Shown here piece after piece: positions 1-64,000 of a DNA stretch of 64,000 nt. The notes under the pieces were generated by a model, which saw only the letters and a list, made by a program, of their open reading frames with translations, was not told the DNA's origin and did not search any database. This DNA comes from an uncultured Dehalococcoidia bacterium (GTDB lineage Bacteria > Chloroflexota > Dehalococcoidia > Lucifugimonadales > G958296245): positions 124,001 through 188,000 of the forward strand of contig OY282458.1 of assembly GCA_958296245.1 (NCBI GenBank), given 5' to 3'. The position numbers were made by a program, and so were the translations under genes. Each line of letters starts with the position of its first letter. The stretch's first letter is position 1.

Positions 1-1072
1 GGAGCGTCGCCTGCTTGACCACCGCCCCCCCGACGTTCACAGGCTCCAGCGACGCGAACGGGTTCATGGTGCCGGTGCGTCCCACGTTCACGCTGATGCC
101 GCGGACCTGCGTAATCTCCTGGGTCGCCGGGAACTTGTAGGCGATGGCCCAGCGAGGCTCACGTCCCACGACGCCCAGGTGCTGTTGATAGTCGAGGCGA
201 TCAACCTTGATTACCACGCCGTCGCATCCGTAGTCGAGGCCTTCCGCGCCCTCCACCCAATGGCGGTAGTAGTACATGGCCTCCTCGATCGAATGCACGA
301 GGCGGTTGTTGGGATTGACCTTGAAACCCATGCTCTCAAGGTCGGAGAGTGTGTCCCAGTGCGTCTCGGGGGCAGGGCCGCCGGTATGGCCCAGGGAGTA
401 TATGAAGATGTCCAGCGGCCTCTTCGCAGTCTCCCTTGGGTCGAGCTGCCGAACCGAGCCGGCTGCCGTATTTCTTGGGTTCGCATATGCCGGCAGGCCT
501 GCCGCCGCGCGCTGCTCATTGAAGCGATGGAACGCAGATTTAGGGAACAGCACCTCGCCGCGCGCCTCGAACTGCTCCGGCGCCCTGCCCATGACCCTTA
601 GCGGCACGGACTTGATCGTTCGCAGGTTCCGGGTCACGTCCTCACCGACGGCGCCGTTGCCGCGTGTGGCGCCCCTGATCAGTACGCCGCTCTCGTAGGT
701 GAGAGCGACGGCGAGGCCGTCGTACTTGAGCTCGCAGACCATGTCGAACCTGTCGGTCTCCAGTAGGCCCGCTACCCGCCGGTGCCAGGCTACCAACTCA
801 CCCTCGTTGAATGCATTGCCCAAGCTGAGCATCGGCGCGGGGTGGCGGACCTGTACGAAGCCCTCGGCGGGTTCGGCCCCGACTCGTTGGGTCGGGGAGT
901 CCGGCGTGACGAGATCCGGGTGCGCATCCTCGATTTCGCGCAACTGACGGAACAGGGCGTCGTACCGGGCGTCGCTTATCTCCGGCCGGTCCAATACGTG
1001 GTAGAGGTGGTTGTGGCGGTTCAGCGCGTCGCGCAGCGACGCCGCTTCCGACTCTGTACAGGTATCAGCCAT
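1..1072 (-). CDS. ligA: NAD-dependent DNA ligase, N-terminal part (runs off the window)
   Basis: This gene seals nicks in DNA using NAD+ during replication and repair. Only the first 357 codons are inside the window. The start is the ATG at 1070-1072 (MADTCTESEAA). The N-terminal Ia domain with HNHLYHV...DARYDALF binds NMN. The adenylation motif ELKYDGLAV carries the catalytic Lys, and RGNGAVGEDVT follows. The fragment ends in the OB-fold start (NVGRTGTMNPFA). It is divergent from the cysteine synthase gene, with a 190-nt shared upstream region. The identification is firm. The C-terminal zinc finger, HhH and BRCT domains cannot be seen. Confidence 0.96.
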   Translation of the reverse strand, partial: MADTCTESEAASLRDALNRHNHLYHVLDRPEISDARYDALFRQLREIEDAHPDLVTPDSPTQRVGAEPAEGFVQVRHPAPMLSLGNAFNEGELVAWHRRVAGLLETDRFDMVCELKYDGLAVALTYESGVLIRGATRGNGAVGEDVTRNLRTIKSVPLRVMGRAPEQFEARGEVLFPKSAFHRFNEQRAAAGLPAYANPRNTAAGSVRQLDPRETAKRPLDIFIYSLGHTGGPAPETHWDTLSDLESMGFKVNPNNRLVHSIEEAMYYYRHWVEGAEGLDYGCDGVVIKVDRLDYQQHLGVVGREPRWAIAYKFPATQEITQVRGISVNVGRTGTMNPFASLEPVNVGGAVVKQATL

Positions 1073-1261
1073 GCTCTATCCCAGTGGACCGAACATAGTA
1101 TAAGGGAATAGGGATCGAATCGCGCCCGCCAAGGACTGTTTGACCGTGAAGCCCTCGTGTAGACGATTCATCCGAAGTGTAGATATACTCTTAAAGGCCC
1201 TGCGACACCTGCGGCGCGTGCGGGCGCACGCCGAAAACAGTTCCAGGACACGAGGAGAAGG

Positions 1262-2194
1262 TTGGCGCGTTCCGACGAATTCCTAGACTTTCTGGCGCTG
1301 CACCCGGCTCTGCAGGTCATCGGCAACACCCCTCTGACACGGCTGGACCTGCCGTTGGAAACGGGGGGCGCGGAGATCTACGCCAAGTGTGAGCATCTGA
1401 ACCCTGGCGGCTCCATCAAGGACCGGCCCGTGCTGCGAATGCTGGCGGAGGCCATCCTATCGGGCGAGCTGACCAGGGACAAGGTAATCCTCGACGCCAC
1501 GTCCGGAAACGCCGGAATCGCCTACGCCATGATAGGCGCGGTGCTGGGATACCAAGTCCAGCTTGTCATGCCCTCCAACGCCAGCGAGGAGCGCAAGAAG
1601 CGCCTGCGGGCGCACGGCGCGGAGATCGTCTTCACCGACCCGATGCTCGGCTATGACGAGACCCTGCGGGAGGTCCAGCGCAGATACGAGGCGGACCCGG
1701 AGCGGTACTTCTGGTGCGACCAGTACCGCAACCAGAACAACCCTCTGGCCCACTATGACACCACGGCCGCTGAGATCCTCGATCAGCTATCCGGGATTAC
1801 GCACTTCGTCGCCGGGGTAGGCACCGGGGGCACGATTACGGGAGTGGGCCGCCGCCTCAAAGAGGCCGACCCGTCCATCCGAATCGTAGCAATCACCTTC
1901 GACGAGTGGCCGGGGGTCGAGGGCCTCAAGCCCCTTGGGGAGGGCCACTTCATCCCCCATACCTTCGATGAGAGCGTCGTAGACCGGACTGTTCACGTGG
2001 ACATTGAAGACGCATACAAGATGTCCCGCCTGATGGCGTCCAACGGCATCTTCGCCGGCCAGTCGTCCGGCGCATATTTGCAGGGGGTCTACGAAGTCGC
2101 GCGGCAGGCCGGCGCCGGGCGTCTGGTAACCGTCCTCAACGACGTCGGCGAGCGCTACTTCAGCACCGGCATGTGGAACGCAGGGAAGGGGTAG
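1262..2194 (+). CDS. cysM: Cysteine synthase, CysM-like (PLP-dependent)
   Basis: This 310-residue fold-type II PLP enzyme makes cysteine from an activated serine. The PLP lysine is K53 in NPGGSIKDRP, the phosphate-binding loop is GVGTGGTITGVG, and TSGNAG binds substrate. By memory it is closer to mycobacterial CysM (ITHFVAG, GIFAGQSSGA, YFSTG) than to CysK; that enzyme takes O-phosphoserine and sulfur from the carrier CysO. No CysO-like carrier is visible nearby, so the sulfur donor is inferred only. The start is TTG with AGGAGAAGG just upstream. It is a single gene, convergent with the aldolase gene. Confidence 0.88.
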   Translation: MARSDEFLDFLALHPALQVIGNTPLTRLDLPLETGGAEIYAKCEHLNPGGSIKDRPVLRMLAEAILSGELTRDKVILDATSGNAGIAYAMIGAVLGYQVQLVMPSNASEERKKRLRAHGAEIVFTDPMLGYDETLREVQRRYEADPERYFWCDQYRNQNNPLAHYDTTAAEILDQLSGITHFVAGVGTGGTITGVGRRLKEADPSIRIVAITFDEWPGVEGLKPLGEGHFIPHTFDESVVDRTVHVDIEDAYKMSRLMASNGIFAGQSSGAYLQGVYEVARQAGAGRLVTVLNDVGERYFSTGMWNAGKG

Positions 2195-2251
2195 GGATTC
2201 GCTCCTTGGCCGCCGCGCTCGGCTAACCGCCTGCTGAGCCGCTTCGGCCTA

Positions 2252-3274
2252 CTACTCCTCCATCTCCGGGCTGTAGGCGCCGCGGCGGGCGGCAGCGGTG
2301 ACGTAGGCCCGGTGGTAGAACGCCTTCCGGGTCCGCTCCTTGTTGGCCATGTTGCCGCTCCATGCCTTTAGCGGAGCGGCCTGGAGGCCTCGCCCGAACG
2401 AGAAGCTGAGCTCCCATGGTGCGCCTGCCTCGGCGGCATACCGGTTGAGCGCGTTGAGGTTGGCGGTTGCCTCGTCGTCTCCCTGCCCGCCGGACAGAAA
2501 TACGATCCCCGGGACCGAGGCGGGCACAGCACGTTTCAGACAGACGACCGTCTTCTCCCCCACCTCTTCAGGCCCGGCCCTGCAGGCCGCGTCCTTACCG
2601 GAGAGCACCATGTTCGTCTTGAGCAAGGCGCCTTCCAGCACGACGCGGTGCGCCGCAAGATGGGCGTAGACCTCGCGCAACGCCGACTCGGTAGCCTCGA
2701 AGCATTGGGTTATGTCGTGGCTGCCGTCCATCAGCACTTCCGGCTCCACTATGGGCACGAGGCCGGCCTCCTGGCTGAGGGCGGCGAAGCGCGCCAGGGC
2801 GTGAGCGTTGACGTCGTTACAGTAGCGGCTGGGTATCCCCGGCCCGATGGCGTAGGTCGCGCGCCACTTGGTGAAGCGAGCGCCAAGGCCGGCGTACTCG
2901 GCCAGCCGTTCGCGGAGGCCGTCCAGTCCCTCGGTCACCTGCTCGCCGGGCGCTCCGGCCAGCGGCTTGACGCCGGTGTCCACCTTGATCCCCGGTATGA
3001 TGCCCCTGTCTCGAATCACTTGCACCAGCGGAGCGCCGTCGGCGCCGTTCTGCCTGATCGTCTCGTCGTAGAGGATAATGCCGCTGATGAACTCGTTGAC
3101 CCCCTCGGTCCGGAACAGCAGCTCTCGGTAGTTTCTCCGGTTCTCCTCCGTCGATTCCACGTTGATGCTATCGAACCGGCGCTTGATGGTGTTAGAGCTC
3201 TCGTCGGCGGCCAGTATTCCCTTCCCTGGAGCTACCAACTCGACTGCGGTCTCGGTAATCTGACTGGTGTTCAT
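2252..3274 (-). CDS. Fructose-bisphosphate aldolase, class I
   Basis: This enzyme interconverts fructose-1,6-bisphosphate with dihydroxyacetone phosphate and glyceraldehyde-3-phosphate by a Schiff base. The 340 residues match the eukaryote-like class I family: GKGILAADES near residue 18, KWRATYAIG near 136, and the Schiff-base lysine K229 in EGALLKTNM, at the same number as in the animal enzyme. The ATG is preceded by AAGGAGGG. The fructose-1,6-bisphosphatase gene lies just upstream on the same strand (47-nt gap), so the two probably form a gluconeogenic or sugar-phosphate operon. Confidence 0.95.
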   Translation of the reverse strand: MNTSQITETAVELVAPGKGILAADESSNTIKRRFDSINVESTEENRRNYRELLFRTEGVNEFISGIILYDETIRQNGADGAPLVQVIRDRGIIPGIKVDTGVKPLAGAPGEQVTEGLDGLRERLAEYAGLGARFTKWRATYAIGPGIPSRYCNDVNAHALARFAALSQEAGLVPIVEPEVLMDGSHDITQCFEATESALREVYAHLAAHRVVLEGALLKTNMVLSGKDAACRAGPEEVGEKTVVCLKRAVPASVPGIVFLSGGQGDDEATANLNALNRYAAEAGAPWELSFSFGRGLQAAPLKAWSGNMANKERTRKAFYHRAYVTAAARRGAYSPEMEE

Positions 3275-3321
3275 GGGGTTCCCTCCTTGCCGCCGGCGGG
3301 CGCACTGGCGCGGCTGCGCCG

Positions 3322-4296
3322 TCAGCCGCCTCTAATTATCGAAACGGTCTGTTCGACCTCTGCCCTGTTGCCCAAGATCAGCGGGGTGCGTTGGTGCAGC
3401 CGTTCGGGCTGGATGTCCAGGATGCGCTGCGTTGCCGAGTAGGCTGCTCCTCCGGCCTGCTCGGCAACGTAGGAGAGGGGGTTGGCTTCGTACATGAGGC
3501 GCAGCTTCCCCTCAGGGCTCCTGACGTCCCCGGGATACAGGAATATCCCCCCCTTGAGCAAGTTCCGGTGGAAGTCGGCCACCAGCGAACCTACGTACCG
3601 GAGGGAGTGGCTCCTCCGCAGGCGGGAAACGGCCTCCTGCGCGGGGGCGTCGAGCTTTCCGAAGTTGCCCTCGTTCGTGCTGTAGTACTCGCACTTCCCC
3701 GGGATTCTGATGCCGGGATGGGTCAACAGGAACTCCCCGGACTCCGGGTCCAGCGTGAAGCCGTCTACCCCTCCGGGCGCGGCTACGACCAACATCGTGC
3801 TCGAACCGTACACGACGTAGCAGGCAGCGGCCTGGTCACGTCCGGGGCGCAGCAGCACGGCGCCGGTAACGGGGTCTCCAGGCGGGCGGCGCCATATGCC
3901 GAAGATGGAGCCGATGGTGACGGCAACGTCTATGTTGGATGAGCCGTCCACGGGGTCCATCTGCACGACGTAGCGCCGTGACGCTCCGCTTCCTCCTATT
4001 ACGGGGTTCTCAAGCTCCTCGCTGCCCACGGCGGCGACGTTCTCGGCCCCTATCAGGGTCTCCACGAAGATGTCTGATCCGGCGGCGTCCAGCTTCTGGA
4101 CGGCCTCGCCCTGGACGTTGGTCTCCCCGGTGGCCCCCAGCACGCCGGCAAGGGCCGCCGCTTGGACCTGCCGCTGTACCATGCGGGCGCCCTCGGCGAC
4201 GGCGCCGACAACTGCCCCGATCCCTTCGAGGGACTCGCTCCGGCCCCAAGACGCCTCCATGAAATCGCCGAGGGTGCGGGCGGTGGTAATGGGCAT
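3322..4296 (-). CDS. fbp: Fructose-1,6-bisphosphatase, class 1
   Basis: This enzyme hydrolyses fructose-1,6-bisphosphate to fructose-6-phosphate, the committed step of gluconeogenesis. The 324-residue length is typical. The metal-binding signature MDPVDGSSNID is at about residues 113-122, GSEELENP is the upstream acidic loop, and GKLRLMYEANPLSY near the C-terminus is the class 1 substrate-binding signature. GGGAGG precedes the ATG. It is followed directly by the aldolase gene, fitting co-expression. Confidence 0.95.
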   Translation of the reverse strand: MPITTARTLGDFMEASWGRSESLEGIGAVVGAVAEGARMVQRQVQAAALAGVLGATGETNVQGEAVQKLDAAGSDIFVETLIGAENVAAVGSEELENPVIGGSGASRRYVVQMDPVDGSSNIDVAVTIGSIFGIWRRPPGDPVTGAVLLRPGRDQAAACYVVYGSSTMLVVAAPGGVDGFTLDPESGEFLLTHPGIRIPGKCEYYSTNEGNFGKLDAPAQEAVSRLRRSHSLRYVGSLVADFHRNLLKGGIFLYPGDVRSPEGKLRLMYEANPLSYVAEQAGGAAYSATQRILDIQPERLHQRTPLILGNRAEVEQTVSIIRGG

Positions 4297-4508
4297 TGGT
4301 CAGCCTCCCTTGCGCCTTGATGCGATATGGTCCCGGAGCGCGTCCGGCGCTGACGGATGTATCGTACCACGCACGGCCCGCCGTGTCCGCTGCCAGACCT
4401 CGGATTCTCAGGGTTGGAGGCGCGGGGTACTCGGAGAGACCGCAGCACAGCGGTTCGCGGCCTGTCAATGGGAATTGGGTCGGGTCTGCCGCGCCTTCAG
4501 GTGCTGGA

Positions 4509-4637
4509 CTACCCCGTCGGCCAGCGGCGGCCCGATATGACCCCGGCCTCGACCAGGGCGGCCTGGGCGGTCTTCTGCGCGCCGGGATCGACGATGCCGA
4601 AGCCTTTGAGCATCCGCGCGATGGGGACTTCAGACAA
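4509..4637 (-). CDS. Possible small protein, 42 aa, unknown
   Basis: This is a short open frame with a TTG start and a GGAG about 9 nt upstream, starting 30 nt after the stop of the decayed permease. The translation (SEVPIARMLKGFGI...) is helical with a Leu/Ala-rich middle and looks protein-like, but I do not recognise it. It shares the frame of the permease remnant beyond its TGA, so it could also be part of the debris. The region 4297-4508 beside it shows nothing I can name. Confidence 0.25.
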   Translation of the reverse strand: MSEVPIARMLKGFGIVDPGAQKTAQAALVEAGVISGRRWPTG

Positions 4638-4667
4638 TTCCGACGCTCCGGCACGTGCGCTGATGGG

Positions 4668-5333
4668 TCAGGAGCCCTTGGCCCCGGTGACGTCCCTGCG
4701 CAGGAAGAGCCAGAACGCAGCCGCGCTCGGCGCGGCTGTATACACCAGTATCACGAGAAACGACTGGAGGGCGTCCGGCTGCGCGGCGGAATCCACCCCG
4801 CTCGACACGTCCACGAGCGCGAAACTCATCCAATTGGTCACGCTCCCCCCGATCGTGAAGTCGGACAGGCTCTGGAGCCTGTCGACGACCTGGACGATGG
4901 GAGGGACGATCAGCTCGACGACGTAGTACCCGACGGACAGGGCGATTCCCATCGCGGAGGACTGTGTCAGCACCGCGAGGAACGTGCTCAGGGCTATGTA
5001 TGGGGCCAGTGCGTAGACCGCCTTCACGAACGTCAGGGCCACGTCGGACCACCTCCCGGGGCCGGTGAGTCCGCCCTCTTCCGCCGGGGGGATGACGGCC
5101 GCGAGCAGGCTGGAGACGGCGGCGAAGGCGGACACGACGACGAGTCCGGCGGCGCCCGCGAGGATGAGCAGGACGAGCTTCGACGAGAGCAGCTGCCAGC
5201 GGCCCGCCCCCCTCGTCAGCGCCGTCCTCAGAGTGCCCCAGCCGTACTCGGAGCCCAGAGCCGACGCCGCGAGTAGGAGCTGCGGGAGGCCGTGAAGGAT
5301 GAGGTACGGGAGGCGCTGGCAGATGTCATTTGA
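4668..5333 (-). pseudogene. ABC-2 type transporter permease, 5'-truncated remnant
   Basis: The open frame encodes a membrane protein of the ABC-2 permease type. It has the family signature LGSEYGWGTLRTALTRG followed by a hydrophobic helix, and three further membrane segments near APYIALSTFLAVLTQ, AMGIALSVGYYVVELIV and the C-terminal AFWLFLRRD. Intact members run to about 250-300 residues and have an N-terminal cytoplasmic stretch plus a first helix. Here the frame begins at an in-frame TAA (5334-5336) with no start codon before GTG 5133-5135, which lies inside a helix. No ATPase partner is nearby. I read it as a decayed gene. Confidence 0.7.
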
Positions 5334-5396
5334 TTACTTGACAGAACCGCGACTACCGTCGAACCAAAGCCGGCCTTCTCTGCGCCGCGCCGCTCC

Positions 5397-6329
5397 CTAC
5401 GGGACGAACAGGGGGGCCGCCTCCGTGATCAGGCGGGTCTCCTCAGCGAGGCCTCTCCGCAGGTATCGAGGCAGCGAGAACATCCCCCGGTGCGTGATGC
5501 CGTCGAAGTGGCGCAGCTCGCGGTCCGTCCGCTCGGACAATCGGGAGTCTACGGCTCTGGGAGACAACGCGGTGGGGTCGGGCCCCAGCGAGCCTATCAC
5601 GAAGCCCCAAGTAGAGCCGAATGACGGCGTGAACGCCTCATAGGGGTATGACGCCGGGAAGACGGCCCCAATGGTGTTGGCCACGACCGAGAAGCATTGG
5701 CTGAAGAAAGCCGGTCCCGTGGGGCCGGATTGCGCAGCCATCATCCCCGAGTCTTTTAACCTCCGCATGAGCAGGCGGTAGAACTCCGCCGTGTACAGCA
5801 GGTGGGCCGGCCCGCCTTCCAGCGGGTCCGGAACGTCGATGATCGCCACGTCGTAGCGTTCATCCGTCCGCTCCAAGTACCGGAGCGCGTCCAGGTGGCG
5901 CAGCTCCAGACGCGGGTCTTCAAAGGCGCCCTCGTGGTGGCCGCCAAGGTGCTCCTTGCACAGATCGACAACCTCGCGATCTATGTCGACCATGACCACG
6001 CGCTCGACAGAGTCGTAGGACAGCACCTCCCGGATGGTCGCGCCCTCGCCGCCGCCGGCGACGAAGACCGTACGCGGCTCAGGATGCGTAACCATGCTCG
6101 GCTGGACCAGCGACTCATGATAGACGAACTCGTCCAGCGCGGTGGATTGGGTCTTGCCGTCCAGTACCAACGAGCGGCCGAACAACGCCGTGTCCTGGAC
6201 GATAACCGACTGGTAAGCGGTCCTGCCCTCGTAGATGACCCGCTCGACCCGCTCGCCCTGGACCAGGTCCGGCGTGATGTATTCGTAATGCCACCGCCCG
6301 CCGGGCGGCAGCCCTTCGGCAGAGCTCAT
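5397..6329 (-). CDS. speE: Spermidine synthase (polyamine aminopropyltransferase)
   Basis: This enzyme transfers an aminopropyl group from decarboxylated S-adenosylmethionine to putrescine or a related amine. The 310-residue protein starts at ATG 6327-6329 (MSSAEGLPPGG). Visible motifs are the LVLDGKTQST and DEFVYHESL substrate region, the nucleotide-binding GGGEGATIREVL at about residue 92, VVMVDIDREVV, and the proton-acceptor loop IIDVPDP. The ATG overlaps the speD stop as ATGA, so the two are translationally coupled. The frame is open further upstream, but that part lies inside speD. Confidence 0.93.
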   Translation of the reverse strand: MSSAEGLPPGGRWHYEYITPDLVQGERVERVIYEGRTAYQSVIVQDTALFGRSLVLDGKTQSTALDEFVYHESLVQPSMVTHPEPRTVFVAGGGEGATIREVLSYDSVERVVMVDIDREVVDLCKEHLGGHHEGAFEDPRLELRHLDALRYLERTDERYDVAIIDVPDPLEGGPAHLLYTAEFYRLLMRRLKDSGMMAAQSGPTGPAFFSQCFSVVANTIGAVFPASYPYEAFTPSFGSTWGFVIGSLGPDPTALSPRAVDSRLSERTDRELRHFDGITHRGMFSLPRYLRRGLAEETRLITEAAPLFVP

Positions 6330-6700
6330 AGGGGGGTGGATGCGACCGGCTCGCGAGCCGGGCCGCGCGCCACTTCTCTGATCTTCGGGCGGGAGGAGTG
6401 GAGGCGCTCGACCAGCACCTCGGCGGCCTTTCGGGGCCTGAACGCCGCTCCGCACGTGAAGATGTCGGCGGCTGCGTAGGCGTGTTCGGGCCAAGTATGG
6501 ATGGAGAGGTGGGATTCCGATATGGCGACGATCCCGGTCACCCCACGGGGGCTGAATTTATGAAACGATTGGGCCACGATCGTGGCGCCCGCCTCAACGG
6601 CGGCCATGATCATTGCCCCTCTGATGTGCTGGACGTCGTCCAGAAGGCGTGCGTTGCACCCCGAAAGCTCGATGATCAGATGCGTCCCAAGGGTGTTCAA
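6326..6700 (-). CDS. speD: S-adenosylmethionine decarboxylase proenzyme
   Basis: This enzyme produces decarboxylated SAM for polyamine synthesis. It is a pyruvoyl enzyme that cleaves itself. The 124-residue class 1B form is complete: SESHLSIHTWPE contains the self-processing Glu-Ser bond (S63), with H68 and C83 (DIFTCG) at the positions known from the Thermotoga enzyme. The start is TTG with GGAGG 8-9 nt upstream. It overlaps speE by ATGA, so the pair is a polyamine operon. Confidence 0.95.
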   Translation of the reverse strand: MNTLGTHLIIELSGCNARLLDDVQHIRGAMIMAAVEAGATIVAQSFHKFSPRGVTGIVAISESHLSIHTWPEHAYAAADIFTCGAAFRPRKAAEVLVERLHSSRPKIREVARGPAREPVASTPL

Positions 6701-6811
6701 TCACCTTTCCTCCTCAAGTAAACCGGTGATTCGCGGGCAGGTATTATACAACACAGCTACTCTCGACCCGCCGGGGGCGCCGACCGTCGATACCTCAAGA
6801 GGCCTCTCGAT

Positions 6812-7837
6812 TCAGCCCTGAAGCGGGCCGCCGCCGAACACGCCGGCGGCGGTGGCCGCGGACATGGCCGCCGAGGCGTCCACCACGGGAGGCCCATTCT
6901 CCCTTAATACGACGCTGGCGCGCTGCCCCTGCGCCAAGGCAATCGTCCTCTCGCCGTCCAAGGCGATGGTGCATGGCCGGAGGTCTATGGGCGTAGGCTC
7001 ATCCACCCGCATGTACGACCACCGCCGCACGGGCACCTCGGTCACGAGGCCAGGCGCTATGGGCGCCAAGACTGCCGCGCCGCCGCCGCCAATTCGTACG
7101 TGCAGGCTGGCGGCCTTGGAGCTAAGCCTTGCCCCTATCGCCGACAAGCCGATGGCGTCCGGACGCGGGCTGGCGAGGAACACCTCGTGCAGCGTGGAGG
7201 TGTCCCATATGGCTCTCGCGCCCACGAAGCGCTCGGACGACACCGCGACGTCGACCAGGGCTATATCCTGCTCCGTCTCCCCGACCCGCACCTCGAGGAA
7301 TCTTGCCCGCCTGGCCACCTCGGCAATCTCCACCAGCCCCAGCGCGACTACCCCCGCAGCGAGTCCGGCCACAGTGCCTTCGACAACGGAAGGGAAGACG
7401 TTGTTCGTCCCCGTGGATACGGGGAGGATCGGGACTTCGCCGGACCCCTTGGCTACCGCGCGGTTAGTGCCGTCGCCGCCGAGGGTTACCAGGCAACCGA
7501 CCCCCATGTCCGCCATGGCGCGGGCTGCTCTGGTGGAGTCGTAATCCCCGTTGAGGATAGGCATGTGTAGCAGGCGGACGTCCAGGTCGGGGAACCTGCC
7601 ATCCGCGGCGCCCCGGCTCAGGCCCGCCGAGTCGGGCATCATGATGACCCGCTCGACGCCGGACGCCTCGATGCCGGACAGGACGCGGGTTAGTATATTG
7701 ACCTTCTCATGGTTCGGGACGAAACGCCCCTGGGCGACCAGACGCCGTATGTCGCGGCCCGCCATGGGGTTGGCGACTATCCCGACCGCCGCCTGCCCCT
7801 CGCTCGCGCGAGCCGGCGCCCTCATGTCTTCAGCCAT
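6812..7837 (-). CDS. ATP-NAD kinase-like protein (COG3199/AcoX type)
   Basis: This protein has the NAD kinase/diacylglycerol kinase fold. GIVANPMAGRDIRRLVA near the N-terminus and LVTLGGDGTNRAVAKG hold the GGDG nucleotide-phosphate signature, and PILPVSTGTNNVFP is the second conserved loop. This branch includes AcoX-like proteins, whose substrate is poorly known, so NADP formation is only a possibility. I take the ATG at 7835-7837 (MAEDMRAP) as start; a TTG at 7859-7861 is the alternative. It stands alone between the polyamine operon and a dispersed repeat. Confidence 0.8.
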   Translation of the reverse strand: MAEDMRAPARASEGQAAVGIVANPMAGRDIRRLVAQGRFVPNHEKVNILTRVLSGIEASGVERVIMMPDSAGLSRGAADGRFPDLDVRLLHMPILNGDYDSTRAARAMADMGVGCLVTLGGDGTNRAVAKGSGEVPILPVSTGTNNVFPSVVEGTVAGLAAGVVALGLVEIAEVARRARFLEVRVGETEQDIALVDVAVSSERFVGARAIWDTSTLHEVFLASPRPDAIGLSAIGARLSSKAASLHVRIGGGGAAVLAPIAPGLVTEVPVRRWSYMRVDEPTPIDLRPCTIALDGERTIALAQGQRASVVLRENGPPVVDASAAMSAATAAGVFGGGPLQG

Positions 7838-8034
7838 ACTCACACCGTTACGGCCCCACAACGACGACGCCTCAGCGCAGGGGCGGGTCCGAAAACCCGA
7901 CCTCTACAGGACTGCGAAGTTCGCTTCTGGCTTCCCTTGCCCTACCCTTCCTGACCGAGAAGGGGAATAGATTATATCTGAGGGACACCCATCAGTGCTC
8001 TCCCACACCGCCGCACGGCTCAGCCCGACGCCGA

Positions 8035-8170
8035 ACTGTTCAGACTCTGTGAGACCCGAAGGGGTCCAGAGAGGTTCTCCCCTCTGGCAGAGGGTCTGGG
8101 GGCTGTGCCCCCAGTTACCAAGGGGCGGGCGGGTATCGTCTGCTTTATCGGGCTACGCCAGTCGAAAAAA
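8035..8170 (+). repeat. Dispersed TIR element, copy A (right end lost)
   Basis: This copy begins with the left terminal repeat ACTGTTCAGACTCTGTGAG at 8035-8053, then the core hairpin CTGGGGGCTGTGCCCCCAG and GTTACCAAGGGGCGGGCGGG. It stops after GCCAGTCGAAAA, without the right terminal repeat. It fills most of the 7838-8296 gap, in which I see no gene. Confidence 0.8.
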
Positions 8171-8296
8171 ACCGCGTCTTCCGGCGCAGGCCGGGATCTT
8201 AGGGTGGCGCGGGCGAGACGCCCCGCGCTCCCAGGAGGCGAGGAGGCGCCTTGGCCGTTGTAGCCGGGCGCGGTTCAGGATATAGTTGTTAGAGAA

Positions 8297-8785
8297 ATGG
8301 TAGGCGGCGACAAGCTCAGGGCGGCGATGTCCAAGTTCCCCACGGGTGTAGCTCTGCTCACGACCCGGACGCACGATGGCGCAGTTCACGCCATGACGGC
8401 GAACTCGTTGACGTCCATATCCGCGGAGCCTCCGCTGGTGCTCGTGTCCGTTGGGCGCAGCCGAAACACGCACAAGTACATCCTGGACAGTGGCCGCTAC
8501 GGTATCAGCGTGCTTTCCCGGGAGCACGAAGACGCGGCGCGCTACTATGCCGTTGACGAACAGGACCGGGTGGGGGGCGCTCCCCTGGAGTTAACGCTCA
8601 GCGCAACCGGGCTGCCGGTAGCGGGGGGGTGTGTATGCTTCCTCGGCTGCGAGGTGGTGGCCTCCCACGAGTACGGCGACCATACGGTATTCATCGGCGG
8701 GCTCATGGAAACCAGCCTGGGCGGCGGCGCCCCCTTGGTCTTTCACGACCGCCGGTATACCGGCCTGGAGGGCAGCAGCCCCTAG
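8297..8785 (+). CDS. Flavin reductase-like FMN-binding protein
   Basis: This 162-residue protein has the split-barrel flavin reductase domain. It opens with FPTGVALLTTRTHDG, followed by HAMTANSLTSISAEPPLVLVSV, which forms the FMN site, and YGISVLS; GDHTVFIGGL closes the fold. Family members reduce FMN or FAD with NAD(P)H for partner monooxygenases or act as oxidoreductases on their own. No partner gene is adjacent, so the role is open. The stop TAG is directly followed by CGGGCTGCTGG, a variant of a motif seen after several stops in this window. Confidence 0.87.
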   Translation: MVGGDKLRAAMSKFPTGVALLTTRTHDGAVHAMTANSLTSISAEPPLVLVSVGRSRNTHKYILDSGRYGISVLSREHEDAARYYAVDEQDRVGGAPLELTLSATGLPVAGGCVCFLGCEVVASHEYGDHTVFIGGLMETSLGGGAPLVFHDRRYTGLEGSSP

Positions 8786-8893
8786 CGGGCTGCTGGAGAG
8801 TGCTTCCGGCTTCCTCGGGGGCCTTTCCCTTGTCTGAGGGAGCACCACCGGCGAGGCCCTTGCCCCTCTGCACACCCCAAGGTCGGCATCCTG

Positions 8894-9622
8894 CTAGCTG
8901 CTTGGAGCTTTCTCGCCCATGAGGAACGCTACCGATCCAAGGGCCATCTTCTTCACGGTGACGTTCCTCAAGCCTGCCGCGCCCATGAGTTCCGCCAACC
9001 TATTGGCGGTCATGAACCCCTGTACGGACTCCGGTAGATATGTATACGCTTCCCTCTCGCGGGCAAGCGCCGCCCCCAGCCGTGGAGTAACGTAGCGGAA
9101 GCAGAGGGGAAGCAGCCTGCTGGCCGGGCCCTTCCCGTCCAGTCGTACGATCTCCAGGAGCCCGACACGTCCGCCGGGCCTCACGACGCGGACCATCTCG
9201 CCGATGGCCTTGGGCGCGTCAATGAAATTGCGGACGCCAAAGCCCGCAACCGCGCAGGTGAACCGGTGGTCTGCAAAGGGTAGGTGGTGGGCGTCGCCCG
9301 CGAGGTAGTCGATCCGCTCTTGCAGTTGCTTGCGCTCGGCCTTTCTCCTGGCTGCCGCCAGCATCTCACGGGAGAAGTCGAGGCCCACGGCCCTGGTGAC
9401 CCTTGGTAGCCGCGCCAGTTCGACCGCGAAGTCGCCGGTGCCGGTGGCAACGTCCAGCGCCGGACCTGTCAGGGAGCCGGCGGCCGCACGAGCCGCCGCG
9501 CGCCGCCACGCGTGGTGGCGTCCGGCGGTCATGGCAGTGTTCAGCAGATCGTAGCGTCCGGCGATCCGGGAAAACATGTCCCGGACGTACCGGGCGCGCT
9601 CCGGTCCCTTCAGATGGGCCAG
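8894..9622 (-). CDS. ubiE: UbiE/MenG-type demethylmenaquinone methyltransferase
   Basis: This is a SAM-dependent methyltransferase for the last C-methylation of menaquinone (or ubiquinone). Visible are MFSRIAGRYDLLN, the SAM motif LDVATGTGDFAVELAR, GLDFSREML, and FGVRNFIDAPKAI, the family signature. Normal family members carry about 15 residues before MFSRIA. The same frame reads PERARYVRD there but offers no ATG/GTG/TTG. A CTG at 9620-9622 lies 6 nt after GGAGG, so I propose a CTG start. The conservative alternative is ATG at 9575-9577, which would cut the conserved YVR.MF stretch. Confidence 0.85.
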   Translation of the reverse strand: MAHLKGPERARYVRDMFSRIAGRYDLLNTAMTAGRHHAWRRAAARAAAGSLTGPALDVATGTGDFAVELARLPRVTRAVGLDFSREMLAAARRKAERKQLQERIDYLAGDAHHLPFADHRFTCAVAGFGVRNFIDAPKAIGEMVRVVRPGGRVGLLEIVRLDGKGPASRLLPLCFRYVTPRLGAALAREREAYTYLPESVQGFMTANRLAELMGAAGLRNVTVKKMALGSVAFLMGEKAPSS

Positions 9623-9653
9623 GTGACACCTCCACGGGCTGGAAACGGCGGAG

Positions 9654-11225
9654 CTACGCGCCCCTCCGGCTCGTCCTGCGCCTCAGCTCCTCGATCGCCG
9701 CCGGCAGGGCGGGTAGGAGGTCGCCGGCCAGCATACCGGTGTCGCTCAGCTCGCGCCGCACCCTCTCCCCGGCCAGGCCGTGCAGGTAGACGCCAAGCGA
9801 CGCCGCGTCTTTCAGGTCGAGGCCCTGGGCCAAGAGTCCGGCGATGACCCCTGCTAAGACGTCGCCGGTTCCCGCGGAGGCCAGGCCTGGATTCGCGAAC
9901 GGGCTGATCGCGGCGCCTCCTTCCGGCGAGGCGACGACCGTATGAGCCCCCTTGAGAACGACTATCTTGTTCCACTTCGCCGCGCCGCGCTGTGCCGCGC
10001 CGATCCGGTCGTACTGTACGGCGGCTGCCGTCTCATTTGCCAGCCGCCCCATTTCGCCGGGATGCGGCGTTACGACTGCCTGCCGCAGCAGCCGCTCCCA
10101 CCATCCAGGCTGTTGAGAGCGGGCCATGATGTTGAGGCCATCGGCATCGACCACCATGGGCGGCAGCCCGTGGCCTCCGTAGAGCAGCCTCTCAACCATT
10201 TTGGCCGTGCCTGCCTCCTGCCCGAGCCCGCAGCCAACGAGGATGGCGTGGTATTCGCCTGCTCTGTCCAGTATGACGTCGGCGGCGGTGGTCGAATGCG
10301 CCCCGGGGGAAGATTCGGGGAGCGGCAGGTACGTCGGCTCCGGGGAGCCTGAGGCGGCCTCGGCTCGGAGGCTCTCGGGCACTGCCAGCGTGACAAGCCC
10401 AGCCCCGGACCTCCCGGCTGCGGCTGCCGCGAGCCGGGCTGCCCCAACGTAGCGCCGCGAGCCCGTTACCAGCAATACGCGCCCGAATGTCCCCTTGTGC
10501 GCGTCGGCGGGGCGGTCCGGCAGGGCCGCCCCCGCCCATTCGCCGGTCATTAGCTCCAGATCGACGTCGTCAAGGCCGGCCGGGACCCCTATGTCCGCGA
10601 CCTCGACACGACCGCAATACTTCCCGCCGGACCCCGTGTACTGCCCAACTTTGGGGTAGCCCAACGTCACCGTCACGTCTGCCGCGACACACTCCGGATC
10701 GACGCGGCCCGTGTCGGCGTCCAAGCCCGTGGGCAGGTCGAGGGCCAAGAGTTGAAGGCTTGGCCGCTCCATCCTGGCACGCGACAGCTCCCGCAACATC
10801 GTCCTCATCACGCCGGATATGGGCCGTGAGGGCCCCGTGCCGAGCAACGCGTCGACCACTATCCCGGCTCGTCTGAGGTCGTTTCTCAACCTCGTGGAGA
10901 CGTCTCCGTCGGTCGCCGCAACAACCGGCGCGCCTCGATCCAATACCTGGCGGAGGTTGGAATCTCCCGACCGGGGGCGCGTCAAGTAGACGGTGACACG
11001 GCCTCCCCACGCCAACAGCCGCCGGGCTGCCACCAGTCCGTCGCCGCCGTTGTTCCCGGGGCCTGCGAGGATGACGACGTGCGCTCCGACGACCCGGCTC
11101 AGGCAGCGCCTCACGCTCCGGGCAACAGCCAAGCCGGCGTTCTCCATGAGTTGGCCCGTCGGGACGCCGGCTTGCTCCGAGCGCCCCTCGATGCGCCGCA
11201 TCTGCTCCGAGGAAACGATCTTCAT
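9654..11225 (-). CDS. nnrD-nnrE fusion: Bifunctional NAD(P)H-hydrate epimerase / ADP-dependent dehydratase
   Basis: This enzyme repairs damaged NAD(P)H hydrates. The N-terminal YjeF_N epimerase domain (about residues 1-215) has QMRRIE at the start and the GPGNNGGDGLVAARRL motif. The C-terminal ribokinase-like dehydratase (about 230-523) has HKGTFGRVLLVTGS, VVTPHPGEMGRL and the catalytic SAGTGDVLAGVIAGLLAQG. The 523-residue size matches the bacterial YjeF fusion. It lies downstream of acpS on the same strand but is separated from it by a 640-nt stretch holding a tandem array. Confidence 0.94.
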   Translation of the reverse strand: MKIVSSEQMRRIEGRSEQAGVPTGQLMENAGLAVARSVRRCLSRVVGAHVVILAGPGNNGGDGLVAARRLLAWGGRVTVYLTRPRSGDSNLRQVLDRGAPVVAATDGDVSTRLRNDLRRAGIVVDALLGTGPSRPISGVMRTMLRELSRARMERPSLQLLALDLPTGLDADTGRVDPECVAADVTVTLGYPKVGQYTGSGGKYCGRVEVADIGVPAGLDDVDLELMTGEWAGAALPDRPADAHKGTFGRVLLVTGSRRYVGAARLAAAAAGRSGAGLVTLAVPESLRAEAASGSPEPTYLPLPESSPGAHSTTAADVILDRAGEYHAILVGCGLGQEAGTAKMVERLLYGGHGLPPMVVDADGLNIMARSQQPGWWERLLRQAVVTPHPGEMGRLANETAAAVQYDRIGAAQRGAAKWNKIVVLKGAHTVVASPEGGAAISPFANPGLASAGTGDVLAGVIAGLLAQGLDLKDAASLGVYLHGLAGERVRRELSDTGMLAGDLLPALPAAIEELRRRTSRRGA

Positions 11226-11367
11226 GTATCGGGCTGCATGTTCAGGGTTCCACGGGCCGGCGGGGGTTGGGATTCCGGGGCTGTTTCAACGTGCATTGCC
11301 GCTCCTCCGCGACGCGCTCACGTTATATTAGCAGGGTGCGGAAGGAGCCTTCCGTATTTTCCTTCGG

Positions 11368-11394
11368 CCCTCCTTCCTGTTCCAGGAAGGAGGG
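11368..11394. terminator. Strong hairpin, possible terminator
   Basis: CCCTCCTTCCTG pairs perfectly with CAGGAAGGAGGG over 12 bp around a 3-nt loop. It sits between nnrD/E and the tandem array. No clear T-run follows on the plus strand, so termination is only a suggestion. Confidence 0.45.
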
Positions 11395-11403
11395 GATTTG
11401 TTA

Positions 11404-11850
11404 TCTGAGGGACACCCTCAGACTCCCGGCAAAGGGGCTCCGCCCCTCTGCACTCCCCGTAATTGCACAGCGTCTGAGGGACACTTCAGACAGCCGCCAG
11501 GGGTTCGACCCTCTGCACTCCCCGTAACTGCGCAGGGTCTGGGGGATGCCTCAGATAGCCGCCAGGGGCTCCGCCCCTCTGCACTCCCCGTAATTGCGCA
11601 GGGTCTGAGGGATGCCTCAGATAGCCGCCAGAGGGTTCGACCCTCTGCACTCCCCGTAACTGCGCAGGGTCTGAGGGATGCCTCAGATAGCCGCCAGGGG
11701 TTCGACCCTCTGCACTCCCCGTAACTGCACAGCGTCTGAGGGATGCCTCAGATAGCCGCCAGAGGGTTCGACCCTCTGCACTCCCCGTAATTGCACAGGG
11801 TCTGAGGGATGCCCGCCAGAGGGGCTGGGCCTCTCTGGGTACGCCGTAAT
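11404..11850. repeat. Tandem array, about 7 units of 65-69 bp
   Basis: Units start at 11404, 11473, 11538, 11604, 11670, 11735 and 11801, spaced 65-69 bp. Each holds two inverted repeats: CTGAGGGATGCCTCAG, and a pair around TTCGA or CTCCG (GGGGCTCCGCCCC or GAGGGTTCGACCCTC), followed by TGCACTCCCCGTAA. The last unit is degenerate. The unit ends resemble single sequences elsewhere (near 40613, 32130 and 34040). No convincing gene lies in 11226-11861. Confidence 0.9.
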
Positions 11851-11861
11851 TCGGCAGCCTG

Positions 11862-12239
11862 CTAATAGTTGGCTTGGCGGCTCTCGGCTACCACGAAGGC
11901 TACGGCGTAGTCGCGGGAGTGGGATAGCGTGACGGCCATTTCCTCGATGCCGAGCCTCCGCGCGCGCGCCAAGGCCGAGCCGTGCAACTGGACTCTGGGC
12001 GGTCCTCCGCGTTTGCGTACCACCTCGACGTCCTTCCACCGGACCCCATGCGTCCCCGTGCCCAGCGCCTTCATGACCGCCTCCTTAGCGGCGAACCGGC
12101 TCGCCATCTGGGGAGCGCGCCCACGGCAGTATGCGATCTCGCCCTCGGTGTAGATCCTATGCAGGAACCGGCGACCGTACTGGTTGGCGACCCGTCGGAT
12201 CCGGGCTATCTCGATGATGTCGACGCCGTTTACCAGCAT
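11862..12239 (-). CDS. acpS: Holo-[acyl-carrier-protein] synthase
   Basis: This enzyme transfers 4'-phosphopantetheine from CoA to the acyl carrier protein, activating fatty acid synthesis. The 125-residue length is typical. D7 in NGVDIIEI and E53 in RFAAKEAVMKALG are the Mg/CoA ligands, and VTLSHSRDYAVAFV is the C-terminal signature. The stop TAG is followed by CAGGCTGCCGAA, the recurrent post-stop motif. The MetF-like gene is 24 nt upstream on the same strand, so they may be co-transcribed. Confidence 0.94.
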   Translation of the reverse strand: MLVNGVDIIEIARIRRVANQYGRRFLHRIYTEGEIAYCRGRAPQMASRFAAKEAVMKALGTGTHGVRWKDVEVVRKRGGPPRVQLHGSALARARRLGIEEMAVTLSHSRDYAVAFVVAESRQANY

Positions 12240-12263
12240 TTGTCAGGCAGGGGGCGGTCCGAC

Positions 12264-13145
12264 TCAGCAGTTGGGGGAAAGACCGGCGGCCTCCAATATG
12301 CCGGGCACCAGTCGCTCCCAGCCGATGGCCATCACGTGAACGCCGTTGCACATTGGCCGGAGCTCGCGGATGATCCGGGCCGACGTAGCGACGCTCCGCT
12401 CCTCCCTGTCCTCGGCGAGCTCCAGCTCGCTTATGATGCCGTCCGGCACCGTGACCCCGGGCAGGTTGTCGTTTAGATTTCGCGCCATCGCCGCAGACTT
12501 GAGGACGACGTGGCCCGCCATGACCGGCTTCCCAAACCGCTCAGCGGATCGTATGAACCGCTCGAAGGCGCTTGGGTCGTAGACCGCCTGACTCTGGAAG
12601 AAGACTGCGCCGGCCTCGATCTTCTGCTCCATACGGCTCAGTTCCTTGCTGAGGTCGGGCGCTCCCGGGTTGACCACGGCGCCGACGTAGAGGTCTGGAG
12701 CGCCCCTCAGGGCGTTGCCGGCGAGGTCCTCCCCCGACCGGAGGGCATTCGCGGCGCTTACGAGCTCCACCCCGCCGAGATCGAAGACGGGCTTGGTTTC
12801 GGGATGGTCGCCTGCGCCCGGCGGATCCCCGGTCATGCATAGCACGTTGGAGACGCCCAGAGCGGCTGCAGCTAGGAGCTCCGACTGCAGGGCCAGTCGG
12901 TTCCTATCGCGGCAAGTGATCTGCATGATGGGTTCCAGTCCGCGGTCTGCGAGCAGATGCGCCGCGGCGATGGGCGCCATGGTCATCAGCGAACTCGCAG
13001 AGTCGGTTATATTGAAGGCGTCGACGACGCCCCCCAGCATCTGCGCCTTATCGAGTAGAGGCTGAAGGTTCGTCCCCTTGGGTGGGTTGAGCTCGCACGT
13101 GATGAGGAATCTTCCCGAGTCCAGTCCTTCGGAGAGCTTGCTCAT
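12264..13145 (-). CDS. Methylenetetrahydrofolate reductase family protein (MetF-like)
   Basis: This 293-residue FAD-binding TIM-barrel protein reduces 5,10-methylene-THF to 5-methyl-THF in its family. FLITCELNPPKG at the N-terminus carries the catalytic-Glu region, VDAFNITDSAS and MQITCRDRNRLALQSELL are conserved strands, NVLCMTGDPP is the signature, and VFFQSQAVYDPSAFERF and PVMAGHVVL follow. This subtype often accompanies corrinoid methyltransferases and the separate MetV protein; MetV is not visible here. It fits the folate theme with folD across the next intergenic region. Confidence 0.88.
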   Translation of the reverse strand: MSKLSEGLDSGRFLITCELNPPKGTNLQPLLDKAQMLGGVVDAFNITDSASSLMTMAPIAAAHLLADRGLEPIMQITCRDRNRLALQSELLAAAALGVSNVLCMTGDPPGAGDHPETKPVFDLGGVELVSAANALRSGEDLAGNALRGAPDLYVGAVVNPGAPDLSKELSRMEQKIEAGAVFFQSQAVYDPSAFERFIRSAERFGKPVMAGHVVLKSAAMARNLNDNLPGVTVPDGIISELELAEDREERSVATSARIIRELRPMCNGVHVMAIGWERLVPGILEAAGLSPNC

Positions 13146-13239
13146 TTGGTTCGGACCTCCATGCCAGGGGGCGGCGGGATGAGGAGCCGAGCGTTATTAT
13201 AGAGGGCGCTATGGTGAAATCAAAGCACAGGAGGAAGAA

Positions 13240-13375
13240 AGAGGTCCTCCCCTCTGACAGGGGGTCTGGGGGCTCTGCCCCCAGTTACCAAGGGGCGGGC
13301 GGGTGGGGATCAAAGTCGTCTGCTTTATCCGGGCTACGCCAGTCGAAAAGGACCTCACGAAGTCTGAACAGTTAC
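13240..13375 (+). repeat. Dispersed TIR element, copy B (left end lost)
   Basis: The core hairpin is present with one change (CTGGGGGCTCTGCCCCCAG), then CAAGGGGCGGGCGGG, CGTCTGCTTTATC and the right terminal repeat CTCACGAAGTCTGAACAGT at about 13354-13372. The element ends about 25 nt before the folD start and occupies the 13146-13397 gap. Confidence 0.8.
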
Positions 13376-13397
13376 CACAGGAGCACAGGAGAAGGCC

Positions 13398-14285
13398 TTG
13401 AGCGCGCAGCTAATTGACGGCAAGAAGATCGCCGCCGACGTGAGGGCGGAGGTGGCTGTGGGCGTGCAGGAGATGAAGGAGCGGTCCCGCGTGACGCCGG
13501 GGCTGGCCGTGGTGCTGGTGGGAGACGACCCCGCGTCGGCGGTATACGTTAGGAACAAGCAGCGCGCCGCCCTGGAGGTCGGGATGGATGCCCAAGACGT
13601 TCGCCTGCCCGGGGATACGTCCCAAGAGCAGTTGCTCGGGCACGTCGAGTCGCTCCAGTCCAGCCCCGGATTCCACGGCATCCTGGTCCAACTGCCCCTG
13701 CCTGACCATATCGACGAGCGGGCCGTACTCGACGCCCTAGACCCGTTGAAAGACGTGGACGGGCTTCACCCGGAGAACATGGGGCGGCTGGCCGGAGGCC
13801 GCCCCAGATTCGTGCCGGCGACTCCTCTGGGCATACAGCAGATGCTTGTCCGCACGGGCCGCGACCCCGACGGCAAGCGCGTGGTCATCTGTGGCCGCAG
13901 CGAGATCGTCGGCAAGCCGGTTGCGCTGCTTCTGATGCAACGCGCTTATGGCGCGAACGCCACCGTTACGGTCTGCCACACTCGCACACGCGGCCTCGCC
14001 GGCATCACCCGGCAGGCAGACATTCTGATCGCCGCCATCGGCAGCCCGGCGTCCATCACCGCCGACATGGTGAAGGAGGGGGTTACGGTGATCGACGTGG
14101 GCGTGAACCGCGTCGACGCGCCGGAGCGCAAGAGCGGCTACCGCCTGACCGGCGACGTCGACTTCGACGGCGTGTCAGAGAAGGCGGCGGCCATAACCCC
14201 GGTCCCCGGCGGGGTCGGCCCGATGACCATCGCCATGCTCTTGCACAACACGCTAACCGCCGCCCGTTTGGCCGTGAACGGGTGA
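13398..14285 (+). CDS. folD: Methylenetetrahydrofolate dehydrogenase / cyclohydrolase
   Basis: This bifunctional enzyme interconverts methylene-, methenyl- and formyl-THF with NADP. The 295-residue protein has YVRNKQRAALEVG with the catalytic Tyr/Lys, VQLPLPDHID, KDVDGLHPENMGRL, the Rossmann segment VVICGRSEIVGKPVALLL, and the C-terminal TPVPGGVGPMTIAMLLHNT. The start is TTG with CAGGAG upstream. It overlaps queA by GTGA. Confidence 0.96.
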   Translation: MSAQLIDGKKIAADVRAEVAVGVQEMKERSRVTPGLAVVLVGDDPASAVYVRNKQRAALEVGMDAQDVRLPGDTSQEQLLGHVESLQSSPGFHGILVQLPLPDHIDERAVLDALDPLKDVDGLHPENMGRLAGGRPRFVPATPLGIQQMLVRTGRDPDGKRVVICGRSEIVGKPVALLLMQRAYGANATVTVCHTRTRGLAGITRQADILIAAIGSPASITADMVKEGVTVIDVGVNRVDAPERKSGYRLTGDVDFDGVSEKAAAITPVPGGVGPMTIAMLLHNTLTAARLAVNG

Positions 14286-15397
14286 ACCTCCACCCTCCGC
14301 CTCGTACGCAGGGCAGCCGCGCCTGGGATGCGGACGGGGCGCCTTCCGGCTCTCTGAAGACCGGCGACTTCGACTACGATCTGCCGGAGGGTCTCATTGC
14401 TCAGACCCCGGTCGAGCCGCGGGACCATTCGCGTCTGATGGTGCTTTCCCGCCGGGACGGCGGCATCTCCCACCGCCGCTTCTACGATCTGCCGGACTAT
14501 CTGCGACCGGGCGACGTGCTCGTATTCAACGACAGCCGGGTCTTTCCGGCGCGGGTCCACGGCCGCCGGGCCGGGACCGGAGGCAGGGTCGAGCTGCTCC
14601 TGCTGCATCGCGTCGAGGATGGAGTCTGGCGGGCGCTCGCGAGACCCGGGCGGCGGATGCGCGACGGCGCGGCCTTCGAGCTTTCCGGACCGGGGGGCAG
14701 CGTTGCAGGCCGCGTGCTGTGCGTCCACGGGGACGGCTCACGGACGGTGGCCGTGAGCGACGACGACGTGTTGATGAGCATAGGCGAGGTGCCCCTGCCT
14801 CCGTACGTGCGCAAGCCCTTGGAGGACGTGGAACGGTACCAGACGGTCTACTCGCGGGCGGCGGGCAGCGTCGCCGCTCCCACGGCGGGGCTCCACTTCA
14901 CCCGCGAACTGCTCGACTGCGTCAGCGGCGTGGGGGTCGAGGTCGTCTTCGTGACGCTTCACGTCGGCTGGGGCACCTTCAGGCCCGTGCGCGGCGAGGA
15001 CCCGGCGGGGCACGAGATGCACTCGGAGTACTGGAATCTGAGCGAGGCCGCCGCGCAGACGATAAACGAGGCCAAGCATCAGGGCCGCCGGGTCGTCTCG
15101 GTGGGCACCACCTCCGTCCGGCTCTTGGAGCACGCGGCGTTGTTCCAAGAGCAATCCGACGGCCGCTCCCGCCAGGTGGTGGGGGCGGGATCAGGCTGGA
15201 CCGGGCTCTTCATATACCCCGGCTACCGCTTCCGCGCGGTGGACGCGCTGGTAACGAACTTCCACCTGCCGCGGTCCACGCTGCTCATGCTGACCAGCGC
15301 CCTCGCCGGCCGCAGCTATCTGTCTCGCGCCTACTCCGAGGCTATAGCGAACGGCTACCGCTTCTACAGCCTCGGAGACGCCATGCTGATCGTCTGA
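14282..15397 (+). CDS. queA: S-adenosylmethionine:tRNA ribosyltransferase-isomerase
   Basis: This enzyme makes epoxyqueuosine from preQ1-modified tRNA. Motifs are FDYDLPEGLIAQTPVEPRD, GDVLVFNDSRVFPAR, APTAGLHFT, LHVGWGTFRPV, VGTTSVRLLE and NFHLPRSTLLMLTSALAG. At 371 residues it is slightly long because about 28 extra residues precede the conserved DFDYDLP. The GTG start is fixed by the 4-nt overlap with the folD stop. The extension could be trimmed if a later start is used, but none has a better ribosome site. Confidence 0.95.
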   Translation: MNLHPPPRTQGSRAWDADGAPSGSLKTGDFDYDLPEGLIAQTPVEPRDHSRLMVLSRRDGGISHRRFYDLPDYLRPGDVLVFNDSRVFPARVHGRRAGTGGRVELLLLHRVEDGVWRALARPGRRMRDGAAFELSGPGGSVAGRVLCVHGDGSRTVAVSDDDVLMSIGEVPLPPYVRKPLEDVERYQTVYSRAAGSVAAPTAGLHFTRELLDCVSGVGVEVVFVTLHVGWGTFRPVRGEDPAGHEMHSEYWNLSEAAAQTINEAKHQGRRVVSVGTTSVRLLEHAALFQEQSDGRSRQVVGAGSGWTGLFIYPGYRFRAVDALVTNFHLPRSTLLMLTSALAGRSYLSRAYSEAIANGYRFYSLGDAMLIV

Positions 15398-15478
15398 AGG
15401 GCCGCTCAACGCGGTGTTCGCATTACGCGCCGGCTATGCGAGCAATGTCTTCTCATCAACCCTCTCGGGGAGTGTCTG

Positions 15479-15625
15479 AGCCAAGCCTGGGTTCTCCCCT
15501 CCGGCAGGAGGTCTGGGGGGCTGTGCCCCCCAGTTGCAAAGGGGCGGGTGGGTGGTGATCAAAGACTTCTGCTTTATCGGGGCTACGCCAGTCGAAAAGG
15601 CCCTCACTAAGTCTGAACAGTTACG
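15479..15625 (+). repeat. Dispersed TIR element, copy C
   Basis: The core hairpin CTGGGGGGCTGTGCCCCCCAG is extended by one base pair compared with other copies. It is followed by TTTATCGGGGCTACGCCAGT and the right terminal repeat CTCACTAAGTCTGAACAGT (15603-15621). The left terminal repeat is absent. The gap 15398-15738 holds nothing else I can name. Confidence 0.8.
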
Positions 15626-15738
15626 TCAACGCGGTTCCATTCGGCGCGCACGCGATGTGGTAGCATTGGGCCAAAGGCGTCCCTGCGAAACACATCTCGT
15701 ATCCGAGGGCGGCGCCCTCAGAGGCTCCGGGAGGCGGC

Positions 15739-15987
15739 GTGATGACTCAGCTTAGCGTAGACCCTCAGGTGCAATTCGTCTTGGACAACATTGCGACGAT
15801 AGTCGGCTCGGAGGGAGGCTCCCTAGAGTTCGTTGACCTCGACGGAGGACGGTTGACGGTGCGGTATACGGAGGGGCGAAACGATGAGTGCCCCGAGTGC
15901 GTACCCTCTCACGACATGGTGAGCCAGATCATGAAGACGTCTTTGGGGATGCACGCCCCCCACGTCACCGACTTGGAGTTGCTGTAG
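15739..15987 (+). CDS. NifU C-terminal-domain-like small protein
   Basis: This 82-residue protein resembles the NifU/NFU C-terminal domain, which carries Fe-S clusters. An N-terminal helix (VQFVLDNIATIVGSEGG) is followed by LEFVDLDGGRLTVRYTEG and a CPEC pair where NFU proteins have CxxC (usually CSGCP). The insert NDE before CPEC and the missing Ser/Thr-rich follow-up make it divergent. ATG 15742 is an alternative start. Its 3' end overlaps that of threonine synthase by 23 nt, tail to tail. Confidence 0.65.
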   Translation: MMTQLSVDPQVQFVLDNIATIVGSEGGSLEFVDLDGGRLTVRYTEGRNDECPECVPSHDMVSQIMKTSLGMHAPHVTDLELL

Positions 15988-17152
15988 GCAGCGTCTCCAG
16001 GTACTTGACCCCCGATCCTGTGTTCAGCAGGAGCGATAGTTCGTCCGGGGCGACCGCCCCACTCGCGATCAGCTTCGAGAGCGCGGCTGCCGTAGCGGCG
16101 CCCTCTGGGCAGACGAAGACACCCTCCAGCGAGGACACCCTGCCCATCCAGTCGAGTATCTCTCCGTCCGACACGGTCACGGCGCCCCCGTTGCTGTCCC
16201 TCAGGGCCTTGAGGATGAGATAGTCGCCTATGGCGGAGGGCACCCTCATGCCTGCCGCCAGCGTCCGTGCGTTCTCCCAGGGCTCGGCGTGGTCCGCCCC
16301 GCCGTGGAAGGCTCTGACCAGGGGCGCGCAGCCCTCGGCCTGTACGCAGAACATTCGCGGGCGGGGCCCGTCGAGCAGTCCCAGGGCCTCCATTTCCTCT
16401 ATGGCCTTCCATATGCCCACAATGCCCGTGCCCCCGCCGGTCGGGTAGACGATCACGTCCGGCATACGCCATCCCAGCTGCTCGGCGATCTCGTAGCCCA
16501 TCGTCTTCTTGCCCTCGGCGCGGTACGGCTCCTGTAGCGTGGAGACGTCGAACAGGCCGCGCTCACGCGCCGCACGGCGTGACAACGCCCCGGCGTCGCT
16601 TATCAGCCCGTCGACGAGGGTGAGGTGCGCCCCCATGACCTGCGCCTCCTTCCGGTTGGCCTCCGGGGCGTCTGCGGGCATGAAGACGTGAGCTTCGAGG
16701 CCGGCTCTGGCGGCGTAGGCGGCAAGGGCGCCTCCCGCGTTGCCGGCGGACGGCATCGTCAATGCGGTCAGGCCCAATTCCCTGGCCTTAGAGACCGCCG
16801 CCGCCAGCCCGCGCGCCTTGAAGCTGGCCGTGGGGTTGATCCCCTCGTCCTTGATCAGGAGCGAGCGGCACCCGAGCGCACGCCCCAGACGCTCCGCCCT
16901 GATCAGCGGGGTGAATCCCTCGCCGAGGGTGACTACGTTCGACTCGTCGAGGACCGGCAGCACTTCGAAGTAGCGCCACATGTTCGGGGCGCGTCCGGCC
17001 AGCGCCTGGCGTGTCAGCCTTCTCTTTGCAGAGTCCAAGTCGTACCGTGCGTATAGCACTTTGCCGCAGCTTGGACACGTCCGGGCAGGCTCTGCGGCCT
17101 CAACGGCCTTGCCGCAGTTGGTGCATTCCAGGTGCGTTAGGTAGCTCTTCAT
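15965..17152 (-). CDS. thrC: Threonine synthase
   Basis: This PLP enzyme converts O-phosphohomoserine to threonine. The 395-residue protein has an N-terminal zinc ribbon (ECTNCGKAVE...CPSCGKVLYARYDL). The PLP lysine lies in NPTASFKARG, followed by PSAGNAGGALAAYAARAG and the glycine loop YPTGGGTG; GEGFTPLI is the short-chain threonine synthase marker. Cysteate synthase is a homologue and cannot be fully excluded. No other threonine gene is adjacent. Confidence 0.9.
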   Translation of the reverse strand: MKSYLTHLECTNCGKAVEAAEPARTCPSCGKVLYARYDLDSAKRRLTRQALAGRAPNMWRYFEVLPVLDESNVVTLGEGFTPLIRAERLGRALGCRSLLIKDEGINPTASFKARGLAAAVSKARELGLTALTMPSAGNAGGALAAYAARAGLEAHVFMPADAPEANRKEAQVMGAHLTLVDGLISDAGALSRRAARERGLFDVSTLQEPYRAEGKKTMGYEIAEQLGWRMPDVIVYPTGGGTGIVGIWKAIEEMEALGLLDGPRPRMFCVQAEGCAPLVRAFHGGADHAEPWENARTLAAGMRVPSAIGDYLILKALRDSNGGAVTVSDGEILDWMGRVSSLEGVFVCPEGAATAAALSKLIASGAVAPDELSLLLNTGSGVKYLETLPTATPSR

Positions 17153-17234
17153 CAGGTGAGACGTCTGAATAAGGATTTTGGGATCTAAATGTAGGCCTTT
17201 GCACGCCGGCCCGTCAACAAGGCGCTAATAGGGG

Positions 17235-17384
17235 CTGTTCAGACTCTGTGAGACCCGAAAGGGGAGTACGGAGAGGTTCTCCGGCAGGGGGTTGCCAGGG
17301 GATAGACGGGTTGGGGATCTAAAGACGTCTGGCTTTATCGGGGCTGCGCCAGTCGAAAAGGACCCACGAAGTCTGACCCGTTAC
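17235..17384 (+). repeat. Dispersed TIR element, copy D (core hairpin deleted)
   Basis: The left terminal repeat CTGTTCAGACTCTGTGAG (17235-17252) and a decayed right end CCACGAAGTCTGA...GTTAC are both present, with GCGCCAGTCGAAAAGG inside. The central hairpin is reduced to GGGGGTTGCCAGGGGAT. It separates thrC from the aminotransferase promoter. Confidence 0.75.
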
Positions 17385-17400
17385 CGGGTCGAGGGGATTA

Positions 17401-17428
17401 TTGCATATCGTAGGGCGGTGGCTATAAT
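17401..17428 (+). promoter_or_regulatory. Sigma-70-like promoter
   Basis: TTGCAT (17401-17406), a 16-nt spacer, and a perfect TATAAT (17423-17428), 34 nt before the aminotransferase ATG, just outside repeat copy D. Confidence 0.6.
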
Positions 17429-17462
17429 AACGTGGCAGTAACGCGTCGCGCAGAGGAGCGCT

Positions 17463-18794
17463 ATGGCTACGGCAATCACTCGGTGCTATGTCGACGAACA
17501 TCCTAAGTGTGCTGAGCGGTTCGCACAGGCCAAGGAGATGTTCCCCAACGGCGTGACGCACGACGCTAGGAATCAGAGTCCCTTCCCTTACTACGTGAGC
17601 CACGCGATTGGCCCCCACAAGTGGGATATCGACGGTCAGCGCATCATCGACTACAAGACCGGCCACGGGGCTTTGATACTCGGTCACTCCCACCCGGACG
17701 TGGTTGCCGCCGTGACCGAACAGATGAACAGAGGGACCCACTTCAGCGCTTCCACCGACCTGGAGATTCGCTGGGCCGGGCTCGTCCAACAGCTTGTGCC
17801 CTGCGCCGAGAAGGTGCGGTTCCACAGCTCGGGCACCGAGGCTACCATGATGGCCATGCGCATGGCGCGGGCGTACACCGGCAAGTCCAAGATCGTCAAG
17901 TTCGAAGACCATTTCCACGGCTGGCATGACTATGCCATGCCGGGCCAGGCCTCGGGGTTGGGCGGTATACCCAAGGAGATCCTCAACACGGTGATCGTGC
18001 TGCCGCCCAATGACATCTCCGTTGTGGAGGAGACGCTTGCGAACGACGGCGACGTCGCCGGGGTCATCCTGGAGCCGACCGGGTCTCACATGGGCCAGCG
18101 CCCCATCCGTCCGAGCTTCCTTTCCGAGCTGCGGGAAGTGACCCGGCATTTTGGGGTCGTGCTGATCTTCGACGAGGTCGTGACCGGATTCCGCACGTCC
18201 AAGGGCGGCGCTCAGGGCTACTACGGCGTCACCCCGGACCTATCGTCCTTTGCCAAGATTCTCGCCGGAGGGTTGCCCGGGGGGGCGGTTGCCGGCAGGG
18301 CTGATCTGATCGACATGATCCAACTCCGAGAAGATGCCGAGTTCAACCAGAACCAGCGCATAAGCCACAACGGCACGTTCAACGCGAATCCGCTGTCGGC
18401 GGCTGCCGGAAGCACCGCGCTCAATCTGATAGCCACCACGCCGGTCAACGACGTGGCCGACGCCATGGCGTCCCGGCTCAAGAGGGGGCTCAACGAGATG
18501 CTGTCCCGGATGGAAGCCCCCGGCTGCGCCAGCGGCGTCTCGTCGGCCATATTCCTTAAGCTGGGCGTCGACCACGAGTGCGACGGGGAGGTGTGCATCA
18601 TGTCGCCGGAGGACGAGCGAAAGGCCGAGGACGGGGCGCTAAAGGGCGCCCTCACAATGTCGATGTACACTCACGGCGTGGATTCAGGCCCCCGGTTCCT
18701 GCTCGGCGCCGCCCACTCTGAGCGCGACGTCGACGACACGGTTGAGGCTGCTGAGAGAGCCGTCCGCGATCTGCGGGACGAGGGGCTACTCTAG
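17463..18794 (+). CDS. Class III aminotransferase, glutamate-1-semialdehyde aminomutase-like
   Basis: This 443-residue PLP enzyme resembles HemL. It shows MFPNGVTHDARNQSPFP, GHGALILGHSHPDV, FHSSGTEATMMAMRMAR, FEDHFHGWHDYAMPG, LIFDEVVTGFR, and the PLP lysine in SSFAKILAGGLPGGAVAG. HemL makes 5-aminolevulinate for tetrapyrroles. Several relatives of similar length act on other amino substrates, and no other haem genes are near, so I keep the general name. The start ATG has GAGGAG upstream. The stop TAG runs into CAGGCTGCGGAAG. Confidence 0.87.
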   Translation: MATAITRCYVDEHPKCAERFAQAKEMFPNGVTHDARNQSPFPYYVSHAIGPHKWDIDGQRIIDYKTGHGALILGHSHPDVVAAVTEQMNRGTHFSASTDLEIRWAGLVQQLVPCAEKVRFHSSGTEATMMAMRMARAYTGKSKIVKFEDHFHGWHDYAMPGQASGLGGIPKEILNTVIVLPPNDISVVEETLANDGDVAGVILEPTGSHMGQRPIRPSFLSELREVTRHFGVVLIFDEVVTGFRTSKGGAQGYYGVTPDLSSFAKILAGGLPGGAVAGRADLIDMIQLREDAEFNQNQRISHNGTFNANPLSAAAGSTALNLIATTPVNDVADAMASRLKRGLNEMLSRMEAPGCASGVSSAIFLKLGVDHECDGEVCIMSPEDERKAEDGALKGALTMSMYTHGVDSGPRFLLGAAHSERDVDDTVEAAERAVRDLRDEGLL

Positions 18795-18867
18795 CAGGCT
18801 GCGGAAGGGTCCGCCCCTCAGCGAGGGCTGCCCCTCGGATGCCCGGGGTCTCTCTGCGCTCCACGCA

Positions 18868-18925
18868 TTCCCGCCCTTGGTAACTTGGGGCACAGCCCCC
18901 AGACCCCCTGCCAGCGGCGGGCTTC
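18868..18925 (-). repeat. Dispersed TIR element, copy E (core only)
   Basis: In reverse orientation this fragment has CCGCCCTTGGTAACTTGGGG, then CACAGCCCCCAGACCCCCTG. Both terminal repeats are missing. It lies in the 193-nt gap between the convergent aminotransferase and accDA genes. Confidence 0.7.
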
Positions 18926-18987
18926 CAGGCGTTCCGGTAAGCCCCGCCTGTCCGGGAGCGGCTCGGCACGGTTGCCGAGCGAACGGA

Positions 18988-20805
18988 CTAACGGTCGTCT
19001 TGGGTCGGGGGGGCGGCCTCTGATAGCGGTTCACTGTCGGGGGAGCGTTGTCCGTGGCGGGCGATACGGCGCACGCCGGTTGCAACCAGCCGTTGCAGGT
19101 AGTCGACCTCCCTGTCCACCGAGGCTCTGAAGTGGGACGAGTACTCGCCCATCTTGCGGAACTTCTTGTAACGCTGCTCGACCAGCCTTCGTTTGCTCTT
19201 CGACTGGAGGTCGGCGAGCTCACGCAGGAGCGCCGCGTGCAACTGGTTAGACGCTTCGACGGGGTTGACGTGGGCGCCGCCCGTCGGCTCTTGGACCACC
19301 GAGTCCACTATTCGCATCTCCTTGCAGTCTTGGGCCGTAAGCCTGAGCGACTCTGCGACGTCGCCGGCCCGGGTCTTGTCTTGGTATATGAGGCTGGCGG
19401 CGTCCTCGGGCGCGATTACGGTGTAGACGGCGTTTTCCATCATCAGGACGCGGTTGGCCACGGCAAGGGGCAGGGCGCCCTCGCTTCCTCCCTCGCCGAT
19501 GATCACGGCCAGCGACGGCGTTTCGACAGCGGCCATCTGCGCCATCGTCTCGGCAACGGTGTTGCCCAAGCCTCTCTGCTCGGCCTCTAGGCTGGTGTAG
19601 ATGCCCCGTGTGTCCAACAGCGTTATGACGGGCAGATCGAACTTGAGGGCAATGCGTAGGGCGCGCTGGGCCTTTCGGAGCCCTTCGGGCCGCGTCCAGC
19701 CGTCCGCGTCGCCGCCGCTTCCGCCTCGCTGCTGTCCGATGATGACGACTGTCTGACCTCCGAGCCGGCCCAGGCCGATCACCATGGAGGGGTCGTCGCT
19801 GTCGAGCCGGTCGCCCCTGAGCTCCACGAAGTTCGTCAGAATGCGGTCGAAGTAGTCTCTGGCAGTGGGCCGCCCGGCATGGCGCGCGAGTTGGACGGTG
19901 TCCCAGGCGGAGGGCGCCGCTGCCGGCTCCAGCGTCTCGCGCTTGCGCCGCGCGGCCAACGTGTATTGGGGTCCTAGAAGATCGAGCAGCGCCGAGAGGC
20001 GCTCGCGCAGGCGCTCCCGGTCTACGATTCCGTCCAGCAGGCCATGGCTCAGATGGGATTCGGCGGTCTGCGCGCCCTCGGGCACCGGATCCGTGCCCCG
20101 CTCCCTTATGGAGCGTATGGGGGCGAACCCGACTATCGCGCCCGGCTCCGCCAGGATCACGTCGGCCAGATTGGCGAAGCTGGCGTAGGCCTGGCCTGTG
20201 GCCGGATTGGAGAGGACGGTTATGAAGGGTAGACCCTTGGCGCTGAGTTTTCCCGCGGCTATGGTGGTCTTGGCCATCTGCATCAGGGAGAGTATCCCTT
20301 CCTGGATGCGGGCGCCGCCACTGGTTACGACGCCGACGACGGGTCTGTCGCGCTTGGCCGCGTACTCGAAGGCCAGCGCAACCTTCTCCCCGACCACGCA
20401 CCCCATGCTGCCGCCCATGAAGCCGAAGTCGAGCACTATGAGCACGACCGGGTTGCCGCCGATGGCCCCGGAGCCGGTGACCACTGCCTCCGTGAGGCCG
20501 GTGCGCCTCTGGTCGCGGAAGACGCGGTGCTTGTAGGGGACCCTGGAGGAGAAGGAGAGGGGATCGACGGACGTCACGGCCCGGTTGGTCTCGCGGAAGG
20601 CGCCCGGGTCGGCCAGGATGGCGATTCGCTCCCGCGCGGTAATGGAGTAGTGGAATCTGCAGGTTGGACAGACGCGGTAATGGGCAAAGGGCCCCGAGTC
20701 CGTCAGCGAAGATGCGCAGACGAAGCAGACGGCGCTAACGGACTCGTCCGTCTCTCGGTCCCGTTTGACGGCCGAACTGAGCATTCCAAGAACGTTCCGC
20801 ACCAC
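18988..20805 (-). CDS. accDA: Acetyl-CoA carboxylase carboxyltransferase, AccD-AccA fusion
   Basis: This protein transfers carboxyl from biotin to acetyl-CoA, making malonyl-CoA for fatty acids. The 605 residues combine the beta subunit (about 1-290) with a zinc ribbon CFVCASS...CPTCRFHY and GARIQEGILSLMQMAKT, and the alpha subunit (about 310-590) with RDYFDRILTNFVELRGDR, GWTRPEGLRKAQRA and GEGGSEGALPLAVANRV. Separate subunits are usual in E. coli; fusions occur in actinobacteria and Chloroflexota. It follows ftsK on the same strand, 69 nt away. No biotin carboxylase gene is in the window. Confidence 0.94.
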   Translation of the reverse strand: MVRNVLGMLSSAVKRDRETDESVSAVCFVCASSLTDSGPFAHYRVCPTCRFHYSITARERIAILADPGAFRETNRAVTSVDPLSFSSRVPYKHRVFRDQRRTGLTEAVVTGSGAIGGNPVVLIVLDFGFMGGSMGCVVGEKVALAFEYAAKRDRPVVGVVTSGGARIQEGILSLMQMAKTTIAAGKLSAKGLPFITVLSNPATGQAYASFANLADVILAEPGAIVGFAPIRSIRERGTDPVPEGAQTAESHLSHGLLDGIVDRERLRERLSALLDLLGPQYTLAARRKRETLEPAAAPSAWDTVQLARHAGRPTARDYFDRILTNFVELRGDRLDSDDPSMVIGLGRLGGQTVVIIGQQRGGSGGDADGWTRPEGLRKAQRALRIALKFDLPVITLLDTRGIYTSLEAEQRGLGNTVAETMAQMAAVETPSLAVIIGEGGSEGALPLAVANRVLMMENAVYTVIAPEDAASLIYQDKTRAGDVAESLRLTAQDCKEMRIVDSVVQEPTGGAHVNPVEASNQLHAALLRELADLQSKSKRRLVEQRYKKFRKMGEYSSHFRASVDREVDYLQRLVATGVRRIARHGQRSPDSEPLSEAAPPTQDDR

Positions 20806-20874
20806 TTCAGCGCCTCCGGCTCGGCTGATGAGACAGGGTAGCCGACGCCCGGATGGCTTGCGCGAGTGGTCCGG

Positions 20875-23800
20875 CTACGCACCGCCGATTATAACATCTC
20901 GTGACTTGGAGCCGTCGCCGGGTCCAACGATGCCCTCTTCCTCGAGCTGGTCCATCAGCCTGGCGGCCCTGGGATACCCGATGCGGAGTTTGCGTTGCAA
21001 TAGGGAGGTTGACAGCTTCTTCTGGGTGTAGGCCAGCTCAATCGCCTTGTCCAGCATCTCGTCGCGCTGCTCGTCCTCGTCGTCCTCGTCCTGCCCCTCC
21101 TCGCCCTCCGCGTCTCCTACGGAGTGCAGGTGGACCGGCGGGATGGGGCCTCTTGGCGTGGAGCGCCAGAAGTTTACGACGTCGTCCACTTCAGTGTCGG
21201 AGATATAGACCCCCTGGACCCTCTCGGGCCGAGCCGCGTCCACTGCCAGGTAGAGCATGTCGCCGCGTCCGAGCAGCCTTTCGGCGCCGGCCGAGTCTAG
21301 TATGGTGCGCGAGTCGATCTGGGAGGTCAGCCCGAAGGAGACCCTGCTGGGGAAATTGGCCTTGATCAGCCCGGTTATCACGTCCACCGAGGGCCTCTGG
21401 GTGGCGACTACCAAGTGGATGCCGGTTGCGCGCCCGAGCTGGGCCAAGCGGCACAGGGACTGTTCGACGTCGAACGACGCCGTCATCATCAGGTCGGCAA
21501 GCTCATCTATTGCGACGACCAAGTACGGCATCTTTTCAGAAGTCTTCTCGTTGAAGCTGCTGATATTGCGGACGCCTACGTCCTCCATGCGCCGGTATCT
21601 GTCCGACATCTCACGTATCAGCCCCTTCAGGAGACCCACGACTTGGTCTGTCTCGGTCACGACCGGGGTCAGCAGGTGGGGTATTCCGTTGTAGGGCGTG
21701 AGTTCCACGCGCTTCGGATCCACCAGCAGCAGCCGGACTTCTTCGGGGGTCCTTTCCATGAGCAGGCAAGAGACGACGGTGTTGATGAACACGCTCTTGC
21801 CGCTTCCGGTTGCTCCGGCGACGAGTAGATGCGGCATCTTCGCCAAGTCGACGACTACGGTTTCCCCACCGCTGCCCTTCCCAAAGGCGATGGGCAGCTT
21901 GGCAGATCCGCGCAGGGCCTTGAACTCGCGGGTCTGCATCAGATTTCGGAGAGTGACCAGGCTGGACCTGGGATTGGGGACTTCGATCCCCACGAGCGCT
22001 TTGCCCATTACCGGCGTTTCGATGCGCAGGCTGGGCGTTTTCAGGGCGAGGGATAGGTCCTTCTCCCTCGAGGTAATGCTGCCCACTTTGACGCGCGTCC
22101 TGGTCTCGACCCTGCTCATTATCGGCCTGCCGGCCTCGTCGCGCTTTGGGTTTCCGTCCTCGTCGGTCACCCTGACGTGCTTGTACTTGCGCACCCAACC
22201 GGGGGCCAAGCCGTACATCGTCACGGTCGGCCCCGGGCTGACCTCGCCGATCTCGACCTCAACCCCGTAGTCGGCGAGGGTCTCCGTAATGGTCTGGGCC
22301 GTGCCTGCCATCTCCTCGTGCGATATGCCGCCTTCGTTGGCGTCTACCAGCAGGCCCATGCTGGGCAGATCCCAAGCGGTTTCCGCCGAGGATTGCTCGA
22401 TCACCTCCGGGGACTGTTCGATCACCTCCGGGGGTTGCTCGATCATCTCCGGGGGCTGCTCGATCACCTCGGCGGTGTCGGCAGCCTCTTGGTCAGGCTC
22501 GCCGGGATCGAGTATGGGGTCTTGGGCCTCACGCCCGTTGTGGTCCGGTTGGTCCTGCCAGAACCGGTTGCGCTTGATCGGTTGCGGCTGTGGCAGGCTA
22601 ATGGCGGTAAGACCGCCGTTGCGGGCCGCCGGGGGGCTGATGACGTCGTCTTCAGGGTCGAATGCCTCGGTGACCGCGCTGACGGCCCGTTCAGGGCGTC
22701 CTTGGGGCAACGCGTGCGTCGTGGAGCCTGCGGGCAGGGGCTCGGTGTCGTCCCGGTCCTCGACGATGACCGCCGACGCGGCTTCGGGCGGCGTCATGAG
22801 GGAGACCTTCCGCGCAAGCGCGGCAGAGCCAACGTGTTCGGGCAGGGCCGGTATCTCGGGGGCCTGCGCTAGGGCCGGGGAGCCTCGGTGTTCGGGCAAG
22901 GCAGGCGTCTCGGCGGCTTGCGCGAGGGCCGGGGAAGCTCGGTGTTCGGGCAGGGCAGGCGTCTCGGCGGCTTGCGCTAAGGCCGGGGAGCCTCGGTGTT
23001 CGGGCAAGGCCTTGGCCTCGGGGGCCTGCGCTAGGGCCGGGGAGCCTCGGTGTTCGGGCAGGGCAGGCGTCTCGGGGGCCTGTGCTAGGGCGGGGGAGCC
23101 TCGGTGTTCAGGCAGGGCCGGCGTCTCAGCGGCCTGCGCTAGGGCCGGGGAGCCACGGTGTCCGGGCAGGGCCGGCGTCTCGGCGGCCTGCGCTAGGGCG
23201 GGGGAACGTTCGTCCTCTGTCTGCTCCGCATGTCCGGCGCTGCCGGTGCGTAGCTCTGTGTCGCCTAGTAGGATTCTCGATAGCACTCCGCCCGATCTGG
23301 GGGGCGACGGTGCAGTTACGGGCGGCGCCGGCGTGTATTCGGGCATCTCCGAGGGCTTGGGAGGCTCGGCGGGCGGCTCGCTCTGTGAGTTGGGAATCTC
23401 CGCTGAGGGTGTGGGGCGCTCCCTCTTCTTGAAGGCGCGCGACGCCAGGGAGGCGACGGCGCTTCCAACGATGGCAGAGAAGACGTAGACGTAGACGAGC
23501 CCCCGCGCGCCCCAGCCTGCCACCATCCATGCTCCCTTGGGGGAGACGATGACGCACGCGATGAGGAAGACTATCCCCACCCTTGCTATCTGGAATATCG
23601 TACCGGAGCCCGCGATAGCCTCGCCGAGAGCGCCCCCAAGGGTCCGCGAGTCGTACGTAGTGAAGGCTGACAGGATGCCGTCGTCCGGTTGGAAGAACGA
23701 CAGGGCGCCGATCGCGGATAGCGTGAAGACCGCGGCGCCGATCCACAGCTTGAAGTGGCGCATTAGGCGCGGGTTCACGCCCAGCACGATGGCCGCGGCG

Positions 23801-24000
23801 GCCAGCCAGAGCCCCGCAGGCACGACCCCCAGACCGAGGGCGCCGCGGACCGTCTCGCTGGCGGCGACGACCGCGTTGCTCAACTCTGCTCGGCGCCAGT
23901 AACCCAAGCCGGCCGCGGCAGCCAGGGTAATTAGGACAGCCGCCAAGCCGTAGGGATTGGAGACGAGCTTACGCGAGAATCGTGCCAATGTTCCGAACAT
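20875..24000 (-). CDS. ftsK: DNA translocase FtsK/SpoIIIE with repetitive linker
   Basis: This membrane-anchored DNA pump moves chromosome ends through the division septum. The N-terminus has four or so hydrophobic segments (about residues 15-200). A long low-complexity Pro/Ala/Glu linker follows, with seven 18-residue repeats and four copies of a 7-residue EVIEQPP repeat. The alpha/beta motor follows with Walker A GATGSGKSVFIN, Walker B YLVVAIDELADLMM and VVATQRPSVDVITG. The gamma winged helix at the end reads KLSTSLLQRKLRIGYPRAARL. I choose ATG 23998-24000 (MFGTLARF); the frame is open to GTG 24058-24060. RNase J is just upstream. Confidence 0.94.
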   Translation of the reverse strand: MFGTLARFSRKLVSNPYGLAAVLITLAAAAGLGYWRRAELSNAVVAASETVRGALGLGVVPAGLWLAAAAIVLGVNPRLMRHFKLWIGAAVFTLSAIGALSFFQPDDGILSAFTTYDSRTLGGALGEAIAGSGTIFQIARVGIVFLIACVIVSPKGAWMVAGWGARGLVYVYVFSAIVGSAVASLASRAFKKRERPTPSAEIPNSQSEPPAEPPKPSEMPEYTPAPPVTAPSPPRSGGVLSRILLGDTELRTGSAGHAEQTEDERSPALAQAAETPALPGHRGSPALAQAAETPALPEHRGSPALAQAPETPALPEHRGSPALAQAPEAKALPEHRGSPALAQAAETPALPEHRASPALAQAAETPALPEHRGSPALAQAPEIPALPEHVGSAALARKVSLMTPPEAASAVIVEDRDDTEPLPAGSTTHALPQGRPERAVSAVTEAFDPEDDVISPPAARNGGLTAISLPQPQPIKRNRFWQDQPDHNGREAQDPILDPGEPDQEAADTAEVIEQPPEMIEQPPEVIEQSPEVIEQSSAETAWDLPSMGLLVDANEGGISHEEMAGTAQTITETLADYGVEVEIGEVSPGPTVTMYGLAPGWVRKYKHVRVTDEDGNPKRDEAGRPIMSRVETRTRVKVGSITSREKDLSLALKTPSLRIETPVMGKALVGIEVPNPRSSLVTLRNLMQTREFKALRGSAKLPIAFGKGSGGETVVVDLAKMPHLLVAGATGSGKSVFINTVVSCLLMERTPEEVRLLLVDPKRVELTPYNGIPHLLTPVVTETDQVVGLLKGLIREMSDRYRRMEDVGVRNISSFNEKTSEKMPYLVVAIDELADLMMTASFDVEQSLCRLAQLGRATGIHLVVATQRPSVDVITGLIKANFPSRVSFGLTSQIDSRTILDSAGAERLLGRGDMLYLAVDAARPERVQGVYISDTEVDDVVNFWRSTPRGPIPPVHLHSVGDAEGEEGQDEDDEDEQRDEMLDKAIELAYTQKKLSTSLLQRKLRIGYPRAARLMDQLEEEGIVGPGDGSKSRDVIIGGA
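22828..23205 (-). repeat. 54-bp coding tandem repeat in ftsK (7 units)
   Basis: Seven in-frame copies encode SPALAQAAETPALPEHRG with a few substitutions (G/E, A/P, TP/AK/IP). The units are nearly identical in DNA, so the array probably changes length by slippage or recombination. Confidence 0.9.
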
Positions 24001-24088
24001 ACTCCAGGCCACCCCTAAAGCGAGTGTGGGCTGCCTGTTGGGGCAGGCGGCCCCGTACACGGCAAGAGCCGGTCGGGCCGGGTTCCCT

Positions 24089-25747
24089 CTATACCGGGTC
24101 TATCTGGACGATTATCGTTGGACGCCGCCCGGTCTCCTCGTAGAGGAAGCTGGCGACGGCTTTGGAGACCTCAGCCCTTCTACTTCCCAAGTCTTGGCTG
24201 AAGTCTAAGTCTTGTTCTAGGACGGAATAGGCCATTTCTGCGGCGTTTTTGAAGAAGGCGTCGGAGTCATCCAGTTCGACCAAGCCCCTCGACGTCAGGG
24301 TGGGCAGTCGAACCGGCCTACCGGTGTGGCTGTCGATGGAGGCTGTGACTACCACAACCCCGTTGCGAGCTAGGCGGCGGCGTTGCTCGATCACGCCGCT
24401 GTCCATGCCCCAGACGTGGCGTCCATCCACGAAGATATGGCCGGCGGGCGCCGTGCCCGCGAGGCGTCCGAAGTCGCTCCTCAGTTCCAGCACGTCTCCA
24501 TCCTCGAGCACGAAGACGTTCTCGGGAGCGACGCCCGTCGCTCGGGCCAGGTCCGCATGTGCTGCCAGGTGTCTATACTCGCCGTGGACCGGGACGAAGA
24601 ATTGGGGTCTCACGAGGCTGAGCACCATTTTCAGTTCTTCGCGGCTGGCGTGGCCGTGCACGTGGACTGTGGCGGTGCGGCTGTGCAGCACGGTGGCGCC
24701 CTGCCGCACCAGATTATCTATGGTGCGCGCGACGAGGGTTTCATTTCCCGGGATCGGCGAGGCGGAGATCACTACCGTATCCCCTGGGACGACCTCTATG
24801 CCCTGGTGCTCTCGGTTCGCGATTCTCACGAGCGCTGACGTCGGCTCCCCCTGGGCTCCTGTGGCGAGTACGACGACCTCGTCGAGCGGCAGATTTTGGG
24901 CGTCGTTCAAGGACATGACCGTTCCGGCGGGTGCTTGCAGGTATCCCATGTTGGTCGCCATGCGGACGTTGTTGTTCATGCTCCGTCCGACGACGGCCAC
25001 CTTCCGCCCGTGGCGGACTGCCGCATCGATGACCTGCTGCATGCGGGAGATCAGGGAGGCGAAGGTGGCCACCATGACGCGCCCTTCGGCTCTGGAGATG
25101 ACCCTATCGAGCGCGTCGCCCACGACCTGCTCCGATTGGGTATAGCCCTCGATCTCGGCGTAAGTGGAGTCGGAGCACATGAGGATCACGCCTTCAGCCG
25201 CGAAGCGGGCGAGGGAGGCGAACTCGGATGGCCTGCCGTGCGCCGGGGTGTGGTCGATCTTGAAGTCGCCGGTATGCACGACGACCCCCAAGGGCGTGCG
25301 CACGGCGATCCCCATGGCGTCCGGTATCGAGTGGCACACGCGGAAGAACTCGATCCCGAAGCGGCCTATTCTGAGGGGAGAGTTCGGCTCTACCACGTTG
25401 AGCCGCGCATCGCGGATCTGGCCGTGCTCACGCAGCTTGACGGTGATCAGGCCGTGGGTAAGCCGCGAGGCGTAGACGGGCACGTCCAGTTCGGGCAGCA
25501 CGTAGGGCAGGGCCCCGATGTGGTCCTCGTGGCCGTGGGTAATCAGTATGGCCTTCAGCTTGTGCCTGTTCTCTACCAGGTAGCTGATGTCGGGAATGAC
25601 GAGGTCTACGCCCGGCATCCCCTCCTCCGGGAAGAGTATGCCTGCGTCGATGACGACCATCTCGCCATCGTACTCCAGGGCCATCATGTTCTTGCCTATT
25701 TCGCCGAGCCCGCCTAGGGGCACGACACGCAACGGGGTTTCAGACAT
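24089..25747 (-). CDS. rnj: Ribonuclease J
   Basis: This enzyme has 5'-3' exonuclease and endonuclease activity in mRNA decay and rRNA processing. The metallo-beta-lactamase core has ITHGHEDHIGALPYVL and VVHTGDFKIDHTP. The beta-CASP part has SDSTYAEIEGYT, MVATFASLISRMQQV and VVLATGAQGEPTSAL. The mRNA-specificity motif HVHGHASREELK and the C-terminal domain follow (ends at about residue 552). I choose ATG 25745-25747 (MSETPLRV) because GGAAG sits 8 nt upstream; TTG 25760-25762 would add five residues. It is upstream of ftsK on the same strand. Confidence 0.95.
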   Translation of the reverse strand: MSETPLRVVPLGGLGEIGKNMMALEYDGEMVVIDAGILFPEEGMPGVDLVIPDISYLVENRHKLKAILITHGHEDHIGALPYVLPELDVPVYASRLTHGLITVKLREHGQIRDARLNVVEPNSPLRIGRFGIEFFRVCHSIPDAMGIAVRTPLGVVVHTGDFKIDHTPAHGRPSEFASLARFAAEGVILMCSDSTYAEIEGYTQSEQVVGDALDRVISRAEGRVMVATFASLISRMQQVIDAAVRHGRKVAVVGRSMNNNVRMATNMGYLQAPAGTVMSLNDAQNLPLDEVVVLATGAQGEPTSALVRIANREHQGIEVVPGDTVVISASPIPGNETLVARTIDNLVRQGATVLHSRTATVHVHGHASREELKMVLSLVRPQFFVPVHGEYRHLAAHADLARATGVAPENVFVLEDGDVLELRSDFGRLAGTAPAGHIFVDGRHVWGMDSGVIEQRRRLARNGVVVVTASIDSHTGRPVRLPTLTSRGLVELDDSDAFFKNAAEMAYSVLEQDLDFSQDLGSRRAEVSKAVASFLYEETGRRPTIIVQIDPV

Positions 25748-25813
25748 TTGCAGTACTTCCAATCAGGGGTATTTAGGATGCGGTCCAGGCCGGCGGATAC
25801 GGCGCCGGCTTAT

Positions 25814-26416
25814 TTAGAGGAGGCTGAGTTGCTCCGACTGTTCGGCCTCCTCGGTACGTGAAGACGACAGGTCTTCCTGGAGTAGCAGGGCCAGGTTCCG
25901 GAAGTCCTGTTCGAGGGCGGAGCGGAGGTTGCCGTTCCGCAGGGCGGCGGCCGGGTGGTACATCGGGTAGACGGTGAGACCGTTCCAGGGTCTGGGCTTT
26001 CCGCGAGCCTTTCCGATGGGCTCGTCCGGGAAGAATTTTGAGAACGAATAGCGGCCCAGGGCCACTAAGACCCTTGGCGAGATCATCTCGATCTGTTCGT
26101 CCAAGAACGGCTTGCAGGCGGCTATTTCGCCTGGCAGGGGGTCTCGGTTGTTGGGTGGACGACACTTGACCATGTTGGTGATGTATACGTCCTTGCGGTC
26201 TAAGCCCACGGAGGCGAGCAGCTGATCTAGGAGTTGGCCGGCCGGCCCCACGAAGGGGCGGCCCTGCTGGTCTTCGTAGAAGCCGGGGCCTTCTCCCACG
26301 AATACGACGTCGGCGTTTCGGGAACCCTCACCCGGCACCGCGTTTGTCCGTTTTCGGGACAGTGTGCACCGGGTACAGGTGTTGACACGCTGTATCAGCG
26401 CGTCAAAGTCAGACAT
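25814..26416 (-). CDS. Uracil-DNA glycosylase, family 4 (Fe-S)
   Basis: This enzyme removes uracil from DNA after cytosine deamination. The 200-residue protein carries the four cluster cysteines in CTRCTLS, KCRPPNNRDP and IAACKPFL, the catalytic motif GEGPGFYEDQQGRPFVG, and the C-terminal MYHPAAALRN loop. The start is ATG 26414-26416 (MSDFDALI) with GCGAGG upstream; the frame extends further upstream without support. It is 66 nt upstream of RNase J on the same strand. Confidence 0.93.
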   Translation of the reverse strand: MSDFDALIQRVNTCTRCTLSRKRTNAVPGEGSRNADVVFVGEGPGFYEDQQGRPFVGPAGQLLDQLLASVGLDRKDVYITNMVKCRPPNNRDPLPGEIAACKPFLDEQIEMISPRVLVALGRYSFSKFFPDEPIGKARGKPRPWNGLTVYPMYHPAAALRNGNLRSALEQDFRNLALLLQEDLSSSRTEEAEQSEQLSLL

Positions 26417-26595
26417 GGCAACCTCGCACAGTGTAACGGCTAGGTGAATCCTAACCCACGGTACCGCCTCAATCAAGGCGCTGTGGTCGTGGGAGTCTGG
26501 CGCTTCGTTCGGAATGACATTGGGAGAGTTCTCACGATTCGACTGATAGAGGCTAAACAGTTACTGGCGTCCCTCGGATATAATCCTAATCTGAA

Positions 26596-26712
26596 ACTGT
26601 TCAGACTCTGTGAGACCAGAGAGGAAAATCCAGAAGAGGTTGTCTCCTCTGACAGGGGGTCTGGGGGCTGTGCCCCCAGTTACCAAGGGGCGGGCGGGTG
26701 GGATCTAAAGAG
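26596..26712 (+). repeat. Dispersed TIR element, copy F (right end lost)
   Basis: The left terminal repeat ACTGTTCAGACTCTGTGAG at 26596-26614 is identical to that of copy A. The perfect core hairpin and CAAGGGGCGGGCGGGTGG follow. It ends near GGATCTAAAGA, next to CCGCAGCCTGATAA. It fills much of 26417-26765; nothing else is seen there. Confidence 0.8.
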
Positions 26713-26765
26713 GCGTCTCCCCGCAGCCTGATAAAGTACCATCTACGCAGTGCAGGGAGGGTGTC

Positions 26766-27035
26766 ATGCAAGTGTTCTGGCGACAGGCCCGCCGGGGCGA
26801 GCGCCTCGTGCTTATCATGGACGACGGGAGCGAACAGGAGATCGGCGGGGTCCGAGAAACGAAGCGCGGGTTCGATGCGTTCGCAAAGACCTTCGGATAC
26901 GACCCTGGGCGGGCGGTCAAGGGCCTAGAGACCATGGACGAGGGGAAGCGTTTCGTCGAGTCGTTCAGCCCCTGGGAGATGTTCGGCGTCTACGAAGCGC
27001 AGGTAGACCCCGAGGTGAGGCCGGCCGAGACGTGA
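26766..27035 (+). CDS. Conserved-looking small protein, 89 aa, unknown
   Basis: I do not recognise this protein. It starts with a beta-rich stretch (MQVFWRQARRGERLVLIMDDG), then SPWEMFGVYEAQ near the C-terminus; it is acidic overall and soluble. GGAGGGTGTC precedes the ATG. The stop overlaps the next start as GTGA, coupling it to the F420:NADP oxidoreductase, so it may serve the same redox process. Base use is like its neighbours. Confidence 0.6.
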   Translation: MQVFWRQARRGERLVLIMDDGSEQEIGGVRETKRGFDAFAKTFGYDPGRAVKGLETMDEGKRFVESFSPWEMFGVYEAQVDPEVRPAET

Positions 27036-27676
27036 TCGGGTTCATAGGCGGCACCGGTCCCGAAGGGCGCGGCCTGAGTCTCAGGTTCGCCATGGCGGGT
27101 GAGGACGTCCTCGTGGGGTCTCGGGACGCGGGGCGGGCCGTGGAGGCCGCCTCGAAGGTCGCGCGGCGGAAGGTCTCGGGAAAGGTGTCCGGGGCCCTCA
27201 ACGTAGAGGTGGCCAGGCGGGCGGACCTCGTGTTCGTGACCGTGCCTTACGAGGGCCAGCGCGCGGCGCTGGAGGCCCTGAGAGGACATCTGGCAGGCAA
27301 GGTAGTGGTGGACGCAGTCGCGCCCGTCAGGTTCGAGGGGGGCGCGGCCCGCGCGGTCGCCGTGGCCTCCGGGTCCGCGGCGCAGGAAGCGCAGGCGCTG
27401 CTGCCGGAGTCCAACGTAGTCGCGGCGTTCCAGACCGTCAGCGCCCGCGACCTGCTGAATCCTACCGTTTCCATCGACTCGGACGTTGTAGTGTGTGCGG
27501 ACGACGCTCACGCGAAGCGGCGGGTGATGGCGCTGGCGGAGACGATCCGAGGCGTCAGGGCAGTGGACGGGGGCGGACTAGCAAACGCGCGGTACGTCGA
27601 AGGCGTCACCGCACTGCTGCTGAACGTCAACCGCATCTACAAGGCGCGGGCCGCCATCAAGATCGTCGGGATATGA
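27032..27676 (+). CDS. npdG: NADPH-dependent F420 reductase (F420:NADP oxidoreductase)
   Basis: This enzyme passes hydride between coenzyme F420 and NADP. The 214-residue protein has an N-terminal Rossmann motif IGFIGGTGPEGRGLSLRFA where the TGPEGRGLS loop is characteristic, VLVGSRDAGRA for the NADP 2'-phosphate, VFVTVPYEGQRAAL, and a C-terminal helix region VEGVTALLLNVNRIYK. The start is GTG 27032, overlapping the previous stop. It implies F420 in this organism, though no cofactor genes are in the window. Confidence 0.88.
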   Translation: MIGFIGGTGPEGRGLSLRFAMAGEDVLVGSRDAGRAVEAASKVARRKVSGKVSGALNVEVARRADLVFVTVPYEGQRAALEALRGHLAGKVVVDAVAPVRFEGGAARAVAVASGSAAQEAQALLPESNVVAAFQTVSARDLLNPTVSIDSDVVVCADDAHAKRRVMALAETIRGVRAVDGGGLANARYVEGVTALLLNVNRIYKARAAIKIVGI

Positions 27677-27705
27677 GGGGTCTCCTCCCGGCGCAGGGAG
27701 AAAGA

Positions 27706-29076
27706 TTGAGGGTCATCACCCTTCTTGCGGGTCTGGCAATCGCCGCATCCATCCTGGGAGGCGCTGCGCCGGCGGCCGGCCACGCGCCGACGGCGGCGAT
27801 CCGCGTGGTGTCCAGCGACCACGAGATAAGGTTCCCCTCCGAGATCGTGTTCAAGCTGATCGCCGAGGCCTCGGCCCCCATCACGCAGGTGACGCTCTAC
27901 TACCGCCTGTCGGGCGGCGACGTGAGGATCTACGGTTACCCCGACTTCACGGCCGGCACTCGGGTAACGGCAGACTTCTCGCTCAAGACCGGCGGCGCAA
28001 ACCACCTGCCGCCGGGCGTGGACGTCGAATACCACTACGAGATCGTCGACTCGGACGGGAACGTGATGGCGACGCCCACCGCAACGATCGAGTACAAGGA
28101 CACGCGTTTCTCGTGGCGGCGGGTCGAGACGGGGAATCTCACCGTGCTGTACCACGACCTGCCGACGCCCCGCGTGGAGTCGGTTGCGGGCAGGGTCGCC
28201 GCGCGCCTTGAAGAGGTCAAGGCAACCTTCGGGCTAGAGTCGGCGCCTCCCTTGAAGGCGGTCCTCGTCAACGGGCGCCATGAGGCTCGGCAGGCGTTCC
28301 CTTTCGTCAGCGGTGCGGCTACGCGGGGACACTTCTTCGGCGGTTTCGCATACGACGAGTTCGACCTGTTCGTACTGGCGGGACTGTGGGAGGACGGAAT
28401 GGTGCACGAGCTGGCGCACCTCCTACTGGACGAGGCCGTAAGCTCGCCGATGGGCATCGTACCGGACTGGTTGAACGAGGGGTTGGCAACCTACTTCGAG
28501 CGCGGAGCGGGGGACGGGCCTCTCCTCCTCAGGGCGGCCAAGAACGGGGACCTGCTGAGACTCCACGGCATGAACAGCGTCCCCGGGCGGCCCCACGACA
28601 TAGCCCTCTTCTACGAGCAGTCCCGCAGCATAGTCGAACACATGCTCTCCGCCTACGGGCGTGAGAAGATGACCGCGCTGCTGAGCGCCATCGACGACGG
28701 CTTAGGCATCGACTCGGCCCTGCGCCGGGTGTACGGCTTCGAGCGCGGCGGGCTGGAGGCGAAGTGGGCGGCGCGCTACGGCGTCATCCTGCCGGAGAGG
28801 GCAGTCGTGGAGCAGAGGACGCCCCGTCACGCGGAAACGGCGGTCGACGCGCCTCTCGTGTTCGAGTCGCCGCTGAAGACAGAGCCCCCGGTACCCGCCG
28901 CCCCTGCCGCGGCGGAGCCTGCGCCCAGCGCGGCGGAAGCGCCTGCCCCGCAGAGCGCCTCCCGCGCCGAGCCATTGAACGCAGTAGGTCTGACCGCCGG
29001 CGCTGCGCTGCTGGCAGCCCTAGCGGCGTCCGTGGCGGTGGGCGCAGCCGTGGCGCGCCGCAGACGCGCCCGGTAG
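27706..29076 (+). CDS. Surface-anchored gluzincin metalloprotease-like protein
   Basis: This protein is predicted to be secreted and anchored. It has an N-terminal signal (RVITLLAGLAIAASILGGAA), a beta-sandwich-like ectodomain of about 150 residues, then MVHELAHLLLDE with HExxH and PDWLNEGLATYFE providing the third zinc ligand. A Pro/Ala-rich stalk and a C-terminal membrane helix ending in RRRRAR follow. The start is uncertain: TTG 27706 has GGAGAAAG upstream; ATG 27673 overlaps the npdG stop as ATGA and would add 11 residues. The substrate is unknown. Confidence 0.78.
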   Translation: MRVITLLAGLAIAASILGGAAPAAGHAPTAAIRVVSSDHEIRFPSEIVFKLIAEASAPITQVTLYYRLSGGDVRIYGYPDFTAGTRVTADFSLKTGGANHLPPGVDVEYHYEIVDSDGNVMATPTATIEYKDTRFSWRRVETGNLTVLYHDLPTPRVESVAGRVAARLEEVKATFGLESAPPLKAVLVNGRHEARQAFPFVSGAATRGHFFGGFAYDEFDLFVLAGLWEDGMVHELAHLLLDEAVSSPMGIVPDWLNEGLATYFERGAGDGPLLLRAAKNGDLLRLHGMNSVPGRPHDIALFYEQSRSIVEHMLSAYGREKMTALLSAIDDGLGIDSALRRVYGFERGGLEAKWAARYGVILPERAVVEQRTPRHAETAVDAPLVFESPLKTEPPVPAAPAAAEPAPSAAEAPAPQSASRAEPLNAVGLTAGAALLAALAASVAVGAAVARRRRAR

Positions 29077-29212
29077 CCGGTCGCAGGAACTCCACGCTCC
29101 CGAGGCAGGCGCGCCCTTCGCCGGCGAATTATGCCCGATTCCGTCGTTGTCCCTCTCGCCCTCGTGACGCGGCAATTGGACCCAAGGGTCTGAGTTGGGC
29201 GTCAAACGGCGG

Positions 29213-29234
29213 CGTTAGCAGGCTTCTGCTAACG
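29213..29234. terminator. Perfect palindromic hairpin at the lepA stop
   Basis: CGTTAGCAG and CTGCTAACG form a 9-bp stem with a 4-nt loop, and the lepA stop codon lies inside it. There is no strong T-run on either side. It may end lepA transcription or be part of the recurrent post-stop motif. Confidence 0.45.
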
Positions 29235-31100
29235 CTCTACCTTGAGCATACTCAGAAACGCCTCCTGCGGTATCTCCACCCGGCCGACGCGCTTCATTCG
29301 CCTCTTGCCCTCGGCTTGCCTCTCCAGAAGCTTGCGCTTCCGGGTCACGTCTCCCCCGTAGCACTTGGCTAGGACGTTCTTCCTGAGGGCCCTGATGGTC
29401 TCCCTGGCCATGATGCGGCTGCCGACGGCCGCCTGCACCGGCACCTCGAAGAGCTGGCGCGGTATCAGGTCCTTGAGACGCGAGACCAACTCCCTGCCCT
29501 TGGTGGAGGCGAGGTCGCGGTGGACTATGAGCGACAACGCGTCCACCGGCTCGCCGTTCACCAGAATGTCGAGCCTGACCAGCTTGTCGGCCCGGTATTC
29601 GGAGACGGAGTAGTCCATGGAAGCGTACCCTTGGGTCTTCGACTTTAGTTGGTCGTAGAAGTCGACGAGCATCTCCGACAAGGGCATGCGCAACTCGATG
29701 AGTACCCGGGGGGTGGCGGCCGGCCCCTGCAGGTCCCGCAACTGCGCCGAGCCGTTGCCGCTCCGGGTCCCGTCGGACAATCCCGCCTGTATGTATTCCA
29801 TGCGAACGTACTCGCCCCGCCTGCCCTTGACCAGTTCGATGAGCACGCCGATGTAGGCCGATGGGGCTATGACCGTAAGGTCCACCCACGGCTCCTGTAC
29901 CTCTGCCAGCCGGTCTTGGGGCGGGAGAGACGACGGGTTGTCTACGCCGTGCGTCTCGCCGTCCGTCGTGACGACTCTATAGGCGACGCTTGGCGAAGTG
30001 GCCAGCAGCGTCAACTCGTACTCGCGCTCCAGCCTCTCTTGGACCACGTCCATGTGCAGCAGTCCGAGGAATCCGCAGCGGAACCCCGATCCGAGCGCCG
30101 TCGAGCTTTCAGGCTCGAAGGTCAGGGCCGCGTCGTTGAGGCTAAGCTTCTCCAGCGAGTCGCGCAGGTCGCCGTAGTCCTCGCCGTCCGCCGGGTAGAG
30201 GCCCGCGAACACCATGGGCTTGAGCGGTCTATACCGGCTGAGCGGCTCGATAGCCCCGCCCCGGGCCAGGGTGATCGTGTCTCCGACAGGCGCTTCGCCC
30301 ACCGCCTTCAGCCCGGTCGCGATGTAGCCAACCTGACCGGCGGCGAGAGCGTCGACGCGCGTCGGGCTCGGCCTGAAACAGCCGATCTCCAGTATGTCGC
30401 TCTCCGCTCCGGCGGCCATCACCCTCAGCCTGCTGTTGTGGCTGACCGAGCCGTCCACGACCCGAACGTAGGCGACTACGCCCTTATATGGATCGTACTT
30501 GGAGTCGAAGATGAGGGCCCGCAACGGCAGGGAGGCGTCGGCCCTTGGCGGCGGGACCCGATCGACGATGGCTTGCAACACAAGATCGACGCCGGTCCCG
30601 TCCTTGGCCGACGCGAAGACCATCTCTTCGCGGGTGAACCCGAATGCCTGCTCGACCTCCTGAGCGACCCGCTCGGGCTCGGCTGCGTCTAGGTCGATCT
30701 TGTTGACGACCGGGATGATCTCCAGGTCGTTTTCCAGCGCCAGGTAGACGTTAGCCAGCGTCTGAGCCTGGATGCCCTGCGCGGCGTCCACGACGAGGAG
30801 GGCGCCCTCACATGCCGCCAGGCTGCGGGACACCTCGTATGAGAAGTCGACGTGGCCGGGCGTGTCTATGAGGTTGAGCTGATACGTGACGCCGGAGGCG
30901 TCGTCGTATTCGAGGCGGACGGCCTGCGCCTTGATCGTGATCCCACGCTCACGTTCTAGGTCCATGGTGTCCAACACCTGCTCGACCATCTCGCGCGCCG
31001 TGAGGGCCCCGGTATGCTCCAGCAAGCGGTCGGCGAGTGTCGACTTGCCATGGTCGACGTGCGCGATGATGCAGAAGTTCCTGACCTGCTGCGGATCCAT
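29229..31100 (-). CDS. lepA: Elongation factor 4 (back-translocating GTPase)
   Basis: This ribosome-bound GTPase helps biogenesis and recovery of stalled translation. The 623-residue protein from ATG 31098-31100 ([10 protein letters not shown]) has G1 [10 protein letters not shown]2 [11 protein letters not shown]3 DTPGHVDF and G4 NKID. LepA-specific elements are the C-terminal domain with [21 protein letters not shown]. Length matches family (about 600). The open frame extends eight codons upstream without a better ribosome site. Confidence 0.96.
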
Positions 31101-31244
31101 AGCTTCGATGGTAGCACAGCGCATTCCGTTCGGAGAACTACTACCGCAAGCGCGTGTCTCCTGTTCCCGGCGTGTGTCAGGAGGGGTTGGGGGAGGGCCC
31201 TTACAGGTTCGCAGGAATTGGGGGCGTTGAGAATACCTGGCCGC

Positions 31245-32096
31245 TCATTGAGGAATTGCGCGGCCAAGCTTGTAGCCGAGGAAGCTATACTCGCCCCATT
31301 GGTCGAAGTGCGCGTCGATCTCGCTCTCAGCGAGTCCGTACTGCTCCGAGCAGAAACGGCGGACCTCGGAGTCAACCGGCACCCTGCTGAAGTCGTGAAG
31401 CAGCATCGACGCGTGCCCCGCGGCATAGGGGCCGATGCCCCTGATACGCAGCAGGCCGGCGTAGCCGATCGCCTCTTCGCAGCCCCTGCCAGCCTCGTCC
31501 ATCAGCCCGCGGTCAAGCAACGTCTGCGTAGCTTCGTAAAGAACGCGAGACCTGAACCCCATGCGGACACCGCCGACCAGTGCGTCGAGGCCCGCATCGA
31601 GGACCTGCTTGGGGTCCGGGAATAAGCCGCCGCCGACCTCATAGACCAACCCCTTTGACATACGGACCGTACCTGCCCACGACGTGTTGATCGTACAGAC
31701 CGTCTTGGCGAAGTCCTCATAGAAGGTGCTGCAACGGAGGAATCGACCGCCGCCGGCCTCAATGCGCCTGGCTATGGCTGGGTCGATTCGCCGGGCAGTC
31801 TCCAGGGACGGCGCCGGGTCCCAACGGACCGAGAGCCAGCGCTCGACAATCGCCCGGGCCTCGTCTATACCCCGCTGATCGGATACGCCGTCAAGCTCTA
31901 TGCGAAGCTCAGTCGGCCCCGTCTGGCCTACGGCTATGGCGGCGACGGCCCCCGAGGGGAGCCGGTCCGTGCGCGATAGACGCGCACGGCAGCTATCCCA
32001 ATGCCATGGCGCGAGGTGGACCCATCCATGACTCTCAACGGTCGCGGTGATCGAGAGCTTGTGGGGAGAAGCGAATGTCAGGACGGTCTGCGGCAT
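31245..32096 (-). CDS. HhH-GPD DNA glycosylase (base excision repair)
   Basis: This 283-residue protein belongs to the helix-hairpin-helix glycosylase superfamily. The C-terminal half holds the hairpin LLRIRGIGPYAAGHASMLL and the catalytic Asp in VPVDSEV. The N-terminal half is a TATA-box-like fold as in AlkA/OGG1. It lacks the OGG1-type Lys before GIG and has no Fe-S cysteine cluster. It therefore looks nearer to alkyl-adenine (AlkA-like) glycosylases than to EndoIII; exact base specificity is not known. It has a short gap to lepA. Confidence 0.75.
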   Translation of the reverse strand: MPQTVLTFASPHKLSITATVESHGWVHLAPWHWDSCRARLSRTDRLPSGAVAAIAVGQTGPTELRIELDGVSDQRGIDEARAIVERWLSVRWDPAPSLETARRIDPAIARRIEAGGGRFLRCSTFYEDFAKTVCTINTSWAGTVRMSKGLVYEVGGGLFPDPKQVLDAGLDALVGGVRMGFRSRVLYEATQTLLDRGLMDEAGRGCEEAIGYAGLLRIRGIGPYAAGHASMLLHDFSRVPVDSEVRRFCSEQYGLAESEIDAHFDQWGEYSFLGYKLGRAIPQ

Positions 32097-32321
32097 GGCT
32101 TTGGTGGAGACGCTGCGATGGTCCCAGCAGGCGGCAAGGGGGTTTCGCCCCTCTGCGCGCCTCGTATTTCCGCCTTACGTAGCTGTTGGTATCAATCCAG
32201 GCTTTGGGATGATTATTTTAGTGTATCCGAGCCGGTCAAAGTTCGGTATGGGTCCGACCGATGTGGTACCATGCCGTCCAGATTTCATGCAGCGGATTCC
32301 ACGGATGGAGGGCTACGTACC

Positions 32322-32762
32322 ATGGCGGCAACTCGGCGAGCGGAGGCTACCTGGGAAGGCGACCTGATAACCGGCAGCGGGATCGTTAGCGCCGTCAGTA
32401 GCCGCGGTTTCACGGACCTGCCGGTATCCTGGGCGGCCAGGACGGAGGAGCCGGGCGGCAAGACCAGCCCCGAGGAGCTCGTCGCCGCGGCTCACGCTTC
32501 CTGCTACTGCATGGCTCTCTCAGCCGGCCTCGGACGCGCGGGGACTCCGCCGAAGAGGTTGGAGGTAAGCGCAACGGTGACCTTCGAGCAGGTCACGGGC
32601 GGGTTCAAGGTCGCGTCGAGCGCTCTGACGGTACGGGGCGTCGTCCCTGGCGTCGACGACGCAGGGTTCCGTAAGGCCGCCGAGGCGGCGAAGGACGGCT
32701 GCCCCATCTCCGGGGCCCTCAAGGGCAACGTGGAGCTAAGCGTCGACGCCGCGCTTGCGTAA
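32322..32762 (+). CDS. OsmC-family peroxiredoxin
   Basis: This 146-residue protein likely reduces organic hydroperoxides. Conserved parts are KTSPEELVAAAHASCYCMALS with the peroxidatic cysteine (C61; an extra C63 is present) and AKDGCPIS with C127. ATG 32322 is chosen over an upstream open frame because GGAGGG lies about 10 nt before it and the family begins there. It sits 77 nt before another redox gene, the Sec-type redoxin. Confidence 0.9.
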   Translation: MAATRRAEATWEGDLITGSGIVSAVSSRGFTDLPVSWAARTEEPGGKTSPEELVAAAHASCYCMALSAGLGRAGTPPKRLEVSATVTFEQVTGGFKVASSALTVRGVVPGVDDAGFRKAAEAAKDGCPISGALKGNVELSVDAALA

Positions 32763-32839
32763 GCCCCATCCGTACGCCAGCGTTCGCGCCCTACAAATCG
32801 AGGCAGGGCGCGTTCGGGTTCCTATGGTAGACTGGCCTT

Positions 32840-34009
32840 ATGGTAAGAGTTGTTACGCTGCTGGCATGGGTGCTTGTACTCGCGGTATCTGCCGCCTGTG
32901 CCAGAACGGATGAGGCCGACGACCTCGCAAGCAGGCAGGTTCGCCCTGACGTAACCGCCGCCGCGCCTGCCCCGACCAACACGGCCACCGCCGTACCCGA
33001 CTCGCCCACCCCGACCAACACGGCCACCGCCGTACCCGACTCGCCCACCCCGACCAACACGGCCACCGCCGTACCCGACTCGCCCACCCCAACCAACACG
33101 GCCACCGCCGTACCCGACTCGCCCACCCCAACCAACACGGCCACCGCCGTACCCGACTCGCCTACACCGACCAACACGGCCACCGCCGTACCCGACTCGC
33201 CTACACCGACCAACACGGCCACCGCCGTGCCTAACACGCCCATACCCGACTCGCCTACTTCGGCCAACACGACCTCCGCCGCGCCTGACTCGCCTACCCC
33301 AACCAACACGGCCACCGCCGTGCCTAACACACCCACCCCAACCAACACGGCCACCGCCGTGCCTAACACGCCCACCCCGACCAACACGGCCACCGCCGTG
33401 CCTAACACACCCACCCCAACCAACACGGCCACCGCCGTGCCTAACACGCCCACCCCAACCAACACGGCCACCGCCGTGCCTAACACGCCTACCCCGACCA
33501 ACACGGCCACCGCCGTGCCTGAGCCGACTATGGCCGCCGTATCGGTCGGCTCTGACGTCGGGGATACAGCCCCGGGATTTACGCTCGCGGCGGCGGCAGG
33601 ACCCGAGGGGTCGCTGGAGTCCTACAGGGGCGACAAGAACGTGTTGCTGGTCTTCTATCGGGCGTTCTGGTGAACCTACTGCCGGGCTCAGCTCGTCGAG
33701 CTGACAGACGTTTACGGAGAGATCCAAGCCTCAAACGCGGAGGTTCTGGCGGTCAGCGTCGATAACCTTAGCGGCGCGGCCCGAGTGGTCGAGCAGTTGA
33801 ACATCCCCTTCCCCATCCTGTACGACCCCTCGCGAGAAGTACCGGAGGCATACGGCGTCTACAATCTCTTGGGCGACCGTCTGGCCACGCCGTCCACGTT
33901 CATTGTGGATATGAACGGGGTCATCAAGTGGAAGTACGTCGGCAGCTCTATAGGCGACCGGGCCTCCATTCCCGAGCTCCTCGAGCAACTAGCAGATATA
34001 GAAGGGTGA
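32840..34009 (+). CDS. AhpC/TSA-type redoxin lipoprotein with in-frame TGA (probable selenoprotein)
   Basis: The product would be 389 residues if TGA 33671-33673 is read as selenocysteine (Sec278). The N-terminus (VVTLLAWVLVLAVSAAC) looks like a lipoprotein signal with Cys20. Residues about 46-227 are 14 Thr/Pro-rich repeats. From about 234 a thioredoxin-fold redoxin follows: GDTAPGFTL, VLLVFYRAFW, then U-T-Y-C-RAQLVEL. After the TGA the frame continues with TPSTFIVDMNGVIKWKYVGS to a TGA at 34007. In relatives the U position is Cys. No ribosome site precedes the ATG; a possible extended -10 (TGGTAGACT) 7 nt upstream suggests a leaderless mRNA. A nonsense mutation is the main alternative. Confidence 0.8.
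32975..33520 (+). repeat. 39-bp coding tandem repeat (14 units) forming a Thr/Pro stalk
   Basis: The units encode TNTATAVPDSPTP in the first half and TNTATAVPNTPTP in the second half, with one degenerate unit (NTTSAAPDSPTP) at the junction. The last unit is partial. The repeats place the redoxin domain at a distance from the membrane. Confidence 0.92.
33674..33704 (+). promoter_or_regulatory. Candidate bacterial SECIS element
   Basis: Directly after TGA 33671-33673, TCAGCTC (33688-33694) pairs perfectly with GAGCTGA (33698-33704) around the loop GTC (33695-33697). The loop starts with G and lies 21 nt after the TGA. Known bacterial SECIS elements have a short apical loop with an early G, 16-37 nt after the UGA. 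This fits, but a 7-bp hairpin can occur by chance in GC-rich DNA. Confidence 0.65.
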
Positions 34010-34109
34010 GACGGGCGCCTCGGAGAGTGTACCGCCCTTTCTACTCCGGTGAGGGCTCCGCTCCTCTACACACCCCGTATTCCCGCAGCCTGTCTAGATT
34101 CCTCAGATG

Positions 34110-34237
34110 TTCCCCCTTCTGGCAGGGGGTTCGAGGGCTGTGCCCCCAGTTACCAAGGGGTGGGTGGGGATCGAAAGATGTCTGCTCTATCGGGGCTGCG
34201 CCAGTCGAAGAGGCCCCCACGAAGTCTGAACAGTAAC
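34110..34237 (+). repeat. Dispersed TIR element, copy G (left end lost)
   Basis: The core is altered (GGGTTCGAGGGCTGTGCCCCC), then CAAGGGGTGGGTGGGGATC, CTGCGCCAGTCGAAGAGG, and the right terminal repeat CCACGAAGTCTGAACAGT (34218-34235). It ends 17 nt before the promoter of the ThDP gene. Confidence 0.75.
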
Positions 34238-34253
34238 GGAGCATCCATCCCCG

Positions 34254-34283
34254 TTGTCTGCGAAATGGCCGCCAAGCTATAAT
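34254..34283 (+). promoter_or_regulatory. Sigma-70-like promoter
   Basis: TTGTCT (34254-34259), an 18-nt spacer, and TATAAT (34278-34283), 32 nt before the ThDP enzyme start. Confidence 0.6.
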
Positions 34284-34315
34284 GAGCTACCGATACCCCA
34301 GACGAGGAGACCCGC

Positions 34316-35953
34316 ATGGACGGCGACACGGCAATAGCAAGGATACTCAAGGCGGAAGGCGTCGAATGGATGGCATGCTTCCCGGCCCAGACGCTGATAG
34401 ACAAGGCCGCCCAAGAAGGGATACGCCCCATCATGTGCAGGCAGGAACGCGCCGGCGTTAACATCGCCGACGGCTTCAGCCGCATCATGAACGGCAAGAA
34501 GATCGGGGTCTTCACGATGCAGCGCGGCCCCGGCGCCGAGAACGCCTTTGGCGGCGTGGCGCAGGCTTTCGCCGACTCGGTCCCTCTACTGCTCCTACCG
34601 GGGGGGCACGAACGGGCGAGGATCGGCGTGCCGCCGGGGTTCGATTCGGTGAGTCACTACGCCGGCGTCACCAAGTGGACGGGCCACGTCAACCTCGTGG
34701 AGCGCATACCCGAGATGATGGGCAGGGCCTTCAGCCAGCTCAAGCACGGCAGGCGCGGCCCCGTAATGCTGGAGATCCCCAGCGACGTGGCCGACCAGGA
34801 GTACCCCGGCCGCTTCCAGTACACGCCGGTTAGGGAACTCCGGTCGGGCGCCGACCCCGACGACGTCCGCGACCTGATCGCCGCCATGCTGAAGGCCGAG
34901 TGCCCCATCGTGAACGCGGGGCAAGGCGTCCTCTACGCCGAGGCCACAGGCGAACTCCTGGAGTTCGCCGAGCTGATCAACGTACCCGTACTGACGACCC
35001 TGGCGGGCAAGAGCGCCTTCCCGGAGAACCACCGCCTCGCCCTGGGTACGGGCGCCCACACGAGCACGTTGATGGTCGACCATTTCCTTAAGGAGACCGA
35101 CTTCGTGCTGGGGATGGGCACCAGTTTCACCATATCCGGCTTCAATGCCCCGATGCCTCCGGGCGTGACGCTGGCCCATTCCACCAACTGCGCCGAAGAC
35201 CTGAATAAAGACTACCGGGTCAGCCACGGCGCCGTGGGCGACGCCAAGGTCGTGCTTCGTCAGATGATCGAGGAGGTCAAACGTCAGGTGGGAGAGCATG
35301 GCCGCGGAGACGAAAAGGGGGTTGCCGCCGAGATCCGCAGGGTCAGGGCCGAGTTCATGGCGGAGTGGGGCCCCAGACTCGACTCCGACGAGGTGCCAAT
35401 CAGCCCGTACAGGGTCATCAAGGAACTCTCCGGGGCCCTGGACGTACCGAACTCCATAGTCACCCATGACTCCGGGTATCCCCGCGACCAGATGGTGCCG
35501 TTCTGGGAGACGGTTTCCCCGAGAGGCTACCTCGGTTGGGGCAAATCGACGCAATTGGGGTACGGCCTCGGATTGGCGATCGGCGCCAAGCTCGCGGCGC
35601 CTGACAAGCAGGTCGTCAACGTCATGGGCGACGCCGCTTTCGGCATGGCCGGCATGGATGTCGAAACCGCCGTCCGCTCCGAGATCCCAATACTGACGGT
35701 CATCCTGAACAACGGGGTGATGACCCACTACCGGGACCATATGCCCTATGCGTCCGAGCGCTGGGGGAGCAACCGCCTGGGCGGCGACTACGCCAAGGTC
35801 GCGGAGGGGCTGGGCGCCTACGCCGAGAAGGTCGATACCCCTGACCAGGTCGGCCCCGCCCTCCGGCGCGGCCTAGACGCCAACGAGACCGGCCGGCCGG
35901 CCGTCCTAGAGTTGATCACCAAAGAGGAGGAGGCCGTCCCCAGTTTCTGGTAA
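34316..35953 (+). CDS. Thiamine pyrophosphate-dependent enzyme (acetolactate synthase-like)
   Basis: This 545-residue ThDP enzyme has the three-domain layout of the acetolactate synthase/decarboxylase family. The catalytic Glu is E44 in CRQERAGVNIADGFSR. The middle domain follows. The C-terminal ThDP-binding motif is GDAAFGMAGMDVETAV at about residue 438 with ILNN 25-30 residues later. It lacks a neighbouring small IlvH subunit and carries variations in active-site loops, so biosynthetic acetolactate formation is doubtful. A catabolic decarboxylase or carboligase is possible. GAGGAG precedes the ATG. Confidence 0.85.
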   Translation: MDGDTAIARILKAEGVEWMACFPAQTLIDKAAQEGIRPIMCRQERAGVNIADGFSRIMNGKKIGVFTMQRGPGAENAFGGVAQAFADSVPLLLLPGGHERARIGVPPGFDSVSHYAGVTKWTGHVNLVERIPEMMGRAFSQLKHGRRGPVMLEIPSDVADQEYPGRFQYTPVRELRSGADPDDVRDLIAAMLKAECPIVNAGQGVLYAEATGELLEFAELINVPVLTTLAGKSAFPENHRLALGTGAHTSTLMVDHFLKETDFVLGMGTSFTISGFNAPMPPGVTLAHSTNCAEDLNKDYRVSHGAVGDAKVVLRQMIEEVKRQVGEHGRGDEKGVAAEIRRVRAEFMAEWGPRLDSDEVPISPYRVIKELSGALDVPNSIVTHDSGYPRDQMVPFWETVSPRGYLGWGKSTQLGYGLGLAIGAKLAAPDKQVVNVMGDAAFGMAGMDVETAVRSEIPILTVILNNGVMTHYRDHMPYASERWGSNRLGGDYAKVAEGLGAYAEKVDTPDQVGPALRRGLDANETGRPAVLELITKEEEAVPSFW

Positions 35954-35991
35954 GGCAGACCCGTCCCGGCAGGCGCGCTGCGAATGGTTTC

Positions 35992-36021
35992 TTGACACCC
36001 CCCGTCCGCGGCGGCTAGGAT
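35992..36021 (+). promoter_or_regulatory. Sigma-70-like promoter
   Basis: A consensus TTGACA (35992-35997), an 18-nt spacer, and TAGGAT (36016-36021), 53 nt before the small membrane protein gene. Confidence 0.6.
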
Positions 36022-36073
36022 TCAAACTGAAGGTGATGCATCTTCACAGAGCACCGCATACCATCAAGCAGCT

Positions 36074-36451
36074 ATGTCTGAACGCTACAAGAAGGAAATA
36101 GAGGACATCCTGGACCAGGCAGGCGACCTTGGGTCCGGCCCGCGGTCCAAGCCGGGATTGCTGAGGCTGCTGTGGACGCAGGCCGCCAGATCGGTCTCAG
36201 GCAAGCCTTGGTCCATCTCGCCGGGCAGGGTGATGATCGGGTCCGTCGGACTGCTGGTCGCTGCCCTACTGCTCCGCCCCGCCATACCGGGCGCCACCGG
36301 GGCGATGCTCTGGGCCGCGCTCTTGCTATTCATCCTCGGCTACGCGATGTTCTTCATGCGGGGGGCGAGGACCCCTGAAAAGCGCTGGCGGGGTCAGTCG
36401 CTCGAATACGGCGCTTCTTGGTGGGACAGGCTCCGCCGCCGCGTCAAGTAG
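36074..36451 (+). CDS. Small membrane protein, unknown
   Basis: I do not recognise a function. The 125 residues hold a charged N-terminal region (ERYKKEIEDILDQAGDL), two adjacent membrane helices (VMIGSVGLLVAALLL and AMLWAALLLFILGYAMFFM), and a basic C-terminus (RGARTPEKRWRG, RLRRRVK). This arrangement suggests both ends in the cytoplasm. No clear ribosome site is visible. The 3' end overlaps the convergent AT-rich gene by 8 nt. Confidence 0.7.
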   Translation: MSERYKKEIEDILDQAGDLGSGPRSKPGLLRLLWTQAARSVSGKPWSISPGRVMIGSVGLLVAALLLRPAIPGATGAMLWAALLLFILGYAMFFMRGARTPEKRWRGQSLEYGASWWDRLRRRVK

Positions 36452-37016
36452 ACTGCGGCGCCGTGGCGGGCCGCAAGGCTCCATCCGGCAGGGCGGCCTG
36501 ACGCATCACGCTGTATAGTCGCCGACCACGTTTTCTGATCTTGTCTGACGGGGAGGCGATGCGGTTACTTTCAACTTGTAGGTATACTCTTACTATTCGC
36601 CTAGGACGAATAATATAGTCTTCACGATGGAGCCAAGCATAGCCTTCGTCAGGTCTAATATAAGTAACACGAAAACGTGTTTCATTTCCAACATAGCCTT
36701 TTGCTAATTCCATTATGACATCGAACATTCTACAACCTTTTTCGCAATGGATTTCGAATATTTTCCTGTGAAGTACAAGAAGTAGGGGAAGAGTGAGGGG
36801 TCCACGCCATTCATTCTGCTTCTTTTTACGCCTATTACGCCTAGCAGTTGTGATTCCTGCCTTAATAAGTGCAATTTCATCTCGCCTGCTGACCTCATGA
36901 GTAAGAGCAGTGATGCCTACTGAAGGCATTACAAATGTAGGAATGCCCCCCATAGTCGAATGGTGATGGCAATACACCGTAGTTGTCGTCTCGAACACAT
37001 ACATTTTTATCACCAT
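36444..37016 (-). CDS. Orphan protein in AT-rich DNA, unknown
   Basis: The 190-residue product has no family I recognise. It has a His/Cys cluster (YCHHHSTMGG), a basic stretch (ARRNRRKKKQNEWRG), IHCEKGCRMFDV and many Arg/Lys residues late. The DNA from about 36530 to 37010 is clearly richer in A and T than the neighbours, with codons such as AAA, ATA, ATT and TTA. This suggests recent acquisition. GGGAGG lies just before the ATG; the second in-frame ATG (37002-37004) has better spacing. The C-terminal 30 codons run into host-like GC-rich DNA. Confidence 0.55.
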   Translation of the reverse strand: MVIKMYVFETTTTVYCHHHSTMGGIPTFVMPSVGITALTHEVSRRDEIALIKAGITTARRNRRKKKQNEWRGPLTLPLLLVLHRKIFEIHCEKGCRMFDVIMELAKGYVGNETRFRVTYIRPDEGYAWLHREDYIIRPRRIVRVYLQVESNRIASPSDKIRKRGRRLYSVMRQAALPDGALRPATAPQST

Positions 37017-37071
37017 CCTCCCAGGGAGAGACTCTTGCCGTCAGACCCCGCGCCGGGGGTGGAGCCGTGCT

Positions 37072-37311
37072 CTAGTCTAGCACCCAGCGCGCCCCGGTCC
37101 AACCCATATAGCCAGACGGCAGAATGCCCCGCCCGTTGTCGTCAATCGGCAGCGCCGCCAGCAGGTCTCGCAACCTCTGACGGTCGGTCCAAGGCCGCTC
37201 GTCGTAGTGAGCCAGGTCAAAGATGTCCTGAAGCCAGTCCCAGTAGACGATAGCTACAGACACGCCGCGTTCGGGGGGCGCTACCAGAGCGGCCTTTGCC
37301 CTGAGCACCAA
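37072..37311 (-). CDS. Possible small protein, 79 aa, unknown
   Basis: This open frame follows the SDR gene after 12 nt. The product (VYWDWLQDIFDLAHYDERPW then PSGYMGWTGARWVLD) is aromatic-rich and looks like real coding sequence, but no family comes to mind. The start would be TTG 37309-37311 with a weak AGGAT upstream. It could be a fragment of a longer gene. Confidence 0.4.
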   Translation of the reverse strand: MVLRAKAALVAPPERGVSVAIVYWDWLQDIFDLAHYDERPWTDRQRLRDLLAALPIDDNGRGILPSGYMGWTGARWVLD

Positions 37312-37323
37312 GGACCGGCGATC

Positions 37324-38070
37324 CTATATCGTCCGGATACTCCCCCGCACGTAGGCAGCGTCATCAGACGCGAGGAACGCCATGACTGCGGCCACGCCCC
37401 CGGGCGGCGAGAGGTTCGCCATCGTGTGCTCGTACGCCTCGCGGTCCCCGGTGTTGCGCAGCGACTCCTCGGTCGCCGCTACCTTCAACGGCGTGTCGAG
37501 CGCACCGGGCAGCACGTCATGGACCCTGATCCCGAACCTGGACAGATGGCTGTCCAAGGTCATGGCCAAGCCGTGCGACCCCCCTTTGCTCGCCCCGTAG
37601 GCGTAAGAGGAACTCCCTCCCAACACCCCTGCCACCGACGAGGTCAGCACGATGACGCCGCTCCGCTGCTCCTTCATGTACCGCGCCGCGTGCTTGCTCA
37701 CCAAGTACGACCCTTTCACGTTCACGTCGATAACGGGGTCCCAGACCGTGTCGTCCACCTCGGTAATGTCCAGACCGGCGCCCTTCAGGATGCCTGCCAG
37801 GTGAAGGAGGACGTCGATACCCCCGCCCATCCAGTGGGCGGCCTCGTCCACTGCGGCGCTGACTCCGGCCTCCGCCGTCACGTCTACGTGCCAGTACCTG
37901 GCGTCGCCCCCATCCTCTTCTATCGCGGACAGCGTGGCGGAAGCTCTGACATCCTCGACGTCGAACACAGCTACACGGGCTCCCTCCGATGCGACCCGGA
38001 TGGCCGTCGCCCTGCCGATTCCAGTCGCAGCGCCCGTCACCAAGATACGTTTTCCGTCAAGCCTCCCCAT
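37324..38070 (-). CDS. SDR-family oxidoreductase
   Basis: This is a 248-residue classical short-chain dehydrogenase with NAD(P): VTGAATGIGRATA at the N-terminus, VFDVEDV for the cofactor, LHLAGILKGAG where NAG is usual, and the active-site Tyr/Lys in YAYGASKGG with Ser in LTSSVAG. The C-terminus ends at YVRGSIRTI, short of the usual DGG tail. The start ATG 38068-38070 has AAGGAGG at ideal spacing; an upstream in-frame ATG has none. It overlaps the upstream isomerase-like gene by 14 nt, suggesting a shared sugar or polyol route. Confidence 0.87.
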   Translation of the reverse strand: MGRLDGKRILVTGAATGIGRATAIRVASEGARVAVFDVEDVRASATLSAIEEDGGDARYWHVDVTAEAGVSAAVDEAAHWMGGGIDVLLHLAGILKGAGLDITEVDDTVWDPVIDVNVKGSYLVSKHAARYMKEQRSGVIVLTSSVAGVLGGSSSYAYGASKGGSHGLAMTLDSHLSRFGIRVHDVLPGALDTPLKVAATEESLRNTGDREAYEHTMANLSPPGGVAAVMAFLASDDAAYVRGSIRTI

Positions 38071-38944
38071 CTGTGCCTCCTTGGCTGTCACCCCACGTTA
38101 TCCCGGCGCGCGCCGCGAACTCCCGGTACCTCGCCGCCGCGGCGGCGTAGCGGTCCGGCGGAAGATGTTCTACCAGCACGTGGCCCTCGGGGCAGACCTG
38201 CTGCATCCGGCGCAAGAACATCCCGTGGTCCAGCAGACCAGAGCCTATCTCGGCTTCCTCGAATCTCACCATGAGCTGTTCCACGACCCTGAAGTCCTTG
38301 GCGTGGGCTCCTATGGTCACGTCCCCAAGCAGGTCGAAGAACCCCCCAAGGAAACGCGGCATGTCGGATGCGTCGTCCAGGCTGTCCACGAAGTTCACAG
38401 GGTCCTGATTGAAACCCAGGGCCCGCACGCCGACCGCGTCGATGAACTCACGCACCCGCCGCGCGGAATAGAGCGGCGAGACGGCCCCGCCCTCAACCGC
38501 CACACGCACGCCTTCGTCCTCCGCCGTACGGCAGACCCTGCGAGCGCTGTCCGTCAGCCGATCGAATGCCTCCTGCTTCCTGTTCCCCGGGTGGGGCAGC
38601 CAAGCCCCTCGGGGGTTCAAGCTCCCGGGCCGGAGGTACGTATTGGGCGCCCCCAATCGCCGCGTCAACCCGCACATCCGCTTTGCGAACTCGATCGCGT
38701 ATTCGCGCTCCCGCTCGTCGGGGCTGACCAGCCCGCCCCCGTAGGCGCCGTTAGTCTGACCTATCAGAAGACCGGCCTCTTCGAACGCGCCCTTCAGCCG
38801 GCCCACGTCCTCCCCGACCAGCGCCGCCGGGTCGTTCACCACTAGATTCAGTACCGAATAGCCCTCTAGGCGCGCCTCTTTCAGCGCGGCGGCAGTGATG
38901 TTTCGCCAATCGCCGGGTATTCGCCCCGCAGCCCCGAGTAACAC
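38057..38944 (-). CDS. Sugar phosphate isomerase/epimerase-like TIM-barrel protein
   Basis: The 295-residue protein resembles the xylose isomerase-like TIM barrel (AP endonuclease 2 superfamily). It has LGAPNTYLRPG, a metal-ligand Glu in VRVAVEGGAVSPLY, LGFNQDPVNFVD, IGAHAKDFRVV with a His ligand, and HVLVEHLPPDRY. Members isomerise or epimerise sugars and inositols. The start is GTG 38942-38944. Its 5' flank is taken up by a heptanucleotide repeat starting 11 nt away, so no normal promoter is next to it. Confidence 0.78.
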   Translation of the reverse strand: MLLGAAGRIPGDWRNITAAALKEARLEGYSVLNLVVNDPAALVGEDVGRLKGAFEEAGLLIGQTNGAYGGGLVSPDEREREYAIEFAKRMCGLTRRLGAPNTYLRPGSLNPRGAWLPHPGNRKQEAFDRLTDSARRVCRTAEDEGVRVAVEGGAVSPLYSARRVREFIDAVGVRALGFNQDPVNFVDSLDDASDMPRFLGGFFDLLGDVTIGAHAKDFRVVEQLMVRFEEAEIGSGLLDHGMFLRRMQQVCPEGHVLVEHLPPDRYAAAAARYREFAARAGITWGDSQGGTDGEA

Positions 38945-38954
38945 AGTTCAGTTC

Positions 38955-39057
<103 letters not shown>

Positions 39058-39209
39058 CAGATTCTATGCGGCGGATCGCGAGACCGCAACGGCCCACACC
39101 CATGAACGTCAATATACGAAATACAATTCCTGATACATATGGGGCGTGGCTTTATCCGTCCTATTTTTCATGAATTTTTACGATGGAAGTCGTGGTTTGT
39201 TACGCAAAG

Positions 39210-39238
39210 TTGACATATTCGCACCGAATCGGTAACAT
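39210..39238 (+). promoter_or_regulatory. Sigma-70-like promoter
   Basis: Consensus TTGACA (39210-39215), a 17-nt spacer, and TAACAT (39233-39238), 53 nt before the GNAT/kinase-like fusion gene, which has a strong TTAGGAGGTC ribosome site. Confidence 0.65.
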
Positions 39239-39291
39239 CCCAGGCGCACGCTGGCCGTTAGCATCAATCCAACACCGTTAGGAGGTCAACC

Positions 39292-40587
39292 ATGCTTCCT
39301 CCCCTGACCCTCAGAGACGTGTCCAGGGATGACGTCGACCGCGTAAGCTGGTGGCTGGAAGACAGCGAGATATCTTCCCGCTGGTTCGGACACTACGCCT
39401 GTGGCGACCCGATACACCGCAGCTACGACCCACAGCAGATGCTGGAAGCGACGGAATGGGAGTGGACGCGCGTATTCGGGGACCCGCAAAGGCTCATCTA
39501 CTCGATCTACACCGACGACGCCGAGCATATCGGCGAGGCCCAGATCCTGTTCGACGGCCGAGACGGCGCCGAACTCTCCCTGCTCATAGGAAGGAAAGAC
39601 CTGTGGCACCACGGCTACGGGACCGCCACGATGCTCCGCCTACTCGACAGGGTGTTCGAAGACCTGCGGATGCGCAAGGCATGGGTCAACGTTCCCGACG
39701 GCAACGCGCCCGCGCTCGGGCTATTCATGAAGCTCGGCTTCGACGTGGAGAAGCCGAAGGAGCCATGCAGGCGGCCTGACGGGTCGTCGCTGCACGCCAG
39801 CATCCTCTCGATCACCTCGGAAGAGTACCTCAACCGCCAGCCGTCCTCCAATACCCGGACGGCGCATAGGACAGTCGTAACCATTACGGGACTACCCGGC
39901 AGCCGGTCCGAGGCCATCGCAAGAGACGCCGCAAGCGCGCTGGAGAGCCGGTACGTCGACGACGAACAGATCAGAGAGGCTCTCCGGGACAGGCTCCGGT
40001 GCTCATCCGGAGAGCTCGACGCGTTCGAGGCTAGTCACCGCTCCAGGTGGGGACGCGCGTTGGCCTCGATGGCCGTACCCGTCACAGGGGTAGCCGGATA
40101 CGAAATGGGCCACTGGGCGCAGGCCAGCCAAGCGGCCGGCTACGAGTTCCTCGAAGACGGGCTCACGCTGAAACAGTACCTGAAAGCCCTCGGTGGAGTG
40201 ATCAGAGGCATTGCCATCAACGGCCCTGCCGTGATGCACGGCCACGGCAGCCACCTGTTCGTTCCCGCCAGCGTTGAGGCGCTCAACGTGTTCATATCCG
40301 CCACCCCTGAATACAGACTCGCCCGGGTCCAATCGGACTACGGAGTCAAGGGGCGAGAGGCTCGTAAGTGGATGAAGCAGACGGACAAGCAGGCCAAGAC
40401 CGTCTTCAAGAACCTCTTCGACTGCGACCTGCTCGACATGCAAAAGTACGATCTGACCATCAACGTCGACAAGACCTCACCGTCCAGGGCTGTAGAGGTC
40501 ATCGTCGGCGCCCTGGAGGCCGCGGCTCCCGCCAGTCAGCAGCTCGACGGTGCTCTCCATCCTATACCGGAAATGACTTCGATATAG
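39292..40587 (+). CDS. GNAT acetyltransferase fused to cytidylate-kinase-like domain
   Basis: This is a two-domain protein of 431 residues. Residues about 1-175 form a GNAT acetyltransferase (LTLRDVSRDDVDRVSWWLED, IGEAQILFDG, the acetyl-CoA loop LWHHGYGTATMLRLL, NAPALGLFMKLGF). Residues about 195-425 resemble the cytidylate-kinase-like family PF13189. They begin VVTITGLPGSRSEAIARDAA, a degenerate P-loop, followed by FLEDGLTLKQYLKALGGVI, HGHGSHLFVP and KYDLTINVDK. I recall no well-studied protein with this pairing; a substrate cannot be named. A strong promoter and terminator frame it as a single-gene unit. Confidence 0.82.
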   Translation: MLPPLTLRDVSRDDVDRVSWWLEDSEISSRWFGHYACGDPIHRSYDPQQMLEATEWEWTRVFGDPQRLIYSIYTDDAEHIGEAQILFDGRDGAELSLLIGRKDLWHHGYGTATMLRLLDRVFEDLRMRKAWVNVPDGNAPALGLFMKLGFDVEKPKEPCRRPDGSSLHASILSITSEEYLNRQPSSNTRTAHRTVVTITGLPGSRSEAIARDAASALESRYVDDEQIREALRDRLRCSSGELDAFEASHRSRWGRALASMAVPVTGVAGYEMGHWAQASQAAGYEFLEDGLTLKQYLKALGGVIRGIAINGPAVMHGHGSHLFVPASVEALNVFISATPEYRLARVQSDYGVKGREARKWMKQTDKQAKTVFKNLFDCDLLDMQKYDLTINVDKTSPSRAVEVIVGALEAAAPASQQLDGALHPIPEMTSI

Positions 40588-40635
40588 CCAACGGGGACCC
40601 GCCCTATCAGGTGTCTGAGAGACACCCTCAGACAC

Positions 40636-40669
40636 AACCCCTTCCTCTTCCCTGCAAGGAAGGGGTTTT
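40636..40669 (+). terminator. Rho-independent terminator
   Basis: An 11-bp stem (AACCCCTTCCT with AGGAAGGGGTT), a 10-nt loop and TTTT, 49 nt after the fusion gene stop. A palindrome CTGAGAGACACCCTCAG lies just before it. Confidence 0.85.
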
Positions 40670-40707
40670 AAGAAAGGTGCGGAAGTGACCTTTCGCACCC
40701 ATGCCGG

Positions 40708-41616
40708 CTATTCGGCGCGCCTGACCGCGTGCCCCCCGAATTGGCCGCGCATCGCGGCCAGCAGCTTTGCCCCGAAGGGAGAAGCCTGCCGCGACCTGAA
40801 GCGCGCCTGAAGCGACAACGCCATTACCGGCGCGGGCATCCCCAACGCGATGGACTCCTCCACCGCCCATCTACCCTCGCCAGAGTCCTCGACGTAGGCT
40901 TCTACAGAGTCGAGCCCGGGGTCCTCCTCCAACGCGGCCGCAGCCAGATCGAGCAACCATGACCTGACGACGCTGCCCGACCTCCACAGATCGGCGATTC
41001 GAGGCAGGTCGAGATCGAGCTCCGCCTTGGCCCGCATCAGCTCGAACCCCTCGGCGTAGGCTTGCATCATCCCGTATTCGATGCCGTTATGCACCATCTT
41101 GACGAAGTGACCGGCGCCGGCAGGGCCGACGTGGGCGTAGCCGCGCTCAGGCGACGGAGCCAACGTCCGCAGAAGCGGCTCTACCAGCTCGAAGTCTTCC
41201 CGCTCCCCGCCCACCATCAGGCAGTACCCCTCTCGGAGCCCCCAGACGCCGCCGCTCGTCCCGGCGTCCAGAAACCCGATCCCCTTCTCCTTCAGCTCCG
41301 AGGCCCGGCGCATACTCTCCTTGTAGTTGGAGTTGCCGCCGTCTACCACCATGTCACCCGGCGACAGATCTTCTGTCAGCGCGTCCACAGTGCACCGAGT
41401 CATGCCGCCCGCAGGCACCATCACCCAGACCACGCGGGGCGATCCAAGGCCAGCGGCCAGCTCCGAAAGGGATGAAGCCCCCCTCGCTCCCTGCCGCACG
41501 CAAGCCCGCACCGCCTCCTCTTGCCGGTCGAACACCACCAGGTCGTGCCCGCCCGACAACAGGCGCGCCGCCATATTACCGCCCATGCGCCCAAGCCCTA
41601 TCATCCCCATCTCCAT
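40708..41616 (-). CDS. gnd: 6-phosphogluconate dehydrogenase, decarboxylating (short form)
   Basis: This enzyme oxidises 6-phosphogluconate to ribulose-5-phosphate and CO2 with reduction of NAD(P). The 302-residue short bacterial form has MGMIGLGRMGGNMAARL, VDGGNSNYKESMRR, FLDAGTSGGVWGL and the catalytic Lys in GHFVKMVHNGIEYGMMQAYAEG. The start ATG 41614-41616 has GGGGAGGAG upstream. An open frame further upstream runs into a dispersed repeat and is not coding. Confidence 0.93.
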   Translation of the reverse strand: MEMGMIGLGRMGGNMAARLLSGGHDLVVFDRQEEAVRACVRQGARGASSLSELAAGLGSPRVVWVMVPAGGMTRCTVDALTEDLSPGDMVVDGGNSNYKESMRRASELKEKGIGFLDAGTSGGVWGLREGYCLMVGGEREDFELVEPLLRTLAPSPERGYAHVGPAGAGHFVKMVHNGIEYGMMQAYAEGFELMRAKAELDLDLPRIADLWRSGSVVRSWLLDLAAAALEEDPGLDSVEAYVEDSGEGRWAVEESIALGMPAPVMALSLQARFRSRQASPFGAKLLAAMRGQFGGHAVRRAE

Positions 41617-41639
41617 GGCCGTGCTCCTCCCCAAGATTC

Positions 41640-41932
41640 GTAACTGTTCAGAGTTCGTGAGGCCCTTTTCGACTGGCGTAGCCCCGATAAAGCAGACGGC
41701 TTTGATCCCACCCGCCCGCCCCTTGGTAACTGGGGGCACAGCCCCCAGACCCCCTGCCCAGAGGGGAAAACCGATGCGGGAGAACGTCCCCGTGTTCGCG
41801 CCCAGCCAGACCCCCTGAGGGGAGAACCCAGCCCAGCCCTGAAGTAGCTGGCGCCGGCCAGACCCCCTGCCCAGCGGGGAGAACTTCCCCTGGACTTCCC
41901 CCTTTGGGTCTCACGGAGTCTGAACAGTTACG
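41640..41932 (-). repeat. Dispersed TIR element, copy H (both ends intact)
   Basis: At about 292 bp this is the fullest copy. It starts TAACTGTTCAGAGTTCGTGAG and ends CTCACGGAGTCTGAACAGTTA, an inverted repeat pair. Inside, in reverse, are CGACTGGCGTAGCCCCGATA and the hairpin CTGGGGGCACAGCCCCCAG. It also has two extra copies of a CCAGACCCCCTG block not seen in shorter copies. GATTCG occurs on both sides, offset by a few bases. Confidence 0.85.
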
Positions 41933-42097
41933 ACGATTCGTCTAACGACCACACAGCCGCCTCAAGCCACAGTACCACATGTCAGCCTGTACGGACGCGG
42001 GCGTATATGGGCCGCCAGTACCTCATCACGCCCCGGCGGCTGTGCGTGATATAATCCCGCACTCTTCTTACGGCCTTCCTCGCAAGGGGGTGTCCGC

Positions 42098-42898
42098 GTG
42101 GACGTGAGCGGCAGCGTGGCGATCGTGACCGGCGGAGGCCGGGGCATAGGCCGAGGCATAGTTCTGGCCCTGGCCCGCAACGGCGCGCACGTCGTGGTCG
42201 CCGACCTGAACCCCAACGATGCCGAGGCCGCCGCCCGTGAGGCGTCCGCCGCCCAGAGTAGATCCATGCCGGTCCGCGTGGACGTGACCGTCCAAGGATC
42301 GGTGGACGGCATGGTCGCGGACGTGCTGGCGCAGTTTGGCCGTGTCGACGTCTTGGTCAACAACGCCGGGGTAATAGCGGCCCCCGGTTGGGAAGAGCGC
42401 GACTCGCCCAGCGAGGAAGATTGGGACCTGATCTACGAAGTCAACGTCAAGGGGATGGCGCGGGTCACCGAGGCCGTCTCCCCGAACATGAAGGAGCGCC
42501 GCCGCGGCAAGATCGTCAACATCGCGTCGATCGCCGGCCGCCTGGGGACCCTCACCAGCGGCCCGTACGGCGCGTCGAAGGCCGGCGTCATCAACCTGAC
42601 CCAGTACTGGGCCTTGGAGCTCGCGCCCTACGACATCAACGTAAACGCCGTCTGCCCCGGCCTGCTCTGGACGCCCATATGGGAGCGCATCGCGCTCCGC
42701 TATGGCCGCGACAAGGAGAAGTACCCCGGGCTGACCACCCGCCAGGTGTTCGAACGGACAGTCCGGGAACGCATCCCCTTGGGGCGGGAGCAGACTCCCG
42801 AGGACATCGGTAACGCCGTTGCGTTCCTGGCCTCCGACGCCGCCCGCAACATCACCGGCCAAGCCCTCAACGTCTCCGGCGGCTCCCACATGAATTGA
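42098..42898 (+). CDS. SDR-family oxidoreductase (3-oxoacyl-ACP reductase-like)
   Basis: This is a 266-residue classical SDR with VAIVTGGGRGIGRGIVLALA, VVVADLNPND, VLVNNAGVIAAPG, NIASIAGRLG, the catalytic YGASKAGVINLT, and the complete C-terminal FLASDAARNITGQALNVSGG. The N-terminal start is GTG 42098 with AAGGGGGTGT before it. The substrate is not evident. It is a single gene between repeat copy H and the tRNA. Confidence 0.9.
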   Translation: MDVSGSVAIVTGGGRGIGRGIVLALARNGAHVVVADLNPNDAEAAAREASAAQSRSMPVRVDVTVQGSVDGMVADVLAQFGRVDVLVNNAGVIAAPGWEERDSPSEEDWDLIYEVNVKGMARVTEAVSPNMKERRRGKIVNIASIAGRLGTLTSGPYGASKAGVINLTQYWALELAPYDINVNAVCPGLLWTPIWERIALRYGRDKEKYPGLTTRQVFERTVRERIPLGREQTPEDIGNAVAFLASDAARNITGQALNVSGGSHMN

Positions 42899-43123
42899 AG
42901 CTGCCCCCGCGTCTGCCGATACGACGCAGGGCCGATGGACAAGGGCGCTCCGCCCTGGCCCTGCCAGGCCGTGGGAAGGCTGAGGCACACCCCTTCGGCA
43001 GGGCTCAGGGCAGAAGGACGCCGCCCCTCTGCGCCCCGCGTTTCCGCAGCCTGCTATAATTACCCCCAAGCGCCGGCGGACGGCGCCCGGCCCGCGCGGA
43101 CGGGCCTCCCCTCCCCTAGCGGC

Positions 43124-43211
43124 GCCGAGGTGGTGGAATTGGTAGACACGCAGCGTTGAGGGCGCTGTGGCCGAATAGGCTGTAGGAGTTCGAGTCTCCT
43201 CCTCGGCACCA
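43124..43211 (+). tRNA. tRNA-Leu (anticodon GAG)
   Basis: The acceptor stem GCCGAGG pairs with CCTCGGC (43201-43207), followed by A and an encoded CCA end (43209-43211). The anticodon stem CAGCG/CGCTG encloses TTGAGGG, giving GAG. A long variable arm follows, as expected for leucine. The T arm has GGAGTTCGAGTCTCC. A TATAAT lies at 43055-43060, within a CCGCAGCCTGCTATAAT segment. Confidence 0.97.
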
Positions 43212-43269
43212 CTCTTTTCTTTAAATATCCCCAGAATCGCCGCGTTGGCAGCATAAGGAGATTGAGGCC

Positions 43270-44457
43270 ATGAACGTCGACCGGCAAGAGCTTCTCGACA
43301 AGGGCTACATCATCATCCGACAGTGCATCCCGCCGGACAGGCTGGACGAGCTGCGGGACAGCTTCGAAACCCTCGTCGACCGGCAGAGGGAGATATGGGC
43401 CCGGGACCGAGGGTCCGACGACCCGCCCGGAGGCGTCTGGGAGACGAGCGCGCAACCGCGCGTCTCTTTCGATGAGGTCGTCGACGCCCAGACGGCGAAC
43501 ACAGTCGGGTTCTGCCTGCACAGGAACACCCTCGGCGTCTCGCGTCAGCTCCTCACCGGCGACGAAGTGGGCGTCCACCAGATGCAGCTCATGTGCAACC
43601 CGGTCAGCGACCACCCCGGCGGCACGGGCTGGCACCGGGACACCAGCCCCGACTCCGACATCCCGCTCGAGGGGATCCAGCAGGACATGCTGCGCAACGG
43701 CCCCGGGTACGTCCAGTGGAACATCCCGATGTACGACGACAACGTCCTATGGGTCGTTCCCGGCAGCCACCGCGAGCCCGACACTCCCGAGCAGTTGGCG
43801 CAGCTCAAGGAGGACCGACTCGCACCGCCCCCCGGAGGCGTACCGGTGGAACTCCAGGCAGGCGACGGCGTCGTCTACCTCAACCACATGCTTCACTCCG
43901 GCAGCAACTACGGCGTCACCCTGCGCCGCACCATACACCTCGGCTACCAGTCCTTCGGCGGCCGGATGCTCCGATATTTCCACCTCTGGTGGAAGCCGGG
44001 CTTTGACGAAGGACTCCCCGGCGCTATCCGGGAGCCGTTCCAACGGTGGGGGCGGGCCATCGAGCGTCAACACGACCTGATCGAGGCGCTGTACCGCGGG
44101 ATGCTCGACAAGGACGCCTCCCGGTTCAATGCCGCTCTCGACGCCCTACACTCCGGTGAGCAATGGAAGCTGGCGTGCCTCGTACTGCTCTGCAAGATAG
44201 CTCATGCCATCCGCTCGGCAGCGCCGACGAGCACGTCGCGCCCAAAGAACCAATACCTGTACGACGATATCGCACGGCGTTTCACGCCCGAAGAGATCGA
44301 CGAGGTATGGAGCCGCTTCAAGCCCTTGGATGAGAGGCTCCAAGGCGAGCCTCATGAGGCCAGGCCGGGCGACGCCAGGACCATCACGCGCTATAGAACA
44401 TACGAGATGCCGCCCGGCTACGGCGTGGAGGACTTCGTAAGCGGCTGGGCCGGCTAA
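43270..44457 (+). CDS. Phytanoyl-CoA dioxygenase family protein (PhyH)
   Basis: This is a predicted Fe(II)/2-oxoglutarate-dependent oxygenase of 395 residues. The iron motif is HRD in GWHRDTSPD (about H122, D124), with the distal His in NHMLHSGSNYG (near 206-209) and 2-oxoglutarate-binding Arg in TLRRTIHLGY. The family hydroxylates varied small molecules; the target is unknown. AAGGAG precedes the ATG. The GYD-domain gene follows after 44 nt on the same strand. Confidence 0.9.
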   Translation: MNVDRQELLDKGYIIIRQCIPPDRLDELRDSFETLVDRQREIWARDRGSDDPPGGVWETSAQPRVSFDEVVDAQTANTVGFCLHRNTLGVSRQLLTGDEVGVHQMQLMCNPVSDHPGGTGWHRDTSPDSDIPLEGIQQDMLRNGPGYVQWNIPMYDDNVLWVVPGSHREPDTPEQLAQLKEDRLAPPPGGVPVELQAGDGVVYLNHMLHSGSNYGVTLRRTIHLGYQSFGGRMLRYFHLWWKPGFDEGLPGAIREPFQRWGRAIERQHDLIEALYRGMLDKDASRFNAALDALHSGEQWKLACLVLLCKIAHAIRSAAPTSTSRPKNQYLYDDIARRFTPEEIDEVWSRFKPLDERLQGEPHEARPGDARTITRYRTYEMPPGYGVEDFVSGWAG

Positions 44458-44501
44458 CGGGCGGCAGCCGGCGCAAGCCGTCTCCCGCAAGGAGACCCAA
44501 A

Positions 44502-44861
44502 ATGCCCACGTACATCCAACTGCTGACTCTCACCGACGCGGGCCGCATCAAGGCCATGGAGGACCCGGGCAGCGTGTCGCGCGCGCAGGCGGAGTCCTCG
44601 GCGCCGGACGTCAAGGTCATGGGTCTCTACGGGGTGCTGGGCGAATGCGACTTCGTCAGCATCGTCGACGCTGAGGACAACGAAGCCATAGCGCGGTACT
44701 CACTCGAGCTCGGCGCCCGCGCGGGCGCTCACGTCACCACTATGCCCGCCATACCCATAGGCCGTTTCACCTCCAGACGCGGCGAAGACGAGCCGGGGGA
44801 AGAGACCGGCGTTGCCCTTCCCCTCTCCCAAGAGCTCCAGAAGTTGGAAGACAGCTTCTGA
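44502..44861 (+). CDS. GYD-domain protein
   Basis: This 119-residue protein has the ferredoxin-like GYD fold (MPTYIQLLTLTDAG, VKVMGLYGVLGECDFVSIVDA). The residue run GECDFVSIV replaces the typical GRYDFVxIxE. The family has no established reaction. An acidic tail follows. CAAGGAGACC precedes the ATG. It probably shares a transcript with the dioxygenase gene. Confidence 0.85.
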   Translation: MPTYIQLLTLTDAGRIKAMEDPGSVSRAQAESSAPDVKVMGLYGVLGECDFVSIVDAEDNEAIARYSLELGARAGAHVTTMPAIPIGRFTSRRGEDEPGEETGVALPLSQELQKLEDSF

Positions 44862-45000
44862 CCCAGCCCCGGCGTGTCCGGCTCGCTCGCTTCCGACTGC
44901 CGCGACAGGCCGCCCACAATAGGCCGCGAACCACTTGGACAACCCCCTCGGCCCCTTCCTAGCCGGGACGGTTGCCGCCGCGCCTACTGCCCGGACAAGC

Positions 45001-45795
45001 TCATGACTCACCCAGGCGTAGAACGGCCCGGACGTCCTGCGCCAGAGCTTCGACCACGCCCGGATACGGTGCGCCAACGCCCGGAAGGGCGATGGCCGTA
45101 ACGGAGATGCGGCCGTTTCTGATCGCCCAGACGTCCGTGCCGGGCGAAAGGTCGACGTCCGCCGCCTTGCCGTGCCTGATCCAATAGTGTGTACGGGAGC
45201 CGTCCCGCCCGATTTCTATATCCTCCACGTAGGCAATGGGGCCGAGGCTGGTTACGTCCAAGGGACATGCGCCGGGGTGGTCTTGATAAGGCGCGTTGAC
45301 GTTTAGCAGCATGGGTTGGGTGATAGACCTGTCGCGTATGCTCCGCGCCAGCTCACGGGCAACCGAGGCGGAGAGGCCATACCGGACCTCACGCCCCGCC
45401 GTGTAGGTCGACGAAACGGCGATCGAGGGAATGCCTCCGAAGTATCCCTTCAACGCGCCCCCGACCGTGCCTGAGACCAGCACGTCCATGCCGATGTTCG
45501 CCCCGCGGTTTATTCCGGATACCACAAGGTCGAAAGCCCCATCGAAAAGGCTCTTGGCGGCCAACGCCACGCAGTCGGACGGCGTACCCTGTACCGCGTA
45601 GGCGTCCACACCCTCTATCGGGGACGGGAACCTCTCGGCCCGCAACACGGTCGTGAGCGTCATCGCGGTCCCGGTACCGCTCAGGTTGCGGTCCGGGGCG
45701 GCGACGTCAACCTCCCCGACCTCGCCCAAGGCCTCAGCCAGCTCCCATAGGCCCTCCGAATATACGCCGTCGTCGTTCGTTACTAATATCCTCAA
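45001..45795 (-). CDS. surE: 5'/3'-nucleotidase SurE
   Basis: This metal-dependent phosphatase acts on nucleoside 5'- and 3'-monophosphates. The 264-residue protein has the metal site RILVTNDDGVYSEGL, DRNLSGTGTAMTL, GTPSDCVALA and SGINRGANIGMDVLVSGTVGGA. The start ATG overlaps the panC stop by 4 nt, so it is coupled at the end of the minus-strand operon. Confidence 0.95.
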   Translation of the reverse strand: MRILVTNDDGVYSEGLWELAEALGEVGEVDVAAPDRNLSGTGTAMTLTTVLRAERFPSPIEGVDAYAVQGTPSDCVALAAKSLFDGAFDLVVSGINRGANIGMDVLVSGTVGGALKGYFGGIPSIAVSSTYTAGREVRYGLSASVARELARSIRDRSITQPMLLNVNAPYQDHPGACPLDVTSLGPIAYVEDIEIGRDGSRTHYWIRHGKAADVDLSPGTDVWAIRNGRISVTAIALPGVGAPYPGVVEALAQDVRAVLRLGES

Positions 45796-46634
45796 GGACC
45801 GCCCCCAATGATGACGTTATCTATCAGGCGTGTTTCGCCAAAATAAGCCGCCAGGGACGCCAAAGCCGGCCGGTCGACCCGGTCGAGTTCCTGCAACGTG
45901 CAGGCGTCCGCAACGCTAACGTAGTCAATTCGAGCCAAGGGCTCCCGTTCGATGACCCCCCGAATTCGGCGCCTGACCGCCTCGGCGTCGGAGGTCCCCT
46001 GACAGACGAGCCTACGGCCCGCCTGCAGGGACCGGTAGAGAACCGGAGCCGCCCCGCGCTGCTCAGGGCTCAGGTAGACGTTGCGGCTACTGAGCGCCAA
46101 CCCGTCCGGCTCGCGGACCGTGGGCACGACGACTATCTGCGCTCCTAGATTCAGGTCGGCGTTGAGCCGCTTGACCACAAGACATTGTTGAGCGTCCTTC
46201 TGACCGAAGTACGCCCTGTCCGGGCGCGTCATGGTCAGCAGCTTGCAAACCACGGTCGCCACTCCTCTGAAGTGCCCGGGGCGCGCCTTGCCCTCCAGTG
46301 GCGCGGCGACGCCCCCCACGTCCACGTAGGTGTCGAATCCGTCCGGGTACATCTCCCCGACCGCAGGCGCAAAGACCAAGTCGGCGCCCGCCTCTTCCAG
46401 CCTGGCTAGGTCGGCCTCCAAGTCCCTCGGATACGCGCCGAAGTCCCCGCCCGGCCCGAATTGGGTCGGGTTGACGAAGATGCTGACGGCGGCGGTGGCG
46501 TTGTCGGCGCGGGCCTGACGCACCAAGGCCGCGTGGCCCTCGTGCAGCGCCCCCATCGTAGGCGCCAGCCCGACCGGACGCTCGGAGAGCCTCACCTTAC
46601 GGCGAAGCTCAGACGCCGTGACGGCTACGAACAA
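45792..46634 (-). CDS. panC: Pantothenate synthetase
   Basis: This enzyme joins pantoate and beta-alanine with ATP, leading to CoA. The 280-residue protein has PTMGALHEGHAALV with the HxGH site, VSIFVNPTQFGP, KLLTMTRPDRAYFGQKDAQQ, PTVREPDGLALSSRNVYLS. The start is taken as ATG 46632-46634. It overlaps surE and follows the glutamine amidotransferase by 59 nt. Confidence 0.95.
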   Translation of the reverse strand: MFVAVTASELRRKVRLSERPVGLAPTMGALHEGHAALVRQARADNATAAVSIFVNPTQFGPGGDFGAYPRDLEADLARLEEAGADLVFAPAVGEMYPDGFDTYVDVGGVAAPLEGKARPGHFRGVATVVCKLLTMTRPDRAYFGQKDAQQCLVVKRLNADLNLGAQIVVVPTVREPDGLALSSRNVYLSPEQRGAAPVLYRSLQAGRRLVCQGTSDAEAVRRRIRGVIEREPLARIDYVSVADACTLQELDRVDRPALASLAAYFGETRLIDNVIIGGGP

Positions 46635-46693
46635 GTTACCCCGTACCGGTCGGACCGCCGCCTGCGCTCACGCCGCGCCGTGTGCTCCACAGC

Positions 46694-47257
46694 CTAAGCC
46701 TCGAGGAAGTTGCGGAGAATGTCCTTGCCGACACCCGTCATGATCGACTCCGGATGAAATTGAATCCCCTCGACGGGAGCGGTCTTGTGGCGAACACCCA
46801 TGACCAGCCCGTTGTCAGTCCAAGCCGTTACCTCCAACTCGTCAGGCAGTCCGTCCCGGTACACCGCGAGCGAATGGTACCTGATCGCCTCGAACGGGTT
46901 GGGGAGGCCGGCGAACAGGCCCTTGCCGTCGTGGTGGATCACCGACGTCTTGCCGTGAACTATCTCTCCCGCAGGCCCGACCGCGCCCCCGTAAGCGTAT
47001 CCCACGCACTGATGCCCAAGGCAGACCCCCAGGGTGGGTACAGACGCGCCGAAGTGCTGCACCACCTCGTTGGAGATGCCCGCCCTCTCCGGGGTGCACG
47101 GTCCGGGCGAGATGACTATCTTCTCCGGGCTCATGGCGTCGATCTCCTCGATGGTCATCTCGTCGTTGCGGACGACCTGCACCTCAGCGCCCAGTTCGCT
47201 CAGGTACTGGTAGAGGTTGTAGGTGAAGCTATCGTAGTTGTCTATGAGCAAGATCAT
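46694..47257 (-). CDS. Anthranilate / aminodeoxychorismate synthase glutaminase component
   Basis: This class I glutamine amidotransferase supplies ammonia to TrpE or PabB. Visible are MILLIDNYDSFTYNLYQYL, SPGPCTPERAGIS, the catalytic Cys in GVCLGHQCVGYAYGG, and the His/Glu pair in IQFHPESIMT. TrpG and PabA cannot be told apart here; PabA would fit the nearby folate genes and panC. The start ATG 47255-47257 is where the family begins. It overlaps none of its neighbours but lies 29 nt after ebfC. Confidence 0.93.
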   Translation of the reverse strand: MILLIDNYDSFTYNLYQYLSELGAEVQVVRNDEMTIEEIDAMSPEKIVISPGPCTPERAGISNEVVQHFGASVPTLGVCLGHQCVGYAYGGAVGPAGEIVHGKTSVIHHDGKGLFAGLPNPFEAIRYHSLAVYRDGLPDELEVTAWTDNGLVMGVRHKTAPVEGIQFHPESIMTGVGKDILRNFLEA

Positions 47258-47286
47258 GCTTCTCTGCTCCATTGCAGCCGGGCCGG

Positions 47287-47592
47287 TCACGTCAGCCCCG
47301 GGATCTTCAGCCCTCCCGTCAGAGCGCTCATCCGCTCATCGGCCATCTCCTGCGCCTTCTCCAGACCTTCGTTGACGGCCGCCAACACCAGATCTTGGAG
47401 CATGTCCACGTCGTCCGGGGAGACGGCCTCCGGGCTGATCTCTATGGACTCGACCCGCATCTTGCCGCTCACCGTCGCCTTCACCACACCCCCGCCGGAC
47501 GAGGCCTCAACCGTCCTGCTCTCCAACTCGGCCTGCATCTTCACCATTTCCTTCTGCATCTGTTGGGCCTGCCGGATCATCTTCCTGTTCAC
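47287..47592 (-). CDS. ebfC: Nucleoid-associated protein, YbaB/EbfC family
   Basis: This 101-residue DNA-binding protein forms dimers. The N-terminal helix (QQMQKEMVKMQAELESRTVEA) is a coiled coil, followed by GGGVVKATVSGKMRVESIEISPEAV and a C-terminal helix. It overlaps dnaX by 4 nt; a dnaX-ybaB pair is widespread in bacteria. Confidence 0.95.
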   Translation of the reverse strand: MNRKMIRQAQQMQKEMVKMQAELESRTVEASSGGGVVKATVSGKMRVESIEISPEAVSPDDVDMLQDLVLAAVNEGLEKAQEMADERMSALTGGLKIPGLT

Positions 47593-49184
47593 TCTTGCCC
47601 TCCCTTTTCGTCCACTACCTGGGCGCCCAACGCCTGAGCCGCCCGCACCAAGTGACTCTTCTGCGCCGCACTCTGCCGGGGGCCGTTGCCCTGCTCGTCT
47701 ACGAGGCAGACGACGGTCTCCACCGGGGTGTCCAAAGCATGAGATAGAGCTTCCTTCAACACCTTATGGCTCTCCGGGTCCTCGATCTCCTCCTCCATTC
47801 GCTCCTTGTGCGAGCGGTGGGAGAACTCCAGGCTGACCGTGCTGTCGGACACCTCGCGCCTGCGGCAGTCGCGAAGCAGGGCCCCGAGGTTGAAGCGCTT
47901 GCCCTTGTGTCGGCTCAGCGTCCGCAGCACCCCGGCCCACTTCTCCTCCGGCTTGGCGGCGGGCTCCGATGGCGCCGCAGGCCGAGGCCGTTCATACTCC
48001 CTGCGCGGCGGGGCGTCCCGCGGCGGGGTGGCCCGGGTCGGGGCGGCGCGGGCCGGCGCGGACGCGGGCCTATGCCGACGCTCAGGCTCCCGGACGACGG
48101 ACGGCTCGACCTCAGGGGTCCGGCAGACCTCCACCGTTGCAAGCTCGAGCGGCAGCCTGGAGCCGTTGTCCCGCCGCGCGTCGGCAGCCGAGAAGGTCTT
48201 CAAGGCGTTGACGATCCGTCCCAGAGGCACGTCTTCCACCATCGAGGCGATGCGTGCGCTGGTCTCACCCGGATAGTCCAGCGAAACGCCGGCCCCGGAC
48301 TTCGCCAGGAGTGCGCCGCGCAGGTACTCTGTGGCCCCGCGGTGGAGCTGAAGCAGGTCCCCTCCGTCCGACGCCACCGCGTCGATCAGCCTCAGCCCGT
48401 CCCCTGCCGACCTGCCGAGCAGGTGCCCGACGAGGTCGAGGGCGCGCTGGTACGTATCCAATTCGAGCATGCCCCGGACGTGCTCCGCGCGCAGGGGGGA
48501 CCCATATGAGACCAGGGCCTGCTCCAGCAGATTCTCCGCATCCCGAAGGCTCCCGGCGGCCGTCCGCGCCAGAAGCGATAGGGCCTCATCGTCCGCTTCT
48601 ACCCCCTCGTCGCGGCAGAGCTGCGCCAGGCGCACGGAAGCCGTATCCAACGGTATCCGGCGAAAGTCGAAGCGCTGGCACCTGGAAATTATCGTCAGCG
48701 GGACCTTGTGTACCTCCGTAGTCGCCAGCACGAATATCGCGTGATCCGGAGGCTCTTCCAAGGTCTTGAGCAGTGCGTTGAAGGCCGGCTCGGTCAGCAT
48801 GTGTACCTCGTCCACGATGTAGACCTTATAACGAGCCTCGTTCGGGACGAAGTGCACCTTCTCACGCAGGCTGCGGATGTCGTCGATGCCGCGATTGCTG
48901 GCGGCGTCTATCTCCACCAAGTCGAGGGCGCGCCCCTCGGTGATCGCGGCGCACGCGCCGCACTTGTTGTCGGGCTCGCCGTCCTCGGGCGACAGGCAGT
49001 TCACGGCCTTAGCCAGAACGCGGGCGGTGCTGGTCTTCCCGGTCCCCCTTGGGCCACAGAACATGTACGCCTGCGCGGCCCGGCCCATCACCACCTGGTT
49101 GCGCAGCGTCCGAGCGACCGCCTCCTGGCCCACGACCTGGTCCAGACGCTGCGGACGCCACTTCCTGTAGAAGACCTCTGGCAT
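47589..49184 (-). CDS. dnaX: DNA polymerase III subunit gamma/tau
   Basis: This subunit forms the clamp-loader motor. The 531-residue protein has YRKWRPQRLDQVVGQ, Walker A GPRGTGKTSTAR, a zinc site (CLSPEDG...KCGAC), Walker B VYIVDEVHML and ALLKTLEEPP, and the sensor ISRCQRFDFRR. The tail after about residue 365 is Pro/Arg-rich with a small C-terminal tau-like domain. No slippery A-run is evident. It lies 3 nt after ybeY. Confidence 0.96.
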   Translation of the reverse strand: MPEVFYRKWRPQRLDQVVGQEAVARTLRNQVVMGRAAQAYMFCGPRGTGKTSTARVLAKAVNCLSPEDGEPDNKCGACAAITEGRALDLVEIDAASNRGIDDIRSLREKVHFVPNEARYKVYIVDEVHMLTEPAFNALLKTLEEPPDHAIFVLATTEVHKVPLTIISRCQRFDFRRIPLDTASVRLAQLCRDEGVEADDEALSLLARTAAGSLRDAENLLEQALVSYGSPLRAEHVRGMLELDTYQRALDLVGHLLGRSAGDGLRLIDAVASDGGDLLQLHRGATEYLRGALLAKSGAGVSLDYPGETSARIASMVEDVPLGRIVNALKTFSAADARRDNGSRLPLELATVEVCRTPEVEPSVVREPERRHRPASAPARAAPTRATPPRDAPPRREYERPRPAAPSEPAAKPEEKWAGVLRTLSRHKGKRFNLGALLRDCRRREVSDSTVSLEFSHRSHKERMEEEIEDPESHKVLKEALSHALDTPVETVVCLVDEQGNGPRQSAAQKSHLVRAAQALGAQVVDEKGGQE

Positions 49185-49187
49185 GGT

Positions 49188-49736
49188 CTATTCGACCGCC
49201 GGGACGCACGCCCCGCCGTCCAGCCGGAGCGCGTCCAAGATAGCGCCCTCGACCTCTCTCATCGCTGCGGCTTCTTCCTCTTCCTCATGGTCGTGCCCCG
49301 CAAGGTGGACCAGCCCGTGGACTATCAGGGCTGCCAGTTCACGCTCCACGGAACGCCCCGCGCAGACGGCCTGTCTGTTGGCCTGTGGATAGGAGACGAC
49401 CACCTCGCCGAGGCCGGGGCTCGCGCCCGGGGGCAGCACGAACCCCTCCACGCGCTCGAAAGGCGCCTCACCCTCGCCGTAGTATGCTCCCCAGTGCTCG
49501 AATGAAAATGAAAGAACGTCGGTGGGCTCTCCCACGCCCCGGTGTGCTCCGTTCAGCCCGGCTACGACCTCGTCGTCCGCAATGAACAGACTGGCCCCGT
49601 CCTCGTCCAGCATCTCCAGCGCCTTCCCAACAAGGCCGCGCAGCCACGCCTCCGATACAAGGGGCTCAAACCCGTCGTGGACGTGAACGTCCACGAGAGG
49701 TTGCCTCCGAGCCACCTCCTGTTCGGGGATTCGCAT
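49188..49736 (-). CDS. ybeY: Endoribonuclease YbeY (16S rRNA maturation)
   Basis: This enzyme is required for 16S 3'-end processing and ribosome quality control. The 182-residue protein has the zinc motif HGLVHLAGHDH, plus NGAHRGVGEPTDVLSFSF and GEVVVSYP, all family markers. It leads the minus-strand operon with dnaX. The start is taken at ATG 49734-49736. Confidence 0.94.
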   Translation of the reverse strand: MRIPEQEVARRQPLVDVHVHDGFEPLVSEAWLRGLVGKALEMLDEDGASLFIADDEVVAGLNGAHRGVGEPTDVLSFSFEHWGAYYGEGEAPFERVEGFVLPPGASPGLGEVVVSYPQANRQAVCAGRSVERELAALIVHGLVHLAGHDHEEEEEAAAMREVEGAILDALRLDGGACVPAVE

Positions 49737-49961
49737 TCTGGTATTATACCCCCTGCCAAACAGCCAAGTGACCCCGCCCGGACGACTACCGTAACTGTTC
49801 AGCCTCCAAGCGAGCGGCGGCGGGGAATACGGGGCGCGCGGAGGGGCAGCCGGGTGTCTGAGAGCCTGCCTAAGGGGTTGCTCAGACTCGAATCACCCGC
49901 CTTCCTGAAAACCGAACCGGGCCAGACGGCGCGCCAACCCCTAAATCCTAAAGGAGCAGCG

Positions 49962-50822
49962 ATGAACGAACTATCGATTCTCTGTTCAGGCAACCCCTAC
50001 CCTTGGCCCTGGGGATACGGCTCTTCTTACGTGCTCAGGGTGGGCGAAGAACGCCTCATGTTCGACTGCGGCCCGGCGGCGACCGACAAGCTCGTAAAGA
50101 TGGGCATGATGCCCTACGACGTCGACCACCTCTTCTTCACCCATCATCACTTCGACCACGACGTCGACTACCCCTGCTTCCTGTTGACGCGGTGGGACTC
50201 GGGGTCCGGGAAGGATAACCTGCTCCACGTCTACGGCCCCAAGCTAACCGAGCAGCTTACCGAACGCATCTTGGACGAAAACACGGGCGCGTTCGCTCAC
50301 GACTGGATCGCGCGCATCAACCATCCCCTGAGCCTGGGGGCGTACACCAGCCGGGGCGGCGTTCTGCCGCGCAAACCCCCGGTGGTGGACGCCAGAGACG
50401 TGGGGCCGGGCCTGGTCGCGGCCAGCGCCGACTGGGAAGTCGTCAGCGCCCCCGCCGTCCACGTGGAGCCCTGGCTGGACTCGCTGGCCTACCGGGTGAA
50501 CACCTCGTCGGGCAGCGTCGTATTCACAGGGGACACGGGGCCGTGCGAGTCCGTCACGACCCTGGCGGAAGGCGCGGACGTGCTGGTCATAAGCTGCCTC
50601 GGACGCCAGGAGGATATCGAAGGCACGCCGGAGGGCGTCTACATGTGCGGGACCACCAACGCCGCCAAGATGGCCGCCGCCGCCGGCGTCAAGAAGCTCG
50701 TGCTCGTACACAATGCCCTGATCGCACGGCACGGCAAGATGGAGCTGAGCATCGCCGACGTGGCCAAGGAGTTCGACGGAGAGATCATCTTCGGCGAGGA
50801 AATGCTGGCGGTGAAGCTCTAG
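49962..50822 (+). CDS. MBL-fold metallo-hydrolase
   Basis: This 286-residue metallo-beta-lactamase-fold protein has the zinc motif FFTHHHFDHDVDYPCF (HxHxDH-like), VVFTGDTGPCESV with the Asp ligand and LVLVHNALIARHG near the end. It resembles the RNase Z/arylsulfatase-like branch acting on small molecules. Start ATG 49962 has AAAGGAG at correct distance. The stop TAG is followed by CCGGCTGCGG. The 225 nt before it hold no gene I can see. Confidence 0.87.
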   Translation: MNELSILCSGNPYPWPWGYGSSYVLRVGEERLMFDCGPAATDKLVKMGMMPYDVDHLFFTHHHFDHDVDYPCFLLTRWDSGSGKDNLLHVYGPKLTEQLTERILDENTGAFAHDWIARINHPLSLGAYTSRGGVLPRKPPVVDARDVGPGLVAASADWEVVSAPAVHVEPWLDSLAYRVNTSSGSVVFTGDTGPCESVTTLAEGADVLVISCLGRQEDIEGTPEGVYMCGTTNAAKMAAAAGVKKLVLVHNALIARHGKMELSIADVAKEFDGEIIFGEEMLAVKL

Positions 50823-51021
50823 CCGGCTGCGGTAATCGGGGCGGGCAGAGGGACACAGCCCCCTGACGAGTATCTGCAAGGTATCCCGCAGAACACAAGC
50901 CCCCCCGAACAGGAAGGGTATGAGAAGGATACGGGAGAATTCTCCCACGGCCTGCCAGGAACCGCGCCCTTGGCGCGCGGCCTCTGTAGAATAGCGGGGA
51001 TCGCCAGGAAGGAACGACACA

Positions 51022-52098
51022 ATGAAGAAATACCGCGCCGCTATCATCGGGCTAGGCCGCATGGGCAGCACCATCGACGACGAGGTTACGGACGTCGAGC
51101 GCCCCTTCTCCATCGCCTCTTCATGTCACGCCAGCGAGCGCCTGGAACTGGTGGCGGGCGCCGACCTCCTACTCGAAAGGCGCAACGCCTTCCGCGAGCG
51201 GTGGGGGGTCGAGGCCCTCTATGAAGACTACGCGGAGATGATCGACGAACAACGCCCTGACCTCGTCGCCGTCTGCACCACTGCAACCGGCCTGCAGAAG
51301 CCCGGAGACCGCGCCCCCTCGCCCGACTTCCGCGGCGACTCCCACGCCCAGACCGCCGTCGACGCCGCCAACGCGGGCGTGCCGATGCTCTTCGTGGAGA
51401 AGGCGATGGCCTGCTCGATGCATGCGGCGGACCAAGTGCTCGCCGCGTGCCTCGAACACGGCACCGTGTTCAATACCGGCGTCATGAGGCGGTTCAACCC
51501 GCTGTACCACGAGCTCAGAGCGATGATCGAACGCGGGGACGTAGGCGAGCCTCTCGCAGCCGTGCACCATGCACGCACGACCCTGATGCATGGCCACGTA
51601 CACGCAATAGACACCCTCTCATACCTCCTGGGCGACCCAGGCATCGAATCGGTGCGCGGCGAGCTGCAACCGAGACACCTCACGATAGAGAACGACCGAC
51701 TCGACGAGGACCCGTTCGCCACCTTCGAGATCGCATTTGCCGGCGGGGCCGTGGGCTTGGCCGTCCCGGCGGGAAACTGGGAGTTCGAGGTGATCGGCTC
51801 GGAGGGGTCGGTGCGCTCGCTCAACAATGGACGGGGGATGACGCGGCGGCGCGCCGGCAGCCAACCCTTCACCTGGGACGACGTGCCTGTCCCCGACGCC
51901 GACCCGTCCGGCTGGGGCCTCAACATCCTGGAGGACCTCGTCGACGCCTACGAGTCGGGCAGGCTGTCCCTGGGCAACGTTGAGGTGACGCACCACCTCA
52001 CCGAAGCCTGCCTGGCTGTTGCGGAGAGCCACCGGCGCGGCGGGGCGTGGGTGCCGCTGCCCCTAGAGAACCGCGGCCTGTACGTGTTCCACGTATGA
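51022..52098 (+). CDS. Gfo/Idh/MocA family oxidoreductase
   Basis: This 358-residue NAD(P)-dependent dehydrogenase usually acts on sugars or cyclitols. It has AAIIGLGRMGSTIDDEV, the catalytic-lysine motif FVEKAMACS (EKAM for the common EKP), and GVMRRFNPLYHELR followed by a C-terminal beta-sheet domain with HAIDTLSYLLG. AAGGAACGAC precedes the ATG. Its stop overlaps the MFS start as ATGA, so the transporter likely moves its substrate. Confidence 0.9.
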   Translation: MKKYRAAIIGLGRMGSTIDDEVTDVERPFSIASSCHASERLELVAGADLLLERRNAFRERWGVEALYEDYAEMIDEQRPDLVAVCTTATGLQKPGDRAPSPDFRGDSHAQTAVDAANAGVPMLFVEKAMACSMHAADQVLAACLEHGTVFNTGVMRRFNPLYHELRAMIERGDVGEPLAAVHHARTTLMHGHVHAIDTLSYLLGDPGIESVRGELQPRHLTIENDRLDEDPFATFEIAFAGGAVGLAVPAGNWEFEVIGSEGSVRSLNNGRGMTRRRAGSQPFTWDDVPVPDADPSGWGLNILEDLVDAYESGRLSLGNVEVTHHLTEACLAVAESHRRGGAWVPLPLENRGLYVFHV

Positions 52099-53348
52099 CC
52101 ACGGGACCCGCCCACTCCGCAGAGACGGAACAGGAGCTGATGCGAGGCCGGCGAATGGTGGCCGGCGCCATCGTCGTCGGCCACGCCATCAAGCACCTGT
52201 ACAACTCAGGGCAATCGTCCCTGATCATGCCGGAGATAAGCAGAGACCTCAACCTGACTCGCGCTCAATTCGGGTCGCTCGCCTCGGTCGGCCAGGTGGC
52301 CTGGTGGTCGGCGACGATGGCGGCGGGCTACCTCGGCGACCGTTTCAGCAACCGCGCCGGCCTCATGATCGCCGTCTCGCTGTCTCTGATGGGCGGCGCC
52401 ATGCTGCTGGCGGGGTTCGCCCCCACGTACGCCGCCATGCTGGCGGCCATGTTCCTGGCGGGCATCGGCCCCGCGATGTTCCATCCGCCGGCGATAGGGG
52501 AGCTGTCCCGCAGGTTCCCCGACCGCCGCGGGTTCGCCATCTCGCTCCACGGCATGGCCGCGAACTTGGGCGAGGTGCTCGGGGCGCCCACGGTCGCGGC
52601 GTTCCTCACTTTCATACTGTGGCGGGACATCATGAAGGCCAGCATGGTCCCCGCGATCATTGCCGCCGCCGCCGTCTGGATCCTCATACCGTCGCGGAAG
52701 GCCGAGATCGAGGCGGAGGTGACCTCCCTGCGCTCCTACTTCCTATCTCTGTTCGGCCTCCTGAGAAACAGGGTGCTCCTGCTCCTCATAGCCACGACGG
52801 CTCTACGCAGCGCCGGGGAAGCGGGGGTTTCCGGGTTCCTGCCGCTCTACCTGAGGGATGAGCTGGCCTACTCCGAGGCGGCAGTCGCCGTCATCCTGTC
52901 AGGAGCACAGATCGCCGGCATCGTATCGCAGCCGCTGATGGGATACCTCTCGGACAGGGCCGGGCGCAAGCCGGTGCTGGTCGCCGGCACCGGTCTGCTC
53001 ATGCTGTCGGCGTTCGCGCTCAGGTTCGCCCGCCCAGGGGTGGAGCTCTTCATGTCGGTCCTAGTGAGGGGGGCGCTGTCGTTCTCGCTGCACCACATAT
53101 TCATAGCGGCGGCGCTGGACGCGGCGCTGGGCGCTACGCAATCGACCGTCGTATCCCTGATCTATGGCAGCGGATTCCTGGGCACCCTCTCACCCTACGT
53201 GGCCGGCCTGGTGGCCGACGAGTACGGCATCAGAAGCGCGTTCGTCTACGGGGGCGTCGTCCTGGTAGTGCCCACGGTGATGCTGGCCTTGGCCAAGCTG
53301 AAGCGCCCTGACGTCGAGTCCGTAGACGCCGGCAAACCACCCCGCTGA
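52095..53348 (+). CDS. MFS transporter
   Basis: This 417-residue protein has about 12 membrane segments. The motif between helices 2 and 3 (AAGYLGDRFSNRAGL) and its repeat in the second half (GYLSDRAGRKPVLV) are classic MFS. It is coupled to the Gfo/Idh gene by ATGA, so a carbohydrate or organic acid cargo is inferred. A longer upstream frame overlaps the oxidoreductase and is rejected. Confidence 0.9.
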   Translation: MTTGPAHSAETEQELMRGRRMVAGAIVVGHAIKHLYNSGQSSLIMPEISRDLNLTRAQFGSLASVGQVAWWSATMAAGYLGDRFSNRAGLMIAVSLSLMGGAMLLAGFAPTYAAMLAAMFLAGIGPAMFHPPAIGELSRRFPDRRGFAISLHGMAANLGEVLGAPTVAAFLTFILWRDIMKASMVPAIIAAAAVWILIPSRKAEIEAEVTSLRSYFLSLFGLLRNRVLLLLIATTALRSAGEAGVSGFLPLYLRDELAYSEAAVAVILSGAQIAGIVSQPLMGYLSDRAGRKPVLVAGTGLLMLSAFALRFARPGVELFMSVLVRGALSFSLHHIFIAAALDAALGATQSTVVSLIYGSGFLGTLSPYVAGLVADEYGIRSAFVYGGVVLVVPTVMLALAKLKRPDVESVDAGKPPR

Positions 53349-53527
53349 CGCAGCCGGAACGCGCGGCGGCATGATCCGGGGAATCACCCCCTCACGTCTT
53401 CGCTTCACCCGCGGTTACAATGCCGGCCCGTCCGCGTTATGCTATATGGGCGCACGCCGCTAACAGGCCGTGGAAGGGACCCGAAAGATTCCGCCGCAGC
53501 CTGATAATCCCGTACAGGAGGCCGCCC

Positions 53528-54616
53528 GTGAGCAGTGAGTTGAGATTGAAGAGATTGCGCGAAAGAATGGAGGAAGAAGATCTGGAGGCGATGTTGGTAT
53601 CCAGCCCGGAGAACCGCCGTTACTTCTCCGGATTCGCCGGCTCCGCCGGGTACCTGCTGATCACCGCGTCGGACGCCGTGTTGGCAACGGACTTCCGGTA
53701 CATCGAGCAGGCCGGCAGGCAGGCCCCGGGCTACAGGGTCGAGCGCATCGCGGGCAAGCTCGACTGGTTCCCCAAGCTCGTCGAGGCCGCCGGGGTCTCC
53801 AGAGTCGGCTTCGAAGCCGACGACGTGACGGTCGCCCAGCACGAGGGCTTGGTGAAGGCCTTGGACAAAGCCGACCTCTCAGGGAAGGTGTCGCTTACCG
53901 CCGCCTCCGGGAGCATAGGCCATCTGAGGGCGAGCAAATTCGAGGGCGAGCTCGATCTGCTGCTCCGAGCAATAGAGATTACCGACCGGGCCTTCGAAGA
54001 GGCCGCACTCATGGTACGGGCCGGAACGACCGAAGCCGAGGTGGCGTGGGTCATCGAAAAGTCGATGCGCGAGCAGGGCGCGGAGGAGCTTGCCTTCAAT
54101 ACCATCGTCGGCGCGGGACGCAACGGCGCCTTGCCCCACCATCGGGCCGACGAAACGGTTATTGAGGACGGCGACCCCGTGGTCATCGACATGGGGGCGA
54201 AGTATGAGGGTTACTGTGCCGACCTGACCCGCACCATCGTCGTCGGAGAGCCGGATGAGACCTTCAAGAGGATCTACGGAACGGTCCTGAAGGCCCAGCT
54301 CACCGCCGAGCAGATGGTCAAGCCGGGGATGACCGGCGCCGAGGTCGACGCCATCTCCAGAGACATAATAGGCGAGGCCGGCCACGGGGACCACTTCGGC
54401 CACGGACTCGGGCATGGCGTTGGGCTGGCAATCCACGAGGCCCCAACGCTTGGCCCGAATTCGGAAGACACACTCGAAAACGAAATGGTGTTCACCATAG
54501 AGCCTGGCATCTACCTGCCTGAGTGGGGAGGAGTCCGCATCGAGGACATAGTCATCCTCGAGAATGGCTGCGCCCGGATACTGAGCAAGGCCCCAAAGCT
54601 CGACCTCGGCTCCTAG
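53528..54616 (+). CDS. Xaa-Pro aminopeptidase / dipeptidase (M24B)
   Basis: This 362-residue metallopeptidase releases residues next to proline. The N-terminal creatinase-like domain (RRYFSGFAGSAGYLLIT, FGFEADDVT-like VGFEADDVTV) precedes the pita-bread domain. The metal ligands are in VIDMGAKYEGYCADLTRT, HGLGHGVGLAIHEAP and FTIEPGIYLPEWGGVRIED. Start GTG 53528 has CAGGAGG at good spacing; CCGCAGCCTGATAAT lies just upstream. Confidence 0.93.
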   Translation: MSSELRLKRLRERMEEEDLEAMLVSSPENRRYFSGFAGSAGYLLITASDAVLATDFRYIEQAGRQAPGYRVERIAGKLDWFPKLVEAAGVSRVGFEADDVTVAQHEGLVKALDKADLSGKVSLTAASGSIGHLRASKFEGELDLLLRAIEITDRAFEEAALMVRAGTTEAEVAWVIEKSMREQGAEELAFNTIVGAGRNGALPHHRADETVIEDGDPVVIDMGAKYEGYCADLTRTIVVGEPDETFKRIYGTVLKAQLTAEQMVKPGMTGAEVDAISRDIIGEAGHGDHFGHGLGHGVGLAIHEAPTLGPNSEDTLENEMVFTIEPGIYLPEWGGVRIEDIVILENGCARILSKAPKLDLGS

Positions 54617-54668
54617 CGCCCGGGCTCAGGGACTCCCGACGAGCAACCTCAAAGGTTGAGCCGGCCCG

Positions 54669-56090
54669 CTACGAGACCGGCGGCAGCCGGTGGGCCCACG
54701 GCATCGCCTCCTCGAAAGCAGCCGACGCAGCCACCACCGAGGACTCGTCCCCGTGCCGGCCCACGACGTGCAACCCTATGGGGAGCCCCTCCGAGGAGAG
54801 GCCGCAAGGCAGGCTGGCAGCCGGGTTGCCGACCATGTTTATCGGAAACGTGAACGGCGTGTAGCCCCAGAACCAGTGCGCCTCCCGATCCCCTATCTCC
54901 GTCGGGGGGGTGCCCACCGGGAACGCGGTCGTAGCGGTTGTCGGGCTGAGCAATAGATCGTACCGCTCGAACACGTCCGCGAACTGGGCCTTGAGCCGGT
55001 CGACGTATCCCACAGCCTTTGAGTACTCGATCCCCGAGACCCGGCCAGCCTTCTCGAACGACTCACGCCCGTACCACGTGAGCTGGTCGATGCGGCCTTC
55101 CACCAACTGGCCGAAGGTCGCGGCGACGTTGGTCGTGAACAGACTCCAGAACGAATCGAAGGGGTCTTCCAACGCGAGGTCGACCTCCTCGACCGCGCAT
55201 CCCATGTCCTCGAAGACTCGGGCCGCCTTCCAGGACGCCTCCAGCACCTCGGAGTCCACCCCCGCGTAGCCGAAATCCGAACTCCAACCGATTCTGAGCC
55301 CGTCGACGCCCCGATCTGCGGCTGCCAGGTAGTCGTCCGGCTCGTCGCGGAGCGACGTCGGGTCCCCGGGGTGTCTGCCCGCAAGCACCTGTAGCAGCAG
55401 CGCCGAGTCCCGCACGGTCCTGCTCATCGGCCCCGACTGGCTGAACTGGTTGGCGACCTGTGCCGCCGCCCCGCCTACGAGCCGGGGCACCCGGCCTTGC
55501 GTCGGCTTGATGCCGTATACCCCGCAGAAGCTGGCCGGAATCCTGATCGACCCGCCGCCGTCGCTCCCGGAGGCCAGAGCGCACAGACCCGCCGCAACCG
55601 CGCCCCCCGCGCCGCCGCTGGAACCGCCCGTCGTGCGCGAAGTGTCCCAGGGGTTGCGGCAGTGGTCGCCCAGCAGATTCTCGTTGTGCCCCAGCAACCC
55701 CAACTCCGGGGTGTTGGTCTTGCCAAGCATGACCGCGCCGGCCCCTATGACCCGCCTCACCACCTCCGAATCGACGTCGGGCACCCGGTCCTCGAACAGC
55801 AGGGAACCGCTCGTGGTGCGGACGCCGCTCGTCATCTCGAGATCCTTGATCGACACCGGGACTCCGTGCAGAGGCCCCAGCTCGCCGCCGCCCATCACCG
55901 CATCCTCGGCGGCCTTGGCCGCCCGGAGCGCGTCCTCCGGCAGGACGGTCAGATAGCAGTTCAACTGCCGGTCGAGGCGCTCTATGCGGTCCAAGAAAGT
56001 CCTGACCGCCTCGACCGGCGAGACCTCCTTGTCGCGTATCAGAGTACGCAGCTCGGTAGCCGGTATGAAAGCCAACTCGGTATTCGTCAT
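54669..56090 (-). CDS. Amidase (amidase signature family)
   Basis: This 473-residue hydrolase has the Ser-cisSer-Lys triad: K82 in PVSIKDLEM, S157 in TTGGSSGGAGG, and nucleophile S181 in SDGGGSIRIPA. The family cleaves varied amides, and GatA-type tRNA function is not supported since GatB/C are absent. Start ATG with AGGAGGAAGAG upstream. A 15-bp direct repeat CTATGCGTATGCGCC (twice, 56100-56129) sits right behind the ribosome site. Confidence 0.9.
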   Translation of the reverse strand: MTNTELAFIPATELRTLIRDKEVSPVEAVRTFLDRIERLDRQLNCYLTVLPEDALRAAKAAEDAVMGGGELGPLHGVPVSIKDLEMTSGVRTTSGSLLFEDRVPDVDSEVVRRVIGAGAVMLGKTNTPELGLLGHNENLLGDHCRNPWDTSRTTGGSSGGAGGAVAAGLCALASGSDGGGSIRIPASFCGVYGIKPTQGRVPRLVGGAAAQVANQFSQSGPMSRTVRDSALLLQVLAGRHPGDPTSLRDEPDDYLAAADRGVDGLRIGWSSDFGYAGVDSEVLEASWKAARVFEDMGCAVEEVDLALEDPFDSFWSLFTTNVAATFGQLVEGRIDQLTWYGRESFEKAGRVSGIEYSKAVGYVDRLKAQFADVFERYDLLLSPTTATTAFPVGTPPTEIGDREAHWFWGYTPFTFPINMVGNPAASLPCGLSSEGLPIGLHVVGRHGDESSVVAASAAFEEAMPWAHRLPPVS

Positions 56091-56130
56091 CTCTTCCTCC
56101 TATGCGTATGCGCCCTATGCGTATGCGCCG

Positions 56131-56337
56131 CCGGTCGGCGTAGCCCCTATAAAGCAGACGGCTTTGATTCCCACCCGCCCGCCCCTTGGTAACTGGGGGC
56201 ACAGCCCCCAGACTCCCCTGACAGAGGGGAGAACCTTGCGAGCACGGCTCGGCCACCTCTGGACTGCCCCAGGCCACCCTGCCGAAGTGGAGAACTTCTC
56301 TGGACTTCCCCTCGGGTCTCACAGAGTCCGAACAGCT
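56131..56337 (-). repeat. Dispersed TIR element, copy I (one end lost)
   Basis: In reverse orientation it has GTCGGCGTAGCCCCTATAAA, the perfect hairpin CTGGGGGCACAGCCCCCAG and the terminal repeat CTCACAGAGTCCGAACAG (56318-56335). The other terminus is replaced by the 15-bp direct repeat next to the amidase gene. Confidence 0.8.
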
Positions 56338-56425
56338 TCCCCTTACCCAGGGATTCGACCTCGGTTGGCCCGCACGGATATAATACACCTAGGCCCGCCC
56401 GTTCCGAGCGGCGGAGGGGCCGGCG

Positions 56426-56824
56426 ATGCGGAGGTATGGACCCGCCCCGATGGCCAAAGTCAAGGTGATGTACTGGAAGGAGATCCCGGTACAGATCAAG
56501 GCGGAAGACGAGTGGGGAGAAGTCTCGATCATGCTGGACGACCGGTTCCAACAGGGCGTCGACTCCGTGTCGATGCTTGACGGCGGCACCAGCTCCGAGG
56601 ACTACATGATGGGCTGGCAGTGGGGGCCGCCCGTCAACGTGCTCGGCGACGCCCGAGACTCCGCCCAGGAGATGGCGGAGCGCTTCAACGAGAGGTTCCC
56701 CCGCGACTTCGTCGCGCGAATACGCGACCTCCACCTCTCCGGCGACCGCGACCCCCGACCCGGCGCGATAGACCACTGGATTGACGATGACTCAGACGAT
56801 CACGGCCCACGCGACGCTCCCTGA
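56426..56824 (+). CDS. 'Virulence factor' PF13769-like small protein
   Basis: The 132-residue product resembles the PF13769 'virulence factor' family, a misleading name without a known reaction. The core reads VKVMYWKEIPVQIKAED, IMLDDRFQQGVDSVSM and SEDYMMGWQWGP. GGAGG sits 8 nt before ATG 56426; the conserved part begins at ATG 56450, an alternative start. It overlaps the homocysteine methyltransferase gene, suggesting a role in methyl transfer. Confidence 0.75.
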   Translation: MRRYGPAPMAKVKVMYWKEIPVQIKAEDEWGEVSIMLDDRFQQGVDSVSMLDGGTSSEDYMMGWQWGPPVNVLGDARDSAQEMAERFNERFPRDFVARIRDLHLSGDRDPRPGAIDHWIDDDSDDHGPRDAP

Positions 56825-57686
56825 GCGCATTGCAGCCGGCGAGACCCTCATATCCGACGGCGCGACCGGCACCTGGCTGCAGGCGCACGGACTGGAGCCG
56901 GGAGGGTGCCCCGAGGAGTTCAACGCCACCCGTCCTGAGCTTGTGCGGCAGATGGCCCGCGAATACTTCGAAGCCGGCTCCGACATGGTGCTCACCGCTT
57001 CGTTCGGCGGCTCCAAATTCATGCTGGACAAGTACGGCCACGGGGGGCGTGTCCGCGAGCTGAACCGCCTCGCGGCAGAGCACGCCAAGAGCCAGGCCCC
57101 GGCGGGCCGCTTCGTGGCCGGCTCCGTCGGCCCCACGGGCGAGTTCCTACAGCCCCTCGGCGACGTCAGCGAGTCCGAAATGCTGGACGCCTTCGCCGAG
57201 CAGATAACCGCCCTCGAAGAGGGGGGCGCCGACGCCGTCGTCATCGAGACGATGTTCGCCATCGAGGAATCCAAGCTCGCCGTCAGGGCGGCTACGGAGA
57301 ACACCGCGCTGACGGTGATAACGACGATGACCTTCAGCAAAGGCCCCCGAGGCTTCTTCACCATGATGGGCGTATCACCCGAGCGGGCCGCCCGCGACCT
57401 CGCGGAGGCCGGCGCCGACGTGGTGGGCGCCAACTGCGGCAACGGGATCGAGGCAATGATCGAGCTCGCGCGCCAGATGAGAAACGCGACCGACGCCCCG
57501 ATGCTGGTCCACTCCAACGCCGGCATCCCGGAAATACGCCAGGGACAGATCGTCTACCCGGAGACGCCGGAATTCATGGCCCCGCGGTTCGAGGAGATGG
57601 CCGCCGGCGGCGTGAACATCATCGGCGGCTGCTGCGGCACGACGCCCAAGCACATCCGCGCCATCTCAGGATCACTGAGTAGATGA
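56781..57686 (+). CDS. Homocysteine S-methyltransferase family protein
   Basis: This 301-residue zinc enzyme of the Hcy-binding domain family transfers methyl groups to homocysteine or a related thiol. It has LISDGATGTWLQAHGLEPG, VGPTGEFLQPLGD, the zinc cysteine in VGANCGNG, and GGCCGTTPKHI. No cobalamin-binding domain is attached. TTG 56781 or ATG 56787 could start it; both overlap the previous gene by about 40 nt. It resembles the first module of MetH standing alone. Confidence 0.9.
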   Translation: MTMTQTITAHATLPERIAAGETLISDGATGTWLQAHGLEPGGCPEEFNATRPELVRQMAREYFEAGSDMVLTASFGGSKFMLDKYGHGGRVRELNRLAAEHAKSQAPAGRFVAGSVGPTGEFLQPLGDVSESEMLDAFAEQITALEEGGADAVVIETMFAIEESKLAVRAATENTALTVITTMTFSKGPRGFFTMMGVSPERAARDLAEAGADVVGANCGNGIEAMIELARQMRNATDAPMLVHSNAGIPEIRQGQIVYPETPEFMAPRFEEMAAGGVNIIGGCCGTTPKHIRAISGSLSR

Positions 57687-57699
57687 CGGGAGATAGCAG

Positions 57700-58365
57700 A
57701 TGACCGAGGCAGAGACACCACATATCCGCGCGGTCGACGTCATCGAGCGGTACGGGCGATGCTTGGAGCTTGTGACGATGGACCCCAACTTCCACGAGAT
57801 TACCGTCGGCCTCTACGTGAAGGACGACGTGGCCACGGCGTGGACATTCAGCCGGATGCCCGGGGTCGAGGACAGGATCGCGCAGATACGCGGCCAACTC
57901 GTCAGGCTGGGCGGCATGGAGCCGGTGGAGGGTATGCGCAACCAGGCGAGGCTCCCGTGCGGGCAGATCCACGACCAACCCCTCCGGTTCCTGATCAGAC
58001 AGGCCGTCGAGAAGCCGCCCGACCATGCCCCGCCGGAGGGCCGGGTCAAGGACCTCCGGTCGGGGCTGATGCTGGGATTCGAGGCTGAGGAGGACGGCCG
58101 CTGGGTATACCGCATCACGGCGGAAGGCGAGGCGCGCAACAAGTCGATGCGCCTCAGAGCCGCCACCAACGGCCTCGTGCGCTACGGCCAGATGCAGAAG
58201 GCCGGCGACGGCGCGAGCTTCGAATGCGGCTACCGGCACGACGCCCTAATCTCCCTCGTCCTCCCCTACGCCCGCAACGTGACCGGCACCCAGGACATGC
58301 TCGAGACCGACGCCCTGCGCGGCCAGATGACCACCGGCACCCTGGGCTTCAGCCCGCCGACGTAA
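57700..58365 (+). CDS. Protein of unknown function, 221 aa
   Basis: I do not recognise this protein. It is mixed alpha/beta and charged, without signal or membrane segments. It includes GRCLELVTMDPNFHEITVGL early, LPCGQIHDQPLRFLIRQAVE in the middle, and VLPYARNVTGTQDMLE towards the end. It is 13 nt after the homocysteine methyltransferase gene, preceded by GGGAGAT, so it likely belongs to the same operon. Confidence 0.6.
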   Translation: MTEAETPHIRAVDVIERYGRCLELVTMDPNFHEITVGLYVKDDVATAWTFSRMPGVEDRIAQIRGQLVRLGGMEPVEGMRNQARLPCGQIHDQPLRFLIRQAVEKPPDHAPPEGRVKDLRSGLMLGFEAEEDGRWVYRITAEGEARNKSMRLRAATNGLVRYGQMQKAGDGASFECGYRHDALISLVLPYARNVTGTQDMLETDALRGQMTTGTLGFSPPT

Positions 58366-58380
58366 CAAGCATGGGGATAC

Positions 58381-60042
58381 ATGGCTACGAATCTCATATA
58401 TGAAAACTTGACAACGGCGCTCCACGAAGCCGCCGACGCGCTCGCCGAAGGCGACTCGCAGCGCCGCGCCCTGAACGTGGGTAAGGCTGCCGGCCTCGTC
58501 CTCGCGGCGGATCTGCCCGGCATCGAGTCGGACGACCTGTTCGATAGGCTCTCCGATGCGTTCGAGAACGAGGATGCCGGCGCGCTCGACGAGATTCGCA
58601 AGTCCGTGGCTTGCCTTGCCGATAGTTGTGAAACGGACGACGCGGAGAGCGGCTCGCGGCGTTATCCCGCTTGGGACGAGTACGGCTCCGCGCTCAACGA
58701 GGCGCTAGAAGCCAGGAACGCGGGCGATAGTGTGCGCTACTCGCTTATGATTGGGCTCGTGTCGGGCATGATGTTCGAAGACGGCGGCCCCCGGTACGAG
58801 GATGAGACTATTCTCGCCAAGATTGTCAGGGGTTACGAGACCGACTCACCGGAGCTGCTCCAGGAGTCCCAACGCCGCATATCGTTCGGCATACGGATGA
58901 CAGCGCCGATAGGAGCGGTTCCCGACGAAGAGTTGGACTCTCAGCTGAGCATGATACAGCGAGTGCAGAACTTCGGTCTGCGCATTGCGCGCGGCGGCGA
59001 CGAGTCGGTCAGGCTGCCGACGTCCACGATAATCAACCAGGCATTGCTAAGGCAGGCACAAACGAGGAGGAAACCAGTGACTACGAAGCAAGAGTTGTCG
59101 ACCATCAAGAGCGTTGACCTTAAAGATGTCTGGGAACACGAGGCGCGTAATTTTACCCCCTGGATCTCCGATCACATATCCGAGCTTGGGGAAGCTCTGG
59201 GGTTGGAGGAGCTCGAGTCGCGGGAAACTGAAGCGCCGGTAGGCGGTTTCAAGTTGGACATCCTAGCGCATGACATGGAACGTAAGCGACCCGTGATCAT
59301 CGAGAATCAACTGGGCGAGACCGACCATTCCCACCTCGGCCAGCTGCTCACCTACGCGGCCGGCTATGAGGCGAACGTGGTCGTATGGATCGCGGGGAAG
59401 TTCAAGGACGAGCACAGGGAGGCTCTCGATCTGCTCAACCGGCGCACCGACGAAGAGACCGAATTCTTCGGTGTCGTCATCGAGGTCTGGAAGATCGACG
59501 GATCACGCCCGGCCCCGCACTTCAAAGTCGTATCAGCTCCGAACGATTGGCAAAAGACTAACAAGCAACCACCCAGCACATCCCCAAAGGGCGAACAGTT
59601 CCGCGCCTTTTGGCAAAGCTTGATGGTCAAACTGGGAGAAGAGCACAAAACGCACAAGGCGCCACCGGAAAACTGGTACTCTAGTTCCTCCGGCGTTTCC
59701 GGGGCCTCCTATATCTGCTTCGTCAGCGGAAAAGCTACTAAGGGAAAAGCCAGGGTAGAGCTCTATCTTGATAGCGACAAGACCAAGAACAAACAACGTT
59801 TTCACTCGCTGGAGAAGAGCAAAGAAGAAATCGAGTCCGCTATTGGGGGCGAGCTTAATTGGGAACGCTTGGATGATAAGATCGCTTGCCGCATATCGGC
59901 GGCGCGTGCGGGTTCCATTGGCGACGACGAAAAGACCCTGGAAGAGATACGCGGCTGGATGATAGAGAAAATGCGAGCGTTCAAGCGGGTGTTCGGCCCA
60001 AAGCTGGACGAATTGAAGGCAGCCGAGGCATCGCAGGAATGA
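58381..60042 (+). CDS. DUF4268 PD-(D/E)XK nuclease-like protein with N-terminal helical repeats
   Basis: The 553-residue product has two parts. Residues 1-220 are two related helical repeats (ALHEAADALAEGDSQRRALN and ALNEALEARNAGDSVRYSLM). Residues 233-553 are a DUF4268-type protein: VWEHEARNFTPWISDHI, then a PD-(D/E)XK-like core with GGFKLDILAHD and PVIIENQLGETDHSHLGQLL (D, E-x-Q), and a C-terminal domain. At GTG 59077, where DUF4268 proteins usually begin, AGGAGG lies 6 nt upstream, so a separate 321-residue product is likely. Base use is less GC-rich in the second half. Its role may be DNA defence, unproven. The stop overlaps the next gene as ATGA. Confidence 0.75.
   Translation: MATNLIYENLTTALHEAADALAEGDSQRRALNVGKAAGLVLAADLPGIESDDLFDRLSDAFENEDAGALDEIRKSVACLADSCETDDAESGSRRYPAWDEYGSALNEALEARNAGDSVRYSLMIGLVSGMMFEDGGPRYEDETILAKIVRGYETDSPELLQESQRRISFGIRMTAPIGAVPDEELDSQLSMIQRVQNFGLRIARGGDESVRLPTSTIINQALLRQAQTRRKPVTTKQELSTIKSVDLKDVWEHEARNFTPWISDHISELGEALGLEELESRETEAPVGGFKLDILAHDMERKRPVIIENQLGETDHSHLGQLLTYAAGYEANVVVWIAGKFKDEHREALDLLNRRTDEETEFFGVVIEVWKIDGSRPAPHFKVVSAPNDWQKTNKQPPSTSPKGEQFRAFWQSLMVKLGEEHKTHKAPPENWYSSSSGVSGASYICFVSGKATKGKARVELYLDSDKTKNKQRFHSLEKSKEEIESAIGGELNWERLDDKIACRISAARAGSIGDDEKTLEEIRGWMIEKMRAFKRVFGPKLDELKAAEASQE
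59077..60042 (+). CDS. Putative internal-start product: DUF4268 protein alone
   Basis: This lies in the same frame as the larger gene. AGGAGG (59065-59070) followed by AAACCA and GTG is the best ribosome site in this region. The product TTKQELSTIKSVDLKDVWEH matches where stand-alone DUF4268 proteins start, as I recall the family. Either two proteins are made, or two formerly separate genes are joined without a stop. Confidence 0.5.
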   Translation: MTTKQELSTIKSVDLKDVWEHEARNFTPWISDHISELGEALGLEELESRETEAPVGGFKLDILAHDMERKRPVIIENQLGETDHSHLGQLLTYAAGYEANVVVWIAGKFKDEHREALDLLNRRTDEETEFFGVVIEVWKIDGSRPAPHFKVVSAPNDWQKTNKQPPSTSPKGEQFRAFWQSLMVKLGEEHKTHKAPPENWYSSSSGVSGASYICFVSGKATKGKARVELYLDSDKTKNKQRFHSLEKSKEEIESAIGGELNWERLDDKIACRISAARAGSIGDDEKTLEEIRGWMIEKMRAFKRVFGPKLDELKAAEASQE

Positions 60043-60344
60043 GCGCTATGACACAGGCAGGCGAGGGCCCGTCCCTTGCCGTCGAGGACAGCGTCATTCA
60101 CAGCGACCCTGAGATCATGAGTGGTACGCCCGTGTTCAAGAGGACTCGTCTGCTGGTTAAGAATCTGTTCGACTACTTGGCTGCGGGATATAGTCTGGAC
60201 GTTTTCTTGGACCACTTCCCGACTGCAGATCGAGGCCAGGCCGTGAGGGCGCTTGAGATGGCGCGGGCGGCCCTGGAGAGAGACGCATATGAAACGCGGA
60301 CAAGTCACGTACGTACCGGGCCGGTAACCCGAGATCTGCAATAG
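60039..60344 (+). CDS. DUF433 domain protein (antitoxin-like)
   Basis: This 101-residue protein has the DUF433 winged-helix signature: HSDPEIMSGTPVFKRTRLLV, then LFDYLAAGYSLDVFLDHFPT and a helix. DUF433 often pairs with a DUF5615 PIN-like toxin; none is here. Start ATG 60039 overlaps the stop of the DUF4268 gene as ATGA, so the two are translationally coupled, suggesting a regulator or antitoxin for the nuclease-like partner. Confidence 0.82.
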   Translation: MSAMTQAGEGPSLAVEDSVIHSDPEIMSGTPVFKRTRLLVKNLFDYLAAGYSLDVFLDHFPTADRGQAVRALEMARAALERDAYETRTSHVRTGPVTRDLQ

Positions 60345-60360
60345 CCCCAAGGAGGCGCGC

Positions 60361-61014
60361 ATGTTCGACCCAGACAAGATCGCCGCCGCTGTAATCACAG
60401 GCCACCACGAATACGACGTGGTGGGGCTCCAGACGCTCTTCAGAGGCATCCCCGAAATAGACGCCTACCCGCAGAACATGGAGGACTTCGTCACCGACAC
60501 CGGCAACGCCCGAAGCCGGTACGACGTGGTGGCCTTCTACAACTACCATCTGCCGACGCCGGAAGCGGAGTTCGACGGCAGGATGAAGGCGGCCCTGGAC
60601 GAACTCGGCGAGACAGGCCAAGGGATACTGGTGCTGCACCACGCCATCGTCGCGTTCACGGACTGGGGCCGCTGGGACGACGTATGCGGCATGACCGGCA
60701 GAAAGCCCACCGGCGGCGCCGCCGACCAACGGATGCGCGTCGAGGTCGCCAACCCCGGCCATCCCATAACCCGCGGCCTCGCCCCGTGGGAGATAATCGA
60801 CGAGTTCTACACTATGGACGACCCCGGCGAGGGGAATGAAGTCCTGCTGACGACCGACCACCCAGGGAGTATGCGCGCCATCGCTTGGACCAGGACGTTC
60901 GGCAAGTCCCGCGTCCTCTGCTACCAGAACGGTCACGACGCCCAGGCCTTCACCAACCCCAACTTCCGCACCGTATTGGGCCGCGGCCTCCAATGGCTGG
61001 CTGGCAGGATATGA
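60361..61014 (+). CDS. ThuA-like domain protein (trehalose utilisation family)
   Basis: This 217-residue protein has the class I glutamine amidotransferase-like ThuA fold. Marks are AAVITGHHEYDVVGLQTLF, YDVVAFYNYHLPTPE, GILVLHHAIVAFTDW with conserved His, HPITRGLAPWEIIDEFYTM and FGKSRVLCYQNGHDAQAF. The family is linked to sugar metabolism, but a direct reaction is unproven. AAGGAGG precedes the ATG. It sits in the methyl-transfer cluster, 16 nt after the DUF433 gene. Confidence 0.85.
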   Translation: MFDPDKIAAAVITGHHEYDVVGLQTLFRGIPEIDAYPQNMEDFVTDTGNARSRYDVVAFYNYHLPTPEAEFDGRMKAALDELGETGQGILVLHHAIVAFTDWGRWDDVCGMTGRKPTGGAADQRMRVEVANPGHPITRGLAPWEIIDEFYTMDDPGEGNEVLLTTDHPGSMRAIAWTRTFGKSRVLCYQNGHDAQAFTNPNFRTVLGRGLQWLAGRI

Positions 61015-61126
61015 TCTAACAGTCATGCGCGCCTGTAGCCGCTGATGCCGGCAGTGTCGAAGCCCTGGGAGACTTGAAACGCGGAGAGAGCTTCCGCGTC
61101 CAGGCCGAATAACAAGGAGGCGTCCC

Positions 61127-62191
61127 ATGCCACCCACCGAGACCATGACCCCCCGCGAGCGGGTGATGAGCGCCTTGGCCGGAGGACCCGTGGACCGGCC
61201 CCCTGTCTCCAACCCGACCAACGTCGCCACCGTCGAGCTCATGGACATGGTCGACGCCCCGTTCCCCGACGCCTGTAGAGTCCCGGAGCTGAACGCCCGA
61301 CTGGCCGCCACCGGCTACACCGAACTGGGCTTCGACTCCATCATGCCGTACTTCACCATCATCCAGGAGTCGTCCGCCCTGGGCTGCGAGATGCAGTGGG
61401 AACAGAAGGACAACTGGCCCACCGTGCGGATGAGCAACCCCATCTGGAAGGGGCCCGAAGACGTCAAGATACCCCCAGGCTTCCTGGAGCACCCCGACGC
61501 CGTCACCGTTACACGATCCATAGAGATGCTCAAGAAGGACTACGGCAGCCAGGTGGCCGTCATCGGCAAGACCATGGGGCCTTGGACCCTCGCCTACCAC
61601 GTCTTCGGGGTCGAGCCCTTCCTCCTGATGACCATCGACGACCCGGACATGACCATGCGATGCCTTGACGCCCTCAAGGAGATCTCGGTGCTGTTCGGCC
61701 AAGCCCAGATCGACGCCGGGGCCGACGCCCTCACGTTCCCCGACCACGCGACCGGCGACCTCGTCAGCGGCGAGTACTACAGGCGCTTCCTCCTGGAGAT
61801 ACACCGGGAAATGGTCGAGCGCCTGCCCGTGCCGCTGATCCTCCACATCTGCGGCAACACACTCGACCGCATGGGATACATCGCCCAGAGCAACATGGCC
61901 GCCTTCCACTTCGACTCCAAGAACGACCCCGCGCTGGCTATGGAAGCGGTGGCCGGAGGGATCAGACTCGTAGGCAACGTCAACAACCCGGAGACACTTT
62001 ACGCCCGCGGTCCGGCCGAGGTGCGCGCCGAGGTCTACCGGTGCCTGGAAGCCGGCGTGCAGTTGATCGCGCCCGAATGCGCCATCCCCTTGGCCTCCAA
62101 GCTGGAAAACCTGCTGGAGATACCCAAAGCCGTGCGGGACTGGTGCGATGAACGCCGCCCCGGGCCATCCCCGGGACAACCGCCTGCATGA
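61127..62191 (+). CDS. Uroporphyrinogen decarboxylase family methyltransferase (MtaA/CmuA-like)
   Basis: This 354-residue TIM-barrel protein is similar to the corrinoid methyltransferases MtaA/MtbA. It has RERVMSALAGGPVDRPPVSN, IGKTMGPWTLAYHVFG, DALTFPDHATGDLVS and LHICGNTLDRM, where His and Cys can bind zinc for thiol activation, and LVGNVNNPETLYARG. True HemE lacks this HxC. It likely moves methyl groups between a corrinoid protein and a thiol or amine. ACAAGGAGG is upstream. Confidence 0.85.
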   Translation: MPPTETMTPRERVMSALAGGPVDRPPVSNPTNVATVELMDMVDAPFPDACRVPELNARLAATGYTELGFDSIMPYFTIIQESSALGCEMQWEQKDNWPTVRMSNPIWKGPEDVKIPPGFLEHPDAVTVTRSIEMLKKDYGSQVAVIGKTMGPWTLAYHVFGVEPFLLMTIDDPDMTMRCLDALKEISVLFGQAQIDAGADALTFPDHATGDLVSGEYYRRFLLEIHREMVERLPVPLILHICGNTLDRMGYIAQSNMAAFHFDSKNDPALAMEAVAGGIRLVGNVNNPETLYARGPAEVRAEVYRCLEAGVQLIAPECAIPLASKLENLLEIPKAVRDWCDERRPGPSPGQPPA

Positions 62192-62287
62192 TGCCCCCGG
62201 CTCTCGGGCCGCTGCACGACCACCCCAACGGCATGACATGATCCATCCAGCTACGCGGTCGGAAACAGCCCCTGAACGGAGGGTCTG

Positions 62288-63328
62288 ATGCCCAGAGTCA
62301 TAGAATCTCCGGAACAGTTCACCGCCATCGGCGAGAACATACACGCAACGAGGGTCGTCCTCCGCAACGGCCGCCGGGCCGTGACCCTAGAAGACGGCGG
62401 CGAGGCCGTCCCGTTCAGGGACGAGTCGGGGAAGCGCCGCACCCTCACCGTTCCCGACTGGTTCAAGCAGACTCAACCATACGCGCAGGGGCAGATCAAG
62501 CACGTCCTGATCGCCATGATGAAGGGCATCAGCGACGACCCCGCAGAGCGCGGCGAAGGCGCAGCATATATACGGGCCGAGGCGGCCCGCCAAATCAGCA
62601 ACGGCGCACACTACCTGGATCTCAACGTCGACGAGGTCCACTACGACGTCGAGGTACAGAAGCGCGCCATGCGGTGGACCGTCCGGACCGTCCAGGAAGT
62701 GTCCGCCGTGCCCCCGTGCGTCGACTCCTCCCTCTCGGAGATCATCGCCGCCGGCCTAGAGGCCTACGACGGCCGGGCGGGCAGGCCCCTGCTGAACTCG
62801 GTGGCCTTCGAGAGGCTGGACTGCCTTGACCTTGCCCGCAGCCACAACGCCCGAATCAAGGTCATGGCCACCGGCCCGGAGGGGATGCCCGCCGACGCGG
62901 ACGACAGGGTCAAGAACGTAAACGGCATACTGGAGCACGTCCGGGCCAAGAACATCCCCTTGGACGACGTGTTCGTAGACGGGATCGTCTTCCTGATCTC
63001 GGTGGACTCCCAGAACGTCAACCACTATCTCGACGCCGTGCGGATGCTCAGGGAGACCTACGGGACCGACCTTCACATAGGCGGCGGGCTCAGCAACGTC
63101 TCGTTCGGCATGCCGAAGCGGCGCCTCATCAACCAGGCATTCATACATCTGGCGCTGGAAGCAGGCATCGACAGCGGCATACTGGACCCGATCCAGACCA
63201 AAATAGCGTCAGCGCTCGCGCTGGACACGAGCTCGGAGGCCGTCCGCCTTGCTATGGACATGTTGCTGGGCCGCGACGACTTCTGTATGCAATTCATCCA
63301 AGCCTTCCGCGACGGCCGCTTGGACTAG
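62288..63328 (+). CDS. Pterin-binding methyltransferase (MetH/AcsE/MtrH-like)
   Basis: This 346-residue protein resembles methyltetrahydrofolate:corrinoid methyltransferases. The N-terminal IGENIHATRVVL, an insert of about 60 residues, GAHYLDLNVDEV for the pterin site, CVDSSLSEIIAAGLEAY, and the diagnostic GGGLSNVSFGMPKRRLINQAF are visible. It would link a corrinoid methyl group to tetrahydrofolate. No corrinoid-binding protein is in the window, but it may follow further on. The start ATG has GGAGGGTCTG before it. Confidence 0.87.
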   Translation: MPRVIESPEQFTAIGENIHATRVVLRNGRRAVTLEDGGEAVPFRDESGKRRTLTVPDWFKQTQPYAQGQIKHVLIAMMKGISDDPAERGEGAAYIRAEAARQISNGAHYLDLNVDEVHYDVEVQKRAMRWTVRTVQEVSAVPPCVDSSLSEIIAAGLEAYDGRAGRPLLNSVAFERLDCLDLARSHNARIKVMATGPEGMPADADDRVKNVNGILEHVRAKNIPLDDVFVDGIVFLISVDSQNVNHYLDAVRMLRETYGTDLHIGGGLSNVSFGMPKRRLINQAFIHLALEAGIDSGILDPIQTKIASALALDTSSEAVRLAMDMLLGRDDFCMQFIQAFRDGRLD

Positions 63329-63454
63329 CAGCGCCCAACCCCACACCCCATATCCCGACGGCCACCCATCAGTCTGCGCGGAAATACAAGGCGCCCCGAG
63401 AAGGCGCAATCCCCTCTGCCAAACCCAGCAGCCAGGCGTTGCCCCCGCCTTCTC

Positions 63455-63590
63455 GAAGAGGTCTCCCTTCTGTCAGGGGGTCTGGGGGACTGCGCCCCCA
63501 GCTACCAAGGGGCGGGTGGGGATCAAAGGCGTCTGCTTTATCGGGGCTGCGCCAGTCGAAGAGGAACTCACGAACTCTGAACAAGTTACG
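63455..63590 (+). repeat. Dispersed TIR element, copy J (left end lost)
   Basis: The core is altered (CTGGGGGACTGCGCCCCCAG), followed by CTACCAAGGGGCGGGTGGGG, GCTGCGCCAGTCGAAGAGG and the right terminal repeat CTCACGAACTCTGAACAAGTTA. It occupies most of the 63329-63674 gap. Confidence 0.78.
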
Positions 63591-63674
63591 ACGCGCCCAC
63601 CCGCTGGCAGGAGGGTGGGCATGGGGGTAGAATGTCCGCGCAGACCGCCCGCATCAATACAGGGGGTGCCGGAC

Positions 63675-64000
63675 ATGTTCACCAACAACTGCCTGACCAG
63701 GATCCGGAACGGCGAGAAGGCGCTGGGCCTGGCGATGTCCGACCCGTCGGCGGAGTTGGTCGAGCTTGCAGGACGTATCGGCCTCGACTTCGTGGGCTTC
63801 GACGGCCAGCACGCGCCCATTACGCCGGAGCGGGTGGGCGTGCTGTGCAGGGTCGCAATCGGCTTCGGCTTGACGCCCGTCATGCGGGTTCCAGACGGAC
63901 GGGAGAGCACGATTTTGAGCTATCTGGACCGGGGCATACGGCAGATTACGGTGCCCAACCTACAGACCAGGGAGGAGGCTGAGGCGCTGGTCAAGTACTC
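63675..64000 (+). CDS. HpcH/HpaI aldolase family protein (truncated by window end)
   Basis: The first 108 codons of a class II aldolase/citrate lyase-like TIM-barrel protein are inside the window. MSDPSAELVELAGRIGLDFV and FDGQHAPITPERVGVL hold the conserved D and Q-H catalytic region, and TPVMRVPDGRESTILSYLDRG and ITVPNLQTREEAEALV match the family. Substrates are pyruvate-derived aldols. The ATG at 63675 is the family start; no strong ribosome site is seen. Confidence 0.88.
   Translation, partial: MFTNNCLTRIRNGEKALGLAMSDPSAELVELAGRIGLDFVGFDGQHAPITPERVGVLCRVAIGFGLTPVMRVPDGRESTILSYLDRGIRQITVPNLQTREEAEALVKY

Follow-up and report, generated by a model that had tools for sequence, protein, structure and literature searches.

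A predicted selenocysteine-containing redoxin on a putative lipoprotein stalk in an uncultured Dehalococcoidia bacterium

The locus and its reading frame

The analysed stretch of DNA, hereafter the window, comprises 64,000 nucleotides from an uncultured Dehalococcoidia bacterium and corresponds to positions 124001-188000 of a single contig of 2,685,284 bases, in a genome of 98.4% completeness. It contains a gene with an internal in-frame TGA codon, for which the following features were delineated:

32840..34009, + strand: predicted selenoprotein gene encoding a stalked Prx-like redoxin of 389 aa, from ATG through the internal, putative Sec TGA to a terminal TGA (reading frame; Pfam AhpC-TSA match across the internal TGA)
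32840..32899, + strand: signal peptide with a lipobox-like end, MVRVVTLLAWVLVLAVSAAC, Cys20 being the likely lipidated residue (sequence; clear lipoboxes of relatives at the same place)
32970..33519, + strand: Thr/Pro/Ala-rich stalk of ~13.7 copies of a 39-bp repeat (TNTATAVPxxPTP units; Tandem Repeats Finder)
33551..34006, + strand: redoxin domain of predicted Prx fold with the UxxC site (Pfam, AlphaFold2 model, nearest PDB structures)
33671..33673, + strand: TGA codon almost certainly read as selenocysteine, Sec278 (frame, column conservation, co-occurrence with the machinery, hairpin)
33680..33682, + strand: TGC codon for Cys281, the second residue of UxxC (sequence, alignment)
33688..33704, + strand: bSECIS hairpin with stem 33688-33694 / 33698-33704 and apical loop GUC at 33695-33697 (comparative folding, covariation)
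34007..34009, + strand: ordinary TGA stop of the selenoprotein gene (sequence)

The internal TGA is flanked by FYRAFW and TYCRAQL, giving the UxxC motif U-T-Y-C. The original prediction had placed an in-frame TGA at 33671-33673 in a redoxin active site, with the frame open for another 111 codons; both the coordinates and the count proved exact. When the codon is read through, a match to AhpC-TSA (PF00578) spans it with an E-value of 1.8e-32 and 112.3 bits, against a gathering cut-off of 26. The genes of relatives end with TAA, TAG or TGA near the same point as the window gene. In an annotation that treats every TGA as a stop, the gene would end at 33673 and be labelled a repeat-only protein, leaving the enzyme hidden, and homologues in dozens of Chloroflexota genomes are subject to the same misannotation.

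An OsmC-like gene (Pfam PF02566, 1.2e-15) at 32322-32762 precedes the selenoprotein gene by 77 bp on the same (+) strand, and the two possibly form one transcript. Inspection of neighbouring genes by eye revealed no obvious conserved operon around the genes of relatives.

Conservation of the TGA column, Sec machinery and bSECIS hairpin

We examined which codons occupy the position of the internal TGA in homologues, counting over 98 genomes of the same order and 400 genomes of the phylum. Nearly all of the best homologues in the 98 genomes contain exactly one TGA, which lies at the same column in the UxxC-type loci read from this order. In total, among UxxC/CxxC-type sequences the column holds TGA in 58 distinct contexts, five Chloroflexota orthologues have Cys instead, and other sense codons are absent except in one degenerate second domain. 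The tally of Cys versus TGA that the original prediction had proposed as a check thus came out as expected for a selenoprotein. CxxC-type loci from other phyla, obtained in a search that reached few Chloroflexota, have Cys at this column, and related proteins with Thr there belong to the true peroxiredoxins (TxxC/TxxU type).

Some loci differed in other respects. A decaying copy (L038, G064:C11:3191-3640) has kept the Sec TGA, but a TAA stands two codons ahead of it and the second Cys has become Arg. In another locus (L103, genome G288), the motif reads U-G-P-D; Sec is retained and the second Cys is replaced by Asp. The Cys-form loci L096, L097 and L101 of family f87 encode an extra TlpA-like CxxC domain (NFWASWC) ~140-170 codons upstream in the same frame.

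All four of the genes that the original prediction had suggested looking for, selA, selB, selC and selD, are present in the window's genome: SelA (525 bits), SelB (343 bits), a tRNA-Sec with anticodon UCA, and SelD (373 bits), which is itself a selenoprotein whose own TGA falls in frame at the established UxxK site (CAG-U-ASK). SelA and SelB scored above curated cut-offs in each of the 40 tested TGA-form genomes and in the window's own (41 total). As for the five Cys-form genomes, two (G356 and G195) have kept the gene and are without SelA and SelB, while in the three of family f87, SelA and SelB occur in two to three (including G377 and G418), yet the column is Cys. Two further genomes (G028 and G057) have neither the Sec machinery nor the gene. 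Since the sample was picked from gene-bearing genomes and Sec machinery is common in the order, this co-occurrence represents consistency and not a statistical test. The window's genome also harbours a second Sec redoxin (L057, G000:C1:1944831-1945265, - strand), a true peroxiredoxin of the TxxU type (FTSGUTDQV) whose TGA is followed by a strong hairpin.

Downstream of the internal TGA, the hairpin TCAGCTC-GTC-GAGCTGA contains seven Watson-Crick base pairs. The original prediction was right about the 7-bp stem and about the loop GTC at 21 nt, although the stem is separated from the TGA by 14 nt and does not start 15 nt after it. Bacterial SECIS elements are described as stems of 4-16 bp closed by a 3-9 nt loop, spaced 16-37 nt from the UGA, with a minimum free energy of -7.5 kcal/mol or lower and with G among the first two nucleotides of the loop, usually as GG or GU (PMC13188914). 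The window hairpin agrees with this description in every respect (loop GUC of 3 nt, 7 bp, 21 nt, -11.3 kcal/mol), and its assignment to the known bSECIS range therefore stands. Taken alone, it is weak evidence, because a stem this long at such a position follows 1.6% of all TGAs in the window and the folding energy of the single hairpin is not unusual in comparison with dinucleotide shuffles (z 0.03).

The hairpin is decisive through its conservation. In codon-preserving shuffles of 68 non-redundant relatives, strong excess folding was confined to 42-nt windows starting 0-18 nt past the TGA, the strongest at +6 (+6 to +48; t = -9.6, n = 68); over the next 200 nt after the SECIS region, no window in these relatives went beyond t = -2.7. 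The hairpin overlies the QLVEL codons, and in QLxEL-type sequences the loop, located at 21 nt, starts with G in 55 of 59 cases. The wobble base of the Gln codon covaries with position 1 of the final Leu codon (32 G-C, 13 A-T and 6 G-T/A-C among Gln codons; Fisher p = 2e-7, a value inflated by relatedness among the sequences). Changes at both sites are synonymous, hence the compensatory changes are neutral for the protein. A second subfamily (CRRHL) possesses a different hairpin with the loop ~25 nt from the TGA, and since the SECIS differs in this way between subfamilies, RNAalifold returned no structure when applied to all sequences together.

The machinery, the column and the hairpin strongly support the selenocysteine that had been called probable; judging from these sequence data, the internal TGA is almost certainly read as selenocysteine. 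A Cys codon turned from TGC into TGA by nonsense mutation or by sequencing error, both raised as alternatives in the original prediction, would put a TGA at the Cys position in one genome. However, the TGA occurs at the same column in homologues of many families of the order and the phylum, the frame downstream is intact and followed by a hairpin conserved at synonymous sites, and the visibly decayed copy in G064 looks different (extra TAA, Cys lost). Conservation of the TGA column and of the hairpin refutes this explanation, which we regard as practically excluded. Reassignment of TGA to Trp, Gly or another residue, or its suppression without Sec, is likewise practically excluded. If a genome had no machinery at all, its in-frame TGA would present the same picture, but here the Sec machinery is complete, the same gene terminates at TGA, homologues have Cys and not Trp or Gly at the column, and SelA and SelB were present in all TGA genomes tested.

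The TGA might also act as a regulated stop with two products, a stalk protein of 277 residues and, in the presence of selenium, the full-length enzyme. Sec UGA codons always compete with termination, and the part upstream of the TGA would by itself be a complete lipoprotein with a stalk. We nevertheless consider such a dual role improbable, as there is no sign of function for the truncated form and conservation is seen in the domain surrounding and following the TGA.

We conclude with high confidence that the gene encodes a stalked, predicted exported Prx-like redoxin with selenocysteine at the internal TGA, most likely a thiol:disulfide oxidoreductase.

Active site and predicted activity

The redoxin domain was modelled by AlphaFold2 from a 16-sequence alignment with a pLDDT of 94, and the predicted model has a peroxiredoxin fold: its nearest PDB structures are the peroxiredoxins AhpE and Bcp4 (Z ~25, TM 0.9). 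Residues at the four catalytic positions of peroxiredoxins were compared in 78 UxxC domains. The Pro position is Arg in 77 of them, the Thr position is Sec in all 78, the peroxidatic-Cys position is Cys in 76, and the Arg position is Pro in 51 and Gly in 21, whereas Arg is kept in 15 of 15 TxxC/TxxU proteins. Thus, three of the four residues of the true-peroxiredoxin set PxxxTxxC(U) plus Arg are replaced and Cys alone is kept. The original prediction had equated the TGA with the first active-site Cys of AhpC/TSA redoxins. The column corresponds, however, to the conserved Thr of true peroxiredoxins, and it is the following Cys that stands at the peroxidatic-Cys position, so that equating Sec with the first catalytic Cys of a peroxiredoxin would be too simple. 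On the other hand, the domain exceeds the PF00578 gathering score and carries the UxxC motif, as Prx-like thiol:disulfide oxidoreductases do.

Starting from the frame, machinery, conservation, hairpin and fold class, which are read from the sequence, we infer Sec insertion in the cell, lipidation and chemistry as follows. SelB with Sec-tRNA-Sec would bind the 7-bp hairpin 14 nt downstream of the UGA and Sec would be placed at residue 278, as suggested by the complete Sec machinery and the conserved bSECIS. The protein would be exported, its N-terminus probably lipidated, and the flexible Thr/Pro-rich stalk would keep the head away from the membrane. In the predicted Prx-fold head, Thr is exchanged for Sec, Pro for Arg and Arg for Pro, with Cys still at the peroxidatic-Cys position, and these exchanges would make the active site thioredoxin-like (UxxC plus Pro loop). 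Outside the cell, the most likely targets of the selenolate would be disulfides, sulfenic acids or peroxides; a Se-S bond would then form with Cys281, followed by re-reduction by a donor. Because UxxC plus Pro is the arrangement of thioredoxins, thiol/selenol-disulfide oxidoreduction is the most likely predicted activity.

A real alternative, to which we assign a clearly lower probability, is that with the same Sec insertion the protein serves mainly as a peroxidase (Prx/GPx-like), reducing external H2O2 or organic hydroperoxides while the UxxC Cys resolves the selenenic acid. GPx-type peroxidases rely on Sec for catalysis, the predicted fold is closest to AhpE and Bcp peroxiredoxins, and the OsmC-like gene 77 bp upstream belongs to a family that includes organic hydroperoxide reductases. 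However, such an OsmC neighbour was shown in no other relative, the catalytic Pro, Thr and Arg of peroxiredoxins (three of four residues) are replaced, and UxxC proteins of PF00578 are classed as 'thiol:disulfide oxidoreductase' in the literature (PMC13188914).

Predicted export, stalk and relation to known redoxins

In accordance with the secretion proposed originally, the protein starts with a hydrophobic segment, and many relatives have clear lipoboxes; a strict lipobox was present in 30 of 56 distinct relatives. The window's own lipobox, VSAAC, is weak, having Ser at position -3, and does not match the strict pattern. Judging by these relatives, the N-terminus of the window protein is probably lipidated. 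The lipoprotein-stalk architecture, likewise anticipated, is common to relatives in many families. Many relatives of the FYRA[FY]W clade possess Pro/Thr/Ala(Ser)-rich stalks of ~45-170 residues, and since the stalk sequences are unlike one another, what is shared is an architecture and not one repeat.

The predicted location of these enzymes outside the membrane suggests that these bacteria spend selenium externally. Members of the DsbD/CcdA or VKOR families were not found in the window's genome, which raises the concrete question of what re-reduces an external selenoenzyme where neither is found. Tentatively, and with more doubt than confidence, we propose that lipoprotein-stalked Sec redoxin heads constitute a previously undescribed class of Chloroflexota cell-surface selenoenzymes, which may serve as a selenium-based layer outside the cell, for defence or for disulfide reduction, and be recharged through a transmembrane donor other than DsbD/CcdA or VKOR.

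Proteins of PF00578 with UxxC or UxxU are listed as Prx-like thiol:disulfide oxidoreductase selenoproteins, a predicted class with the representative WP_010940744.1 (PMC13188914, Table 1); Prx-like selenoproteins were also reported in PMC1088965, and as 'Prx-like 1' in PMC2398784. The window protein resembles the Prx-like UxxC selenoproteins in its PF00578 domain, in UxxC replacing the TxxU of Sec peroxiredoxins, in the bSECIS within the coding region and in having Cys homologues elsewhere. It differs from them in its predicted export and its long Thr/Pro-rich stalk, in a form that occurs in many Chloroflexota families, and one relative of the window gene has two Sec domains in one chain.

The best NCBIfam match of the redoxin domain, NF040769 (SelL-related redox protein), reaches 76.8 bits, which is below the curated cut-off of 120 bits, and is confined to domain residues 11-108, so that the protein falls outside this family. 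With AhpE/Bcp-type peroxiredoxins (PDB 1xxu, 4x0x and 3hjp), the protein shares the predicted fold (Z ~25, TM 0.9) at 27-33% identity, but it has UxxC for TxxC and lacks their Pro, Thr and Arg. Extracytoplasmic thiol-disulfide oxidoreductases of the ResA/TlpA type are exported and membrane-held enzymes with an active site of CxxC plus Pro. The window protein is similarly predicted to be exported and held at the membrane, with an xxC plus Pro site and an NCBIfam ResA match of 61 bits. However, this score falls short of the 170-bit cut-off, the predicted fold resembles peroxiredoxins more closely, Sec takes the place of Cys, and the stalk of repeats is long.

The words 'Chloroflex' and 'lipoprotein' are absent from the text of PMC13188914 and PMC2398784, no earlier description of the stalked form was found in the papers checked (open-access literature), and in searches of the open-access literature no paper listed was, by its title or abstract, about selenoproteins of Chloroflexota (SAR202, Dehalococcoidia, sponge). 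While 'Prx-like UxxC' selenoproteins are already known, the stalked lipoprotein form and the relative with two Sec domains look new, and their occurrence in many families of the largely uncultured phylum Chloroflexota widens the range of bacteria in which UxxC redoxin selenoproteins are known.

Two loci display unusual arrangements. At one of them (L108, G107:C11:505500-510700), from the same phylum, three adjacent genes encode stalked lipoproteins, each bearing a Sec redoxin head. The other (L122 3656-5065, genome G022) encodes a single lipoprotein of 469 residues with two tandem Sec redoxin heads and a Pro/Thr linker between them, each Sec domain having its own TGA and its own hairpin.
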